DNA of 64,000 bases, taken from NCBI GenBank assembly GCA_022561385.1, contig JADFRG010000005.1, positions 1 through 64,000 of the forward strand, read 5' to 3'. The notes beneath the pieces were generated by a model. The model was not told where the DNA came from, ran no database searches, and saw only the letters and a list, made by a program, of their open reading frames with translations. How positions within the stretch are numbered: the stretch's first letter is position 1; each line of letters opens with the position of its first letter. Shown piece by piece: positions 1 through 64,000 of the stretch. Origin of the DNA: Chloroflexota bacterium. GTDB taxonomy: Bacteria > Chloroflexota > Anaerolineae > Anaerolineales > E44-bin32. Position numbers and translations under genes: made by a program.

Positions 1-64
1 CCCCTAAGTTACGCTCACCGTCCATACTGGGCCCAGCCCACCCGGACCCGAACCAACATCTCGA

Positions 65-2104
65 TCAGACGGCTTCAAGTGCCTGCTCCGCTTCTCTTAG
101 CGGATCGGGCTCGTCCTGGGGCTCATCAATGCCCGCATCTTGCTCTTGGTCAATGGGCAACAGAATCGTGAAGGTCGTTCCGAGGCCTGGCTTGCTGTCC
201 ACGCTGATCTGACCGCGATGGCGCGTGATGATGCCGAAGCTCACCGACAGCCCCAGACCGGTTCCTTCGCCTTCGGGCTTGGTCGTGAAGAAGGGATCGA
301 AAATTCGCTTGAGATTCTTTTCAGGTATGCCAACTCCGTTGTCTTGAACGGACAAGGCAATCGAGCTTTCGGCCTCGCTCAAGTTGATGCGGACCGTGCC
401 GCCATTTTTCATGGCCTGAATGGCATTGCCAATCAGATTGATCAGTACCTGCTCAATCTGCTGCGCGTCGTACCAAATCAGCACCGGACTTGGCGGCATA
501 TCGACTTTGACTTCGACCTTACCCTTGCGCGCCAGATACTCGGTCAGCCGCAGACTCGCCTCGACCGTCTCCCGCAGGTCTCGCCGCTCCAACTCGGGAG
601 TGGACTGACGGGCGAACTTCAGCAGGTCGGTGACAATCGTGCTGGCCTTGGTGGCGCTCTCTCGAATCGTCGCCAACTGGTCTTTCATGGAAGGATCGAC
701 CGAGAACTCTTCGCTGAGTTCCTCTGCCAGTCCCTTGATCACCGCCAACGGATTCTTTACTTCGTGTACGATGCCTGCGGTGAGCTGACCCACTGAGGCC
801 AGTTTCTCAGACTGGATGAGTTGGGCTTGGGCGGTCTGCAGCCGGGCATTAATTTCCGCCAATTCCTTATTGCGGAGCAGCGTCTCGTCATAAAGGCGCG
901 CGGCCTCGGCTGTGCGATCGCGGAGCCGGAGGGTCATGATGTCGAACGCACCTGCCAGTTCGCCGATCTCGTCCGTGCCCCGAAGACCGGTGTTTTGATT
1001 CAAGTCGCCGGCCGCAACGGCCTGGGAGACGGAACGCAGCCGAAGGATGGGTTTGGCTATAGATTGTGCCAACAGGTAGCCAACCACGATGGTTGCGAGC
1101 GTACCGGCCGAGAATATGAGACTGAATGTGGTGCGGCTGGTGGCCATGGTGGTTAAGATGAAATTGCTGGGCAGAGCAACGCCGAGAATGCCGGTCTCGT
1201 TCGAACGAATAACCAGCGGCGCGTAGGTCGACTTGTAGTCTCGCCCATACAGATCAAAGTCCAGCGTCACGGACTGCTTCGTTTCGTTGATCAGACCCGG
1301 GTTGATCTCCACCGGACCGAATCCAGTTTCGGGCTCCACGAAAGTGGTCGAAACCAATGACCCGTCGTTGTCGAGCAGAATGACATCCGCAAGCGATTGA
1401 TTCTTCATATCGGACAACAACGTATCGAGACTGGTGCCTGCGAGCAGCACACCCAGCAGTTCGCCATTCGCATCGCGAACAGGGGCGCTGGTGAACAGGT
1501 AGGGCCCGAATGAGGTGACCAGCAGGCCGGCGTACTTATCGCCGATGCCATCCTGATCGTTTTTCAATATGTCAGAAACGATCTTGAACTGCGAGAAGTC
1601 GCCTCCCTCAGAGATGATGTATTCGGCCGAGGAAGGGTGTCGCGCGAGCGTGATGATCTCGGTGCCTGTCAAGTCGACCACCGTTGTGGCCTGGATCCCA
1701 CTGTTGAGGACGATCGGAAATAACAGATCCTGGAGTGCCTGAGGATCGCGGGCAACCAAAGCCTCCGGGACGCCTTCGGTGAAAGCCATCAGGCGCAGAT
1801 CTTCCAGATGGGTTCTCTCCTTACGCACGATCCCATCACCTGCCACTCGGCTCGCCTCTAACAGCTGATTGGTAAATCTCTCGGACAGGGAGGAGGTCAC
1901 CAGTCGCGTGATCACATAGACGCCGACCATTGCGATCAGCAGAGTAAGGATGACATACGGGATGATCAGCTTTGCGCGAAGGCTTGCGAAAACGCCGATC
2001 AGCCTGTTGAGGGTCGGGACCGGTTTCTTCCCAAAGTCCTGGGAATCTCCCGAACTTCGTTCGAATGCAGAGCTGGTTATGTCCACGTCTCTACCCCACG
2101 CCAT
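65..2104 (-). CDS. Sensor histidine kinase (extracellular Cache-like sensor, HAMP, HisKA, HATPase_c)
   Basis: ORF with N-terminal TM, HAMP-like region, H-box '[15 protein letters not shown]', N-box '[11 protein letters not shown]', G boxes 'DNGVGIPE' and 'GTGLGLSV'. Confidence 0.93.
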
Positions 2105-2132
2105 CCTGACTGGAACCCCTTGAACTCGACCA

Positions 2133-3095
2133 TCAACTTCTCTCCAACACCTCGACTGGCGTGTCGTCTGGAACCTGCATCACGATTTGTCGCCCGCCCG
2201 CGCGCTTCGCGCGGTAGAGCGCCTGGTCCACGGCGCGCAGAAAATCCTCGGCGGAAGCATGCTCGTCGCCCAGCTGGGCTACACCGCCGCTGACCGAAAA
2301 CATGTCTTCGTGTTTTTCGGACGGTCGGATCTTGTCGCAGATGCGTTCCGCGATCTTGGCCGCAAGCTCAAGCTCGACTTCGGGCAGGATTACGACGAAT
2401 TCGTCGCCTCCAAATCTGCCCGGCATGTCCACGCGCCGGATCTGGCTGCGGATCACATCGGCAACCATTTTGAGCGCTGCGTCACCCGCTGGATGTCCAT
2501 AGGTGTCATTGATCGTTTTGAGGCCGTCCATATCGATCATGACTATTGAAAGCGGCCGCTTGTACCGACGCGCTCGCTCAAATTCGTTAGCCAGGGCTTC
2601 GTCCAACTTGTGTCGATTAAACAAACCCGTAAGACCGTCGGTAACTGCCAATCGCTGCACTTCTCTAAACAGCCGATCGTTCTCCCGCATCAGATTGGCG
2701 TGATCGAGCGCGCGGGCGACTGTGATCTCGAAATCGGCCAACGATTCCAATGGTTTCGTTAAATAGTCGTAAACGCCTGAACGCAGGGCTTCGAGGGCAG
2801 TTTCGACGGTTGCGCTGGCGGTCAGGATAATGGCGTGGATATCGGGGTCCTTCTCCTGGGCCTTCCGAATCACTTCCAGACCCGAATGACCAGGCATGTA
2901 GAGGTCGGAAATAATTAAGTCGAAACGTTCCCCCTCCAGGGCTTCCATCGCTTCATTGCCATCCTCAACTTCCAGGACCGAGAGGCCCATCTTTTCCGCG
3001 CGCCGCACGAGCAGCTGGCGGAATTGTGAGTCGTCATCAGCAACGAGCACACGCCCTGAAAGTTGCCGGATCTTTTCTTTTCCGTTTGACCGCAT
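2133..3095 (-). CDS. Response regulator with GGDEF diguanylate cyclase domain
   Basis: REC domain ('VLVADDDSQFRQLL', 'LIISDLYMPGHSG') plus GGDEF domain ('RFGGDEFVVILPE'). Confidence 0.93.
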   Translation of the reverse strand: MRSNGKEKIRQLSGRVLVADDDSQFRQLLVRRAEKMGLSVLEVEDGNEAMEALEGERFDLIISDLYMPGHSGLEVIRKAQEKDPDIHAIILTASATVETALEALRSGVYDYLTKPLESLADFEITVARALDHANLMRENDRLFREVQRLAVTDGLTGLFNRHKLDEALANEFERARRYKRPLSIVMIDMDGLKTINDTYGHPAGDAALKMVADVIRSQIRRVDMPGRFGGDEFVVILPEVELELAAKIAERICDKIRPSEKHEDMFSVSGGVAQLGDEHASAEDFLRAVDQALYRAKRAGGRQIVMQVPDDTPVEVLERS

Positions 3096-3433
3096 AAGTT
3101 GTCAGAACCTCGGCAAAATCCCCACTTACTCCACGGTGCTAGACCGCAGCCAGGGGGATTCGCGGATGGTCCTAGGTCTCACGAGTCATATTACAGTACG
3201 GGGTCTGAGCGACGACCTTTCAGTCGCCATACAGGTTGCGGGGGAGTTGTACGACCTTTGTCTGGCCCAGAAGGATCTAACTTATGTGCTAGCAGAGGCA
3301 CGGCGCGGGGAGGGGAATTTTCCCCATGAGATGTACTGAGCCTCGCAGCAGACAGCTGCTGGCCCAAGGAGGTCCCGAATTCGACTTGGACGGCGTCCGA
3401 CGAAGCCCAGATAGGGCCGCCCGGTGCCGAGTT

Positions 3434-5683
3434 TCAGGGACCGGAACGCTGAGTCCAGACCCAGAGCTGCTCGCCATCCGTGACCAACTCGATCCAGCCC
3501 CGATCCTCGGTGGCGAGCAGGTTGGCTCGCGCGCTGCTAAAAGGAAGTGGATTCGACCCGGCAATGACGGCGACCGTGACATCTAAATCTTGCAACAAGC
3601 TAACTGAGGAGCCGCCCGAGAAAATGATGCCAGTCAGTGCAGAGCGGATGGGAGCCAGGGGAGATTGGGTCCGCGGTAGAAGCGCGATCCGCGCCCTGCC
3701 TGAAGTCAATAAGAAAGTAAGATCGCCCTTCTCATCGCCGATCAGCTCCAGGCGAGCTCCATCTCCCAGTTCGAGAGCCATGCCCCTCTGGGCTCTGATC
3801 AATTCGGTTCCCCCTGCCTGCAGAGCCTGGATCAGGGCAGCCGGCACGCGGTCAAGCTGATCAGCTGTAAGCATCAATGCGCCAATCTCAATTCCGGCCG
3901 GAACACCAGCCAGGCCGGAGATCTGGCGATCGGGCAGCACCAACCAATCAAGGCGCCGATGGAATAGTGGCAATTTTCTCCCGAGCGAATTCGACAGAGC
4001 GGTCGCAGAGTCGCCGCCGCCGATCAGGATGAAGCGACCCTCCGCTGTTTCGATGAGCGTGCCTCCCGATTCGAAGGTTGTCAGGTGAAGGCGGCCGTCC
4101 GGGCGGTCTGCCACGGCCTTCCAGGTGAGGAAGGCGACCACCAACAGTGCGACCGCTGTTGCCAGGAGGGATGGAGCGGGTAGTGCGGGCCTCCGTTCGC
4201 GCGGCAGCATGGCCCAGATGGTTACACCAAACAGCAGGGCGTACATCGCAATCAGCGCCGGGAAGCTGACCGGACCCAGATCGATTGCGGCCGTTGGCAC
4301 TTTGGCAAGTAGATCCACCGCCCGAATGGTGAACGCTGGAAACGGCCAGGCCAACCACGCCATGAGCTGTCCGAGGGGAAGCCAAATCATTCCTGCCAGC
4401 ATGGCCATTCCACCCAAAATCATGAGCGGTGGTTGCGCGGGAAGAACAATCGGATTGGCGATAAAGGATACAAGCGAGAGTCGCTGGAAGTGGTAGGCCA
4501 TCAGCGGAAGGGTTGTGATCTGGGCCGCGAAGGTGAATAGGATGAACTCACCAACCGGTCCGGAGAGCCGCACGGCTTGTTTGGTTTGAATCCAGCGAGA
4601 AGCAAACCGGACGAACCATTCTTTGATCGGCTCGGCATAGAGAACGAGACCGAGCGTAGCCGCGAATGACAGTTGAAATCCAACATCCCAGAGGACGTAG
4701 GGGCTGGCTATCGTCATCACGATCGCCGTAGCAGATAGCGAGGCCAGTGCCAACGTCGCGCGGCCGAGGAAGCGCGCGGTAAGAGCCAGACCCCCCATAA
4801 GCGCCGCCCTCACCACCGAGGCGTCGGCCCCAACTAGAATCGTGTACAACGCGATGGCGACCGCCGCGACGATCGAGCCTCTTCGCATCCCCAGGGTTCG
4901 TCCCGCGAGCGAGATGACAAGCGCGGCCAAAATAGTGATGTTGAATCCCGAAATGGCGATGATGTGAGTGGTGCTTGTGTCGTTGAAGGCCTGGCGCACC
5001 TCGGAGCTGATGCCGCTCTCGATGCCGAGCAGAATTCCGGCCAGGAGCGAAGCTTCGGGATCTGGAAAGATCAAATATAAGGTTTCCAGTGCGCGTTGCC
5101 GTATGCTGAAGAGAATGTGGACGACTGGATTTCCCTCTCGAGTTGCAACCGTGGTCACCGAGGCATTCGACATCAGGCTGAAGATGTCCTGGCGAGCGAG
5201 GTAGTCCCGATAGGAGAAGTCCTGGAATTCAGGCGGAGTCTCGAGAATTCCCAGGGCCTCCACGCGGTCGCCATAGGCGAATGAACCAAACCGGTCGGCG
5301 CGCACGAGCACGTTACCGGTGATTTCTTGCGTCCCACCCGAATCCGAGTAACGGAGGCTGTCACTGGCAACGCGCAGGCCGATGTATTCGTCTCTGACGT
5401 CCGGAAAATCAGTGACCAGACCGATCAGGGTCACAATTTGGAAGGTATCGTTGTGAGCTGACACATGCGAGGGGTCGAATTCGGGGACCGCGACCGCCAG
5501 ACGCCAGGCACCCAGGAAGAGCACGGCGACACCCACTCCGAGCCAGCGCAAACGGTTCTCGCCGACAACAGCCAGGAGTAGACCCAGGCCGCTCGCAATC
5601 AACAGAGAGCCGGCTGGAAGATTCAGAAATCGCCCCAAGGCGATTCCAGCAAGCCAGATCAAGCCGACCCAGAACAGCCTCAC
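3434..5683 (-). CDS. comEC: ComEC/Rec2-family DNA internalization protein with degenerate C-terminal MBL-like region
   Basis: Competence-domain core 'LLAGILLGIESGISSEVRQAFNDTSTTHIIAISGFNITILAALV', many TM segments, C-terminal region in the position of the MBL domain. Confidence 0.85.
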   Translation of the reverse strand: MRLFWVGLIWLAGIALGRFLNLPAGSLLIASGLGLLLAVVGENRLRWLGVGVAVLFLGAWRLAVAVPEFDPSHVSAHNDTFQIVTLIGLVTDFPDVRDEYIGLRVASDSLRYSDSGGTQEITGNVLVRADRFGSFAYGDRVEALGILETPPEFQDFSYRDYLARQDIFSLMSNASVTTVATREGNPVVHILFSIRQRALETLYLIFPDPEASLLAGILLGIESGISSEVRQAFNDTSTTHIIAISGFNITILAALVISLAGRTLGMRRGSIVAAVAIALYTILVGADASVVRAALMGGLALTARFLGRATLALASLSATAIVMTIASPYVLWDVGFQLSFAATLGLVLYAEPIKEWFVRFASRWIQTKQAVRLSGPVGEFILFTFAAQITTLPLMAYHFQRLSLVSFIANPIVLPAQPPLMILGGMAMLAGMIWLPLGQLMAWLAWPFPAFTIRAVDLLAKVPTAAIDLGPVSFPALIAMYALLFGVTIWAMLPRERRPALPAPSLLATAVALLVVAFLTWKAVADRPDGRLHLTTFESGGTLIETAEGRFILIGGGDSATALSNSLGRKLPLFHRRLDWLVLPDRQISGLAGVPAGIEIGALMLTADQLDRVPAALIQALQAGGTELIRAQRGMALELGDGARLELIGDEKGDLTFLLTSGRARIALLPRTQSPLAPIRSALTGIIFSGGSSVSLLQDLDVTVAVIAGSNPLPFSSARANLLATEDRGWIELVTDGEQLWVWTQRSGP

Positions 5684-6058
5684 CCGGTAATCTCAGCAGC
5701 CATTCGAATCCCTCAGGAATCCGCAACAGGCAGGTGATCGCTGCATCGACTGTTTGCGAATCGATTTAAGGCAGCAACCACCTCCGCGCATGGGAGGTTG
5801 CATTCGTGCGTCTGATGACCGCCGGTCGGCCCAGAGGACTTTCAGGACCCCGAGTGGGGTAGCAGGGGACTTCCATTATAGTCCTGCATCCCACAGACCG
5901 GACCGCGGCGGTCGACGGGACTAGCTCTTATGCTAGACTCCACCCTCAGGACGGTCCAGCACAAGACTCTCCGCAAATGCACTTCGATAACGTGCTGAGG
6001 AGCAACCAGAAATGGCGGGGCAGGATCCGCGGCTCATAATGAGACGCCGGAGAAATCG

Positions 6059-6853
6059 ATGCAACAGTATCTGGATCTACTGCGTTACGTGTTGGAAAAC
6101 GGTGTAGAAAAGAATGATCGCACCGGCACCGGGACTCTTTCCACTTTCGGATACCAGATGCGCTTCGACCTTGCGGATGGATATCCACTCCTAACCACCA
6201 AGAAGCTGCATCTGAAGTCCATCATCTACGAGCTGCTCTGGATGCTGAACGGAGACACGAACGTTCGGTACCTGAACGAAAACGGCGTGACGATCTGGGA
6301 CGAGTGGGCCGACGCAGAGGGCGAACTCGGACCGATCTATGGGGCGCAGTGGCGAACCTGGAGCGGCCCGGATGGAGACACGACCGATCAGATCTCGCGG
6401 GTGGTGGAGGAAATCCAGCGCAATCCCGATTCGCGCCGGCTGGTGGTCAGCGCCTGGAACCCGGCACAAGTAGACCAGATGGCGCTGCCTCCTTGTCACG
6501 CGATGTTTCAATTCTATGTACAAAACGGCAAGTTATCCTGCCAGCTATACCAACGCTCGGGCGATATCTTTCTGGGTGTTCCTTTTAACATCGCCTCCTA
6601 TGCGATGCTTACACAGATGATGGCGCAGGCTACTCAATTGGACCCGGGCGAATTCATTCACACCCTCGGAGACGCCCACCTTTATAAGAATCATCTGGAG
6701 CAGGCCAGCATGCAGCTCCAACGTGAGCCGCGGCCGCTACCCCGTCTTGAGCTCGACCCCGATGTCCGCTCGCTGTTCGATTATGACTACACGGATTTCT
6801 CTCTGACCGGCTACGAACCCCACCCCCACATTCAAGCCGCCATTTCCGTGTGA
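6059..6853 (+). CDS. thyA: Thymidylate synthase (ThyA)
   Basis: Full-length; catalytic '[12 protein letters not shown]', '[17 protein letters not shown]', '[12 protein letters not shown]'. Confidence 0.98.
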
Positions 6854-7356
6854 TTGTTTCGATTATCGCGGCCATGGCAGAGGGCAACCGGGGCATCGGC
6901 CTGCGCGGAGGATTGCCCTGGCGCCTTCCGGCGGATATGGCTCGCTTCCGCGAGCTCACCATGGGACACGCGGTAATTATCGGGCGCGTTACCTGGGAGC
7001 CGATCGCTGACCGAGGGCTGCCGGGGCGGCGCGTGATCGTTCTAAGTCGGGATCCTCACGCGCCCGAATTTGGCGACGCGGTCGCGAGCTCCCTGGAAGA
7101 GGCCCAGCAAATCGCAGCCCGAGACAAACAGGAAACGGAGACCTTTATCGCCGGAGGGGCGCAGGTCTACCAGGAGGCGCTCGATCGGGGGCTTGTGGAT
7201 CGGATGTACCTTACGATTGTGCACGGCCAGGTAGAGGCGGACACGTACTTTCCAGAGTACGAGGAGATAGATTGGACAACCGTTTCCAACGAAACACACC
7301 TGCCTGACGATCGTAATTCCTACCGCATGACATTCTGCCTTTTAGAGCGGTCTTGA
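6850..7356 (+). CDS. folA: Dihydrofolate reductase
   Basis: GTG start overlapping the thyA stop; '[46 protein letters not shown]'. Confidence 0.95.
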
Positions 7357-7481
7357 GACCGATCAGGAAGTCCGTACCACAGATATCAGGCTCCGCCTCA
7401 AGTAATATTTTTCATAGGGCGCAAAAGGTGGGTAAACTGGAACTAAAACGCAAGGTGCTTAACGCCCCCTGGAGTGAGAGG

Positions 7482-7919
7482 ATGGCAGCCTCAGGGACCG
7501 CGGGGTCCAAGCGAATGAGTGATGTGATGTTTGAAATCGCTCAGATTCGGGAGATTACCCACGAGGTGGGTCGTTTCGGAGGCATCATGCGCCTGCTGTT
7601 TGTGGCTGAAAGAACCACACACGGGGGTACCGAAACCATCGCCATGTCCAGCGAATTCGAGTGGCAGAAGGACAAGAAGATGTCAGCTGAAGAGCTGGAA
7701 AGAACCTCTCGAAACCTGCACAACTTGGTGCTGCAATCGCTGCTAACGGACGGGTGGGAACCCATCGGCACGGATGAGAAGGGCCGCGTCATGGCCTTGC
7801 GCCGGAAGATCGGGAAGGAAGAAGCGATCGAGCCTGAGGAGGGGGAAAATATCTCTGACAATCTCTCCTGGGGCATAACCGCACCCTGGCGCCGACAGCA
7901 GAATACCCCCAGCTCGTAA
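7482..7919 (+). CDS. Hypothetical protein
   Basis: In-frame ATG at 7482 preceded by GAGAGG; the ORF track extends further upstream (7353). No family recognised. Confidence 0.6.
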   Translation: MAASGTAGSKRMSDVMFEIAQIREITHEVGRFGGIMRLLFVAERTTHGGTETIAMSSEFEWQKDKKMSAEELERTSRNLHNLVLQSLLTDGWEPIGTDEKGRVMALRRKIGKEEAIEPEEGENISDNLSWGITAPWRRQQNTPSS

Positions 7920-8202
7920 TTCATCGAGCACTAGCTCGACCGGACCCCCCAACTACTTCAATTCGGCTTAATCAAATCGCCCTGTTCACAACGAGCGAGC
8001 GCGAATCTGGTTAACCGGGTATGTCGGCTACGGGTCAGGTCCTTATTCCTCTTCAGCTCAGCGTGGAACGGCTGTTTTCAAACCAACCATCGAGAGAAAA
8101 CCCGCGCCTGAATTCACTTGCGGCTCACCTGCTTATGTTCGATAGAGAGCAAACAGGCCCGCACAAGCGGCCAGGGGGAGGTTTCAAGCGATCGGACGCA
8201 GG

Positions 8203-8571
8203 TTAGAGCGCGCTGCGAGCTTTTTCCGCGTCGTCGACCCCAAATACCAGCTTCATGCCGGCCGAGACATAGAACAGCTCGACATTGACCCCCGCCTCGG
8301 CGAACTTGCGCGCCGTCGCTCCGAGCTCACCCGCGCGGTTTTCTGCGTCGACTACCACGACTTCCCGCTCACCGGACACGGACATCCCGGCGCCCTCCAG
8401 TGCGGCGCGCGCCGCGGCCGCGTCCTCGACAAGGATGTGGACCCAACCCTCGCCCTCAGAGGTCAAGGCGCATCCTCCATCGATGTTTATTTCGGCCCCA
8501 CCTAACGCTTCGCCAAGCTGAGCCAACATGCCCGGGCGATCCTCCAAGATAACCGTGAGATTGGTTGGCAT
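8203..8571 (-). CDS. Tandem ACT-domain protein
   Basis: 'LTVILEDRPGMLAQLGEALGGAEINIDGG' and 'VVVVDAENRAGELGATARKFAEAGVNVELFYVSAGMKLVFGVDD'. Confidence 0.85.
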   Translation of the reverse strand: MPTNLTVILEDRPGMLAQLGEALGGAEINIDGGCALTSEGEGWVHILVEDAAAARAALEGAGMSVSGEREVVVVDAENRAGELGATARKFAEAGVNVELFYVSAGMKLVFGVDDAEKARSAL

Positions 8572-8673
8572 TGTTCTCCTCCTTAAATTGAGTCCCGATT
8601 TTCGTGGAGATCCATTCTACCTCCACAAAGAAAAAGACCCGCATCGCGGGCCAGTCTAGCAAGTTGAATAAGC

Positions 8674-9174
8674 CTAGTTGAAGATCGGATCGTCCCACCG
8701 CTCGCTGGCGATCCGCGTGGGAATTAGGAAAGACTCCGCGAACCCGCGCAGGTCTCGGCCCTGTCGCCGGTAGGAGGAAATCAGAGGGTCCGGCGCCAAG
8801 AGCACCCGTGCAAAGTAATCCTGCGATTCTTCGAGGTGGGTCAGGAGTATCTCCGGAAGGCCCATCTCGCGCCCATGGCGGCTGCCTCCCAGCGCAATCA
8901 GGATCTCGCGCGCGATGGCATAGCGCCTTTCGTCGATGGGCAACTCCCAGGGTCGTATGGTTCGACCATCTCTGTAGATCGGGCGCTCGTAAACCGGGCT
9001 CCAGCTTCCGCTTGGAGTACGAACTGTGTTGAACAGGGTGGTGTAGACCGCGGGGGGGTGTTTAAGTAAGTTCTCCACCCAGATTGGAGGATGGATCGCG
9101 CCGAGATGGTCAACCAGGCCGAGCGCGAAGTTCCGTAGCAGCCAGTATCGTTCCTCTCGTGTGGCTTGAATCAT
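8674..9174 (-). CDS. Hypothetical protein, faintly ImmA/IrrE-like at the C-terminus
   Basis: Intact ORF; C-terminal 'ESQDYFARVLLAPDPLISSYRRQGRDLRGFAESFLIPTRIASERW'; no HExxH. Confidence 0.6.
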   Translation of the reverse strand: MIQATREERYWLLRNFALGLVDHLGAIHPPIWVENLLKHPPAVYTTLFNTVRTPSGSWSPVYERPIYRDGRTIRPWELPIDERRYAIAREILIALGGSRHGREMGLPEILLTHLEESQDYFARVLLAPDPLISSYRRQGRDLRGFAESFLIPTRIASERWDDPIFN

Positions 9175-9390
9175 CGTCGATAGTTCTCCACCCCCTCTTT
9201 CCCCGGCCCCGGTTTCGCGTCCCAGTATAGGCGGCGCGGGCTCTCCCAGCGCTTACAAGCGGCTTACAGGGCAGATTTCCTGGGCCACATGGTTATCTTT
9301 GCGAGGTACGAAAACGATCGGCGCTCCGGAGATAATCGTCAATCCATTTCATGGGCGGCTTGTGATTAGAGTTCGCATTCAGGGACTTGA

Positions 9391-9419
9391 TTGACAACAA
9401 GGTCGGTATCCTGTATCAT
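9391..9419 (+). promoter_or_regulatory. Sigma70-type promoter of the BMC operon
   Basis: TTGACA (9391-9396), 17-nt spacer, TATCAT (9414-9419). Confidence 0.8.
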
Positions 9420-9425
9420 GGCATA

Positions 9426-9443
9426 TGTCATCCTAGGATGACA
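9426..9443. promoter_or_regulatory. Putative operator for the GntR-family regulator
   Basis: Perfect 18-bp palindrome TGTCATCCTAGGATGACA beginning 7 nt after the -10, about 30 nt before the gntR start. Confidence 0.75.
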
Positions 9444-9473
9444 ATAAAGTAGTAACATTAGGAAAGGTAACCA

Positions 9474-10250
9474 TTGGCTCTTCAATCCACCATCGACCGC
9501 GGCTCGCACGTTCCGTATTACCTTCAGTTGAAGGAGACGCTCACGGAGGGTATCGAGCAGGGAAACTGGGGCCCCGGCGAACTCATCCCCAGCGAGTCGG
9601 AGCTGGGAAAGTCATTCGGAGTCAGCAGGACGGTGGTTCGGCAGGCGTTAAACGAGATGACTTACGAGGGGCTCGTAGTGCGGCAAAGGGGCAAGGGCAC
9701 CTTCGTATCGCAGCCCAAGATCAGCAGTCGAAGCTTGGTGCAGTCGCTGGAAGGGTTTTATGGCGATATGGCGGACCGCGGGGTGCAGGTGATAACACAG
9801 GTGCTGGAGCAGACTCTGCAGCCGGCCGATTCAGACGTAGCCTTGAATCTCAAGTTGGAGGCGATGGCCCCGGTGGTGAAGCTGGTTCGTTTGCGCTTCG
9901 TGGAGCAGGAACCGATCGTGTTGGTCGAATCTCACCTCCCATATGAGATGTGCCGGGACGTGATCAAGGCGGACCTCGCGGAAGGATCCCTGTACGCATT
10001 CCTTGAAGAGCAATGTGGCCTAACCATCGCACGCGGCTGGAGGCGAATCGAGGCCATCGCGGCAGATGAGGAGGCGGCCGCGCACCTTGCCATAGATGTT
10101 GGCTCGCCGCTTATCCGCCTCAAGAGTGTCAGTTATACATCGGATGGAACTCCGCTCGAATACTTCGACGCCCTCTTCCGGGGCGATCGATCGAGATTTG
10201 AGGTCGAAATTGTAGACATCGCCGGGCATGGGGAGCGAGAACGTGCGTGA
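9474..10250 (+). CDS. GntR-family transcriptional regulator (wHTH + UTRA domain)
   Basis: 'GELIPSESELGKSFGVSRTVVRQALNEMTYEGLVVRQRGKGTFVSQPK' and a C-terminal UTRA-like domain; TTG start. Confidence 0.93.
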   Translation: MALQSTIDRGSHVPYYLQLKETLTEGIEQGNWGPGELIPSESELGKSFGVSRTVVRQALNEMTYEGLVVRQRGKGTFVSQPKISSRSLVQSLEGFYGDMADRGVQVITQVLEQTLQPADSDVALNLKLEAMAPVVKLVRLRFVEQEPIVLVESHLPYEMCRDVIKADLAEGSLYAFLEEQCGLTIARGWRRIEAIAADEEAAAHLAIDVGSPLIRLKSVSYTSDGTPLEYFDALFRGDRSRFEVEIVDIAGHGERERA

Positions 10251-11001
10251 GGATCAAATACGCCGCATGGTTCGCCGCGTGGTCTACCGTACGCTCGGCA
10301 GATCCCCGCGTTCGACAACCACAGGGGGCAGATCGCTGGTGACCGAATCGGATGTGGCCGCGGCCGAGCGAGATGCAACCCTCGACGTTCCACCTGGTGC
10401 GCTGGTTACTCCGCTGGCGCGGCAGCTCGCAATGGAACGCAACGTAGAGCTACGAACGCAGAAACCGCTTGACCCGCGCAATCCGGGAGCCGGCTCAAGG
10501 GTACGGAATTCGGGCACTCCCGCCCGCAAACGAAAAGTTGCCATAGGCGCGGACCACGGCGGATATGAGTTAAAGGAAAAATTGAAGCGGTGCCTTTCGG
10601 AGTGGGGATATACGGCCATAGATTGCGGCACCGACAGCTCTGAATCCGTGGACTATCCCGACTATGCCTTTGCAGTGGCTCAAATGGTCGCCAATGGGAA
10701 CGTCGATTGGGGAGTGATGATCGATGGGGCCGGCATCGGCTCTTGTATGGCGGCAAATAAGGTCCCGGGAGTTAGGGCCAGCATGTGTTACGACCAGGCC
10801 ACCGCCGCCAACAGTCGCGAGCACAACCACGCCAACCTGCTGACCCTGGGCGCCGGCTTGATCGGAAACGGGCTGGCGAAATCCATCCTGAAGACCTGGC
10901 TGGATACGCCATTTGGTGGCGGTCGCCATGCCAAACGAGTCAAGAAGATTGACGATATCGAGCATCGGTACCTGCGCAGCGCAGTGCCGGTCCGCGGATG
11001 A
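10228..11001 (+). CDS. RpiB/LacA-family sugar-phosphate isomerase homolog with N-terminal BMC targeting-like extension
   Basis: '[26 protein letters not shown]', '[42 protein letters not shown]'; extra ~100-aa N-terminus beginning with an amphipathic segment. Confidence 0.88.
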
Positions 11002-11020
11002 GCGGGGGACGAAGCTAACG

Positions 11021-11980
11021 ATGGTAGCGATGGACGAAACGACCGTGGAGCGAATGATCGAAGGGATCACGCGCCAGGTGTTGATCCTGGTTCAGGAGGG
11101 CTCCAAGCGACCCAACGGAAGCTCTGACGACATCTCTTCCGGAAGTTTTGCGGAAGGCATGCGGTCCGTGGTCGATGCAGGCGCCGACCGCGTGGCGAGC
11201 ACGCTCGGCATCGCGCCGATCGATGAACGAATGGCGCGCTTGATCGATCACACGCTGCTCAAGCCGGACGCCACACAGGACGAGATCGCGCAACTCGCAT
11301 ACGAGGCGCGCAAATTCAAGTTTGCGTCGGTGTGTGTCAACCCCAGCTACGTGAAGCTTTCGGCGCAGCTGCTCAAGGGCAGCGAGGTAGATGTTTGTAC
11401 CGTGGTGGGATTCCCATTGGGGGCGACTCCCACCGACGTGAAGGTTTTCGAAGCACAGCAGGCGATTCGCGAAGGCGCCACGGAGATCGATATGGTCATC
11501 AACGTAGGCGCGGTGAAGTCGAAGGATTATGAACTGGTCGAAACGGACATCGCCTCGGTTGCCCGCGCGAGCCATGCGGGCAACGCAATCTTGAAGGTGA
11601 TCATCGAGGCCGCCTTGCTTACCGACGAAGAAAAGGTCGTGGCGAGCCAACTGTCCAAGATCGCCGGGGCAGATTTCGTGAAGACTTCTACCGGTTTTGG
11701 CCCGGGAGGTGCCACGCCGGAGGACGTCGCCCTCATGCGCCGCGTGGTTGGGCCGAATATCGGCGTCAAGGCCGCCGGCGGAATCAAAACCGCCGAGGAC
11801 GCGCGCCGAATGATCGAGGCCGGAGCCTCGCGGATCGGCGCCAGCGCAAGTGTGAAAATCGTCGGTGGGACCCCCGGGCTTCGCCAAGGACAACCTGAGA
11901 GCCGCGGGCAGCCTGACGGCCGTACGATCCTGGCACAGGACAGCCCGGCCGATGGAAAGGAACAACCTTATGGCAGTTGA
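11021..11980 (+). CDS. deoC: Deoxyribose-phosphate aldolase with N-terminal encapsulation-peptide-like extension
   Basis: '[19 protein letters not shown]', 'VCVNPSYV', 'CTVVGFPLG', '[14 protein letters not shown]', '[15 protein letters not shown]', '[28 protein letters not shown]'. Confidence 0.95.
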
Positions 11981-12596
11981 CCTGCGAACCTACATTTACC
12001 TCGACAGTCTACAACTTCAGCATGCGGGATTTCTGGGGACGGTGGCACGCGGCTTCCTACCCCTTCCCGGCGACGCGTCGCTCTGGGTTGAGATTTCGCC
12101 CGGGATCGAAATCAATCGCATCACCGATATTGCCCTGAAATCCACAAAAGTTCGACCAGGGATGCAGATCGTTGAGCGACTTTATGGCATGCTGGAGGTA
12201 CACCACAGCGACCAAGCCGAAGTGCGCGCGGCCGGGGAGGCGATTCTCGAGGCGTTAGAGGTACAGGAATTGGATCGAATTAAGCCGCGTGTGGTATCCA
12301 GCCAGATCATTCGCCACGTCGATGCGCACCAGGTGCAGCTCATCAATCGGCTCAGGCACGGCCACATGCTGCTGGCCGGTCAGACCTTATACGTACTCGA
12401 GGTCGAACCGGCGGCCTATGCGGCTCTTGCCGCGAACGAAGCGGAGAAGGCGGCCAACATCAATATCCTGGAAGTGCGGGCATACGGCAGTTTTGGAAGG
12501 GTGTATCTGGGAGGCGAAGAGCAAGACATCATGGCCGGCTACGGCGCGGCGGTGGCGGCCATCGAAGGTGTTACCGGCAGAGAGGCCGGCAAGTAG
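11970..12596 (+). CDS. BMC shell protein, tandem-domain (BMC-T)
   Basis: '[45 protein letters not shown]...[37 protein letters not shown]'; two BMC folds; start overlaps the deoC stop. Confidence 0.88.
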
Positions 12597-12639
12597 AGTC
12601 GCGCGCAACTATCCGAACGGAAACATGAAGGAGGCTCCA

Positions 12640-12969
12640 ATGGCAGAACAATCGATAACCGGTGAGGCACTAGGAATGATCGAAACCAAGAGCTACCCCG
12701 CGATGGTGGAAGCCGCGGATGCAATGGTCAAGGCCGCCAATGTTGAACTGGTCACGTTCCAATCGACCGGAGGTGGCCAGGTCACGGCCGTGGTGCGCGG
12801 AGACGTGGCCGCGGTCAAAGCGGCCATCGAGGCCGGCGCCCGCGGTGCAGAGAAGGTCGGCGAAGTGATCGCCATCCACGTGATCCCGCGCCCGCACGCC
12901 AACGTCGATAACACGCTCCCACTGGGTCGCCAGCCGGGCCAGGGCGGCAAGCAGGCCAAAGCGGCCTAA
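12640..12969 (+). CDS. BMC shell protein, hexamer-forming (BMC-H)
   Basis: '[30 protein letters not shown]...[41 protein letters not shown]'. Confidence 0.97.
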
Positions 12970-12982
12970 CAGAGCTCATAAC

Positions 12983-13131
12983 TGGGACGGGATCCTCTCG
13001 TCAGGTTGCAGGATCGGCGTAGGCGGGGCCCGAACGTAGGCCGCGAGCGCCGAAAAGTCCGACGGCAGACATCGCTGGCCGAGGCTCTGGCATAGTTACT
13101 CGCCAGGTCCAATGCCGCGGATCCTGTCCCA
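12983..13131 (+). other. Candidate structured RNA element within the BMC operon (long-range 13-bp stem)
   Basis: TGGGACGGGATCC (12983-12995) pairs with GGATCCTGTCCCA (13119-13131), 12 Watson-Crick pairs plus one G-U as RNA; lies in the largest intergenic gap of the operon. Confidence 0.45.
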
Positions 13132-13148
13132 ATGAAACGGAGTTCATC

Positions 13149-13448
13149 ATGTACCTAGGCAAAGTAGTTGGGACTCTGGTTGCGACGCACAAGGAGCCCT
13201 CGCTGGACGGCCTCAAGTTTCTTGTGTTGAAACAGCTGGATGCTGAGGGTGAGGAGACCGGCGCCTACCGTGTCGCAGCCGATGCAGTTGGCGCGGGGCT
13301 GGGTGAGGTCGTGTTATACGCCACCGGCAGCGCCGCGCGGCAGACCGTGCTTACGCATGAGCGGCCATGTGATGGAGTGGTCATGGCCATTGTCGACCAG
13401 GTGGAAATCAACGGTGAACTCACCTACAACAAGGCCGAGGTCGGCTGA
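13149..13448 (+). CDS. BMC shell protein, pentameric vertex protein (BMC-P, EutN/CcmL family)
   Basis: '[31 protein letters not shown]...[21 protein letters not shown]...[13 protein letters not shown]'. Confidence 0.95.
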
Positions 13449-14914
13449 TGTTGGAAAGCGCACAGATCGATGCCATCGTAGAGCAGGTCATGTCGGAACT
13501 GGGTCAGGGCGAACGGGTGCGGCACGGTCCCACCCCCGCCCCGGTCACAACCCTCCTTCCTCCGGAGCCTGCCCGTTCGCTGCAGCACGGAGACAATCTG
13601 TTCCCCAATGTCGACCGTGCGGTAGCGGCAGCGCAGGGAGCCTTCGAGGCCCTGCAGGCCCTGCCGCTGGAAGTCCGCGAAAGTATGATTTCGCAGATTC
13701 GGCGCCTCGCGCGAGAAAATGCCCAGGTCCTGGCTTATGAGGCCTGGAAAGAAACCGGCATGGGGCGCTACGAGGACAAGATCCAGAAGAATCTGCTAAA
13801 CGCCAACAAGACGCCCGGGACCGAAATCCTGACCCCTACTTCCTGGTCGGGCGATCGCGGCCTCACGCTTACGGAGTGGGCGCCTTTCGGAGTGATCGGT
13901 GCCATAACACCCAGCACCAATCCCACTTCGACCCTGATCTGCAACACGATTGCTATGGTAGCGGCCGGGAACGCCGTCGTCTTTAACGCACACCCGGGAT
14001 CTAAGGGCGCCTCCAACCACACGGCTCAGATCATGAACGAGGCGATTGTGGAGGGTGGGGGACCCCCGAACCTGGTGTGTGCGATAGCAGAACCCACGAT
14101 CGAGACCGCGACCGATTTGATGCACCACAAAGGGGTCCGCATCCTGACTGTCACGGGCGGAATCGGAGTGGTGCGGGCGGCCATGTCCAGTGGAAAGCGC
14201 GCGATCGCGGCCGGCCCGGGCAATCCACCCGTACTCGTTGACGAGACGGCTGACCTCGAGCAGGCCGGACGCGATGTGGTATTTGGTGCCTCATTCGACA
14301 ACAACATCATCTGCACCGACGAGAAAACCCTCATCGCGGTCGATTCGATCGCAGACGAACTCAAGCAGGTGATGGCTCGTTACGGTGCCTATGAACTCGA
14401 CGGCGGCGAGCTCGATCGGCTGCTCAAGGTGATTTATGAGGAGGTTCCGCCACCCGGCAAACACGGCGTAATGAATAAGGCATTTATCGGGCAGAACGCC
14501 AACGTGATCCTGCGCGAGATAGGGATCGAAGTAGGAGACGAGGTTCGCCTGATCCTGGCGGACGTCCCGAACGATCACCCCTTGGTATGGTCCGAGCAAA
14601 TGATGCCGGTGTTCCCTCTAACGCGTGTGGCCAACGCTCAGGATGGTATACGTCTGGCGGTGGATTCCGAACACGGTTTCCGACATACGGCGGTGATCCA
14701 TTCGAAAAACATCGACCACATGACAGAAATGGCTCGCGCTATCAACACCAGCATTTTCGTCAAGAATGGACCCTCCTTGGCTGGACTGGGCTACGGAGGC
14801 GAAGGTTTTTGTTCCTTCACGATCGCCAGCCCCACCGGTGAGGGCCTCACAAATCCGCGCAGCTTCAGCCGTTTGCGACGGTGCGCTCTGGTGGATGCCT
14901 TCCGAATCGTATGA
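13448..14914 (+). CDS. BMC-associated CoA-acylating aldehyde dehydrogenase (EutE/PduP-like)
   Basis: 'GVIGAITPSTNPTSTLICNTIAMVAAGNAVVFNAHP', catalytic Cys in 'DNNIICTDEKT', N-terminal 'ESAQIDAIVEQVMSELGQG' encapsulation-peptide-like helix. Confidence 0.93.
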   Translation: MLESAQIDAIVEQVMSELGQGERVRHGPTPAPVTTLLPPEPARSLQHGDNLFPNVDRAVAAAQGAFEALQALPLEVRESMISQIRRLARENAQVLAYEAWKETGMGRYEDKIQKNLLNANKTPGTEILTPTSWSGDRGLTLTEWAPFGVIGAITPSTNPTSTLICNTIAMVAAGNAVVFNAHPGSKGASNHTAQIMNEAIVEGGGPPNLVCAIAEPTIETATDLMHHKGVRILTVTGGIGVVRAAMSSGKRAIAAGPGNPPVLVDETADLEQAGRDVVFGASFDNNIICTDEKTLIAVDSIADELKQVMARYGAYELDGGELDRLLKVIYEEVPPPGKHGVMNKAFIGQNANVILREIGIEVGDEVRLILADVPNDHPLVWSEQMMPVFPLTRVANAQDGIRLAVDSEHGFRHTAVIHSKNIDHMTEMARAINTSIFVKNGPSLAGLGYGGEGFCSFTIASPTGEGLTNPRSFSRLRRCALVDAFRIV

Positions 14915-15498
14915 TGTATGATCCGGCGCTGACCTTAATCGAATTCAGCAGCATCGCGGCCGGCATTCAGGCCGCAGATGCGATGGTCAAGCGCGCGCCC
15001 ATCGATGTAATCCAGGCCGGGACGGTCCATCCCGGAAAATATCTCGTGTTGGTGGGTGGTTTGACCGCCGATGTAGAGGAGTCCTTAGCTGCCGGCCGCG
15101 AAGTGGGCCGAGACGCGATCCTCGATTTCGTATATCTTCCCCAGGTGCATCCCAGCGTCGTGACGGCGCTGCGAGGCGGACGCTCTCCAGAACCAGCCGA
15201 GGCCCTGGGGGTTCTCGAGACGAGTTCGGTAGCGGCGGCTATCCGTGCCGCAGACGCGGGGGTCAAAGGTGCCCAGGTGGAGCTGGTCGAGGTGCGCCTT
15301 GCGGATGGCCTGGGCGGCAAGGGAATCGTGTTGTACTCGGGGGTGGTGGCGGACGTCGAAATCGCGGTGGCTCTGGGGGTGGAGTCCCTGCAGGGCCCGG
15401 ACGCGCTCATCCGACAAGTGGTGATTCCGCAGCTACACGAAGAGATGTGGGACAACCTGTCGCAAGCCACGCGATTTAGCGCACGGGTCACGGCATGA
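14911..15498 (+). CDS. BMC shell protein, tandem-domain (BMC-T), second paralog
   Basis: Two BMC repeats: 'LIEFSSIAAGIQAADAMVKRAPIDVIQAGTV' and 'GVLETSSVAAAIRAADAGVKGAQVELVEVRLADGLGGKGIVLYSGVVADVEIAV'. Confidence 0.93.
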   Translation: MMYDPALTLIEFSSIAAGIQAADAMVKRAPIDVIQAGTVHPGKYLVLVGGLTADVEESLAAGREVGRDAILDFVYLPQVHPSVVTALRGGRSPEPAEALGVLETSSVAAAIRAADAGVKGAQVELVEVRLADGLGGKGIVLYSGVVADVEIAVALGVESLQGPDALIRQVVIPQLHEEMWDNLSQATRFSARVTA

Positions 15499-15839
15499 AA
15501 TACGCGCGGGTGATAGGAAGCGTGGTCGCCACCCAGAAATACCAGGATCTGGAGGGCATCAAACTGCTCGTGGTCCAGCCGCTGGACGAGGATCGAGAGC
15601 CCCGCGGTGTGGCCCAGGTCGCAGCGGATGCCACCGCACAGGCCGCGCCTGGAGAACTTGTGTTTGTGGTAGCCAGCCGTGAAGCGGCGCAGGCCCTTCC
15701 AGAAACCTTCGTGCCTGTGGATCTGGCTATCACGGGTATCGTCGACGCGATCCATGCTCCCGAAGGTGGACGTCGAACACAAGCAACGGCAATATGGCAC
15801 GGGCCAGCCGACCTGACGGCTCCGGAGACCGGGCAATAA
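15495..15839 (+). CDS. BMC shell protein BMC-P, second paralog
   Basis: 'MKYARVIGSVVATQKYQDLEGIKLLVVQPLDEDREPRG...VDLAITGIVDAIHA'. Confidence 0.93.
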   Translation: MKYARVIGSVVATQKYQDLEGIKLLVVQPLDEDREPRGVAQVAADATAQAAPGELVFVVASREAAQALPETFVPVDLAITGIVDAIHAPEGGRRTQATAIWHGPADLTAPETGQ

Positions 15840-15842
15840 CAC

Positions 15843-16115
15843 ATGTATATCGGTAAGGTGATCGGCACCGTGGTCGCCACGGTCAAGATTTCCCACCTCA
15901 GGGGCCGCAAGTTGCTCATGGTCGACCAGCTCGACCTGCAGGGGGAGGAAACGGGCGACTACGACATCGCGGTGGATGTGGCTCAGGCCGGGATCGGCGA
16001 TACGGTCCTGGTTTTAGACGAGGGCAACGGGGCGCGGCAGGTTTTGGAGCTGGATCCGGGGGCCATTCGCACTGTAATCGTTGGGGTGGTCGACGAGGTC
16101 AGGGTGAGCTACTAA
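15843..16115 (+). CDS. BMC shell protein BMC-P, third paralog
   Basis: 'MYIGKVIGTVVATVKISHLRGRKLLMVDQLDLQGEETGDYDIAVDVAQAGIGDTVLVLDEGNGAR...IVGVVDEV'. Confidence 0.95.
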   Translation: MYIGKVIGTVVATVKISHLRGRKLLMVDQLDLQGEETGDYDIAVDVAQAGIGDTVLVLDEGNGARQVLELDPGAIRTVIVGVVDEVRVSY

Positions 16116-16159
16116 ATTACTTACCACGCGTGCGCGGGCGAATAACCCAATTGAAATGT

Positions 16160-16180
16160 GGAGCCCAGGGGCTCCTTTTT
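16160..16180 (+). terminator. Intrinsic terminator of the BMC operon
   Basis: GGAGCC-CAGG-GGCTCC followed by TTTTT. Confidence 0.8.
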
Positions 16181-16236
16181 AGTTCCATGGAGGGCGCAGA
16201 TTGCAACGCCAAGGAGGGCCCCCGATGCCGGGGTGC

Positions 16237-17007
16237 CTAATCTGCGGCAGCACGGCGGGCCAGCTCTACGAACTGAGGCTTCAGGCTGGCTCCACCCACC
16301 AGAGCGCCATCCACCTCCGGCATGGCCATAAAAGCGGAAATGTTTTCGGGGGTAACACTGCCGCCATACTGCACACGCACTTGCTGCGCGACATCTTCAC
16401 CATAGATCTCGGCCAAGGCTCCTCGAACCGATAATCCAATCACGCGATTTGCGTCTGCCGGCGAGGCGGATTCGCCGGTGCCGATGGCCCAAATGGGTTC
16501 GTAGGCGATTATGCAGGAGGCGGCCAGGCTGGCCTCCACATCCTGAAAGGCCGCCCTGACCTGACCCGAAACGAATGCGTCCGTCTGGCCGGCACGATTC
16601 TGTTCCAGGTTTTCTCCCAGGCAGAGGATCGGCGTGAGCCCATGTGTGAGGGCAGCCTTTAATTTCCGATTGATGGCTTCGTCGGTCTCCTGGTTGCTTC
16701 CCGTCGCCCGACGCTCCGAATGGCCCAATATGACATACTGGCAAACGCCCGCCAGCATAACGGGAGAGATCTCACCCGTATGGGCTCCTTGTTCCTCCCA
16801 GTGTGCGTTTTGTGCACCCAATGCAATGCGAGTCGGGGCGAGCAGCTCGGCGAATTGGTGAAGGACGGTCGTGGGTGGGCAGATAACCAGATCAACGCCC
16901 TTGATCTCGTTCAGTCCGCTCCGAATTTTTCGGAAAAAGGCCAGGGCTTCATCCGATCGACCCAGGTTCATCTTCCAGTTAGCAACCAGTATAGGTCTGC
17001 GCGCCAT
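16237..17007 (-). CDS. tpiA: Triosephosphate isomerase
   Basis: '[18 protein letters not shown]', '[24 protein letters not shown]', '[18 protein letters not shown]', '[11 protein letters not shown]'. Confidence 0.98.
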
Positions 17008-17062
17008 CGATCAACCCACAGGATTTATGCACTTGAGGGAATTTGGATGCAATACGAGTGAT

Positions 17063-17614
17063 TCAGCTTGAGGCAGCCTGGGCCTCGCCGCTCGAGCGAG
17101 GCACCGCCTCTCGTGGAAGCGGTGCGATTGCGTCCACCATCTCACGGTTGAAAAGCATCGCCGGGGAACTAGCGCGAATATCTGGAAACAAGATCGCGAT
17201 CAGCTCCGCATTGTAGAGCGGAATGAAGATCCGATCCCCCTCGATCATAAAAGTCCCGAAGTTGAATTTGCCAGGAGTCTCGACCTGCCCGCGCAGCTCA
17301 TATCCGCCCAGCACCAGGTGCACCCAGTGCGGCATCGTGGTGGTATACCCGCCGCGCGCCATGCCGGAGGGACCCACCTCGGCCCGGGTGCTCAGAAGCA
17401 CCGTCACAATCTCGCCTTTGACGACCCACAACGTCGGGTAACGCGCCACCATTCGTCCCGGCTGGTGCAGCCGATTGAGATGTGCTCCTTCAACTGCCAG
17501 ATAGTTTGTAGTGGGGATGTTGAGATAGCCGTACAGCCCGCTGGCACCGGGGTCGATCCGCCCCAGAATCCGGTGGCTAGTTGTATAGATCTCGACCGAT
17601 ATGGGCTTGGTCAT
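17063..17614 (-). CDS. Hypothetical protein
   Basis: ORF with in-frame ATG at 17614 ('MTKPISVEIYTTSHRILGRIDPG...'), adjacent to the stop of the upstream gene. Confidence 0.75.
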   Translation of the reverse strand: MTKPISVEIYTTSHRILGRIDPGASGLYGYLNIPTTNYLAVEGAHLNRLHQPGRMVARYPTLWVVKGEIVTVLLSTRAEVGPSGMARGGYTTTMPHWVHLVLGGYELRGQVETPGKFNFGTFMIEGDRIFIPLYNAELIAILFPDIRASSPAMLFNREMVDAIAPLPREAVPRSSGEAQAASS

Positions 17615-17615
17615 G

Positions 17616-19259
17616 CTAGCTTCCGGTGGGCAGCGCAAACGTGATCTTGGCGCTGGCCGGCGTCTGATCGTACCACAGTACACCGTCCATGCTTTCCGCG
17701 ATCATACGTAACTCACCCAGCGAAAGCCCGTACCCTAAATTGCCGGCAGAAGGATCTGCAGTCTGCGCGGTAAGCGCCTTAACGGTTTCTGGCGACAGCC
17801 CGGTGCTTGAATCCACCACTATCACTGCCGCCCACTGGCCGGCCTCTAATGCCAGCCCGGCCGGCAGCGGGACCTCGTCGCTCTTGCCGTTTCCGGCTTC
17901 GAAGGACTGAATCTGCAGCATGACCCGGCCGGTCATCGTGCGCCGGATAGCGGCCGACACCAGCGCATCGATCACCTGGTACACGCGGTCGCTGTCCCCG
18001 GGAAACAGCGGAACGGGGGCCTCGGATTCCACGGTCAGGTTCAAGCCCCTACGTGCAGCTTGAAGCTGATGGTCGGCAGCAGCCCGCTGAATTAGACGTG
18101 CGAGGTCAACAAGTTGGTCGACTGCCTCCCCCTCAATGACGGAGATCGGCATCGCCCGCAATCCCTTCAGTTGATCCCGGAGTTTAAGAAGCTCAGGTTT
18201 GCCCTGCCCCAGCGCATTCTGGCCATCAATATAGGACTGTAGCGTAAGGATGGCTTCGTCCAGACCATCCACCAGACTGGCGGGCGCGAGGCTGATGGGT
18301 CCCGTACCACCCGTGTTGGCGCTTGCCTGTTGGACAAGTGCGGCGCGGTCCAGCGCCACCCCGGCCCAATCAGAAAGAGTCATCAGTAAAGTCACGTGTT
18401 GCTCATTGAACGAGCGTAGGGCGAGTCGGTTGTACACGCCCAGCACACCGACCACCTCATTTCTCAAACGGATGGGCACCTTTACGACCGATTGCACCAT
18501 GAACCCCGTCTGCACCTTGACCGGTCCGCTATCCATGCTGGGTTTGCGCAGGATCGGCTGTCCGGAGCGAAACACCTGTCCCACCAGCATGTCATCCGCG
18601 CGCAGGCGTTGAAGAGTGGCCTGGCGTTCGCCGGCCTGTTTGGTCGCTCGCAACACGACCTCATTCGTCTCGGAATCTGCCAGGTAGATACTGGCTTCCT
18701 CCGCGTCGGTCACATAGGCCGCCGCCTCTACCAGACGGGCCAGGATTTCATCCAGATCATCCAGGCTAGCGACCACCCTTCCGATCTCGCTCAGCATACG
18801 AATCTCATCCGTTCTCCGCCTCAAATCCTCCTGCAGGCTCTCTACGCTGCGGCTCAGCTCCCCGGTGCCTCCCTCGCCCTTGCGGGTCTTCGCCAGGGCC
18901 CTGATTGCTTCGTGCAGCTCATCTTCTCGGTACGGCTTGAGCAGCACATCGCGAACGCCCAGTTGGAGAAAGCTGCGCAGGCGCGAGGCAGGGAAATGGG
19001 CTGCAAGGACTAAGGCGGGAGCGTCATCCCCCATCTCTCGGCGGTTGCGCAGACCGGCCATCGGATCACCGCGAATCTGCGTGACATCCACCACCAAGAC
19101 GTCCGCCTCGGGCGCATCGTCGGTCGCGGGCCAGGCCTCAAAGCCGGCCGGACCCAGGATGCGCTCCACCAATTGCGTGGCGTTGGTCTCTACATCCGCG
19201 ATGACCACCACACGCAGGCGGGCCTCCTCCCGAACAGCGGATTCTTCCTGCACAGTCAT
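17616..19259 (-). CDS. Response-regulator receiver + GAF + degenerate histidine-kinase-like ATPase protein
   Basis: REC-like N-terminus, GAF ('LDEILARLVEAAAYVTDAEEASIYLAD'), C-terminal HATPase-like 'YGLSLGELRMIAESMDGVLWYDQTPASAKITFALP'. Confidence 0.82.
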   Translation of the reverse strand: MTVQEESAVREEARLRVVVIADVETNATQLVERILGPAGFEAWPATDDAPEADVLVVDVTQIRGDPMAGLRNRREMGDDAPALVLAAHFPASRLRSFLQLGVRDVLLKPYREDELHEAIRALAKTRKGEGGTGELSRSVESLQEDLRRRTDEIRMLSEIGRVVASLDDLDEILARLVEAAAYVTDAEEASIYLADSETNEVVLRATKQAGERQATLQRLRADDMLVGQVFRSGQPILRKPSMDSGPVKVQTGFMVQSVVKVPIRLRNEVVGVLGVYNRLALRSFNEQHVTLLMTLSDWAGVALDRAALVQQASANTGGTGPISLAPASLVDGLDEAILTLQSYIDGQNALGQGKPELLKLRDQLKGLRAMPISVIEGEAVDQLVDLARLIQRAAADHQLQAARRGLNLTVESEAPVPLFPGDSDRVYQVIDALVSAAIRRTMTGRVMLQIQSFEAGNGKSDEVPLPAGLALEAGQWAAVIVVDSSTGLSPETVKALTAQTADPSAGNLGYGLSLGELRMIAESMDGVLWYDQTPASAKITFALPTGS

Positions 19260-19260
19260 A

Positions 19261-19923
19261 TCAGCCACCGTCGGCGGCCGCCACCAGATCGTAGTGTGGG
19301 ATCCAGCCCATGGATTCCGTTGGCCAGTATACGAATATGGCTTTGCCGATGATCTCTTCCATCGCCAGCGCTCCCCAATTCTGCGAGTCGGACGAGTTAT
19401 TCCGGTTGTCGCCCAACACAAATACTTCGCCCATGCCTACGTCCCATTGATCGTTATAGGCTGGAGGCACCGCCAGATACGGTTCATTCAGGAGGTTCCC
19501 GTTAATAAATACCTGTCCATCCAAAACCTGCAGCCGATCACCCGGCAGGCCGATGATACGTTTGATGAAGCGACGGGTCGGATTCAGAGGAAAATTGAAA
19601 ACAATAATGTCTCCTCGCCGCGGATCTCGCAGGGCATACTCCAGTTTATTCACGACCACGAATTGGCCGTCAATCAGACTGGGCTCCATGCTGTCCCCTT
19701 CCACTCTAATCCGTGCGGTAATCATATTAACTACGAAAAATAGAATCACGGCGAACACGACAGTCTGAAGGACGGATCCCAAGAAGCCCAAGATCCGCCG
19801 CGCGATGCTAGGCGGTTTGGGTTCGTTGATTGTAGGCTGCGTGGGTTGATTGAAGGGGTAGTCTGTCACGGACTGGATTATAAGACCCGGTATAGGGGCT
19901 GACAAGCGTACTCGGGTTGGCAC
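19261..19923 (-). CDS. lepB: Signal peptidase I
   Basis: 'VEGDSMEPSLIDGQFVVVNKLEY', 'RRGDIIVFNFP', 'FIKRIIGLPGDRLQV', 'VFVLGDNRNNSSDSQNWG'. Confidence 0.95.
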   Translation of the reverse strand: MPTRVRLSAPIPGLIIQSVTDYPFNQPTQPTINEPKPPSIARRILGFLGSVLQTVVFAVILFFVVNMITARIRVEGDSMEPSLIDGQFVVVNKLEYALRDPRRGDIIVFNFPLNPTRRFIKRIIGLPGDRLQVLDGQVFINGNLLNEPYLAVPPAYNDQWDVGMGEVFVLGDNRNNSSDSQNWGALAMEEIIGKAIFVYWPTESMGWIPHYDLVAAADGG

Positions 19924-19935
19924 CTAAATCGGTGG

Positions 19936-21261
19936 TTAAGACCGTTTCCTGAACGATAAACGGATGGGGGTTCCCACGTAGCTGTATTCCTGGCGGATAC
20001 GGTTTTCAAGGAATCGGGCGTAGCTGAAATGCATCAATTTAGGATCATTTACGTGGAAAAGGAAAGTCGGGGGATCCGTCCGTACCTGTGAGGCGAAATA
20101 GATGCGGAGTCGTGTGCCCGCCTTTGAAGGGGGCGCGTGTGCTGCTTGGGCGTCGAGCACCACTTCGTTGAGCCGAGCGGTCGGGATACGGCGGAGCCGT
20201 TCCTTTTGTATTTGCAGCGCTGTGGGCATCACCTCCTGTACGCCGGCACCCGTCAAGGCCGACATAAATAGTATCGGCACAAATTTCAAGAATTTGAGCG
20301 CGGCCCGCACATGCTCCCCATAATCCTGCCTATCTCGTACCTCATCCGGGACGATGTCCCACTTGTTGACCAACAACAAGACGCTCTTTAGCTTGTCGAG
20401 AATCATGCCCGCGATATGCGCGTCCTGAGCAGTGACCCCTTCCGCCCCGTCGATCAATAACAGCGAGACATCTGCCCGCCCAATGGCCTTCAGTGCTCGC
20501 ATGGAAGAATACTTTTCGACTCCCGGCTGAATGCGCCCTCGGCGGCGAATGCCAGCCGTATCGATCAAGGTAATTTTAAGGTCCTCATACGTCAGCTGAG
20601 TATCGATCGCATCGCGCGTGGTGCCTGGATACGGCGAAACAATCACTCGTTCCTCACCTAGCAGACGGTTCAGGAGGCTGGATTTGCCGACGTTGGGCCG
20701 ACCCACGATGGCAATCTTGATGCCTTCGTCTTCGTCCGCCGACTCCGGTGACCGGCCCAGTAGCTCCGTTATTCGATCCAGCATGTCCCCCGTGTGCCGG
20801 CCGTGAAGGGCAGAGATCGGGATCGGTTCACTCAATCCAAGTTCGTAGAATTCCGAAATGCTTTCGCCGCGCGCAGCGCTATCGACCTTATTGACCACCA
20901 GCAAGATCGGAACCCGCTCGCGGCGAAGGATGTCGGCGATTTCATGATCGAGAGGTGTTATCCCAGTTTTCCCGTCGACTAGAAAAACGATAAGGTCCGC
21001 CTCTAACATCGCCTGCTCTGCCTGAGCCCGAATCTGCGGAAGGTATTCCGCGTCCAACATATCGTCCGCGAAAGGAATGTAGCCGCCGGTATCGATCAGG
21101 TCGAATGCGACCCCGTTCCATTCGGTCCCAGTTACGAGCCGATCGCGGGTAGTGCCGGGTCGCTCGTGTACAACTGCCACGCGCTCACCTACCAGGCGAT
21201 TAAACAAGGTGGACTTGCCCACGTTAGGCCGCCCAACTAGAGCAACAGTAGGTTTAGCCAT
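19936..21261 (-). CDS. der: Ribosome biogenesis GTPase Der (EngA)
   Basis: Two GTPase domains: '[20 protein letters not shown]' and '[35 protein letters not shown]'; C-terminal KH-like domain. Confidence 0.97.
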
Positions 21262-21268
21262 ATTGTGA

Positions 21269-22516
21269 TCAGGGCGGCGGAGTGGGGGTTGGCGGGGGTT
21301 CGGTTGTGAGGGTGACTTCGATCGTGGAAGGGAACATAGGCTCACGTTCCACATCCGTGGGTGCGATGATCACGAGCGGCGTAACTTGATAAACGCCGAG
21401 CCCGAGATCAAGCAGGTCTAGAATTACGCGCACGTCTTCAAGCTGAAGAGAGTTGAGCGTGGGAAGCGGCCCGTTCAGTATGATGTTAACCGATTCTGGC
21501 GATAACTGCGCAAACAGCCCATCGGTCAAGCCGCGCACCTCAACCAATCGGCTGACTGTAATGGTCCCCTCGACGGGAGAGATACTTACCTTTACCAGCA
21601 CTCCTTGATCTTCGACCGGAGAGACCCCTTGCGGCAAGTTCAGCGAGAGTCGCCGTTCAAGATCACCAATTGCCCCGCTGAGATTGAAGGGCGAAGTCAG
21701 CACAAATCCTGGAAGCCCTTGTAGCGCAGCCGGATCGGACGAGAAGACAGTCATGACTTCTGGGGTAACTGAAACATCGGTCAGCCGGTAGCCGGCCTCG
21801 GCGAGCAGCTCTTCTCCTTCCAAATTGGGAACCACCGATACCAACCGAAATCTTTCGCGTGGCTCGATCTTTACGGTAACCTGCGCTACCGCCGGGTCGA
21901 GTTCAATACCTTCGATGATGTTGCCGTCGCCGTCGACCGCGGCCAGCGGGACCTCCAGATCGAAATCTTCTCGCCGCTCCAGCAGGTTGACGGCCGCAAC
22001 GACCGAGACAACTCGATCGATTAATGAAAGCGGGCCCAAGATAACCGTTCGCTTAGGCGAAGAGGTCACAAGCGTGGTACGGAAGCCAAGCTGAGGCTCT
22101 CCTACGGCCTCAACCGTAATATCCAAGCTCGCAGTGGCCGCGCGCTCGAGGGTTAGCGTGATTGATCCCGGTTCCCAGTCAGAAACTTGCGCCGGTCGAG
22201 CGTCGAGGCGGGTCTCCACGGCCAGCTCATGGGTACCTTCTTCCAGACTTTCCAAATATACTGCTAGGCCCACGTTATCAAGTCCGATTTGCTCCCAAAT
22301 GGATAGAGGCGCGCGCACGGTAATGCTGCCCGTTATGGGAGGAGCTTCGCCGACGATCAGTAGGCCTTGGCGCAAGCCGGAATAGTCGATCGGAATCGGT
22401 CCCAGTTCGTGGGTCTCGGTAGGATCCGCGTTGGTGATTGCTACGACCCAGACCGCCAACGCCAAAATGAAGGCCAACAGTAATGAGCCGAGATTATTCC
22501 AGAGCCAGCGCAGCAT
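21269..22516 (-). CDS. YbbR-domain protein (CdaR-like regulator of diadenylate cyclase)
   Basis: N-terminal TM '[27 protein letters not shown]', repeated YbbR-like domains, directly downstream of cdaA. Confidence 0.82.
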
Positions 22517-22527
22517 CGAGTAGCCCG

Positions 22528-23397
22528 TTAGTCGCCGGTGGCTTCGGCTCGACTGGTCCTAACCAGTAGGCGGTTGAGCCAGTTCGGAATCCCGCTCATC
22601 CGCCTCGGGCGGTAGAAGGCGATAAGGATATTGCGCAGCCGGCTGCGATCGAGCCGGCGGATCATTCGTCCGTTGTGGGTAATAGAAATATCCCCCGTCT
22701 CTTCGGATATCACCACCGACACCCCGTCACTGACCTCGCTGATGCCGAGCGCTGCGCGGTGTCGTAGCCCGAGCTGACGCTCCGCCCCGCGTGAGAGCGT
22801 TCCGCCCGCTGAGAGCGGCAAGACGACCGAGGCGGCCGCCACGCGATCATCGCGCAGGATCACCGCCCCGTCATGCAAGGGCGTGTTGACGTAGAAAATT
22901 TGAAGCAGCAATTCTGTCGAGAGTTTGGCGTCCATGGCCACCCCGGTCTCGATGTATTCGTCAAGCCGGTCCTCCCGTTCAATGGTGATGAGCGCTCCGT
23001 GCCGAATCTCCGACAGACGCTCGCTTGCGCTCACGATCAGATTTACGGTTCGTTCGGCCTCCGCCGGCTTCGTGTAGAGGCTGAAGAAAGAGCCGGCGCG
23101 CCCCACGCGCTCGAATGCCCGCCTAATCTCTGGGGCAAATACGACCGGGATCACGAATAGCAGAGCGGGAAGGGTGGCGTTCAGGAGCGACCTGAAGCCG
23201 GGAAGTGGCAATAGCCCGGTCAGTAAGGCCATTACGATGATCAGCAGCACCATGCCCCTGAGCAGAACGACCGCGCGCGTGCCCCGCAGAAGACTGATCA
23301 CGAAGAAAAACACCCCACTCACGAGCAGCAAGTCAAGGAAGGCGATCGGCGTCACGCGTTGCAGAAAAAAGGAGATTTCGTCAGCCAGGCTGGTCAT
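22528..23397 (-). CDS. cdaA: Diadenylate cyclase CdaA (DAC domain)
   Basis: Three N-terminal TM segments, 'LHDGAVILRDDRVAAASVVLPLS', 'GLRHRAALGISEVSDGVSVVISEETGDIS'. Confidence 0.95.
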   Translation of the reverse strand: MTSLADEISFFLQRVTPIAFLDLLLVSGVFFFVISLLRGTRAVVLLRGMVLLIIVMALLTGLLPLPGFRSLLNATLPALLFVIPVVFAPEIRRAFERVGRAGSFFSLYTKPAEAERTVNLIVSASERLSEIRHGALITIEREDRLDEYIETGVAMDAKLSTELLLQIFYVNTPLHDGAVILRDDRVAAASVVLPLSAGGTLSRGAERQLGLRHRAALGISEVSDGVSVVISEETGDISITHNGRMIRRLDRSRLRNILIAFYRPRRMSGIPNWLNRLLVRTSRAEATGD

Positions 23398-23522
23398 TGG
23401 GCTCTACTCGGTCAATCATCCCACATCGTGCGATATCTCGCATTGGGGATAACGTCGCTACAGATTGAAACCCGGAAAGTGGCGGTCAGCCGCGCGTAAG
23501 CCGGCTGGTACAAACGGATGAG

Positions 23523-25844
23523 CTACCGGTTTTCCCTGAGGTTCTTGAGCACCTCATGGTAGCCCTCTACATCGGGGGGATTCAGGTCGATGATGGCCTG
23601 AATGCTGCGGACGGCGTCATCGTTTTGGCCGGCATCCAATTGGATTTCACCCAACGCGTCATACTGCGCAATGGCATCCGCAGTGCGCCCGGCGGCCTTA
23701 TACGCCTCCGCAAGACGGGCATGCAGCGCCTGTCGCCCTGGATGCTCACGGGCCATTTCCTCTAGCAGGTTGAGCGCCTCCGCACCGCGACCGGAATCGA
23801 CCAAGAATTCGAGGTAGCTGTCCAGCTCCTTGGCGGCCTGATCTTCCTGGCCGATGCGCAGATTGAGATCGATGAGGCTCTTGCGCGCCTTGTCGTCGCT
23901 CGGATCGAGGCTGCGAATCTGTTCGAACACGCGCAGCGCCCGCCGCTGATCGAGGCGGGAAAGGTCGATGTCGCCCATCCGATGGAGGATCCGCAGCGAC
24001 CAGCCGTTCCCCGTGGACATCTGTTGGGAAAGGCGCAGCGAATTGGCCAGAGTTTTGCGAGCCAGATCGATCTCGGCCATGTCCTGGTAGATCTCTGCCA
24101 GCTCGAGGGATTGATTGAGTGCCTCGTCGCCCCGATCTTGCTGCACCAGCAGCTCGATGAGCCGGGTTCGGGCCGGAAGGTCCACCGGCGAATGCTGCAA
24201 GATCTTCATGTAGACCTCCGCCGCCTGGGCGCTCTCTCCGCGCACGCGGTGGGTCTCGGCGATCAGGGAAAGCTTCAGGTAGCCCGCCTCAGTTCGTCCC
24301 GAGGCAATCTGAATGTCCGCTATGCGGCGGTGAAGCGTAAGATAAGTGGGGGCATAGTCGAGCGCAAGGAGCGCTTCCTCCATCGCCGAGGAATGCAACC
24401 CTTGATCCATCAAACGGTCGATACGTTTCATAGACTGCAGGATCTTATCGGTATCGCCCACCGCAAGCATCTCGGCGATAGGCACGACACCGCCTTCCCC
24501 TTGACCTTCTTTCTCAAGCTCCTCTCTTGCTTCCTTGAGTCGGCGAAGCCATTCCGGACCGCTGAGGAACTCGAGCGTGTTACTGACAATCTGTTCTAGC
24601 TCCTTCTTATCTCCCTCCGTCTGGGTGGCCAGCAAAGTCTCATAGTACTGGTTCAAGTCGTTGGACTGACTCTTCTCAACCGTCAGGCCGTCCGCTAACT
24701 TGAGTGCCTGCAATAAGTATCTGGCGGCCTCTGGCAGATCGCCCTTATCGTTTGCTAGCCGGCCGAGGGTCAGATTTGCCCCCATCGCTAGACTGGGATG
24801 GCCCAGGGAGCCAATTAAATGCTTGCGTGCCTCGGCCGTGTTTCCTACTTCCTTATAGAGTAGAGCCAGGTTGTAGTGGGCGGCTGGATGATTCAGGCCG
24901 CTGTCCATCGCCCGACTGAACTCCTTGATCGCTTGCTCAGTGTGCCCGCGAGTCTGCAGGTCAATCGCCTCCGCCAGATAGCGGAAAATTGCGGTGGAAG
25001 GCTGCAGCTCACCGGTGTGACCGCTGGTGATGTCGGACATTCCCAGCCCCTGCTCTTTGGTGTCGTCTTTGGGCTCCTCAAAGAGTATGCCGGCCAGAAT
25101 CGTCAAGGCCTCGCCCTGGGCGGCGGCTTCCGGATCCTTGAGCTGTTCGTCCTCCTCGATAGGACCGTCGCCTTCATCTCGTAGGAACTCCTGCACCTGC
25201 GCCATGCGCAGGGGCGCGGTGCCCCCACGCGGCTGAGTCGGGCCAGGGAGCTCCTTGCCCTGGTTCAGCAGCCTCAGATATTGAGTGGCTTCCGAATCTC
25301 CTGGGAAGATGGCCAGCGAGCGCTGGATGGCTTCTTTGGCGCGGTCGGTTTTCCCACCCTTCTGCAATATGGATGCGACGGACAGGTACTCCAATGCAGA
25401 ATCTCGCGTACGTCCGAGGCGCTCATAAGTGAGCGCAAGCCGAGAGCGGGCGGACAGATTTTCGGGATCCAATCGTGCAATATGTCGCCAATTGTCGACC
25501 GCCTTGCCCGCGTCCTTGCGTCGGATATACATATCCGCCGAATCTTCACGGGCTTGTATGGACTTATCGATTTTCCCCAATCGCTCGTAAATTTCGGCGC
25601 TCTTCTCAACTGGGATGGGGTCGTCCGGGGTGGATTTCGCCGCGGTTTGATAGGCGACGAGGGCGTCGTCGAGCTGACCCGTTTCGAGTAGGGCGAGCGC
25701 AAGACTGTTTAATGCATTCGGATTATTGGGGAATTCCGCGAGCGCCTTGCGATAGAACTCAATGGAGCGGTTCCATTGCAAGTCCCAGGCCGCTGAGTGG
25801 CCCAGTCGCATTGATTCGTTGAAAAGATCTTCGCGTCCTGCCAT
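23523..25844 (-). CDS. Tetratricopeptide-repeat protein
   Basis: Many TPR motifs, e.g. 'AWDLQWNRSIEFYRKALAEFPNNPNALNSLALALLETGQLDDALVAYQTA'. Confidence 0.9.
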   Translation of the reverse strand: MAGREDLFNESMRLGHSAAWDLQWNRSIEFYRKALAEFPNNPNALNSLALALLETGQLDDALVAYQTAAKSTPDDPIPVEKSAEIYERLGKIDKSIQAREDSADMYIRRKDAGKAVDNWRHIARLDPENLSARSRLALTYERLGRTRDSALEYLSVASILQKGGKTDRAKEAIQRSLAIFPGDSEATQYLRLLNQGKELPGPTQPRGGTAPLRMAQVQEFLRDEGDGPIEEDEQLKDPEAAAQGEALTILAGILFEEPKDDTKEQGLGMSDITSGHTGELQPSTAIFRYLAEAIDLQTRGHTEQAIKEFSRAMDSGLNHPAAHYNLALLYKEVGNTAEARKHLIGSLGHPSLAMGANLTLGRLANDKGDLPEAARYLLQALKLADGLTVEKSQSNDLNQYYETLLATQTEGDKKELEQIVSNTLEFLSGPEWLRRLKEAREELEKEGQGEGGVVPIAEMLAVGDTDKILQSMKRIDRLMDQGLHSSAMEEALLALDYAPTYLTLHRRIADIQIASGRTEAGYLKLSLIAETHRVRGESAQAAEVYMKILQHSPVDLPARTRLIELLVQQDRGDEALNQSLELAEIYQDMAEIDLARKTLANSLRLSQQMSTGNGWSLRILHRMGDIDLSRLDQRRALRVFEQIRSLDPSDDKARKSLIDLNLRIGQEDQAAKELDSYLEFLVDSGRGAEALNLLEEMAREHPGRQALHARLAEAYKAAGRTADAIAQYDALGEIQLDAGQNDDAVRSIQAIIDLNPPDVEGYHEVLKNLRENR

Positions 25845-25927
25845 TGGGCTGGCGATTTTAGCACAGGGGGGCGGTCAGGCCAGTCCCACCTTCCGAGCCA
25901 TACTCGCTCGGACGAGAGTTAGCGCAG

Positions 25928-28699
25928 CTAGCTCTCGAGGGGCTTCATTTGTTCCCAGTTTAGGCCAGATTTTGCATCGGTCTTGAGTGGGACCTTCAGC
26001 TTGTAGGCACCCCGCATTACTTTCTGCACGACTTCGGCCGTCTTAGTCAGCTCCTTCGTCGGAACCTCAAATACCAACTCGTCGTGCACCTGAAGCAGCA
26101 TCTCGGCCTTTAATCCGGCCTCTTCCAGTGCATCCGGAAGGGCAATCATGGCGAGTTTGATAATGTCTGCGGCGCTGCCCTGAATAGGTGAATTGACAGC
26201 CTCTCGTTCTGCGCGGGCTCGCACCTGGGCCGTGCTGGGCGTGCCGTTCTTGGAGAGTTGTGGGAAGTAACGTCGGCGACCCAACAGGGTTTCCGTGTAG
26301 CCTTCTTCGGCGGCTTTCTTACGAACTCGATCAATGTAATTGCGAACGCCCGGGAAGCGCTCGAAATAGACCTGAACAAAGTCTTCCGCCTCCGCCAGCG
26401 TGAGATCGGTTGCGCGGGTCAGCCCAAAGGCACTCATGCCGTAGATCAAGCCGAAGTTGACTGCTTTTGCCTCTCGCCGCTGGTCTGCGGTCACCGACTC
26501 GAGCTCGATTCCGAAGACCGCCGCGGCCGTGGTGGCGTGTATGTCCTGATCTTCGTTGAAAGCCTTGATCATTGTTTCGTCATTTGCGACATGTGCTACG
26601 ACCCGGAGCTCGATCTGCGAATAATCAACGGCAAGCAGTCTGTGGCCGCGGGCAGCGACGAACGCGCGTCGAATCTGACGCCCCAGCTCTGTACGGATGG
26701 GAATGTTTTGCAGATTCGGATTGGAAGAGGCGATGCGGCCCGTGACGGCGCCGGTCTGGTTGTACGATGTGTGAACTCTGCCGGTCGCAGGGTTGACGCG
26801 TTCTCGAAGCGCATCGGTGTAGGTCGATTTGAGTTTCGCCATCTCGCGATGTTCAAGGACAAGCGCCACGGCCTCATGTTCTTCCTTCAGCGAATCGAGA
26901 ACGTCCGCGGCGGTGGAGAACTTACCGGCGGCGGTCCTTCGGGTGCCGTCTGGAGGCTTCAGTGCCAGCTCCTCGAAGAGTACGCCGGAGAGCTGCTGAG
27001 TCGAATTTACGTTGAATGGGTGGCCGACCATGTCATACAGCTCTGCTTCAATAACGCCCAATCGCTCCGTCAATTCGTCGGAAAGCCCGGCCAAAAATTC
27101 CGTATCCAGGACGATGCCAGCCATTTCCATGGCTGCCAATACGCGTACCAGTGGCATTTCCAGGTCTTCGAAGAGCGCCTGTTGCCCGCGTTCCCTTAAC
27201 TCCTTCTCCAGGATGGGGCGCAGCCTCAAACAGATCTCCGCGTCGGCCGCGGCGTAGGGGGCCGCGTCCGCGATCGGCACCTCGGCCATCGTCTTTTGAT
27301 TACGACCGCTGCCGATCAGCTGATCGATGGGAGTCATCTCAATTCCAAGTCGTACCCAGGCCAGAGACTTGAGCCCCAGGTTGCGGGAGGCAGGGAAGGC
27401 GAGCCACTCGGCCATCATCGTATCGAAGGCGAGGGGCTCCGCGGTCAGGCCATGACGGGCCAGGAGCGTGTAGTCGAACTTGAGGTTGTGTCCGACTTTT
27501 TCGATCTTTGGATCGGTCAGTGGCTTTTGCAGGGCCTGGACTACGACTTCAAGCTCAAGCTGCTGCGATCCGGACAGATCGGGCAGATGACCGACCGGCA
27601 GGTAATATCCCTGCCCGGGTTCAACTGCCAGTGAAATGCCTACGAGATCAGACTTTATCGCATCCGGGGCGGTGGTTTCGACGTCGAAGGCGATCACCTT
27701 GGATTTATTCAGGCGCTCCACCAACGCCTCGAGCGCCTCCGGAGTATCCACAATAATGGTTTCGGTCTCAGGTCCAACTTTGGCTTCGCTGACGTATCGC
27801 TCGCCACCCTCACCCGTCTGATTGGCCAGCCGATCCAGCAGGGTTCGGAACTCCAATTTTCGAAAGAGGGCCGCCACCCGATCGCGGTCATAACCCTCGG
27901 CGCGACAACTATCGAGATCGAAATCGATGGGCACATCTGTAACGATCTCGCCTAACTTGCGGCTTAATTCGGCATCCTCGCGACCCGCCTCCAGTTTGCT
28001 TGAGAAATGAGGCGGGATGTCTTCCAAATGTGCGTAGATGCCCTCCAGATCCTTGTAGTCCTGCAGCAGCGAAGTGGCCGTCTTTTCCCCGACACCTGCC
28101 ACTCCCGGAATGTTGTCGCTTTTGTCGCCCACCAGCGCCTTAAGATCCACGAGCTGGGATGGCTCAAGCTGGTATTTCTCCTTCACTTGCTTCGGGCCAT
28201 AGTCGATGGCGTCGGCCAGTTTCAGCCCGGCCAGCCGGATAACGACCTGATCATCCGCAAGCTGAAGCAGGTCTCGATCTCCCGTCAGTATGATGACCGG
28301 CATGCCATCCGCCCCCACGCGCTTGGCGACCGTGCCCAACACGTCGTCCGCCTCATAACCTTCGGCCTCCAGGATGGGGATACCGAAGGCCGCCACCACC
28401 TCTCGGATGCGCTTAATCTGCAGGCGGAGATCGTCCGGCATCTTTTCGCGGGTGCCCTTATATTCGGAAAAAATCTCGTCGCGAAAGGTTTTTCCGACGT
28501 CAAATGAGACGGCTAAATACTTCGGTGAATCCTGCTCCAAGAGGCGCAGGATCACCGAGGTAAAGCCGTAGGTACCGGCGGTCGGTTCTCCCGAAGTGGT
28601 CATCCAACGCCCGGGATCGCCGCCGCGTGTCAAAGCGAAATATGCTCGGTAAGCCAGAGCGTGGCCATCGACTAAATAGAGGCGATCCGTCTCCGTCAT
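25928..28699 (-). CDS. polA: DNA polymerase I (5'-3' exo, 3'-5' exo and polymerase domains)
   Basis: 'LYLVDGHALAYRAYFAL', 'VIAFDVETTAPDAI', 'DYSQIELRVVAHVANDETM', 'AVNFGLIYGMSAFGL', 'VHDELVFEVP'. Confidence 0.97.
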   Translation of the reverse strand: MTETDRLYLVDGHALAYRAYFALTRGGDPGRWMTTSGEPTAGTYGFTSVILRLLEQDSPKYLAVSFDVGKTFRDEIFSEYKGTREKMPDDLRLQIKRIREVVAAFGIPILEAEGYEADDVLGTVAKRVGADGMPVIILTGDRDLLQLADDQVVIRLAGLKLADAIDYGPKQVKEKYQLEPSQLVDLKALVGDKSDNIPGVAGVGEKTATSLLQDYKDLEGIYAHLEDIPPHFSSKLEAGREDAELSRKLGEIVTDVPIDFDLDSCRAEGYDRDRVAALFRKLEFRTLLDRLANQTGEGGERYVSEAKVGPETETIIVDTPEALEALVERLNKSKVIAFDVETTAPDAIKSDLVGISLAVEPGQGYYLPVGHLPDLSGSQQLELEVVVQALQKPLTDPKIEKVGHNLKFDYTLLARHGLTAEPLAFDTMMAEWLAFPASRNLGLKSLAWVRLGIEMTPIDQLIGSGRNQKTMAEVPIADAAPYAAADAEICLRLRPILEKELRERGQQALFEDLEMPLVRVLAAMEMAGIVLDTEFLAGLSDELTERLGVIEAELYDMVGHPFNVNSTQQLSGVLFEELALKPPDGTRRTAAGKFSTAADVLDSLKEEHEAVALVLEHREMAKLKSTYTDALRERVNPATGRVHTSYNQTGAVTGRIASSNPNLQNIPIRTELGRQIRRAFVAARGHRLLAVDYSQIELRVVAHVANDETMIKAFNEDQDIHATTAAAVFGIELESVTADQRREAKAVNFGLIYGMSAFGLTRATDLTLAEAEDFVQVYFERFPGVRNYIDRVRKKAAEEGYTETLLGRRRYFPQLSKNGTPSTAQVRARAEREAVNSPIQGSAADIIKLAMIALPDALEEAGLKAEMLLQVHDELVFEVPTKELTKTAEVVQKVMRGAYKLKVPLKTDAKSGLNWEQMKPLES

Positions 28700-29818
28700 C
28701 TGGGCGCGCCTATGATCCTGGGCGAAAGCCAGAACGCCCAATCCTGGAAAAAGGGGCCGTTCGATTGAACCGCCAGAATGAACTCGACCGAGCTGCCGGC
28801 CACAGACGACAAATCTACCTCGAGGATCCTGAATTCGTCGTCGTAAGTTTCGTCCCATTCTCTGAGCAGCCGCAGCGGCCCCTCGTTCTCTCGATAATTG
28901 AGCTGCATCGTCACATCACATGCGACGGCATTGAACAGGCAACCGATGACCGCATGGAATTCATCGCCCGGCTTGACCTCAAAGGCGGGGTATCGGCCGC
29001 TTATGACGCCGTTATTGATCCACTCCGGGTGGGTGAAAAGCGCGGGTTCGTTTTCGAGTCGGCCATCTTCCAGCTTGGGCGTACTGAGCACCAGGACGAA
29101 ACCTTGCGGGTCGGAATCGGTTCCCGGGCACGATAAGGCGCCCGCGCCGGAGAGCCAGGTGGCGTCGCAGTAATTCTCAACGAAGTCGTACACGACTTCA
29201 GGTATCTGGGCCCCCACAACGATCTGTACGAAGAATGGCTTCTCTCCGCCGTTGCCGAGTCCAAAAATCACTCCGTCGGCAGTTCTCAGCTTCCAATTTC
29301 CGCGATGGGTACCGTCTGCGCCGGGCGCCGTCAGGCTGAGCTTCACATCTACCGAGCTTCCGGGCGGGACTGCGCCCGGAAGCGGGGCCGAGGGTGGGCC
29401 CGCCATGATGTTGCCGTCCTGGAAGACGACGTCGTAGTCGGAGGTCCAGGTGCAGGTGCCCGCGTTTCGCAGCCGCCAGATCTTGTCGAAGGTGTCTCCA
29501 GCAGGAATGTTGGTATTGTCAGGAACGGTAACGTCCTGAACAAAATCTGCTTCGTTGGTGCAGTCCGGAGTAGGAGAATCGGTCGGCAGCAATTCAAGCG
29601 TCGCTGTGGCCGCCGGAGCCACGCCCGGGATTTCCGTGGCCTCCACTGCGGGCTGGGTGGCAGATACCAGGGTGAGCTGAGCAGAAACCGTCTCGGCGGC
29701 CGAGGTGGCCAGCCCATCTCCCTCCGTCTGCTGCTGCAGCCCCGGATAATTGCAAGCCACCAGCAGGGTGAGGAACAAAAGCGTGACGGGAGCTATTTTC
29801 GACATTGGGATTGCGCCC
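28696..29818 (-). CDS. Lipoprotein with NBR1-type Ig-like (FW) domain
   Basis: Lipobox 'FLTLLVAC'; 'TNIPAGDTFDKIWRLRNAGTCTWTSDYDVVFQDGNIMAGPPSAPLPGAVPPGSSVDVKLSLTAPGADGTHRGNWKLRTADG'; start placed near 29818. Confidence 0.82.
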
Positions 29819-29837
29819 ATGAGCCGAATGGAGTTTC

Positions 29838-31205
29838 TCAATTCAAGACCGGAACTGGTACGAGGTCCTGCCTTTCGCCTTCGCTGACGAGCGTTCCGCG
29901 CAAGCTCCATGCGCCAGAATGCTCCACCTTGACACGTACCAGTTCGCCCCTGAGCTCAACGTCCGAATCAAAAAACACGAGCTTGTTTGTTTCAGTGCGG
30001 CCTACCCACTTTCCGCGGCGTTTCTTTTCCACAAGAACGCTGACCTCGCGACCGAGATATCCGACGTTAATTTCGGAGGAAATGTCTTCTTGGAGCTGCT
30101 CCAGCTCCTGGAATCGGCGCATCTTCTCGGCCTCCGGTACGTCGTCGGCCATGCGCCGCGAGGAGACGGTTTGAGGGCGAGGCGAATATCGCGCCAGATG
30201 GGCCACATCCAGCCTGAGCTCGCTCAGCAGGTCATATGTGCGCTGGTATTGGGCTCGGCTCTCGCCAGGAAATCCTACGATGATGTCGGTGGCGATCGAC
30301 CCGTTTGGAAGGCGCGCGCGTATTCGCTTTATCAATTTTCGATAGTCTTCAACGGAATAGCCTCGCTTCATTCGTCGGAGCACTTCGTCGTCACCGGATT
30401 GTGCCGGCACCTCAATATGGGGGCAGATCTTGTCGAGTTCCTGAACGACCGTAAGCAGCTCGTCGGTCATCCAATTTGGGTGGGAGGTTAGAAAGCGAAT
30501 ACGGAGAATATCGTCAATCTCGTTAACCGCACGCAGCAGATCGGCCAGACGAGGGCCATGCGGGACCTCCCTTCCATAGCGGTCTACGATCTGACCCAGC
30601 AGCGTCACCTCGCGGACGCCCTGCGAGGCAAGCGCGCGCACCTCGCCAACGATCTCTCCTAAACTTCGGCTTCGCTCCGCCCCTCTTCGAAAGGGAATGA
30701 TGCAAAAGGTGCAGGCATGGGAGCAGCCGTAAACGACGGGGACATGCGCGGAAATGAGCCGTCCTTGCTCGTGTGCTGGGAGATGGTAATCTCCGTCCAT
30801 CAGCGCGAATCGCTTAGACGTATCGCTTTTTTCGATGGCATGCGCCTCGGTCTGCATCAAGTGTTCGATGAGCGGGGCGGGATCGGAGGGGGGAGAAAAG
30901 ACGTCCACATAAGGGTACCGGCGCTTGAGCTCTGCGCTGCCCTTGACCCCTACCATGCAGCCCATCAAATTGAGGACCATATCTGGCCGCTGTTCTTTGA
31001 GGGGGCGCAGCGAGGTCAACCGTCCATGGGCACGATCCTCCGCGCTCTGACGCACGACGCAGGTATTGAGCACCACGACGTCCGCTTGTTCCGCCACCTG
31101 CGTAGGGAGATAGCCTAGTCGTTCGAGCTCTGATGCCACCCGCTGAGAATCGGCCACGTTCATCTGACAGCCGGCGGTCCATATGTGGTACAGCATGCGC
31201 GACAT
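29838..31205 (-). CDS. miaB: tRNA-2-methylthio-N6-dimethylallyladenosine synthase (MiaB)
   Basis: 'GCQMNVADSQRVASEL', 'YGCSHACTFCIIPFRRGAERSRSLGEIVGEVRALASQGVREVTLLGQIVDRYG', TRAM domain. Confidence 0.95.
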   Translation of the reverse strand: MSRMLYHIWTAGCQMNVADSQRVASELERLGYLPTQVAEQADVVVLNTCVVRQSAEDRAHGRLTSLRPLKEQRPDMVLNLMGCMVGVKGSAELKRRYPYVDVFSPPSDPAPLIEHLMQTEAHAIEKSDTSKRFALMDGDYHLPAHEQGRLISAHVPVVYGCSHACTFCIIPFRRGAERSRSLGEIVGEVRALASQGVREVTLLGQIVDRYGREVPHGPRLADLLRAVNEIDDILRIRFLTSHPNWMTDELLTVVQELDKICPHIEVPAQSGDDEVLRRMKRGYSVEDYRKLIKRIRARLPNGSIATDIIVGFPGESRAQYQRTYDLLSELRLDVAHLARYSPRPQTVSSRRMADDVPEAEKMRRFQELEQLQEDISSEINVGYLGREVSVLVEKKRRGKWVGRTETNKLVFFDSDVELRGELVRVKVEHSGAWSLRGTLVSEGERQDLVPVPVLN

Positions 31206-31229
31206 TATACTGGAGCCACCTTGAGGCAC

Positions 31230-32135
31230 ATGCCAAAGCACCGTACGGGCTATTTATTGACCGCGGCTGTGCTGGTGGCCCTTTCGGCCGGCTGCGCCCA
31301 GCGGACGCCCATTCCAACTGCAGAACCGCCCATTCCCACCTCCACATCCGCTCCCACGGCTGACCCAACCCAGATAATCGCGACCCAGAAGGCCCCGACG
31401 GAAATAGTTATCGATAGGTGCGTGGAGACGGTCGGCTCCGTGCAGGCAGGCGCGTATCGCGGCATCGCCGTGGCGCAGGACATCCCCTACACCCTCTATC
31501 TACCGCCCTGCTACAACGCACAGGACCAGAATTATCCCACCCTGTATCTGCTGCACGGTTACCCTTACGACGAGGCGCACTGGCAGGAGCTGGGCGCGGT
31601 CGAGATTGCGGACGAACAAATTCAGAGCGGGGAGTGGCCTCCCATCATCATGGTTATGCCACTGCAGCCGGAGCCCTTATTTCGGGGCTCCGACGGCGGG
31701 CCGGGATCCTACGAATCGGAGCTGCTCGATGGTTTGATGCCGTTTATAGAGAAAAACTACCGCAGCGACCGGTCCGCAAGGGCCCTGGCAGGCATATCGC
31801 GGGGAGGCGTTTGGGCGCTCGAAATCGCATTTCGTAATCCGGATAGGTTTGGAACTGTGGCTGCGCTGAGCCCGGCACTGGCGGTCAACAGCGCCCGTCC
31901 CCCTTACGACCCCTTTGAAATCATCTCCAACTCGGATCGGTTCCCTCGAAACATTCTGCTGCTGGCAGGCGATGAGGATTGGGCGGCCGTAGAAACGAAG
32001 AAGCTGAGTCAGACCTTGAGCGAAGCTGGGGTAGAAAATAGGCTCCAAATTTCAGCCGGAAACCACTCCGATGAGACGTGGGCCGCCGTTCTGGCAGATG
32101 TGCTTCGTTTCCTTGCCCTGCGGGCAGGCTCCTAG
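31230..32135 (+). CDS. Putative esterase (esterase D-like) lipoprotein
   Basis: Lipobox 'ALSAGC'; 'YPTLYLLHGYPYDEAHWQ', 'ALAGISRGGVWALEIAFRNPDRFGTVAALSPAL'. Confidence 0.87.
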   Translation: MPKHRTGYLLTAAVLVALSAGCAQRTPIPTAEPPIPTSTSAPTADPTQIIATQKAPTEIVIDRCVETVGSVQAGAYRGIAVAQDIPYTLYLPPCYNAQDQNYPTLYLLHGYPYDEAHWQELGAVEIADEQIQSGEWPPIIMVMPLQPEPLFRGSDGGPGSYESELLDGLMPFIEKNYRSDRSARALAGISRGGVWALEIAFRNPDRFGTVAALSPALAVNSARPPYDPFEIISNSDRFPRNILLLAGDEDWAAVETKKLSQTLSEAGVENRLQISAGNHSDETWAAVLADVLRFLALRAGS

Positions 32136-32184
32136 CGCCCCCAAAGCTTGTTTCGAGTACAATGGCCGCGCTGGGGGACCATGG

Positions 32185-32880
32185 ATGACGGAGGATGATC
32201 GTTCTGCGGCGGAAGTAATCGACGCATATCGGCGAAGGCGCGAACGCATGGTTCCGTTTATGCTGGGAGCGCTGGCGGTTGTGCTCTTGGTCGTGGGGGC
32301 ATTTTTAGTCGTCATCTGGTTTACGGGCGACAGTCCTCCCGGCCTCCCCGCATTTCTGCGCTCCGACACCGAAACGCCTGAGCCCAGCCGCACTCCACGG
32401 CCACCTACCGTCACACTAGAACCATCGCGGACGTCCGAGCCGTCGGATACGCCGCTCCCCGAAGGACCCCTAACCTATATCGTCGAAGAGGGCGATTCGC
32501 TGGACTCTATTGCCGAACAATTTGGGGTCACAATCGACCAGTTGATTGTGGCCAACAACCTGGTGGATCCGAATAATATCGGAGTCGGATCGCAGTTGAT
32601 CATCCCCGATCCAGACGCAGATCTCCCGACGGAAACGCCACTGCCGGAAACGCTGGTGCCGGGTTCGACGATCGAATACGTGGTTAAGTCGGGCGACAAT
32701 CTTCTAGCAATCGCCGAGCGCTTCAACAGTACGATCGAAGCCATTGCGGAGGCCAATGACGTGGATCCGGCGGATGTGCTCTTCGTAGGTCTGAGGCTGA
32801 TTATTCCGGTGAACATCGTCACCCCCGTGCCAACCGATACACCTAGTCCCTTCACCGCCACCCCAACCCGGCTACCCTAA
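32185..32880 (+). CDS. Membrane-anchored protein with two LysM domains
   Basis: TM helix then 'YIVEEGDSLDSIAEQFGVTIDQLIVANNLVDPNNIGVGSQLIIP' and 'YVVKSGDNLLAIAERFNSTIEAIAEANDVDPADVLFVGLRLIIP'. Confidence 0.92.
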   Translation: MTEDDRSAAEVIDAYRRRRERMVPFMLGALAVVLLVVGAFLVVIWFTGDSPPGLPAFLRSDTETPEPSRTPRPPTVTLEPSRTSEPSDTPLPEGPLTYIVEEGDSLDSIAEQFGVTIDQLIVANNLVDPNNIGVGSQLIIPDPDADLPTETPLPETLVPGSTIEYVVKSGDNLLAIAERFNSTIEAIAEANDVDPADVLFVGLRLIIPVNIVTPVPTDTPSPFTATPTRLP

Positions 32881-32978
32881 CGCGTCCATTGGCCTACACA
32901 ACAGTCGGTAACTCGGTCCGGATGTTCGGCGCGAGCGCACGGAATTTGCTTCGCGCGATCCATATCCGACACGTTAGC

Positions 32979-34124
32979 CTAAGAGCGACCTTGGGCGACC
33001 TCGATGGCGGACAAGATTTCGGCCACCACCTCGGAATCTTGTTCCGTCTCCGAAGCGGCTCGCAGTGCTGCAACCTCTCCCAACTGGCCTAAGGCCCAGG
33101 CGGCGTGGGCGCGCGGGATGGGGTCGCCCCCTTCGGAAAGCAGCCTCACCAGACCCGGAACGCTCGAACGATCCTCCGAGTTGGCGGCGGCCAAGGCCGC
33201 GTTGCGCAGCAGTCCGGCATGTTTGGCCCGCTTTAGCGGGCTCTTGCTGAGATTGTCCCGATAAGCTTCCGGCGAGAGCTGAAGAAAATCCCGCGGGTGG
33301 AGCTCCTGGAGGTACGGTCGGGCCTGGAAAGCCAGATCCGTTGTGGGTTCGGCGAAGCGAATGTTCCAGGGACAGACCTGCTGGCAGATGTCGCAACCAA
33401 ATACCCACTCGCCAGTTGACGAGCGGAGTTCATCCGGAACGGCGCCCTTTAGCTCGATCGTGAGGTAGGAAATGCACCGGGTGGCGTCGAGCGTACGATC
33501 TGGAAGAATGCACTCCGTAGGGCAGGCCTCGATGCACAACGTACATTCCCCACAATGATCGGTTTTTATCGGCTCGTCTGGCACCAGCGGCAGGTCAAGC
33601 AGTAATTCTGCCAGGAAGAAGTAGGAGCCGTGTTGGGGGCTGATCAGGCAAGTGTTCTTGCCGATCCAACCCAGACCGGCCCGCTGTGCTAGCTCGCGCT
33701 CCATGAGCGGGCCGGTATCGGTGTAATAGCGGTTGTGGATCTTTCGACCGAGCCGGGCTTCTATGTTGAGGACCAGCTGCTTTAGCCGATCAATAAGCAC
33801 CTCGTGATAGTCGTCGCCCACCGCGTAGGCGGCCACCCCGCTGTGGGTGGGTTGCCGGGGGAGGTAATTCGCTGCCAGAACCAGGATCGACTGGCATTCT
33901 GGCAGGATTTCAATCGGGTTCGCCCGGCGATGCCGCGCCCGATCGGTGGCAAGGTAGGCCATCTCCCCATGGTGGCCCTTTTCGAGCCAATTCTCGTATA
34001 CCTCGAGGTGCGGAGGCGGTGCGGGCGAGGTGACACCCACCAGCGAGAATCCGAGCCGCCGTGCCTCGGCTTTAATGAACTCGGTTAACTGGTGAGGTTG
34101 CTCTTTATCGAACTCTTGGGCCAT
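32979..34124 (-). CDS. queG: Epoxyqueuosine reductase
   Basis: 'YTDTGPLMERELAQRAGLGWIGKNTCLIS', ferredoxin motifs 'CGECTLCIEACPTECI' and 'CDICQQVCPWN', C-terminal HEAT-like repeats. Confidence 0.95.
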   Translation of the reverse strand: MAQEFDKEQPHQLTEFIKAEARRLGFSLVGVTSPAPPPHLEVYENWLEKGHHGEMAYLATDRARHRRANPIEILPECQSILVLAANYLPRQPTHSGVAAYAVGDDYHEVLIDRLKQLVLNIEARLGRKIHNRYYTDTGPLMERELAQRAGLGWIGKNTCLISPQHGSYFFLAELLLDLPLVPDEPIKTDHCGECTLCIEACPTECILPDRTLDATRCISYLTIELKGAVPDELRSSTGEWVFGCDICQQVCPWNIRFAEPTTDLAFQARPYLQELHPRDFLQLSPEAYRDNLSKSPLKRAKHAGLLRNAALAAANSEDRSSVPGLVRLLSEGGDPIPRAHAAWALGQLGEVAALRAASETEQDSEVVAEILSAIEVAQGRS

Positions 34125-34287
34125 GTTCAGGAATTCGAGATAGCATACTCTAGCAGATACACGAAGGAAGTGTGCCTCCGTCTAACGGCTCTCTTAGGGT
34201 ATTGTGATGCGGCTCACGATAGAATTCACACTGGCGATCAGGCGACACTTCGTAGGAAAGGCAGCTTAAGGTAATCGGGCGAGCGAT

Positions 34288-35691
34288 ATGAGACGGAGAC
34301 TCTGGATACCCCTGCTGATCGGCGGAGTCCTTATTGTGGGATTATTCATCGCTCGATCCGGCCCCGAGCCCGAGCTCGCATCGGAACGTACGGCCGTGGT
34401 CGCGACCGGACCGCTTCAAGTGTGGGTCACGGGAACGGGAAAGGTCCAACCCGCTGCACAAGCGGAACTGTCCTTCAAATCCGCGGGCACGCTGGGGGAA
34501 CTTGCGGCTGAGGTGGGACAGGAGGTCAAGGCCGGGCAAATCCTTGCCGCGTTAGATCCGGGCTCACTTGACGCGAGTTTATTGGGAGCGGAGGCGGACC
34601 TTATTGCCGCTCAGCGAGCTCTCCAGGACATTTTGGACGGTCCCACCGAGCAGCAATTCGCGCAGGCCGAGATGGGCCTGGCACAGGCCAGAGATGACCT
34701 CAGAATTGCGGAATACAGGTGGAACAATCAACAGGAAGGCCGGCGCGCGAGTTCTGACACGATCCGTGGGGCGGAAGCGCGTCTGACACTCGCGCAGATT
34801 GAAGTGGATCAAGCCTCGGCGGAATACAATGCGCTTTCCGGCCTGCCTTCCGATAACGCGGCCAAATCGCTGGCGCTTACGAAGCTGGTGGGCGCGCGCG
34901 CGGACCGAGATTCGGCGCTGCGCAATGTCAACTGGTACACGGGCCGCCCCACCGAAATTCAGCAGGCACTGCTGGATTCTGAGCTCGCGGTGGCTCAGGC
35001 TGACTTGCTGCAAACCGAGCAGGACCTGGCGGACCTCAAGGCCGGACCTAAGCCGGAGGACGTCGCCTCCGCCCGGGCCAGTTTGCGCGCGGCCCAGGCC
35101 GTAGTCGATCAAGCGCAGTTGATTTCACCAATCGATGGCACCGTGATGTCCGTGAAGCATGGGATTGGGGATAGCATCGTCCCCGGGGAAGTCGAAATTG
35201 TAGTTGCCGATCTGACCGTACTCCACATCGTCACGAATGTGGATGAACTAGATGTCGCCGATACTGCCATGGGTCAGTTGGTCGAGATTACCTTGGATGC
35301 CCTGCCGAACCTGGTGCTTGAGGGTTCCGTGGCCGGAATCGATCTCGCGCCGAAAGTTGGAACCACCAACACCCAATATCCCGTTCGAGTTGAGCTGGAG
35401 GCCCAGGATATTCTTGCGCGGGTCGGGATGACCGCCGCATTGAGCATTCTCGTCGCCGATAAGCAGGAGGCGGTGCTTGTCCCCAATTGGGCTCTGGGCT
35501 TTGACCCGGAAAAAGGCGAAATCTTCGTCTTTGTAGTGGATGGAGAAAATCGGGAGCGAAGAACGCTGGTGCTTGGGCTGCGGAACGACACCTACAGTGA
35601 GGTGCTTTCTGGGCTAGAGCCCGGGGAAATCCTTAGTGCTTCCATCGAGGATCGACCGCGCGGGAATGGAGGTTTCTTCTTCGGTGGCTGA
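34288..35691 (+). CDS. HlyD/MacA-like periplasmic adaptor (efflux membrane-fusion protein)
   Basis: 'GTGKVQPAAQAELSFKSAGTLGELAAEVGQEVKAGQILAALD', coiled-coil, 'ISPIDGTVMSVKHGIGDSIVPG'. Confidence 0.92.
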   Translation: MRRRLWIPLLIGGVLIVGLFIARSGPEPELASERTAVVATGPLQVWVTGTGKVQPAAQAELSFKSAGTLGELAAEVGQEVKAGQILAALDPGSLDASLLGAEADLIAAQRALQDILDGPTEQQFAQAEMGLAQARDDLRIAEYRWNNQQEGRRASSDTIRGAEARLTLAQIEVDQASAEYNALSGLPSDNAAKSLALTKLVGARADRDSALRNVNWYTGRPTEIQQALLDSELAVAQADLLQTEQDLADLKAGPKPEDVASARASLRAAQAVVDQAQLISPIDGTVMSVKHGIGDSIVPGEVEIVVADLTVLHIVTNVDELDVADTAMGQLVEITLDALPNLVLEGSVAGIDLAPKVGTTNTQYPVRVELEAQDILARVGMTAALSILVADKQEAVLVPNWALGFDPEKGEIFVFVVDGENRERRTLVLGLRNDTYSEVLSGLEPGEILSASIEDRPRGNGGFFFGG

Positions 35692-36451
35692 TAGCCAAAA
35701 CGGAGCCGTAATTGCGGTCAAGGACCTTACGCGCACTTATTTGCTCGGGGATGTCGAAGTCAGAGCGCTTCGCGGGGTCTCTTTTGATCTTCGGGCCGGC
35801 GCGCTGCTGACCGTCATGGGACCTTCGGGTTCTGGCAAATCCACCCTCATGAATCTTCTGGGCTGTCTGGACACCCCCGATTCTGGAAGTTATCTTCTCG
35901 AGGGCGAAGATGTGGGCCGGTTAAACGACGACCAATTGGCACGTATCAGAAGCCAGCGTATTGGATTTGTGTTTCAAACTTTCAACCTCCTCGCTCGCAC
36001 CAGTGCACGGGCCAACTGTGAGCTGCCTATGCTTTATGCCGGCGTGCCCATCGACGAGCGCCACGAACGTGCGGAGCGGGCGCTGGAAATGGTCGGGCTT
36101 GCAGATCGGATGGACCACCATCCCAACGAGCTCTCCGGCGGTCAGCAGCAGCGGGTGGCCATCGCGCGGGCGCTGGTCAATGATCCCGCCATAATCTTGG
36201 CCGACGAGCCGACCGGCAATTTGGACAGCAAGTCCGGCATAGAAGTGATCCGAATCCTGCAGGGCCTCAATCGGAATGAAGGGATCACGGTCCTGTTGGT
36301 GAGCCACGATCCTTTTATCGCACGGCACACCGATCGTATCATCCGCCTGCAAGATGGTCGGATCGTGGCCGACGAAAGAGTACCTCACCCTCTGGTAGCC
36401 GGGGAGAGCCAGCGTCCTTCCGAGCTCGACTTGGAAGAGGAAGTCGCCTGA
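35666..36451 (+). CDS. ABC transporter ATP-binding protein (MacB/LolD-like)
   Basis: Walker A '[15 protein letters not shown]', signature 'LSGGQQQRVAIARALVNDPAIILADEPTGNLDSKSG'. Confidence 0.97.
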   Translation: MEVSSSVADSQNGAVIAVKDLTRTYLLGDVEVRALRGVSFDLRAGALLTVMGPSGSGKSTLMNLLGCLDTPDSGSYLLEGEDVGRLNDDQLARIRSQRIGFVFQTFNLLARTSARANCELPMLYAGVPIDERHERAERALEMVGLADRMDHHPNELSGGQQQRVAIARALVNDPAIILADEPTGNLDSKSGIEVIRILQGLNRNEGITVLLVSHDPFIARHTDRIIRLQDGRIVADERVPHPLVAGESQRPSELDLEEEVA

Positions 36452-36453
36452 CC

Positions 36454-37698
36454 ATGGGTATTCTCGAGAGCGCGCAGGTGGCGCTGCGGGCGCTCGCCTC
36501 CAACAAGCTCCGGTCGGCGCTGACAATGCTGGGAATTATTATCGGTGTCGGGGCGGTGGTGACCCTGATGTCGGCCGGCAACGCGGTCCAAGATTTCATA
36601 ACCGATCAGTTCCGGAGCATCGGCTCCAATCTGTTGTTCGTCGCGCCCGGAACGTTCCAGACTCAGCGTGGCCCAGGGTCAGCACCATCGGGGAAGGGAC
36701 TGACCAACGGCGACGCGTACGCCTTGCTCGATCCATTTCTGGCGCCCGATGTGGCGGCCATTGCGCTCGAACTCACTGGCTCGGACGTGGTGAGCAATGG
36801 CGCGGAGGAGGCGTTTTTGTCCATCTCGGGAGTGAGCCCGAACTTTGCGGAATTGAGGAACGCCAAGCTCAGCGCAGGGCGTTTCTTCGATATAGGAGAT
36901 CAGGTGGCCGAATCGCGCGTGGCGGTGATTGGGCCGCTTGTAGTGGACGAACTATTTCCTGAAAACGCGCTTCCTATCGACGGGCAGATCCGTATTGGAG
37001 AGGTAGCATTTCGAGTGATTGGGACCCTCGAATCCAGGGGAGGGTCCGCCTTCTCTAACGATGACAATGTCGTCTATGTCCCTCTCTCGACCGCTCAGAC
37101 CCGCGTATTTCCCTCCCGCGGAAGCCGGGGAGATTTCCAAATCTCCGTAATCTATGTACAGGCGGCCAGTGAGGATCGGGCTGGCGCCGCGGCCGAGCAG
37201 ATCGAGAGGATATTACGCCAGCGACATGAAATCTTGCCCGGTGAGGACGACGATTTCACCGTCATCAGCCAGGCCGAGATCTTGGCCTCCGCAGGGGACG
37301 TCCTGGGGGTCATCACCGTCTTCCTGGGCGCGATCGCCGCCATTTCGCTGCTCGTTGGCGGAATCGGGATCATGAACATCATGCTGGTGTCCGTTACGGA
37401 GCGAACTCGAGAGATTGGGTTGCGCAAGGCGCTCGGCGCACGCAAGCGCGACATCCGCAATCAGTTCCTGATCGAGAGCGTTGTGCTGGCGGTGGTCGGC
37501 GGAACGATCGGGGTGGTGTTGGGGCTGCTGGGAACGTTGGTCATCGGCCTGCTCGCCTCGGATCTAAATCCCACGCTATCTCTGCAGGCAGTAGCACTCG
37601 CTACAGGTTTTTCGGCATTGGTGGGACTCTTCTTCGGAATCTACCCCGCCACGCGTGCCGCGGCGCTGAATCCCATTGATGCGCTTCGGTACGAGTAG
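36454..37698 (+). CDS. ABC transporter permease (MacB-like, FtsX domain)
   Basis: 'ALRALASNKLRSALTMLGIIIGVGAVVTLMSAGNAVQ' and C-terminal FtsX 'GGIGIMNIMLVSVTERTREIGLRKALGARKRDI'. Confidence 0.95.
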   Translation: MGILESAQVALRALASNKLRSALTMLGIIIGVGAVVTLMSAGNAVQDFITDQFRSIGSNLLFVAPGTFQTQRGPGSAPSGKGLTNGDAYALLDPFLAPDVAAIALELTGSDVVSNGAEEAFLSISGVSPNFAELRNAKLSAGRFFDIGDQVAESRVAVIGPLVVDELFPENALPIDGQIRIGEVAFRVIGTLESRGGSAFSNDDNVVYVPLSTAQTRVFPSRGSRGDFQISVIYVQAASEDRAGAAAEQIERILRQRHEILPGEDDDFTVISQAEILASAGDVLGVITVFLGAIAAISLLVGGIGIMNIMLVSVTERTREIGLRKALGARKRDIRNQFLIESVVLAVVGGTIGVVLGLLGTLVIGLLASDLNPTLSLQAVALATGFSALVGLFFGIYPATRAAALNPIDALRYE

Positions 37699-37806
37699 TC
37701 CCACGCTAGCACACTCCGCGATCCCCTATTCAATCAATGCTACTGGAGCTTCGATCTCGATCATCTTGGAAAACCTCAAGCCACACGCACTGCTTAATCA
37801 GGAATT

Positions 37807-38262
37807 TTATGCCGCCTGAGCTGCGCCGCGGGCACGGATCAGATCAACCAGATTCCAAATGAGGAAAACCAAGGACACAAATCCGAGGAGCGAGTACTGA
37901 ATGATGGTGTAGACGGCTGACCGAGGATCGATGAAATCCACGCCGAGTTGATTGATCAGTTGTAAGTTGTCGAGGTTGGCGGCTATCGCGGAGGCGGAAA
38001 TTACTAGGAAAACAAGCGGGCCGAAAACTGAGATCATCACCATCAGGCGCGAACCTCGTTCTGGCCGTTGATCGAGTGAACTGACTGCGAAACGGTGAAG
38101 ATATGAATTTGGAAACAGGCCTGCAGCCAGAATAACCGCTAAGATCAGCATGAGGAGTCGCATCACTAAGGCCGTACTAGAAAACGGGTTGAGCGCACTA
38201 AAGCTAAGCAAAATGCCGCCCATTGCGAACACCCAGATCAACGTCCGCCGCGCCACTTTCAA
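37807..38262 (-). CDS. Small multi-TM protein, tandem paralog A
   Basis: ~4 TM; shares 'AAGLFPNSYLHRF...DQRPERGSRL' and C-terminal 'NLVDLIRARGAAQA' with the two ORFs upstream. Confidence 0.8.
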   Translation of the reverse strand: MKVARRTLIWVFAMGGILLSFSALNPFSSTALVMRLLMLILAVILAAGLFPNSYLHRFAVSSLDQRPERGSRLMVMISVFGPLVFLVISASAIAANLDNLQLINQLGVDFIDPRSAVYTIIQYSLLGFVSLVFLIWNLVDLIRARGAAQAA

Positions 38263-38329
38263 GACCCCACTCGTCTGTACCCACCTCCTACGAGAATTCT
38301 GAAATCGGCCACCTTAAATACTCCAAGAA

Positions 38330-38398
38330 TTATCGCTCCAATTGTGGCTTGAGGATTCGGCCCGTGTGAGAGGGCTTATTCATGACGATCTGCTCGCG
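38330..38398 (-). pseudogene. Degenerate relic of the uvrA 3' end (copy 1)
   Basis: Minus-strand translation 'REQIVMNKPSHTGRILKPQLER*' versus the UvrA terminus '[22 protein letters not shown]'; ungapped, stop codon aligned; about 47/69 nt identical by hand count. Confidence 0.85.
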
Positions 38399-38459
38399 TA
38401 AGCTGTCCCTACGGTGCATGTTGGGGCGCCGGTGCTCTTTTCCGAAAGAGCCTACCGGA

Positions 38460-38927
38460 TCATGTGGCTTGAGCCGAAGACCTCGCCCTAAGTAGATCGA
38501 AGGCATTCCAGACAAATAGTACTAATGCAGCAATTCCGAGAACGCTGAAGTGGACGAAGTTATACCGAACTTCCCGACTATCAATAAAGCTGAGATCTAG
38601 TTCTTGAATCAGTTGCAACATGTAGATCCGATCATAAGCACCGAGAGAAGCCGCTACGCCGATGAATAGCGGGCCTCCGATTGCAATTATGGCAATGAGA
38701 GTGAAGGATCCACGCTCGGGGCGATTGACGAGGGAATCGATAAATTTGTGGATGTAGGAACCGGGTATCAATCCAGCTGCAAGCACCGCAATGGGAACCA
38801 GCGGGATGAGCCTAACGTATAAGCTCGTGTCGCTGTGCGGATTGAACACACCGAACGCCATCGTTACAATGGCGAGAATCGAGATCCCAACCAATAAGCG
38901 TCGGGTCAACCTCGCATAAATATCCAT
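38460..38927 (-). CDS. Small multi-TM protein, tandem paralog B
   Basis: 'AAGLIPGSYIHKFIDSLVNRPERGSFTL', 'GAYDRIYMLQLIQELDLSFIDSREVRYN', C-terminal 'NAFDLLRARSSAQAT'. Confidence 0.82.
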   Translation of the reverse strand: MDIYARLTRRLLVGISILAIVTMAFGVFNPHSDTSLYVRLIPLVPIAVLAAGLIPGSYIHKFIDSLVNRPERGSFTLIAIIAIGGPLFIGVAASLGAYDRIYMLQLIQELDLSFIDSREVRYNFVHFSVLGIAALVLFVWNAFDLLRARSSAQAT

Positions 38928-38939
38928 AGTCGCCTTCCT

Positions 38940-39143
38940 CTAGGGCTCATTGTAAACTTGGTCCTTGATAGAGCTAAATAGCTCTTCTGCTTCCCGGCTT
39001 GAATTACTTAGGCGGGTGGCAGCATCCGAACGATTGCTAAATCCCTGCAGGCCGGTTGCGATCGAAACCCCGGTGAGTCCCCAAAAAGCGGTCGTGCTCA
39101 AAGCGTCACTGGCCCAATTGGGCGGGATGACTTCAGGAATCAT
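38940..39143 (-). pseudogene. C-terminal remnant of a duplicated secreted protein (paralog of 39715-40491)
   Basis: 'SNRSDAATRLSNSSREAEELFSSIKDQVYNEP' versus 'ANKDRSDAAKSYRDSGREAEELFGSIKDEVTNNQ'; no signal peptide and no central domain. Confidence 0.75.
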
Positions 39144-39190
39144 GACGATCGTCCGATTTATGAAGTTGGGGTCATTGACTTATTAGCTGT

Positions 39191-39214
39191 GAGATGCGGC
39201 TTGAGGAACTACTC
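39191..39214 (-). pseudogene. Short relic of the uvrA 3' end (copy 2)
   Basis: Minus-strand GAGTAGTTCCTCAAGCCGCATCTC versus uvrA GGGCAGTACCTCAAGCCGCATCTG; encodes 'FLKPHL' versus 'YLKPHL'; 20/24 nt identical by hand count. Confidence 0.6.
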
Positions 39215-39230
39215 GCTTGATCCCTTCAAG

Positions 39231-39702
39231 CTAGGTCGTTCGGGCAGAACCCCTCGTTCTTGCCATATCTAATAGGTGGGAGAGGAGGAAAAGCACCGAA
39301 AGGATTCCGATGGCTGCGTACCAGGCCGCGTTGTAGCGAGCCTCCTGGGGATCAAGAAAGGTAAGTTCGAACTCCTCGATCAAATTCGGCAGGACATAGA
39401 TCCGGTCGTAGACACCAAAGGCAGCTACTCCAACGGCCAGTAGCGGGCCAGCAATAGCGGCGATAGAGATGAGCGTCGGGGATCCTAAATTGGGGCGGTC
39501 CAATAGGATATCGATGGCGCGATGGATGTATGAGCCGGGAATCAGCCCGGCGGCGAGCACCGATGCTGCTACGACCATCGCCAGGCGAATAAACAACGAT
39601 GTGTCGCCGTACGGATCGAATATATCTAATGCAAGCAGAGTAATCGCAATGAGGGTGACCCAAATTAGACTGCGCCGCATTAGTCTAGCTTGCAGTTCCA
39701 TA
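39231..39702 (-). CDS. Small multi-TM protein, tandem paralog C
   Basis: 'AAGLIPGSYIHRAIDILLDRPNLGSPTL', 'GVYDRIYVLPNLIEEFELTFLDPQEARYN'; start at the in-frame ATG 39702. Confidence 0.82.
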
Positions 39703-39714
39703 TTTATTCTCCTC

Positions 39715-40491
39715 CTACTGATTGTTGGTGACCTCGTCCTTAATTGAGCCGAACAGCTCTTCGGCTTCCCGGCCTGAATCTCTGTAGCTCTTGGCAGCAT
39801 CGGATCGATCCTTATTTGCTCGCAATATGCCATTAACTGAGGTTCCCATCAGCGTCCCTCCGTACCCGGCAGCAAGGACACCTGCGGCACAGCCCCATCC
39901 CGTTCCGCCCGCAGCCCAAAAAGTTAATGGTGTGGCGGCGCAACTTGGTATGCCCAAAACTATTCCGCCTAGGGCCGCTGCCGCTCCGCCAACTGTACCG
40001 ACTATTGCGTCACCTAGGGCTGAATCGGCCGTTTGACTGTCCTTGATAGCCTGTGCCCGCTTATCCGCCTGGGTCATGAAAGCGGTGAGGCGAGTTCCCA
40101 CGGAATCATCGTCCGCATCGATAATAATGACTTCGCCGTTCATCCAAATGTGCCACTGACCACCATCTTCGGTTTTGACGAAGTCATAGCCTATCTCCCA
40201 ATCGCCTCCACCCAGCCCGAGCTTTACCTCTTCTCCGTCTTCAGATTCACCTTCCGCAGTAGGTGATGGTTGCGGCTCCAGAGTGTCAATAGGAGTTGCT
40301 TCAGGTGTGACCGTAAAGTTAATCGCCGTGATATTTGGGGTGAAAGTGAACGCTTGCAGCTCGGGCGAATTGCCAGGCGATGCAGCCGCAGGAGCGTACC
40401 CGAAGGTTGCGGCAATGGGTAATGCCAGTATCGCCACCACGGTCAGCACTCGGGCAAACCGTCTTGTAACTCTGCGATCAAGGCGCGTCAT
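39715..40491 (-). CDS. Secreted/membrane-associated protein with Gly/Ala-rich hydrophobic hairpin
   Basis: Signal peptide 'RFARVLTVVAILALPIAATFGYAPAAA', Pro/acidic linker, hydrophobic 'ALGDAIVGTVGGAAAALGGIVLGIPSCAATPLTFWAAGGTGWGCAAGVLAAGYGGTLMG'. Confidence 0.8.
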   Translation of the reverse strand: MTRLDRRVTRRFARVLTVVAILALPIAATFGYAPAAASPGNSPELQAFTFTPNITAINFTVTPEATPIDTLEPQPSPTAEGESEDGEEVKLGLGGGDWEIGYDFVKTEDGGQWHIWMNGEVIIIDADDDSVGTRLTAFMTQADKRAQAIKDSQTADSALGDAIVGTVGGAAAALGGIVLGIPSCAATPLTFWAAGGTGWGCAAGVLAAGYGGTLMGTSVNGILRANKDRSDAAKSYRDSGREAEELFGSIKDEVTNNQ

Positions 40492-40658
40492 ATTTGAAGG
40501 GTCGTAATGTGCTCGTTACGTACATTTGAACGGCGGCTGATACGGAGTGCTGGTCAGCCTCTTGCCAAACAGGCTAGGCCGAATGGACATTTCATTCCGT
40601 GCCTAGTGAACTGTCTATTGAAAGAGAGTAGCACTCTCATTTGGAGGCATCAAGATTC

Positions 40659-43526
40659 CTACGCGTTCAGATGCGGCTTGAGGTACTGCCCTGTGTAAGA
40701 AGCCTTATTCTCGACGATCTGCTCCGGGGTGCCTTCGGCGACCAGGCGTCCGCCGCCATCGCCGCCCTCCGGACCCAGGTCGATGACCCAGTCCGCCACC
40801 TTGATCACATCCGGATGGTGCTCGATGATCAGCACCGTGTTGTCTTGATCCACCAGCCGCTGTAGGACCCCGATGAGTTTATGCACGTCGGCGGCGTGTA
40901 ATCCCACAGAAGGTTCGTCAAGTACATAGAGCGTGTGCCCCGGCCCGCGTTTGGATAACTCACGGGAAAGTTTGACGCGCTGGGCCTCCCCGCCCGAGAG
41001 GGTAGGAGCCGGTTGGCCAATTCTGATGTAGCCCAGGCCCACCTCCTGCAGCGTTCCGAGCTTGCGCTTCATGGCCGGAAAGGCCTCGAAGAATTCGACG
41101 CCTTCGGCCACCGTCATATCCAGAATATCGGCGATAGTTTTGCCTTTGAAGTGGACCTGTAAGGTCTCCCGGTTGAAACGTGCCCCATTGCAGATCTCGC
41201 ATGGGACGTAAACATCCGGCATGAACTGCATCTCAATCCGGAGTTGGCCTTGCCCCTGACAGGCCTCGCAGCGGCCGCCGTGCACGTTGAACGAGAAACG
41301 CCCGGGCTTGTATCCGCGCACCTTAGATTCTGGAAGCTCGGCAAAGAGCTTTCGGATGGGGTCGAACAGGCCGGTGTAGGTAGCGGGATTGGAGCGCGGC
41401 GTTCGGCCGATCGGGCTCTGATCGATGCTGATGACCTTGTCGACTAGTTCGACACCCTCCAATCGATCATATGTGCCCGCCACCTGACGCGAGCCCTGCA
41501 GCTCCCTGGCCAGCGCCTTGTAGAGCACTTCGACCATCAACGTGGACTTGCCCGAACCCGACACACCCGTGATGCAGACGAACTTTCCGAGTGGGATTTC
41601 CACCGTAAGATTATCCAAGTTATTTTCGCGGGCCCCGTAGATCGTTAAACTTCGGCCATTTCCAGTGCGACGAACTTTGGGGGTTTCGATGCGCAGCTTG
41701 CCCGCCAGAAATCTGCCGGTCACAGACCTGGGGTTGCGGGTCACCTTTTCGACGGTTCCTTCCGCCACGATCTCCCCGCCCGCTTCGCCCGCGCCAGGAC
41801 CGAGATCGATCAGCCAATCAGCGGCGCGGATGGTCGCCTCGTCGTGCTCCACAATGAGCACCGAGTTGCCCAAATCCCGCATGCCCTCCAAGGTTCGGAT
41901 CAAACGTTCGTTGTCTCGCGGGTGCAGCCCGATCGACGGTTCATCCAACACGTAGAGCACACCCATCAGTCGAGAGCCAATCTGCGTGGCAAGCCGGATG
42001 CGCTGCGCCTCACCTCCCGACAGCGAGGACGCCGAGCGATCCAATGTCAGATACTCGAGGCCCACGTCAACTAGGAAACCCAGTCGATCGCTGACTTCTT
42101 TCAGCACGCGGTCTGCGATCTTGAATTGCCGTGCATTTAAGGGCCCTGCTTTCTTCCTCAGCTTCTCGACCCACTCTAAGGAACGTGCTACTGGCAGGCC
42201 GGTGATCTCGACGATGTTGACCTCGTCGATGGTGACGGCAAGTGCCTCGGGACGCAGTCGCTTTCCGCCACATGCGGGGCAGGGTCGCTCGGACATGTAC
42301 TCCTGAATCTTGCCGCGAATATACTCCGACTGGGTTTCCTGATAACGCCGCTCCATGTTTCCAATGATTCCCTCGAACGCGGAGCTGAAGGTCGATTTTC
42401 GGCCGTCGCGACTGGAATACCGGATCTGGATTTCCTCATCCTTCGTCCCATACAAGATGAGGTCCAGCTTCTCCTTCGGCAGCTCCGCAACTGGCGCTTC
42501 GAGGTCGATCTTGTAGTGATCCGCAACAGCTTCCGCCATCTGCCAGTAGTAACCCTGCTTATCGCGGGCCTGATTGGGCCACTCCATCGCAACCACCGCA
42601 CCCTCCGCAAGCGAAAGTGATCGATCGGGGATGATTCGCTCCGGATCAATTTCAAGTTTGACCCCCAATCCCTGACACTCCGGGCAAGCGCCATGGGGCG
42701 TGTTGAAGGAGAATGTACGGGGCTCAATTTCGGACAGCGTCGTTCCGTGTACCGGGCACGCCAGGTTTTCTGAATAAGGAATATCAATCTTCGCGGTCAG
42801 ATCGGAAACTGTGAGGGTGGCCTCCCCCCACTGCAGGGCGGTCTCCACAGAGTCGGTGAGGCGGGTGCGAAAGGCATCGTCCGGTTCGGCGGGGATAATC
42901 AACCGGTCCACAACAGCCTCGATCGTGTGATTCTTATAACGGTCGAGTTCGATATCTTCCTCGATCTCCCGAACTATTCCATCGACTCGGGCACGAACGA
43001 AACCTGAGCGTTTCAACTCATCCAGGACCGCCAGGTGGGTCCCTTTGCGACCGCTCACCAGCGGCGCAAGGATCAGGAGCCGAGAACCCTCATTGAGGCC
43101 CTCGATGGCCTCTACGATCTCCTGAGCCGATTGTTGCACGACCTCGCGGCCGCAGATCGGGCAGTGCGGAGTACCGATCCGGGCGAAGAGCAGGCGCAAA
43201 TAGTCATAAACTTCGGTTACCGTTCCGACCGTGGACCGCGGATTATGAGATACGCCGCGCTGATCGATAGAAACCGAGGGAGAGAGCCCCTCGATGTAGT
43301 CCACATCTGGTTTGTCGAGCTGACCCAGGAACTGGCGCGCGTAAGCGGAAAGTGACTCAACATAACGTCGCTGTCCTTCGGCGAAGATAGTATCGAAAGC
43401 CAGCGAGGATTTTCCCGATCCGGAGATCCCTGAGATTACGACCAGCTTATCTCGGGGGATCCGCACGGTCAGGTTCTTGAGGTTGTGCTCTCTTGCACCT
43501 ACGATGACGATCTCGTTTTGAGGCAT
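40659..43526 (-). CDS. uvrA: Excinuclease ABC subunit A
   Basis: '[64 protein letters not shown]', two ABC signatures and zinc-finger Cys motifs. Confidence 0.98.
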
Positions 43527-43813
43527 ATGCGTACAACTGTTCTATTGAGGAAGGCAATCCAAGATTATAACAGGGCGGCTTTCGGACCCGAACTGCGGCT
43601 TGTGGTAGCGATGGACCGAGTTGTGTAATGTCATATCGCGGGAACTGAGCTACTTCCCTCGATGGAGCGGTTCGCCGCACCATCGGCACCGTTTCTCACC
43701 AGTCGGGCTCACATTTCTTCGGGGACCTGTTCGAGAAGATCAATGTGCTCTTGGCCCGGTTTTAGAAGGTCCCGAAAGTGGTCCGGCGGTGCCGCGGCAG
43801 TCTGGGGTACCTC

Positions 43814-44047
43814 TTAGCCATCCAAACTGGCATCACCGGGTTCGCTTCCCTCCGTAATCAGGGGAACTACCTCGACTCCGTCAGTGGAAGGTGAGGGTTC
43901 TTCGGATTGAGCAGGCGTCTCCAGCGGGGCCGCGATACGTGAGACTTTAGATCGATCCGGAGCCCATCCGCAGTGGGGGCGGGAGTCGGGCGTCGATGCC
44001 CCGCAGCCTGAGCAGGTGCGAAAATCCTGTTCCGTGCGGCCTCGCCT
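43814..44047 (-). pseudogene. Probable relic of a small zinc-ribbon protein (open frame without start codon)
   Basis: Own translation, minus strand: 'DFRTCSGCGASTPDSRPHCGWAPDRSKVSRIAAPLETPAQSEEPSPSTDGVEVVPLITEGSEPGDASLDG*'; stop at 43814-43816, upstream in-frame stop at 44048-44050, no ATG/GTG/TTG before the ribbon. Confidence 0.5.
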
Positions 44048-44125
44048 TTATTTCGACTAGCGGGCAGAAAGAATGGAGACCTTCACCCAATGGATGTGGA
44101 TGCGGCCCGAATTGAGAATTTCCGC

Positions 44126-45211
44126 CTAGGATCCTTGTGGATCGTCTTCCGTGATCGGCATTAACTTCCCCAACATAAGGTCTCTGTTGGCGGTCAAAAA
44201 CAGCTCGGCGTAGCCTCGATTCCGCCACCCGAACGCCAACGCCTCATTCTCCCAAATGCGAAGAGTAGAGCGGACAAATCGGGTGTCTTCGGAGGGAGGC
44301 AATCGAGAGGACCTTCCCAGCAGGAGCACTGCGGGCAAGCCGTAGCCCGCCAGCCCCAAGGTGGCAATTAGCAGCAAATCGCGCGCTCCGATATCTGTAA
44401 TATCGACCCAGCCGGCCGCCAGAGCGCCAACGACCAACAGCCCCGCGATCAGTACCGCACTCAAGTGGGCGATCAGTTTGGCCGTTACCTGCTCCTCGCT
44501 GCGCGCGCTCGCGCGCTTATGACACGATTGACAGAGCGGCACCCGATAGCCATGATTCGGGTCGGGACCGTGATGCACGAGCAGTTTTCGCGGGGCGGGT
44601 CGCCGCAGGCAGTGGGCGCACCGCTCAGAAGGTAAAACGGCCGTCTTTTGAGCCAGCGTCACGACATATCGTTGACCGGGCTCGGGTTCGGATACATCCG
44701 CAATTTCCTCTAAAGGTTCAAAGGTCATAGGAGCGGGATCCAAACTACCGTTAGCGCTGTCCGCCACAAAATCATCCAGTTCTCCGAGACCGAAGGGAGC
44801 GGTGGGCGCCTGTTCCGAATCAAATAATTCTGGGGAGTCGCCACCTATTCCAAACGGCGGTGTGGAATCCGAGCTCAGATCGGCGCCCTCGCTGGGAAGC
44901 GCATCAACTTCTGCGGCCCGCTCGGAGTTGGCCATCGCTTGTACGGCTTCCAGCGTAGTCCAGCGTTTGAGGACCGTTTTCTCAGTCCTTGGATAGTCGG
45001 AAGAAATGGATCCGAACATTGCCCAGTGCGCGCCCTGGCTTAAGATGAAGGCAGACTCACAGTTCGTGCACTTGACATAATCGGGGAGATCTTCCACATG
45101 CACAACGGCCAGAGTAATTTCGCCACAAACGGCACAGGCCAAGTTGGTCGCGAATTCGTCGTCGAGGGTATTAAGTGGTAAATGGTCCATAACTATGGCG
45201 GGGAAAAACAA
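44126..45211 (-). CDS. Membrane protein with zinc-ribbon-like Cys motifs
   Basis: 'CAVCGEITLAVVHVEDLPDYVKCTNCESAF', 'CAHCLRRPAPRKLLVHHGPDPNHGYRVPLCQSCHKR', two TM segments. Confidence 0.8.
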   Translation of the reverse strand: MFFPAIVMDHLPLNTLDDEFATNLACAVCGEITLAVVHVEDLPDYVKCTNCESAFILSQGAHWAMFGSISSDYPRTEKTVLKRWTTLEAVQAMANSERAAEVDALPSEGADLSSDSTPPFGIGGDSPELFDSEQAPTAPFGLGELDDFVADSANGSLDPAPMTFEPLEEIADVSEPEPGQRYVVTLAQKTAVLPSERCAHCLRRPAPRKLLVHHGPDPNHGYRVPLCQSCHKRASARSEEQVTAKLIAHLSAVLIAGLLVVGALAAGWVDITDIGARDLLLIATLGLAGYGLPAVLLLGRSSRLPPSEDTRFVRSTLRIWENEALAFGWRNRGYAELFLTANRDLMLGKLMPITEDDPQGS

Positions 45212-45273
45212 CGCCTCGCTCCGAATCTAACACAACCCTGACTGCCAGATAACCGACCCACTTTCCTATGCTG

Positions 45274-46383
45274 TCATTCCACCGGATCGAAGGCATCCGA
45301 TCCAAACGCCTCCAGCAACATAAGCCGTATTCCTGGTCGCTTCGGCAGCAGGACGGCGCCGCCACTAGGGGTCCTCCAGGAATCCACGAGATCTCGATTG
45401 ATACTAAAAGGGCGAATGCGCGATGGATCCGCTCCGATTTGCACCGCGGTCGGGACCAGCGGCAATAGTTTCGTCAGATCGATGTCGGAGACGAAGGTGT
45501 TGTAGAGCTGATTGTAGAGTTGAGGAATACGGACCAGCCCATTGATAGTGAGCAATTTAGAAAAGAGGGCGCGCACGACCTCCTGCTGCCTTCTCATGCG
45601 GTCGAAGTCACCTCCCGACTTTCGCATCCGAACATAACAAAGCGCCGCACCGCCGTCCATGTTATAGGAGACCCCGGATCGGTAGGTAAGGATCTCGCCA
45701 CGACATTCATCGCTCATGTAAGCGGTCGATTCGACCGTGATTCCGCCCAGGGTGTCTATGGCCGCGATAAACCCCGCAAAATTCACGCGTGCCCAACCGT
45801 CCACTGGGATGCCGAAGTTGTAGAGGATGGTCTGCTGGGTCATTACAAATCCGCCGCGTACCATGGCGGTGTTGATCCGATCCATGCGCCAACCAGGGAT
45901 ATAGACGTACAGATCTCTGGGGAATGAAATCAGGGTTGCGGTGCCTTGCGCAGGGTCAATGGATACCACCATCATGGTGTCGGTCCGGAAACCGCCCGTG
46001 CCGGGACGTTCATCGCTGCCAAGCAGCAGAATATTGACCGCATCAGCGCCAAACGTAATCTCGGGCATCGGCGGAGGGATTTCAGTCGATGAGAGTCGGG
46101 ATGGGGCTGGGAAGTCGGCCCAAATCGGAGTAGGCGTAGGAGAGATGCTGGGCGTGGGGCTGACGAGGGGCTCGCTGGGAGATTGCGTTGCTGCCGGAAG
46201 GGAGATGGGAGGAACCGGCGTGGCGCTATTAAGGGCATTAACGGTCGCAACCACACTGGTTTCGAGCGGTCCGTTCAGCGTGGGATCTTGGATCTGATCA
46301 GCGGCCGCGATGCTGCAGGCGCCAACAAGCGCCGACCCAATAATCAGCAATATGTACTTGACACGCTTCAACCGAACACCCAC
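45274..46383 (-). CDS. LytR-CpsA-Psr (LCP) family cell-wall polymer transferase
   Basis: 'VNILLLGSDERPGTGGFRTDTMMVVSIDPAQGTATLISFPRDLYVYIPGW', 'RMDRINTAMVRGG', 'CYVRMRKSGGDFDRMRRQQEVVRAL'. Confidence 0.95.
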   Translation of the reverse strand: MGVRLKRVKYILLIIGSALVGACSIAAADQIQDPTLNGPLETSVVATVNALNSATPVPPISLPAATQSPSEPLVSPTPSISPTPTPIWADFPAPSRLSSTEIPPPMPEITFGADAVNILLLGSDERPGTGGFRTDTMMVVSIDPAQGTATLISFPRDLYVYIPGWRMDRINTAMVRGGFVMTQQTILYNFGIPVDGWARVNFAGFIAAIDTLGGITVESTAYMSDECRGEILTYRSGVSYNMDGGAALCYVRMRKSGGDFDRMRRQQEVVRALFSKLLTINGLVRIPQLYNQLYNTFVSDIDLTKLLPLVPTAVQIGADPSRIRPFSINRDLVDSWRTPSGGAVLLPKRPGIRLMLLEAFGSDAFDPVE

Positions 46384-46956
46384 TCCATTCAGAAGACGAA
46401 TCTCTGCCTCGTATTGATCCCGCGGATTCTAGCCGAAAGCCTCTTCGCGAGCATCTCTGCAATAGGCATGCCGCGGGGGCATCAAGTGCTCCGCAAGGGC
46501 CAACATCTGGGAAAGGGGAAATGCCGGCGTGCCGGCGCAATCGGAGCTGGAGGAGCCCGTGCGGTTAGCTGGAGGGGCAACGCGGCCGCTGGTCAAGGGG
46601 AATAGGGGCATTGGAGGCTGAGCCGGATCAAAAAATGGCAGCCGCCCGCTTAAGCCGGAGGAAGAGGAGATCGCGGGCGGCTTCGAGGCCTGGACACTCT
46701 GGGGGGTAGTGTCCGGATCCATGTTAAGCGATTTTGCGGGTGCTCCACCTTACGGTGACCTTACATGGGAAACTTCTCGTGGATTCATTGTTGCAGATTC
46801 ACAGCGCATCCGAAGCCCCTGCTTGGAAACCCAGTCATCATTGTCAGCCCTTTGGCAAAGATAGGGCCGAGCAGACCCTTGACGGTAGGTGTTTTCCTCG
46901 TTGTAATTCAAGTCCAAGCTGCCGATCTGGGAATCAGACGTATCACGGCCCAACAA

Positions 46957-48744
46957 ATGACGCCTGAAATCGCCCTCACTCTTTTAATCATCCTGGGTGC
47001 CTTGATTCTCTTCGCCACCGAGAAGCTCAGGGTAGACGTGGTCGCCTTGCTGGTCCTAATCTCGGTGGGAGTGCTGGGATTGATACCGGCCAAGGAGCTG
47101 TTTTCCGGTTTCTCAAACTCAGCCGTAATTACTGTATGGGCGGTCTATATGGTCTCCGGCGGACTCTTCAAGACCGGGGTGGCCAACGCAATGGGGACCG
47201 CTATTTTGAAAATAGCTGGCAACACAGAGTCTCGCCTCATTGCCACCATCATGCTCACCGTCGGAGTGTTGTCGGCATTCATGAACAACGTGGGCGCCAC
47301 TGCCATGTTGCTACCGGCCGTGGTAGGTATCTCACGGGTAACAAAAGTCGCGGTTTCTAAATTGTTAATTCCACTGGCATTTGCTTCGCTGCTGGGCGGC
47401 GCGATGACCTTGATCGGCACCCCCGCCAACATCCTGGCGACCGGGATTCTGGCTGAGCGCGGATTACCTACCTTCGGATTCTTCGAGTTCGCCCCAATGG
47501 GCATCGTGGTGCTCGTGACAGGGGTCCTGTATATGGTCCTGATCGGACGACGCCTGCTGCCGGTCCGCGAAGGGGCGCTCGGCCGGGAGGAGGTCTACAA
47601 CATACGCGATTATGTGACCGAGGTTCGCGTCTCTCCAGAGAGTTCATTGATTGGAAAGACCCTGCTCGAGTCTCGCCTGGGACAAGACTTCGACCTCACG
47701 GTGCTGGCCCTTCAGCGGGAGAACGGAAAACAGCCGCGGTTGCGTCGGGACATCGTGATCCAGATAGGAGATCTGCTTATCGTCGAGAGCTCGGCCTCGG
47801 ATCTGATGGCCGCCCGCCAATCGCTGGGCCTTACGGTCGAAGCCGAGCAAAAATTCGACCTCGGTAGTCTTGAACGCGGGGACGTTCAGCTCATCGAGGC
47901 CACGCTTGCGCCGCGATCGCACATCGTCGGACGTAGCCTGCGGGACGTTCGCTTCCGAGATCGATATGGCTTTACCGCACTCGCCATATCCCGACAGGGG
48001 GAAGTTATCACGGAACGACTGCGGGATGTACCGCTGAAATTTGGAGATTCCTTGTTGCTGCAGGGCCCTCCACGCCGCGTGAAACAACTGCAGGAGGGCG
48101 AGAATTTCCTGGTTCTGGAGCCGATCGAAACGGAACAATTTCGCCGCAACAAGGCGCCGATCGCGGTCGCGGCGCTTGTGCTGGCCATCGGGCTGGCGAT
48201 CTTCGCCGGGATGGCAATCTCGTTGGCCATGGTGATAGCGGCCGTGATCATGATTCTTGCCGGCGCCCTGCGGATCGAAGAAGCTTATGAAAGCGTCGAT
48301 TGGCGAACGGTATTTCTGGTTGCAGGGATGCTCCCGCTGGGGCTTGCAATGGAACTAACCGGCACCGCGCGCCTTTTGGCCGACGTCATCCTGGAAGTGT
48401 TTGAACCCTACGGTGCTCGGGCCGCATTGGCTGGGATCTATCTGCTGGCGGCTCTCATCACCCAGCCAATGTCCAATGCGGCCGCCATCGTTCTGATCGT
48501 GCCCATCGCGCTGGACACCGCGGATGGATTAGACGCCAACTATAAAACTTTCACAATGGCGGTTGTGATCGGCGCGGCCACCAGCTTCCTGTCACCCGTG
48601 GGCCACAAGGCCAACGTGCTCGTGTTCGGACCCGGGGGATACAAGTTCACGGACTATGCGCGTGTGGGGGCCATTCTGACCGTGCTGCTTCTCATTGTAT
48701 CGATGATTTTCCTGCCGATCTTCTGGCCGCTTTTCCCCGACTGA
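46957..48744 (+). CDS. SLC13/DASS-type permease with two TrkA-C (RCK_C) domains
   Basis: Permease halves flank 'VRVSPESSLIGKTLLESRLGQDFDLTVLALQRENGK...IQIGDLLIVES' and 'ATLAPRSHIVGRSLRDVRFRDRYGFTALAISRQGE'; ATG at 46957 starts the hydrophobic core. Confidence 0.9.
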   Translation: MTPEIALTLLIILGALILFATEKLRVDVVALLVLISVGVLGLIPAKELFSGFSNSAVITVWAVYMVSGGLFKTGVANAMGTAILKIAGNTESRLIATIMLTVGVLSAFMNNVGATAMLLPAVVGISRVTKVAVSKLLIPLAFASLLGGAMTLIGTPANILATGILAERGLPTFGFFEFAPMGIVVLVTGVLYMVLIGRRLLPVREGALGREEVYNIRDYVTEVRVSPESSLIGKTLLESRLGQDFDLTVLALQRENGKQPRLRRDIVIQIGDLLIVESSASDLMAARQSLGLTVEAEQKFDLGSLERGDVQLIEATLAPRSHIVGRSLRDVRFRDRYGFTALAISRQGEVITERLRDVPLKFGDSLLLQGPPRRVKQLQEGENFLVLEPIETEQFRRNKAPIAVAALVLAIGLAIFAGMAISLAMVIAAVIMILAGALRIEEAYESVDWRTVFLVAGMLPLGLAMELTGTARLLADVILEVFEPYGARAALAGIYLLAALITQPMSNAAAIVLIVPIALDTADGLDANYKTFTMAVVIGAATSFLSPVGHKANVLVFGPGGYKFTDYARVGAILTVLLLIVSMIFLPIFWPLFPD

Positions 48745-48749
48745 CACCG

Positions 48750-50576
48750 TCAATCTGCACTTGCCTCCAGCGCCGCGGCACGCGACTGCTGCACATATTC
48801 CAGCGATTGGTGCCGGAAGTAGGTGTTGTAAAGCTCGGCGTAATGGCCTCCTGAGGCCAAAAGCCGTTCATGATCGCCTTCTTCGAGGATGCTTCCTTGT
48901 CGCAGCACAATGATGCGGTCCGACGCACGGACGGTCGAGAGGCGGTGCGCGATCAGGATCGAGGTGGTATCGGCCAGGATAAGCTGCAGGGCCTGCTGAA
49001 TCTGCGATTCGGTGAACGGATCCACACTGGCGGTTGCTTCGTCCAGTACGAAAATTGCCGGGCGCTGAACGAGTACCCTCATTAGCGAGACTAGCTGACG
49101 CTGGCCCATCGATAGTCGCTTTCCACGTTCGCCCACCTCGCTCTGCAACCCCTTCGGAAGCGCTTCCATCCATTCTCCGGAGCCGATGCGGCGTGCCAGA
49201 TTCCCGATTTCCGCTTCGGTCGCGTCGGGTCTGGCATAACGGATATTGTCCAGGACGGTACCTGAAAACAGGAACGGATCTTGCGGCACGAGGCCGATCT
49301 GGCGACGGTAGTCGCGCAAATCAAGCGACCGTATATCCAGCCCGTCAACTAGAATCTCGCCGCCCTGGAATTCATAAAAGCGCGTGATCAGTTTAACGAT
49401 CGACGATTTACCGGCCCCGGTGTGGCCAACCAAAGCGACGTCTTCTCCAGGTTCGATCGTGAGGTTGAAAGCCTCCAGAACCGGCTCGTCGGGCCGGTAC
49501 AGAAAATCAACGTTTTTGAACTGGATTTCCCCTCGAAATTTGGGCACCCGCAATTGAGCGGTCTGAACCACGGCCGATTCGGCGTCAATCAGCGCAAACA
49601 CGCGTTCAGCTGCGGACAACCCTCCTTGAATCTGGCTCCAGAATGAGGACAGGCCGAGTATTGGAAACCAGAAACGATTCATGCTCAACAAGAACAGGTA
49701 GAAGGCTCCGATCGCTATCACACCGCTTGCCGCGCTGAGGCCACCAAAAATAACCACGATCGCGGTTCCCACGCCCATCAGCGCATTCAGCGTGGGAAAT
49801 ACAAGTGCCAGCACAAAACCACGCCGGATGTTTACGGAGTAAGACTGGCGATTGACGGATTCGAATTCGCGGTAGATGGCCTCCTCTTGTCGGAAGTTTT
49901 TCGCGACCGTGATGCCTGTCACCGCTTCTTTTATGCTGGCGTTCACATTCGCCACCGCCCGCAGGGCACGTCGAATCGCGCTTCGAGCCCAACGTCGGAA
50001 GCCCCAAGAGGCCAGGAACAAAACCGGCAGCATGGCCAGAACAAGCAGTGTCAAATTCACATCGATCTGAAAAAGTACTACGATCAGGATCACCACCTGA
50101 ACCAGCTGAGAACCCAGCTCCGCGAGCAGGACAGAAACTTGGGCGAACTCATTGGTGTCGGAGCTGATGCGGCTGACTATCTTCCCCGAGGCGTGTTCAT
50201 CGTAGAAGGACATGTCATGGGAGGCCGTGGCGCGGAAGGCCTCCGTACGCAAGTCGAGCATGACGCTGCCGGTCACGCGGGTGGTGGCACGCCTGCGCGC
50301 CCAATTTGCCAGCCAGAATACCGCCCCTGCGGCTAAAATGGCCAGCGCAATCAGATTTAGCTGCGAACTCCGTGGATTCTGCTCAAGCAACCCAACCCCC
50401 TGCGAAACAAGCACCGCCGAGAAGGCGGCCGCGCCGGCCATAATGAAGGCAGCTGCCAGGGAAACGGCCAACTTTTTGGGGTGGCGCCTGAAGTAGGCTG
50501 CCAAACGGCGAACCAGTTCCCAATCGCCATAGATTCGGTCGTAGTCCTCGCGTCCTAAGTCTGAAAAAAGCCCCAT
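48750..50576 (-). CDS. ABC exporter (permease + ATPase fusion)
   Basis: TMD plus 'GHTGAGKSSIVKLITRFYEF', 'LSMGQRQLVSLMRVLVQRPAIFVLDEATASVD'. Confidence 0.95.
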   Translation of the reverse strand: MGLFSDLGREDYDRIYGDWELVRRLAAYFRRHPKKLAVSLAAAFIMAGAAAFSAVLVSQGVGLLEQNPRSSQLNLIALAILAAGAVFWLANWARRRATTRVTGSVMLDLRTEAFRATASHDMSFYDEHASGKIVSRISSDTNEFAQVSVLLAELGSQLVQVVILIVVLFQIDVNLTLLVLAMLPVLFLASWGFRRWARSAIRRALRAVANVNASIKEAVTGITVAKNFRQEEAIYREFESVNRQSYSVNIRRGFVLALVFPTLNALMGVGTAIVVIFGGLSAASGVIAIGAFYLFLLSMNRFWFPILGLSSFWSQIQGGLSAAERVFALIDAESAVVQTAQLRVPKFRGEIQFKNVDFLYRPDEPVLEAFNLTIEPGEDVALVGHTGAGKSSIVKLITRFYEFQGGEILVDGLDIRSLDLRDYRRQIGLVPQDPFLFSGTVLDNIRYARPDATEAEIGNLARRIGSGEWMEALPKGLQSEVGERGKRLSMGQRQLVSLMRVLVQRPAIFVLDEATASVDPFTESQIQQALQLILADTTSILIAHRLSTVRASDRIIVLRQGSILEEGDHERLLASGGHYAELYNTYFRHQSLEYVQQSRAAALEASAD

Positions 50577-52336
50577 CAGTCTCCGAGCTGGGAAAAGATC
50601 TGCTGGTAGGCCGGAGAGACCTCCATCAGCTTTTCGTGCGTGCCGAGGGCCGCGACCTTTCCATGCCTCAGCAGCAAAATGAGATCGGCCCAGCGAATCT
50701 GAGAGAGCCGGTGAGTGATGATTACGGTGGTGCGTCCCTCTGCCGCGCGGAATATCGCGCGCTGGATCTCGTCTTCGGTGGCGCTGTCTATCGAGCTGGT
50801 CGAATCGTCGAGAATGAGAATTCGCGGGTCGGTAAGAAACGCGCGGGCCAATGCGAGGCGCTGTCGCTGGCCGCCCGAGAGGGTCATCCCTCGTTCCCCG
50901 ACGACCGTCTCGTATCCGTCCTTGAATCCAAGGATGAACTGGTGCGCCTGGGCTTCGATTGCTGCCTGTTCAATTTCTTCTTGGGTAGCGCCCCGCCTTC
51001 CGAAGGCAATATTGTCGGCGATCGATCGCGAGAATAGGAAAAGGTCCTGCTCGATGATCGAAATCTGGGCCCGCAGCGAGGCAAGATCCCAGTCCCGCAC
51101 GTCGACGTCGTCGACGAATACCTGGCCAGACCCCACCTCATAGATGCGGTTGATCAATTTGGCCAGAGTGGTCTTTCCCGTACCTGTCTGGCCTACAATC
51201 GCCATCGTCTGACCCGGCCGCAGTCGGAAAGACAATTCCTGCAGCGCCCCTTTGCCACCTCCGTACGAGAAGCTCACGTCGCGGAATTCGATCTCCCCTC
51301 GCATCGGGGCCGCATGGCCGTCCGGGTTGCGATCCAATTCAGTGCGCTGGTTGATCAGGTCCAAAATGCGGCGAGCCCCGGCCATGCCGAGCGAAACCTG
51401 TGAGAACGCAAACAGGGAAACGAAGGTTGGAAATGCGAAGAGCTGGATCAGGCCCATAAAGGCCACCACGTCCCCTAACTCCAGGATCCCCTGCTGGAAA
51501 AGGATCACCGACTGAAGGAAAGCGCCGGCCTCCGCCAGACCGAGCAACAACAAGGGGATAAAGCGAGCCTCAATATCCCCTTGCCGCACAAACGCGGCCC
51601 GGTAGGAGGCCGCGTTGCTTGTGAAGCGCTCGACCTCCTGATCCTCCTGGGCGTGTCCCTTTACCACTTCAATTCCATCAATCGCTTCGGACAAGTGGGC
51701 ATTCATAATGCCGAAGGCCTTACGCGCGTCCTCCGCTACCGGGCGGAGCTCCTTCAAATAGGCCCAGATGGCCATCACATACGAGACGGTAAAAAGAATC
51801 GGGATCGCGATCAAGGTGGGATAGATGGAGGGGGCGATTATCAGCGGAAGCAAAATAAAGTTGGCGGAGCCGATAACCAGATTGAAACCCGGGTTGAACA
51901 TCAGACCGATCTCACGTACGTCGTTCGTCGCGCGTGCCATCGTCTCTCCGACGGGCTGCAGGTTGTGGAAGGTCATGCTTTTACCCAGTAGGCTTAAATA
52001 CAGTTCCTCCCGAATATTGCGCTCCAGCCGCTGCCCCAGAATATCTGCTCCAAAGTTTCTTCCCAGCTGCAGGACTCCGCGGATTCCCTGGGTGACAACG
52101 ATCAGGACCGCAATGCGCATCAGTCCTTGATTAACGTCCTGAGCCGCTATGACCACATCGAACGCCTGGCCGAGGAGCAGCGGAACGGCCGATGCAAGAG
52201 CTGCATTGCCAAACGCGCCTACCAGCGTCATCAGCACGATCCAGAGGTGATCCAGCGTGTGAGTCAGGATCCACCGGTTGACGGATGTTCGATTATGTTC
52301 TTTTGCTTGTGGGAGTACGAATTCGGCGACGGTCAT
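50576..52336 (-). CDS. ABC exporter (permease + ATPase fusion), likely partner of the downstream exporter
   Basis: 'GQTGTGKTTLAKLINRIYEVGSG', 'LSGGQRQRLALARAFLTDPRILILDDSTSSID'; stop/start overlap with the next gene. Confidence 0.95.
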   Translation of the reverse strand: MTVAEFVLPQAKEHNRTSVNRWILTHTLDHLWIVLMTLVGAFGNAALASAVPLLLGQAFDVVIAAQDVNQGLMRIAVLIVVTQGIRGVLQLGRNFGADILGQRLERNIREELYLSLLGKSMTFHNLQPVGETMARATNDVREIGLMFNPGFNLVIGSANFILLPLIIAPSIYPTLIAIPILFTVSYVMAIWAYLKELRPVAEDARKAFGIMNAHLSEAIDGIEVVKGHAQEDQEVERFTSNAASYRAAFVRQGDIEARFIPLLLLGLAEAGAFLQSVILFQQGILELGDVVAFMGLIQLFAFPTFVSLFAFSQVSLGMAGARRILDLINQRTELDRNPDGHAAPMRGEIEFRDVSFSYGGGKGALQELSFRLRPGQTMAIVGQTGTGKTTLAKLINRIYEVGSGQVFVDDVDVRDWDLASLRAQISIIEQDLFLFSRSIADNIAFGRRGATQEEIEQAAIEAQAHQFILGFKDGYETVVGERGMTLSGGQRQRLALARAFLTDPRILILDDSTSSIDSATEDEIQRAIFRAAEGRTTVIITHRLSQIRWADLILLLRHGKVAALGTHEKLMEVSPAYQQIFSQLGD

Positions 52337-52598
52337 AGGTTATGGCGGGGCGCCGAAAGGATAACATAGGGCCTTTGAAGGCCCCGCGGGCGCTGTGATA
52401 TAGTCGGCCCGAAGGCGGGGCGTGGGAACGCGGAATGGTTTCTTGTCGGCACAACGATAGCTACAGCCGGCGACCTTCCGGTTGCGGCGCTGAGTCCCGC
52501 GCAACAGGCGAACGCAGGGCGGACGATAGAAGCGGGGGCCGGGGAAGCCCCAAAGGTCGATTACAGGCAGGACAAGCGGGCTAATTCGTTAGACTGAC

Positions 52599-53267
52599 AT
52601 GTCAATAAAGGCGTTCCTGATCGGAGAACTGGAAGTAAGGGAGTTCGCTCTCGGCCCGGCCGTGACGAACGCCTACCTTGTCGGCGATCCCGAAAGCAAG
52701 CTGGCGGTGGTCATCGATCCGGCCTGGAATGGCGAATTAATAAACGCCGAGGCCGTGCGGCAGGGCTGGCGCATCCATCAAATCTGGCTTACGCACGCGC
52801 ACTTCGATCATTTCGGTGGAGCGGGAGCAATATCAGACGCCGCGCCATCCGCTATTCCTGTGGCACTACACGCGGATGATCATTCTCTCTGGCGAATGGG
52901 GGGTGGGGCATCCGCCTTCGGAATCACGGATTTCGATTCCGGACCGGAGCCGACGGTTTATCTCGAGCACGGGATGAAGTTGAGTTTGGGAACGCATGAG
53001 TTCGAAGTCCGCCACACGCCGGGACATTCTCCAGGACACGTGATCCTCACTTACCAGCAGGGAGGGGCGGTATTCTGTGGTGACCTCATCTTCCGTGGCA
53101 GCGTCGGTCGCACGGACCTGCCAGGTGGGGACATGCAGACGCTGCTCTCGAGCATCCAACAGGAGGTGCTGACGCTTCCCGATGAGGCTCAGCTCTTGGT
53201 TGGCCATGGCCCCGCCACCAGCGTGGGTGTTGAACGCCGCACCAATCCGTTCTTGAGTGGAATCTGA
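52599..53267 (+). CDS. MBL-fold metallo-hydrolase (glyoxalase II-like)
   Basis: 'IWLTHAHFDHFGGAGAI', 'VRHTPGHSPGHVILTYQQGGAVFCGDLIFRGSVGRTDLPGGD', 'LLVGHGPATSVGVERRTNPFL'. Confidence 0.95.
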   Translation: MSIKAFLIGELEVREFALGPAVTNAYLVGDPESKLAVVIDPAWNGELINAEAVRQGWRIHQIWLTHAHFDHFGGAGAISDAAPSAIPVALHADDHSLWRMGGGASAFGITDFDSGPEPTVYLEHGMKLSLGTHEFEVRHTPGHSPGHVILTYQQGGAVFCGDLIFRGSVGRTDLPGGDMQTLLSSIQQEVLTLPDEAQLLVGHGPATSVGVERRTNPFLSGI

Positions 53268-53315
53268 CCTGGAGCAGGGCACCGGAGGCTCTGGATTCCC
53301 TCGGTAGTTAGTTTG

Positions 53316-54066
53316 CTACAAATCGGCCGCCTGCAACCACGCCAACCACTCCCGTACGACATCAGCCGGCTCAACTGGCGCTATCGCTAATATTTCCATC
53401 ATCCAGGGATATTTTGCGCTCCGCATTGGATCGTAGCCATCGAGAGAAAGCAGGCCGACATTTGAGGAGACCGCGGACAATGGAAGTAAGCCGATAGCTC
53501 CCAGATCCTCCTGAACAAGCGCCAGCACCGCCTCCGGATTCGGCCCCAGCAGCGCCGAGGATGTGAACTGCTGATTGCCTAGCAAGGTTCGCAGCAGGTA
53601 GCCCCGAGTCGCGGCACCCTCCAACGGAACGACAGGCTGGATGGCCAAGTCCGGGCCCCCCAGCGTATGCCAGTTGTCGGTTCGGCCGGTGAATATACGG
53701 ATGACCTCGTCCGGCGCCAGGTCACGAAGTGGGTTGTCGGCGTTGACCACAACCACTACCGGTTCCAGGCCCAGGGGAGTGGCAAACCAGTCGGGAGGGG
53801 GTGCTGCAGAAGAGATAACAAGTGAAACATCTTGCGTCTCTGCAGATTCGAGCGCCGCGGAAATCGGCAGGACCTGGAGGCCCAAGCCGATATACGTTTC
53901 GACTTTCTTCGTCTCTCTGAAGGCGAGGATGCGCGCGGTGGCCCATTGTTCCAGCTCTGGAGTGGTCGCAATCTTTGGGAATGGCGTCGGGAGTGGGGGT
54001 AGCTTTGAGGGCGTCGCTGGAGCGCAGGCGGCGAGTGCCACCGCTACACCAATCAATAGGCCAGAC

Positions 54067-54074
<8 letters not shown>
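53316..54074 (-). CDS. Periplasmic phosphate-binding-like (PBP domain) lipoprotein
   Basis: Lipobox 'VAVALAAC'; 'VVVVNADNPLRDLAPDEVIRIFTGRTDNWHTLGGPDLAIQPVVPLEGAATR'. Confidence 0.85.
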
Positions 54075-57225
<3,151 letters not shown>

Positions 57226-57229
<4 letters not shown>

Positions 57230-58206
57230 TTCGTCTCCTTCGAATACCGCTCAGCGATGGCCGGAACCAGATAATTCGCAAAAGCCTGTTCCAGATCGCA
57301 CTTGGGTGCCCACCCCCAATCCCGCCGGGCCGCGCTATCGTCGATCTGCGCCGGCCAGCTATCAACTATCGCCTGGCGCTCCGGATCCGGCTCGAAGCTC
57401 ACCTCCGCCGTAGGGAAGTGTCTCAGCACGCGCTGGTGGAGCTCCTCGGCAGATGGGTTGAAGCCGGTCACGTTGTAGACTTGTTGGGGGAGGCTGGGCG
57501 CCTCCGCGAGCTCCCGCAGGGCCCGGACCGCATCCGGCATGGCGAGGAACGGGATCACGGTGTCGGGCCGAACGAAGCAGCGATAAGGGCGGCCCTCGGC
57601 CGCGCGGTGGAGCATCTCGGATCCGTAGTCGGTAGTTCCGCCCGAGGGGAGCGTCTCGGCGCTGATGAGGCCGGGGTAGCGCAGTGCGCGAAACTCCAGC
57701 AGGCCCGATCCCTGTTTGACGAAGTGGCGCCCTAAACGCTCGCAGTAAAGCTTTCCCGCACCGTAAACCGTGGTTGGCATCAATCGGTCCTGCTCGCGCA
57801 CGGGTTCTTGGGCCTCCTTCGCTTCGACGCCATAAACCGCGATGCTGCTCGGGAAAAGGAACTGGACGGAACGGTTGTGTCGCTCGATCTGGGCACGGGC
57901 GAAGTTGAGCATGTTGGCCGTGCCCTCGACATTGACGCGGTGCGCCAATAGGGGATCGCTTTCTGCCGTGGCCGAAAGGATTGCCGCCAGATGATAAATT
58001 CGTCGGATCTTGAACTTCCTCCCGATTTCCTCCAACAGCGGGCGGTCGAGAATGTCGCCCTGAACGAATTCCAAGTAATACCCATCAAGCGCGGGATTTA
58101 CAGGGTTTAGATCCAGCGCGAGCACCCGATCCGCCTGCAGCGCCCGCAACAAGGCCTGCCCGATTTCGCCACTGGCGCCGGTGATGAGGGTGATATCTTC
58201 CAGCAT
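57226..58206 (-). CDS. NAD-dependent epimerase/dehydratase family, probable SDR-type L-threonine 3-dehydrogenase
   Basis: 'ITGASGEIGQALLRAL', 'YHLAAILSATAESDP', 'FPSSIAVYG', 'YGAGKLYCE', 'LRYPGLISAETLPSGGTTDYGSEMLHRA'. Confidence 0.8.
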
Positions 58207-58331
58207 AAGGCTCCTTCAATCAGATCGGGCGTGTGCGCAACCTATTCTTTGCATCTCGCGTCGGAATTAACCGTGAACCGTTCGGGGGACATCTAACCAA
58301 TCGGAAAACAATCGATGTCTGGGGTGCCTGC

Positions 58332-58360
58332 TTGACTTTGCTGGACGGCCTTCATAAAAT
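58332..58360 (+). promoter_or_regulatory. Promoter of the gcv operon
   Basis: TTGACT, 17-nt spacer, TAAAAT, just upstream of the riboswitch. Confidence 0.75.
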
Positions 58361-58372
58361 GAACCCTGAAAA

Positions 58373-58560
58373 ACGACACAGGTGGAGGAGAGACCCGGGT
58401 CTCCGGGCACCGAAGGGGCAAGTCCGTAAGTCGGTGTAACTGCGGACGAAACTCTCAGGTAAAGAGGACCCCGCCTGGCCGAACCTCTGGAAAGCGTACC
58501 ACGCACCGAAGGGGCAAATCCCGTCCGCGGGACGAATCTCTCAGGTTCCTGACAGAGGGC
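58373..58560 (+). ncRNA. Tandem glycine riboswitch (two aptamers)
   Basis: Two copies of the glycine aptamer core: 'GGAGAGACC...GGCACCGAAGGGGCAAGTCC...ACTCTCAGG' and 'ACCTCTGGA...CGCACCGAAGGGGCAAATCCC...TCTCTCAGG'. Confidence 0.95.
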
Positions 58561-58590
58561 ACACACCGAAAGGCTGTGTGCCCTTTTTTT
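58557..58590 (+). terminator. Riboswitch expression-platform terminator
   Basis: GGGCACACA / TGTGTGCCC stem followed by TTTTTTT; its 5' strand abuts the 3' end of aptamer 2. Confidence 0.85.
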
Positions 58591-58612
58591 GTACTTGAGC
58601 CAAGGAGGCAGC

Positions 58613-59005
58613 ATGGATTTCCCAGATGAGTTGAAATACACAGAAACCGACGAGTGGATCCGGAGAGAAGGTGACCGCGCCACACTCGGCGTGACCGATT
58701 TCGCCCAGGATCAACTATCGGATGTGGTCTATTTTGAGGCGGGAGTTAAAGTCGGAGACGTAATCTCCAAAGGGGACGCGGTGGGGATTCTCGAGTCCGT
58801 GAAGGCAGCCGCCGACATCAGCTCGCCCGTTTCGGGCGAGGTTATTGAAATCAATGCTGACCTACCCAATCGCCCGGAACTGGTCAACTCTGACCCTTAT
58901 GGCGAGGCCTGGATGCTGCGCATCCGGATAAGCGATCCAGCCGAGCTGGAAAAGATGATGGATGCCGCCGCCTATCGGCAAAACACCGAAGAGCGGAGCG
59001 GCTAA
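58613..59005 (+). CDS. gcvH: Glycine cleavage system H protein
   Basis: 'YTETDEWIRREGDRATLGVTDFAQDQLSDVVYFE', lipoyl Lys region 'GILESVKAAADISSPVSGEV'. Confidence 0.97.
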   Translation: MDFPDELKYTETDEWIRREGDRATLGVTDFAQDQLSDVVYFEAGVKVGDVISKGDAVGILESVKAAADISSPVSGEVIEINADLPNRPELVNSDPYGEAWMLRIRISDPAELEKMMDAAAYRQNTEERSG

Positions 59006-60333
59006 TGGTCTACATACCTCATACGGAATCTGAGCGGGCCGAAATGCTCGCGGCCATTGGAGTCGAGAATCTGGATGCCCTGTATGCGGATCTACCGCCG
59101 GAGGTACGCTTCCCCGATTTGGCGTTGCCAGATCCGGCCTCCGAGATGGAGGTTATTGAGGAGCTGCAGCTTCTCGCCGAAGCCAACTTGCACGTACGCC
59201 AGGCCAGCTGTTTCTTAGGTGCCGGTGCCTACAACCACTACGTGCCTTCAGTGGTCGATCATGTTCTGCTCCGGAATGAGTTCTACACTGCATACACGCC
59301 TTACCAGCCGGAGGTCTCGCAGGGCACGCTCCAGGCCATCTTCGAATATCAAAGCCTGATCGCCTTCCTTACCGGAATGGATGTGGCGAACGCCTCACAT
59401 TACGATGGTGCGACCTCGCTCGCAGAAGCGGCCATCCTGTCATTGAACCATCATCGAGGAAAACGAACCAGGATCGTGCTCTCACCCAACATCCACCCTC
59501 AATATCGGGAAGTGGTCCGAACCTACCTACAGGGCCAGGAACTCACTATCGTGGGTGACGAAGTCTTGGCCGATGATCCAGCTGAATTCGTGGACGAGAA
59601 CACGAGCATGGTGGCGGTTCAATACCCCGACTTCTTTGGAACCGTCCGCGACCTGGGGGCGCTTGGGCAGGCGGCCAGGGAGGTCGGCGCGCTATTCTGT
59701 GTCGTGGCCAACCCCATTGCCCTTGGCATGCTGAAGCCGCCTTCCGAATTTGGGGCGGACATCGTTGTTGGGGAGGGACAGCCGCTTGGCATTCCGCTGT
59801 CCTTTGGAGGGCCCTATATAGGATTCTTTGCGACCCGAGATGAGTACGTTCGCAAGATGGCCGGTCGCCTGGTCGGAGAAACAGTTGATAGTCGCGGTCA
59901 GCGGGGTTACGTCATGACGCTCACCCCCCGCGAGCAGCATATTCGCCGTGACCGCGCTTCATCCAATATCTGTACCAACCAGGGTCTTATGGCGCTGGCG
60001 GTGACGGCGTATTTATGCAGCGTAGGTCGAGCCGGGCTAAAACAGGTGGCGGAACTTTGTTACCACAAAGCACACTACGCGGCCCAATCGATCGACCAGC
60101 TCGAAGGATATGAGATTTGGAACCAGGGCCCGTTCTTCCATGAGTTTGTTGTGCGTTGTCCTCGGCCCGTGGCAGATATCAACCGGGCGCTGCTGGATCA
60201 CGACATCATTGGCGGCTACGATCTGGGTCAGGATTATCCCGAACTTCGGGATCATATGCTGATCGCGGTGACGGAGCTAAATCCCAAGGAAGAGATCGAC
60301 GAACTTGTGGAGGTCCTGAATGAACCGGCTTGA
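59005..60333 (+). CDS. gcvPA: Glycine dehydrogenase (decarboxylating) subunit 1
   Basis: 'MVYIPHTESERAEMLAAIGVENLDALY', 'FLGAGAYNHYVPSVVDHVLLRNEFYTAYTPYQPEVSQGTLQAIFEYQ'. Confidence 0.97.
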   Translation: MVYIPHTESERAEMLAAIGVENLDALYADLPPEVRFPDLALPDPASEMEVIEELQLLAEANLHVRQASCFLGAGAYNHYVPSVVDHVLLRNEFYTAYTPYQPEVSQGTLQAIFEYQSLIAFLTGMDVANASHYDGATSLAEAAILSLNHHRGKRTRIVLSPNIHPQYREVVRTYLQGQELTIVGDEVLADDPAEFVDENTSMVAVQYPDFFGTVRDLGALGQAAREVGALFCVVANPIALGMLKPPSEFGADIVVGEGQPLGIPLSFGGPYIGFFATRDEYVRKMAGRLVGETVDSRGQRGYVMTLTPREQHIRRDRASSNICTNQGLMALAVTAYLCSVGRAGLKQVAELCYHKAHYAAQSIDQLEGYEIWNQGPFFHEFVVRCPRPVADINRALLDHDIIGGYDLGQDYPELRDHMLIAVTELNPKEEIDELVEVLNEPA

Positions 60334-61801
60334 ACCCACTGTCTACGAACTCTCAACGCCGGGCCGACCCAGTCATCGCTTTCCCGATCTCGATGTACCG
60401 ACTGCTGATCTGCCAGAAGAAATGCTGCGCGACCATCTGGAGCTTCCGGAACTTTCAGAAATGGAAGTGATGCGGCATTTTGTGCGGCTCTCGCAGCTCA
60501 ACTTTGGGATCGATACGGCCTTCTATCCTTTGGGCTCCTGCACGATGAAATACAACCCGAAGGTGAACGAAGACGCGGCGCGGCTGCCGGGCTTCGCCCA
60601 CACCCATCCGCTGCAAGACACGCAGGTTTTGCAGGGAAACCTGGTGCTGATGTACACGCTGCAAGACTGGTTGGCGGAAATCGGCGGATTCGCGGGCGTA
60701 AGCCTGCAGCCTGCAGCAGGGGCACAGGGCGAGCTGAGCGGCATCTTGATCATTCGTGCTTACCACCGAGATCAAGGGACCACAAAGCGCACAAAAATCC
60801 TCGTGCCCGACTCTGCGCACGGTACCAATCCTGCCACCATAACCATGAGCGGCTTGAGAGTGGTGGAGCTTCCTTCTGACAAGCGCGGGAATGTGGATCT
60901 GGAGGCACTGCGCGCCGAGTGTGATGACACGGTGGCAGCTTTGATGTTAACCAATCCAAACACGCTGGGGTTGTTCGAAGAGCATGTTGAAGAGGTGATT
61001 GGCCTGATACACGAATGCGGTGGGCTCGTGTATGGCGATGGGGCCAACATGAACGCACTCTTGGGCGTTATTCGCCCCGGTGACTTAGGCTTCGATGTTC
61101 TCCACTACAACCTTCACAAGACCTTCTCCACTCCGCATGGGGGGGGCGGTCCGGGGTCGGGGCCGGTTGGTGTTTCGGAAGCCCTGGTGGACTACCTTCC
61201 CGGACCTATCGTGGAGGTAGTTGAGGCGGGCGATGACGAACAGCCTCCGCTTTACGGATTGGTGATGCCAGATAAAACCATCGGGCGCGTCAAGGCATTT
61301 CACGGGCACTTCGGAATGCACTTGCGTGCCTTCGCCTACATCCGTTCCCACGGCAAGTCGGGCATGCGAGACATCGCCGACCATGCCGTGTTGAACGCCA
61401 ACTATCTACTTGCTGGTCTACGGGACACATACCATGTCCCATTTGACCGGACCTGTATGCACGAGTTCGTCGTAGAAGGCCGGTTTGAGAAGGCGCCGGA
61501 GATCCATGCGTTGGATATCTCCAAACGATTGATGGATTGGGGGATTCATCCTCCCACCCACTACTTCCCGCTGATTGTGCCGGAGGCACTTATGATCGAG
61601 CCTACCGAAACCGAAACAAAAGTAACGTTGGATGCTTTCATCGAGGCCATGAAATCCATTGCCCAGGAGGCGGTGGATGATCCGGAACGGCTCCAAACCG
61701 CACCCCATTCGACAGTATTCGGACGGCTGGACGAGGTTCAGGCCGCGAAAGCGCTGGTTTTATGTTGCCGGCCCGCGGAACTAACCCCCTCGGGGACCTA
61801 G
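60320..61801 (+). CDS. gcvPB: Glycine dehydrogenase (decarboxylating) subunit 2
   Basis: 'FYPLGSCTMKYNPKVNE', PLP Lys 'HYNLHKTFSTPHGGGGPGSGPVGV'. Confidence 0.97.
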   Translation: MNRLEPTVYELSTPGRPSHRFPDLDVPTADLPEEMLRDHLELPELSEMEVMRHFVRLSQLNFGIDTAFYPLGSCTMKYNPKVNEDAARLPGFAHTHPLQDTQVLQGNLVLMYTLQDWLAEIGGFAGVSLQPAAGAQGELSGILIIRAYHRDQGTTKRTKILVPDSAHGTNPATITMSGLRVVELPSDKRGNVDLEALRAECDDTVAALMLTNPNTLGLFEEHVEEVIGLIHECGGLVYGDGANMNALLGVIRPGDLGFDVLHYNLHKTFSTPHGGGGPGSGPVGVSEALVDYLPGPIVEVVEAGDDEQPPLYGLVMPDKTIGRVKAFHGHFGMHLRAFAYIRSHGKSGMRDIADHAVLNANYLLAGLRDTYHVPFDRTCMHEFVVEGRFEKAPEIHALDISKRLMDWGIHPPTHYFPLIVPEALMIEPTETETKVTLDAFIEAMKSIAQEAVDDPERLQTAPHSTVFGRLDEVQAAKALVLCCRPAELTPSGT

Positions 61802-61811
61802 CCTTCCCATA

Positions 61812-61854
61812 AAGGAACAGGGCGCCAGGTTCTAATTCTGGCGCCCTGTTCCTT
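61812..61854. terminator. Strong hairpin after gcvPB (terminator-like, no T-tract)
   Basis: Perfect 17-bp inverted repeat AAGGAACAGGGCGCCAG-N9-CTGGCGCCCTGTTCCTT. Confidence 0.65.
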
Positions 61855-61981
61855 GGTGTTGACTCGCCCTGGGTCCCCTCGGACCAAGGCCACGATAGCT
61901 AGGGCATCAACGCGAGTCTAGAATGGCATGCTCAATGGATTCTTAACGCGTGCGGTAGAATCGTTTCTCGGTTTACGTCCA

Positions 61982-63703
61982 ATGGCCCAAGACCTGATTG
62001 ACCCTGCAATTCAAGAGGCAAAGGCGCGTCCCACGGTTCAGATTCACCTTCCTGGAGGGCGCGTGCTGGAGGGAGAACGCGGCCTGCAGCTCGCGGCCTT
62101 CCTCGAGCAAGAGGATCTGGAGACGGCCCCCATAGTCGGCGCCATCGTTAATGGTGAGCTGCGGGAACTGACCTACCCACTGGCCCTTGAATCGGAGGTT
62201 CGCCCGGTCACCATGGCTGAAGAAGACGGGATGCGGATTTACCGACGCTCGCTGACCTTCTTGCTGGCTGCGGCCTTCGAAGCACTATTCCCGGAGGCGA
62301 GGCTGGATGTGGAGCACTCCGTCGCTCACGGCGGCTACCATTGTCATGTAAGCGGAAGGCCCCAGCTCAAGACAGCCGAACTTGCCACCCTGGAAAGCCG
62401 CATGTGGGAGATGGTGGATCAAGATCTACCTTTTGCGAAGACCCAGGTGGAGCTGCCGGATACGATCGAGTATTTCGAATCAAAAGGATTTATCGACAAG
62501 GCGCGGTTGCTCTCCCATCGCCGCAAGCCCCACATGATCATTTATGAAATGGGAGGCCTTCGGGATTACCACCACGGATATATGGTTCCCACCACCGGAT
62601 ACCTGCGGTGGTTTGCACTAACGGCCACCGAGCACGGTTTTACCCTGCAGTTTCCAATACGTTCAACACCAACCGAACTGCTGCCGCCGCCGCAATACCC
62701 AAAGCTGCTGCTCACCTTTGGACAGTATGGGGACTGGATCCAGACGCTGGGTGTTTCGAGCGTCGGAGCGCTGAACGATGCGGGCCAGGCAGGCCGCATG
62801 CGAGAAATTATCCTGGTCTCCGAGGCCTTGCATGAGCACCGAATAGCGGAAATCGCGGCTCAAATACAAGAGAAGCGAGACGGGGTCCGGCTGGTCCTGG
62901 TGGCGGGGCCATCCGCCTCGGGCAAGACGACCTTCGCCAAGCGCCTTTCCATTCAGCTGCTGGCCTTGGGCATCTCGCCGCTGCCGATCGGCCTGGACAA
63001 TTTCTTTGTGGATCGAGAGAAAACCCCAAGGGACGAGAATGGCGAATATGACTATGAACGGCTGGACGCGCTTGACCTAGATCGATTGAACCACGATATG
63101 CGGAAACTGGCGGCCGGAGAACGAGTGCAACTGCCCGAGTATGACTTCATCGAGGGGGTGCAGCGGGACGGCGAGGTGGTTCAGATCAGCGAGGGGCACA
63201 TCGTCATTCTGGAGGGAATTCACGGCCTGAATCCGGATCTGTTGCCTGAGCTCCCTGAGGGACAGGGTTTCCGAATCTATGCCTCTGCGCTCACCCAGCT
63301 TAACCTCGACCGCTATAACCGCGTTTCAACCACCGACACTCGATTGGTACGCCGGCTGGTCCGCGACGCGCGGCACCGAGGCAAGTCTGCGGCAGATACA
63401 ATTTCTCGCTGGGAATCGGTGAGGCTCGGCGAACGATTGTATATCTTGCCCTACCAGGAAAACGCTGACGTAATGTTCAATTCGTCCCTGGTTTATGAAG
63501 GCGCTGCGCTGGCTCCGCTTGCAGAACCGCTGCTGCGCCAGGTCAAATTCGGTACACCGGAGCACGTCGAAGCCAAACGTTTGCTGTCCCTCCTTGAGTG
63601 GTTCTTGCCCATCGATGATTCCCCGATCCCGGACAATTCGATCCTTCGAGAGTTCATAGGAGGATCAATCCTCCGAGACTTCACCGTGGGCGGAACTTCC
63701 TAG
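61982..63703 (+). CDS. TGS/ThrRS-SAD-like domain fused to uridine kinase/PRK-like nucleoside kinase
   Basis: N-terminal TGS-like, SAD-like 'LDVEHSVAHGGYHCHVSG', P-loop 'LVLVAGPSASGKTTFAKRLSIQL', 'SLDNFFVDR'-like 'GLDNFFVDREKTPRDENGEYDYERLDALD'. Confidence 0.88.
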   Translation: MAQDLIDPAIQEAKARPTVQIHLPGGRVLEGERGLQLAAFLEQEDLETAPIVGAIVNGELRELTYPLALESEVRPVTMAEEDGMRIYRRSLTFLLAAAFEALFPEARLDVEHSVAHGGYHCHVSGRPQLKTAELATLESRMWEMVDQDLPFAKTQVELPDTIEYFESKGFIDKARLLSHRRKPHMIIYEMGGLRDYHHGYMVPTTGYLRWFALTATEHGFTLQFPIRSTPTELLPPPQYPKLLLTFGQYGDWIQTLGVSSVGALNDAGQAGRMREIILVSEALHEHRIAEIAAQIQEKRDGVRLVLVAGPSASGKTTFAKRLSIQLLALGISPLPIGLDNFFVDREKTPRDENGEYDYERLDALDLDRLNHDMRKLAAGERVQLPEYDFIEGVQRDGEVVQISEGHIVILEGIHGLNPDLLPELPEGQGFRIYASALTQLNLDRYNRVSTTDTRLVRRLVRDARHRGKSAADTISRWESVRLGERLYILPYQENADVMFNSSLVYEGAALAPLAEPLLRQVKFGTPEHVEAKRLLSLLEWFLPIDDSPIPDNSILREFIGGSILRDFTVGGTS

Positions 63704-63829
63704 GGCAATCGGACGAATCTCCTTCTATAAAAGGTGTAAGTATTCCTATATATTGAGAGTTTGCACCGCATGTCGCGATCGGCGAGACGCGCCATTCGCG
63801 ACCTAAGTTTAGAGAGTCACTAATTCTAG

Positions 63830-64000
63830 ATGGATGAATTGAAGGGCAAAACATTAGGGCGTTACAAGCTCCTGGAGGACATAGGCCAGGGTGGGATGTC
63901 CACTGTATATAGGGCCCGCGACCTCGACAGGGATGTAGAGGTGGCGGTCAAGGTGCTCACTCCGTATGTGGCGCAGGAACCGAAATTCAGGGCGCGCTTC
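63830..64000 (+). CDS. Serine/threonine protein kinase (PknB-like), truncated by window end
   Basis: 'LGRYKLLEDIGQGGMSTVYRARDLDRDVEVAVKVLTPYVAQEPKFRARF'. Confidence 0.92.
   Translation, partial: MDELKGKTLGRYKLLEDIGQGGMSTVYRARDLDRDVEVAVKVLTPYVAQEPKFRARF

Follow-up and report, generated by a model that had tools for sequence, protein, structure and literature searches.

Organisation of the locus

The window, meaning the whole stretch of 64,000 nucleotides that was analysed (Chloroflexota bacterium, contig JADFRG010000005.1), carries ten genes on the + strand at 9474-16115 that form one operon (Table 1). Spacing between them is tight, with short overlaps of a few bases at several junctions. Their products are a GntR regulator together with three cargo enzymes and six bacterial microcompartment (BMC) shell proteins. 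An earlier note on this DNA had proposed this content, with two BMC-T, one BMC-H and three BMC-P genes, and a profile search as a check. Pfam and NCBIfam profiles returned exactly this set, the CcmP-like BMC-T being recognised by NCBIfam (its PF00936 score, 24.1 bits, lies below the cut-off of 24.5). A genome-wide PF00936 search gave matches at this locus only, meaning that it is the sole BMC locus of the genome.

Table 1. Features of the locus, with the matches that identify them.
Feature	Position	Strand	Evidence
Sigma-70-type promoter TTGACA-N17-TATCAT	9391..9419	+	11/12 consensus bases
Operator palindrome TGTCATCCTAGGATGACA	9426..9443		immediately downstream of the -10 box; no other 18-bp palindrome in the window is perfect
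GntR/HutC-type regulator with UTRA ligand-binding domain	9474..10250	+	PF00392 4e-20; PF07702 1.6e-39
RpiB-like cargo protein	10228..11001	+	PF02502 (LacAB_rpiB) 5.1e-53
DeoC, 2-deoxyribose-5-phosphate aldolase	11021..11980	+	TIGR00126 (deoC equivalog) 286.6 bits, cut-off 117.3; PF01791 5.8e-20
BMC-T, gated double-layer kind (BMC-Tdp), nearest CcmP	11970..12596	+	NF053796 368.8 bits, cut-off 340
BMC-H hexamer shell protein	12640..12969	+	PF00936 102 bits
BMC-P pentamer shell protein 1	13149..13448	+	PF03319 9.5e-29, 100 bits
CoA-acylating aldehyde dehydrogenase, N-terminal encapsulation-type helix	13448..14914	+	PRK15398 638 bits, cut-off 403
BMC-T with two tandem BMC domains, PduT-like	14911..15498	+	PF00936 in two stretches, 116.9 bits
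BMC-P pentamer shell protein 2	15495..15839	+	PF03319 3.4e-25, 89 bits
BMC-P pentamer shell protein 3	15843..16115	+	PF03319 1.2e-22, 81 bits
Terminator-like hairpin, then TTTTT	16160..16175	+	
Triosephosphate isomerase, convergent neighbour	16237..17007	-	PF00121 1.3e-82

The operon is almost certainly not a decaying or non-functional BMC remnant: we found no point in favour of this reading, and against it all ten frames are open and tightly spaced, they recur with high sequence identity in relatives across genera, and the conserved operator bears its changes on both sides. A 206-aa protein (17063-17683, - strand) was considered as a BMC-specific accessory and set aside, as it also occurs in the BMC-lacking relatives G003, G004, G009 and G019 and is located mostly on other contigs.

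Promoter, operator and terminator

Besides this promoter, the two strands of the 64 kb contain only one more 11/12 consensus match, and a promoter is found at the matching place in the relatives' loci L024, L026, L035, L036, L038 and L056. In L024 the palindrome reads TGTAATCCTAGGATTACA and is thus altered in both arms compared with that of the window. Of the 15 other gntR loci, 12 (13 with one weak match) have the motif TGTAAT-N6-ATTACA at most 80 bp ahead of gntR; elsewhere in these loci it is rare. Since promoter-like and terminator-like matches in the region were no more numerous than in shuffled sequences, the case for the promoter is built not on hit counts but on match quality, the adjoining palindrome and the conservation in relatives. 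The earlier note had placed a promoter and a terminator at the ends of the operon; the promoter is borne out in this way, and a terminator-like hairpin with a T-run lies downstream. The palindrome is probably the binding site of the GntR regulator, which would sit on it as a repressor and shut the promoter; a sugar-phosphate-like ligand in the UTRA domain would then relieve repression.

Assignment to the SPU class

Sugar-phosphate-utilizing (SPU) loci, published in 2014 (Axen) and 2021 (Sutter) with seven subtypes and more than 280 loci in 26 phyla, combine, by definition, a BMC shell with an aldolase of PF01791, an RpiB-type protein of PF02502 and an aldehyde dehydrogenase (PMC8217296; PMC4207490). 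The operon contains each of these: BMC-H and BMC-P genes clustered in one locus, a DeoC-type aldolase, an RpiB-type protein and an acylating aldehyde dehydrogenase with its catalytic Cys, as well as encapsulation-type N-terminal extensions on the cargo, for which the statistics are moderate. The SPU class named in the earlier note was thus the right one, and the whole is probably best explained as an SPU-type catabolic microcompartment operon of Anaerolineae-type Chloroflexota. It shares with the published SPU loci the three enzymes, the encapsulation extensions and an incomplete core, and differs from them in having neither PduL nor PduS.

About 40 Chloroflexota loci share the gene order rpiB-deoC-Tdp-H-P-aldh-Ts-P-P; a second architecture, found in the same taxonomic order (L185-L189), has another gene arrangement and a Tdp only about 50% identical. 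Sutter reported a CcmP-like BMC-Tdp for SPU2 and SPU3 but none for SPU6, which is the subtype that bears the name of Anaerolineae, so the resemblance of the window Tdp to CcmP argues against SPU6.

Our search of the open-access literature found no biochemistry of SPU compartments; the earlier note had called their physiology poorly characterised. In an atribacterial isolate whose BMC gene cluster includes DeoC, electron microscopy saw no compartments (PMC7736352); we counted this observation against our best explanation.

Shell, cargo and proposed pathway

The BMC-Tdp aligns end to end with CcmP (5lsr, 314.7 bits) and with HO-5816 of Haliangium (263 bits), and its gate motif VERLYG is kept. 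CcmP of the beta-carboxysome is likewise a gated double-layer BMC-T, and NCBIfam would give the window protein this name; the operon, in contrast, has no Rubisco, carbonic anhydrase or CcmM/N and is a catabolic locus. A carboxysome reading of the CcmP match was therefore discarded for want of carboxysome cargo. The HO BMC of Haliangium ochraceum resembles the window in its shell proteins (the HO-5816 Tdp) and its BMC-P triplet, but DeoC plus RpiB are not what defines its main locus; in some HO genomes the aldolase lies at another site (PMC8217296). The tandem, PduT-like BMC-T contains no cysteine and so has no Fe-S site, and electron transfer through such a site was dropped as a possibility.

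In DeoC, the only DeoC of the genome, the Schiff-base Lys and its partner residues are intact. The aldehyde dehydrogenase keeps its catalytic Cys in the motif FDNNIIC and has 4c3s as its closest PDB match (5e-130). All three cargo proteins bear N-terminal amphipathic extensions, as judged from hydrophobic moments and conservation and, for the RpiB-like protein, from AlphaFold2; that of DeoC is about 66 residues long and begins in an amphipathic helix. These helices would recruit the cargo into the shell. Deoxyribose-5-phosphate would enter, probably through the gated CcmP-like trimer, and DeoC would cleave it to glyceraldehyde-3-phosphate (G3P) and acetaldehyde. The shell would retain the acetaldehyde while the acylating dehydrogenase turned it into acetyl-CoA, consuming NAD+ and CoA. 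G3P would exit, and the neighbouring triosephosphate isomerase could isomerise it; this enzyme is also the convergent neighbour in L024, L026, L032, L035, L036 and L061, and it lies within the BMC operon in Bacillota L071-L073.

Compared with the classical metabolosome core (EUT/PDU), two recycling enzymes are missing from view: no match to the phosphotransacylase PduL (PF06130), which recycles CoA, was found in the 92%-complete draft genome, and none of the ten genes encodes an alcohol dehydrogenase for NAD+ recycling. NAD+ and CoA would thus have to cross the shell. The near-minimal gene set of the earlier note is indeed a compact one of ten genes, but should not be taken for a self-sufficient one. 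A pyrimidine-nucleoside phosphorylase encoded in the genome could feed DeoC. A DeoB-family phosphopentomutase was looked for and not found in the genome (92% complete), which leaves a gap between nucleosides and deoxyribose-5-phosphate that another phosphomutase or a deoxyribokinase would have to fill.

Active-site replacements in the RpiB-like protein

As an SPU locus the operon is ordinary, and its interesting part is the altered RpiB-like enzyme. This protein consists of an amphipathic helix (aa 3-22, an AlphaFold2 prediction), a small linker domain (about 36-78) and an RpiB domain (about 103-250); the AlphaFold2 model (pLDDT 86) matches 3he8 best, with a TMt of 0.95. Mutants of RpiB have assigned the catalytic base to Cys, O2-O1 proton transfer to Thr and ring opening to His, and the C69S and C69A mutants are inactive (PMC3755991; PMC4783025); in MtRpiB the base has moved to a carboxylate, Glu75 (PMC3755991). 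The window protein shares with canonical RpiB (3he8, 1nn4) the fold, Asp8, His9, the ring-opening His98 and the phosphate-binding Arg132 and Arg136. In contrast, it reads IDGAGIGS where the canonical motif is ICGTGIGI: Cys65 is replaced by Asp and Thr67, the Thr/Ser of enediolate proton transfer, by Ala, and residue 71, the place of the M. tuberculosis Glu, is Ser.

These replacements are not peculiar to the window. All 66 distinct BMC-linked RpiB-like sequences, from Chloroflexota, Bacillota and Zixibacteria, have D/N65 for the catalytic Cys (Asp, save Asn in two) and A/V/I67 for the catalytic Thr, as do 5/5 deoC-linked sequences. The pair occurs in only one of 84 unlinked RpiB sequences, on a contig that ends just past the gene. 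The SPU-type sequences form a single clade (support 100/98). In all 72 of them, from at least three phyla, D8, H9, H98, N99, R132 and R136 are invariant; position 71 is an invariant Ser, and 70 have Asp at the Cys position. The protein is fused to DeoC in 5/5 SPU-type genomes of the Zixibacteria-type phylum. At position 109, a further phosphate-binding Arg of RpiB has given way to Gly in most SPU proteins of Chloroflexota, and the case for an entirely intact binding site is the weaker for it. Judged from these residues, the RpiB-like cargo of the earlier note keeps its family (PF02502) and its N-terminal helix, and is not an ordinary ribose-5-phosphate isomerase.

Possible roles of the RpiB-like protein

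We tentatively favour a role in which the protein may prepare the cyclic sugar phosphate for DeoC, by opening or positioning it. The proposed substrate has no C2 hydroxyl, which would explain why the residues of aldose-ketose isomerisation were lost; in a 2-deoxy sugar there is no O2, and a Thr for O2-O1 proton transfer would be dispensable. That SPU RpiB-like proteins are a new enzyme type derived from RpiB, a ring-opening partner giving DeoC open-chain 2-deoxyribose-5-phosphate, is a more doubtful proposal.

The published reading takes the SPU protein as a ribose-5-phosphate isomerase (PMC8217296), and the new Asp could itself act as base, so that isomerase activity could remain. The protein would then be a working aldose-ketose isomerase, perhaps on ribose-5-phosphate or another pentose or tetrose phosphate, and the compartment would handle RNA as well as DNA sugars. 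The near invariance of the Asp (70/72) speaks of strong selection, and MtRpiB is a precedent for a base moved to a carboxylate. We nevertheless hold this reading to be unlikely: the Thr of the O1/O2 shuttle was lost together with the Cys, Ser is invariant at the position of the MtRpiB Glu, exchanging the Cys of RpiB for Ser or Ala abolishes activity (PMC4783025), a separate Cys-type RpiB is still encoded in genomes G061, G062 and G064, and the fusion points to the substrate of DeoC, in which there is no C2 hydroxyl for isomerisation. Alternatively, the protein could be a catalytically dead scaffold or sensor, binding sugar phosphate and organising the core of DeoC and ALDH; the loss of both chemistry residues would suit this role, as would the N-terminal helix, apt for core or shell binding, and the DeoC fusion in one phylum. 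A pure scaffold, however, would not need Asp8, His9, His98, Asn99, Arg132 and Arg136 to be invariant in 72 sequences of at least three phyla, and we regard this role as rather improbable.

Within the same family, the LacAB galactose-6-phosphate isomerase sets a precedent, in that one of its subunits contributes no catalytic Cys. The genome encodes a second RpiB-family protein, C8, which keeps the Cys and has lost the His; the two proteins are thus complementary in their residues, as LacA and LacB are, and could form a heteromer in which C8 gives the cysteine. But whereas LacA needs LacB, the operon has no linked partner of that kind, most BMC genomes have no C8-type protein, and its presence in 13/35 BMC-bearing versus 8/26 BMC-lacking relatives amounts to no association. 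The heteromer is thus largely refuted and highly improbable.

Significance

SPU loci were already known; what goes beyond the earlier note is the altered RpiB-like protein, the operator, and the finding of neither a PduL nor an alcohol dehydrogenase in the operon's company, the former in the draft genome and the latter in the operon. The proposed pathway had a loose end, a ribose-5-phosphate isomerase next to an aldolase that acts on a non-isomerisable substrate. The Cys-to-Asp and Thr-to-Ala swap, found without exception in at least three phyla and sometimes in a protein fused to DeoC, makes this loose end testable with purified protein alone, and the ten-gene operon, compact and with a defined operator, lends itself to testing the role of the RpiB-like protein. 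If the protein is indeed a ring-opening partner of DeoC, the published ribose-5-phosphate isomerase assignment would be mistaken throughout the SPU class.

The RpiB-like protein belongs to a sole SPU-type BMC operon

The earlier note had assigned ten genes to the operon, and Pfam and NCBIfam profile matches bore out each assignment. The closely packed genes encode, in order, a GntR-UTRA regulator, the RpiB-like protein, DeoC, a CcmP-like BMC-T, BMC-H, BMC-P, an acylating ALDH, a tandem-domain BMC-T and two further BMC-P. With PF00936 the CcmP-like BMC-T scored 24.1 bits, slightly under the cut-off of 24.5; with NCBIfam NF053796 (beta-carboxysome CcmP) it reached 368.8 bits, above that model's cut-off, and it aligned end to end with CcmP structures. 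Since it is a non-carboxysome BMC-T, automatic annotation may label it a carboxysome protein. A PF00936 search of the whole draft genome (2.9 Mb, 94 contigs, 92% complete; the window is on contig C60) gave no match outside the operon, which is thus the sole BMC locus there.

Features of the window and of comparison contigs
Feature	Location	Strand	Remark
ComEC-type DNA-uptake gene	3434-5683	-	upstream of operon
Thymidylate synthase and dihydrofolate reductase genes	6059-7356	+	head-to-tail overlap; 2 kb upstream of operon
Promoter TTGACA-N17-TATCAT	9391-9419	+	11/12 consensus match; one of two such in 64 kb
Perfect 18-bp palindrome	9426-9443		just after promoter; sole one in window
Ten-gene BMC operon	9474-16115	+
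CcmP-like BMC-T gene	11970-12596	+
206-aa protein gene	17063-17683	-	no Pfam match; adjoins operon
Receiver-GAF-histidine-kinase-type gene	17616-19421	-	overlaps 206-aa gene
206-aa protein relative	L033 12777-13313		25% identity
Receiver-ParA/MinD-type protein	L033 13334-14449
Receiver-ParA/MinD-type protein	L046 15459-16595
Second RpiB-family protein, same genome (G000)	C8:3067-3519		L106 1483-1947

In the alignment, ICGTGLGI of C. thermocellum RpiB becomes IDGAGIGS in the window protein. The comparison covered 155 distinct RpiB-domain sequences, taken from the window, 80 contig loci, 133 genomes of the Zixibacteria-type phylum, 399 Bacillota genomes and type C loci. When shell genes were linked, position 65, that of the catalytic Cys, was D (64/66) or N (2/66) and position 67 was A, V or I (66/66); with only deoC in view, position 65 was D in 5/5. 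The 84 sequences with neither nearby carried 77 C, 5 G, 1 F and 1 D; the G sequences have Glu at position 71, as in the M. tuberculosis type, and the D sequence (L029) lies on a contig that stops just past the gene. Ser71 was found in all 72 D/N sequences and in none of the others, and D8, H9, D41, Y42, H98, N99, R132 and R136 were invariant in this group. At position 109, Gly replaces Arg in 57 of the 72; comparison with MtRpiB Arg113 suggests that R109 is an additional phosphate ligand. The maximum-likelihood tree placed all 72 in a single clade (support 100/98), meaning one origin kept without exception rather than many independent events. Three genomes (G061, G062, G064) encode an ordinary Cys-type RpiB besides the SPU-type protein. 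In the Zixibacteria-type phylum the SPU-type protein is joined to DeoC in one ORF (460-475 aa) in 5/5 cases, a fusion already recorded in Marinimicrobia by Axen 2014 (PMC4207490). The second RpiB-family protein of the window's genome, whose gene neighbours a serA-like gene, belongs to a conserved Chloroflexota family; it retains Cys/Thr (FCWTGTG) and lacks His9, His98 and Arg132/136.

In RpiB the Cys removes the C2 proton and gives it back to C1, proton transfer between the oxygens O2 and O1 falls to the Thr, and opening of the furanose ring to His98/99; replacing the Cys by Ser or Ala abolishes activity (PMC3755991; PMC4783025). Exactly the isomerisation residues are gone from the SPU protein, while the ring-opening and two phosphate residues are retained. 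dR5P has no O2, so that no ketose isomer is possible, and DeoC takes its open-chain form. For these reasons our tentative preference is for a protein that assists DeoC by opening the ring or presenting the substrate. An isomerase based on the Asp now at position 65 seems rather less probable; Sutter 2021 described the SPU protein as the type isomerising R5P (PMC8217296). A dead scaffold appears less probable still.

Proposed pathway, shell passage and cargo targeting

DeoC, the only one in the genome, has its Schiff-base Lys and partner residues intact; 60 of 71 distinct relatives fully passed the same motif check, the remainder probably being fragments or pattern misses. The ALDH retains its catalytic Cys in FDNN(I/V)xC. 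Family knowledge (PMC4207490, PMC8217296) and these residues suggest cleavage of dR5P to G3P and acetaldehyde, then conversion of acetaldehyde to acetyl-CoA. The genome encodes a pyrimidine-nucleoside phosphorylase; neither a DeoB-type phosphopentomutase nor PduL was found in the 92%-complete draft. Since PduL was not found and no alcohol dehydrogenase is among the ten operon genes, CoA and NAD+ must cross the shell, the gated CcmP-like trimer being the obvious candidate. A PduT-like Fe-S role for the tandem BMC-T is excluded because that protein has no cysteine.

All three cargo enzymes carry N-terminal amphipathic helices (residues 3-22 of the RpiB-like protein in the AlphaFold2 prediction). 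Their hydrophobic moments rank in the top 0.8%, 0.3% and 6.8% of windows within each protein, but their advantage over shuffles is only moderate (0.07, 0.004 and 0.04); conservation across relatives is the better argument for targeting.

Regulation, neighbours and spread in Chloroflexota

The palindrome recurs in the closest named relative locus (L024, a Chloroflexi MAG; RpiB-like proteins 77% identical) with one position altered on both arms. Of 15 other loci where gntR and its upstream DNA are present, 12 have TGTAAT-N6-ATTACA no more than 80 bp ahead of gntR and a thirteenth (L036) has a weaker match; the motif is rare elsewhere in these loci. The direct reading is that the regulator would control its own operon through this putative operator, most simply as a repressor, because the palindrome overlaps the expected transcription start.

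A ComEC-type gene is also found upstream of the operon in the type A loci L024, L026, L035 (directly divergent from gntR) and L038; its presence would suit DNA as substrate, yet could be plain synteny. The histidine-kinase-type gene is conserved alongside type A loci. Distant relatives of the 206-aa protein lie within other Chloroflexota operons or flank type C loci (L193); as it is also found in relatives without any BMC, it was rejected as BMC-specific.

The window locus is a new member of the already described SPU class, and its Tdp is CcmP-like, a resemblance noted by Sutter for SPU2/SPU3, not SPU6. The CcmP-like gene is present in 35 of 61 related genomes, and the order rpiB-deoC-Tdp-H-P-aldh-Ts-P-P in about 40 Chloroflexota loci. 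Three arrangements occur: A, window-like, with gntR first and a convergent triosephosphate isomerase gene downstream; B, without gntR, with a signal peptidase gene upstream and mostly two additional genes between aldh and Ts; and C (L185-L189), rpiB-deoC-P-aldh-H-Tdp-P-P, with more distant proteins. Arrangement C is a second SPU architecture within the same taxonomic order, with distant ALDH and Tdp and the RpiB-like motif still IDGAGIGS. Many Chloroflexota SPU operons encode, between aldh and the tandem BMC-T, a ParA/MinD-type ATPase joined to a response-regulator receiver domain, a protein which by analogy with McdA for carboxysomes could position the compartment.

The open-access papers searched contained no mention of the Cys/Thr swap. 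Seemingly new are the operator of the SPU operon, the three-way split of the Chloroflexota SPU loci, one arrangement having an inserted gene pair that includes the receiver-ParA protein, and the diagnostic active-site swap in the RpiB-like protein of SPU loci.
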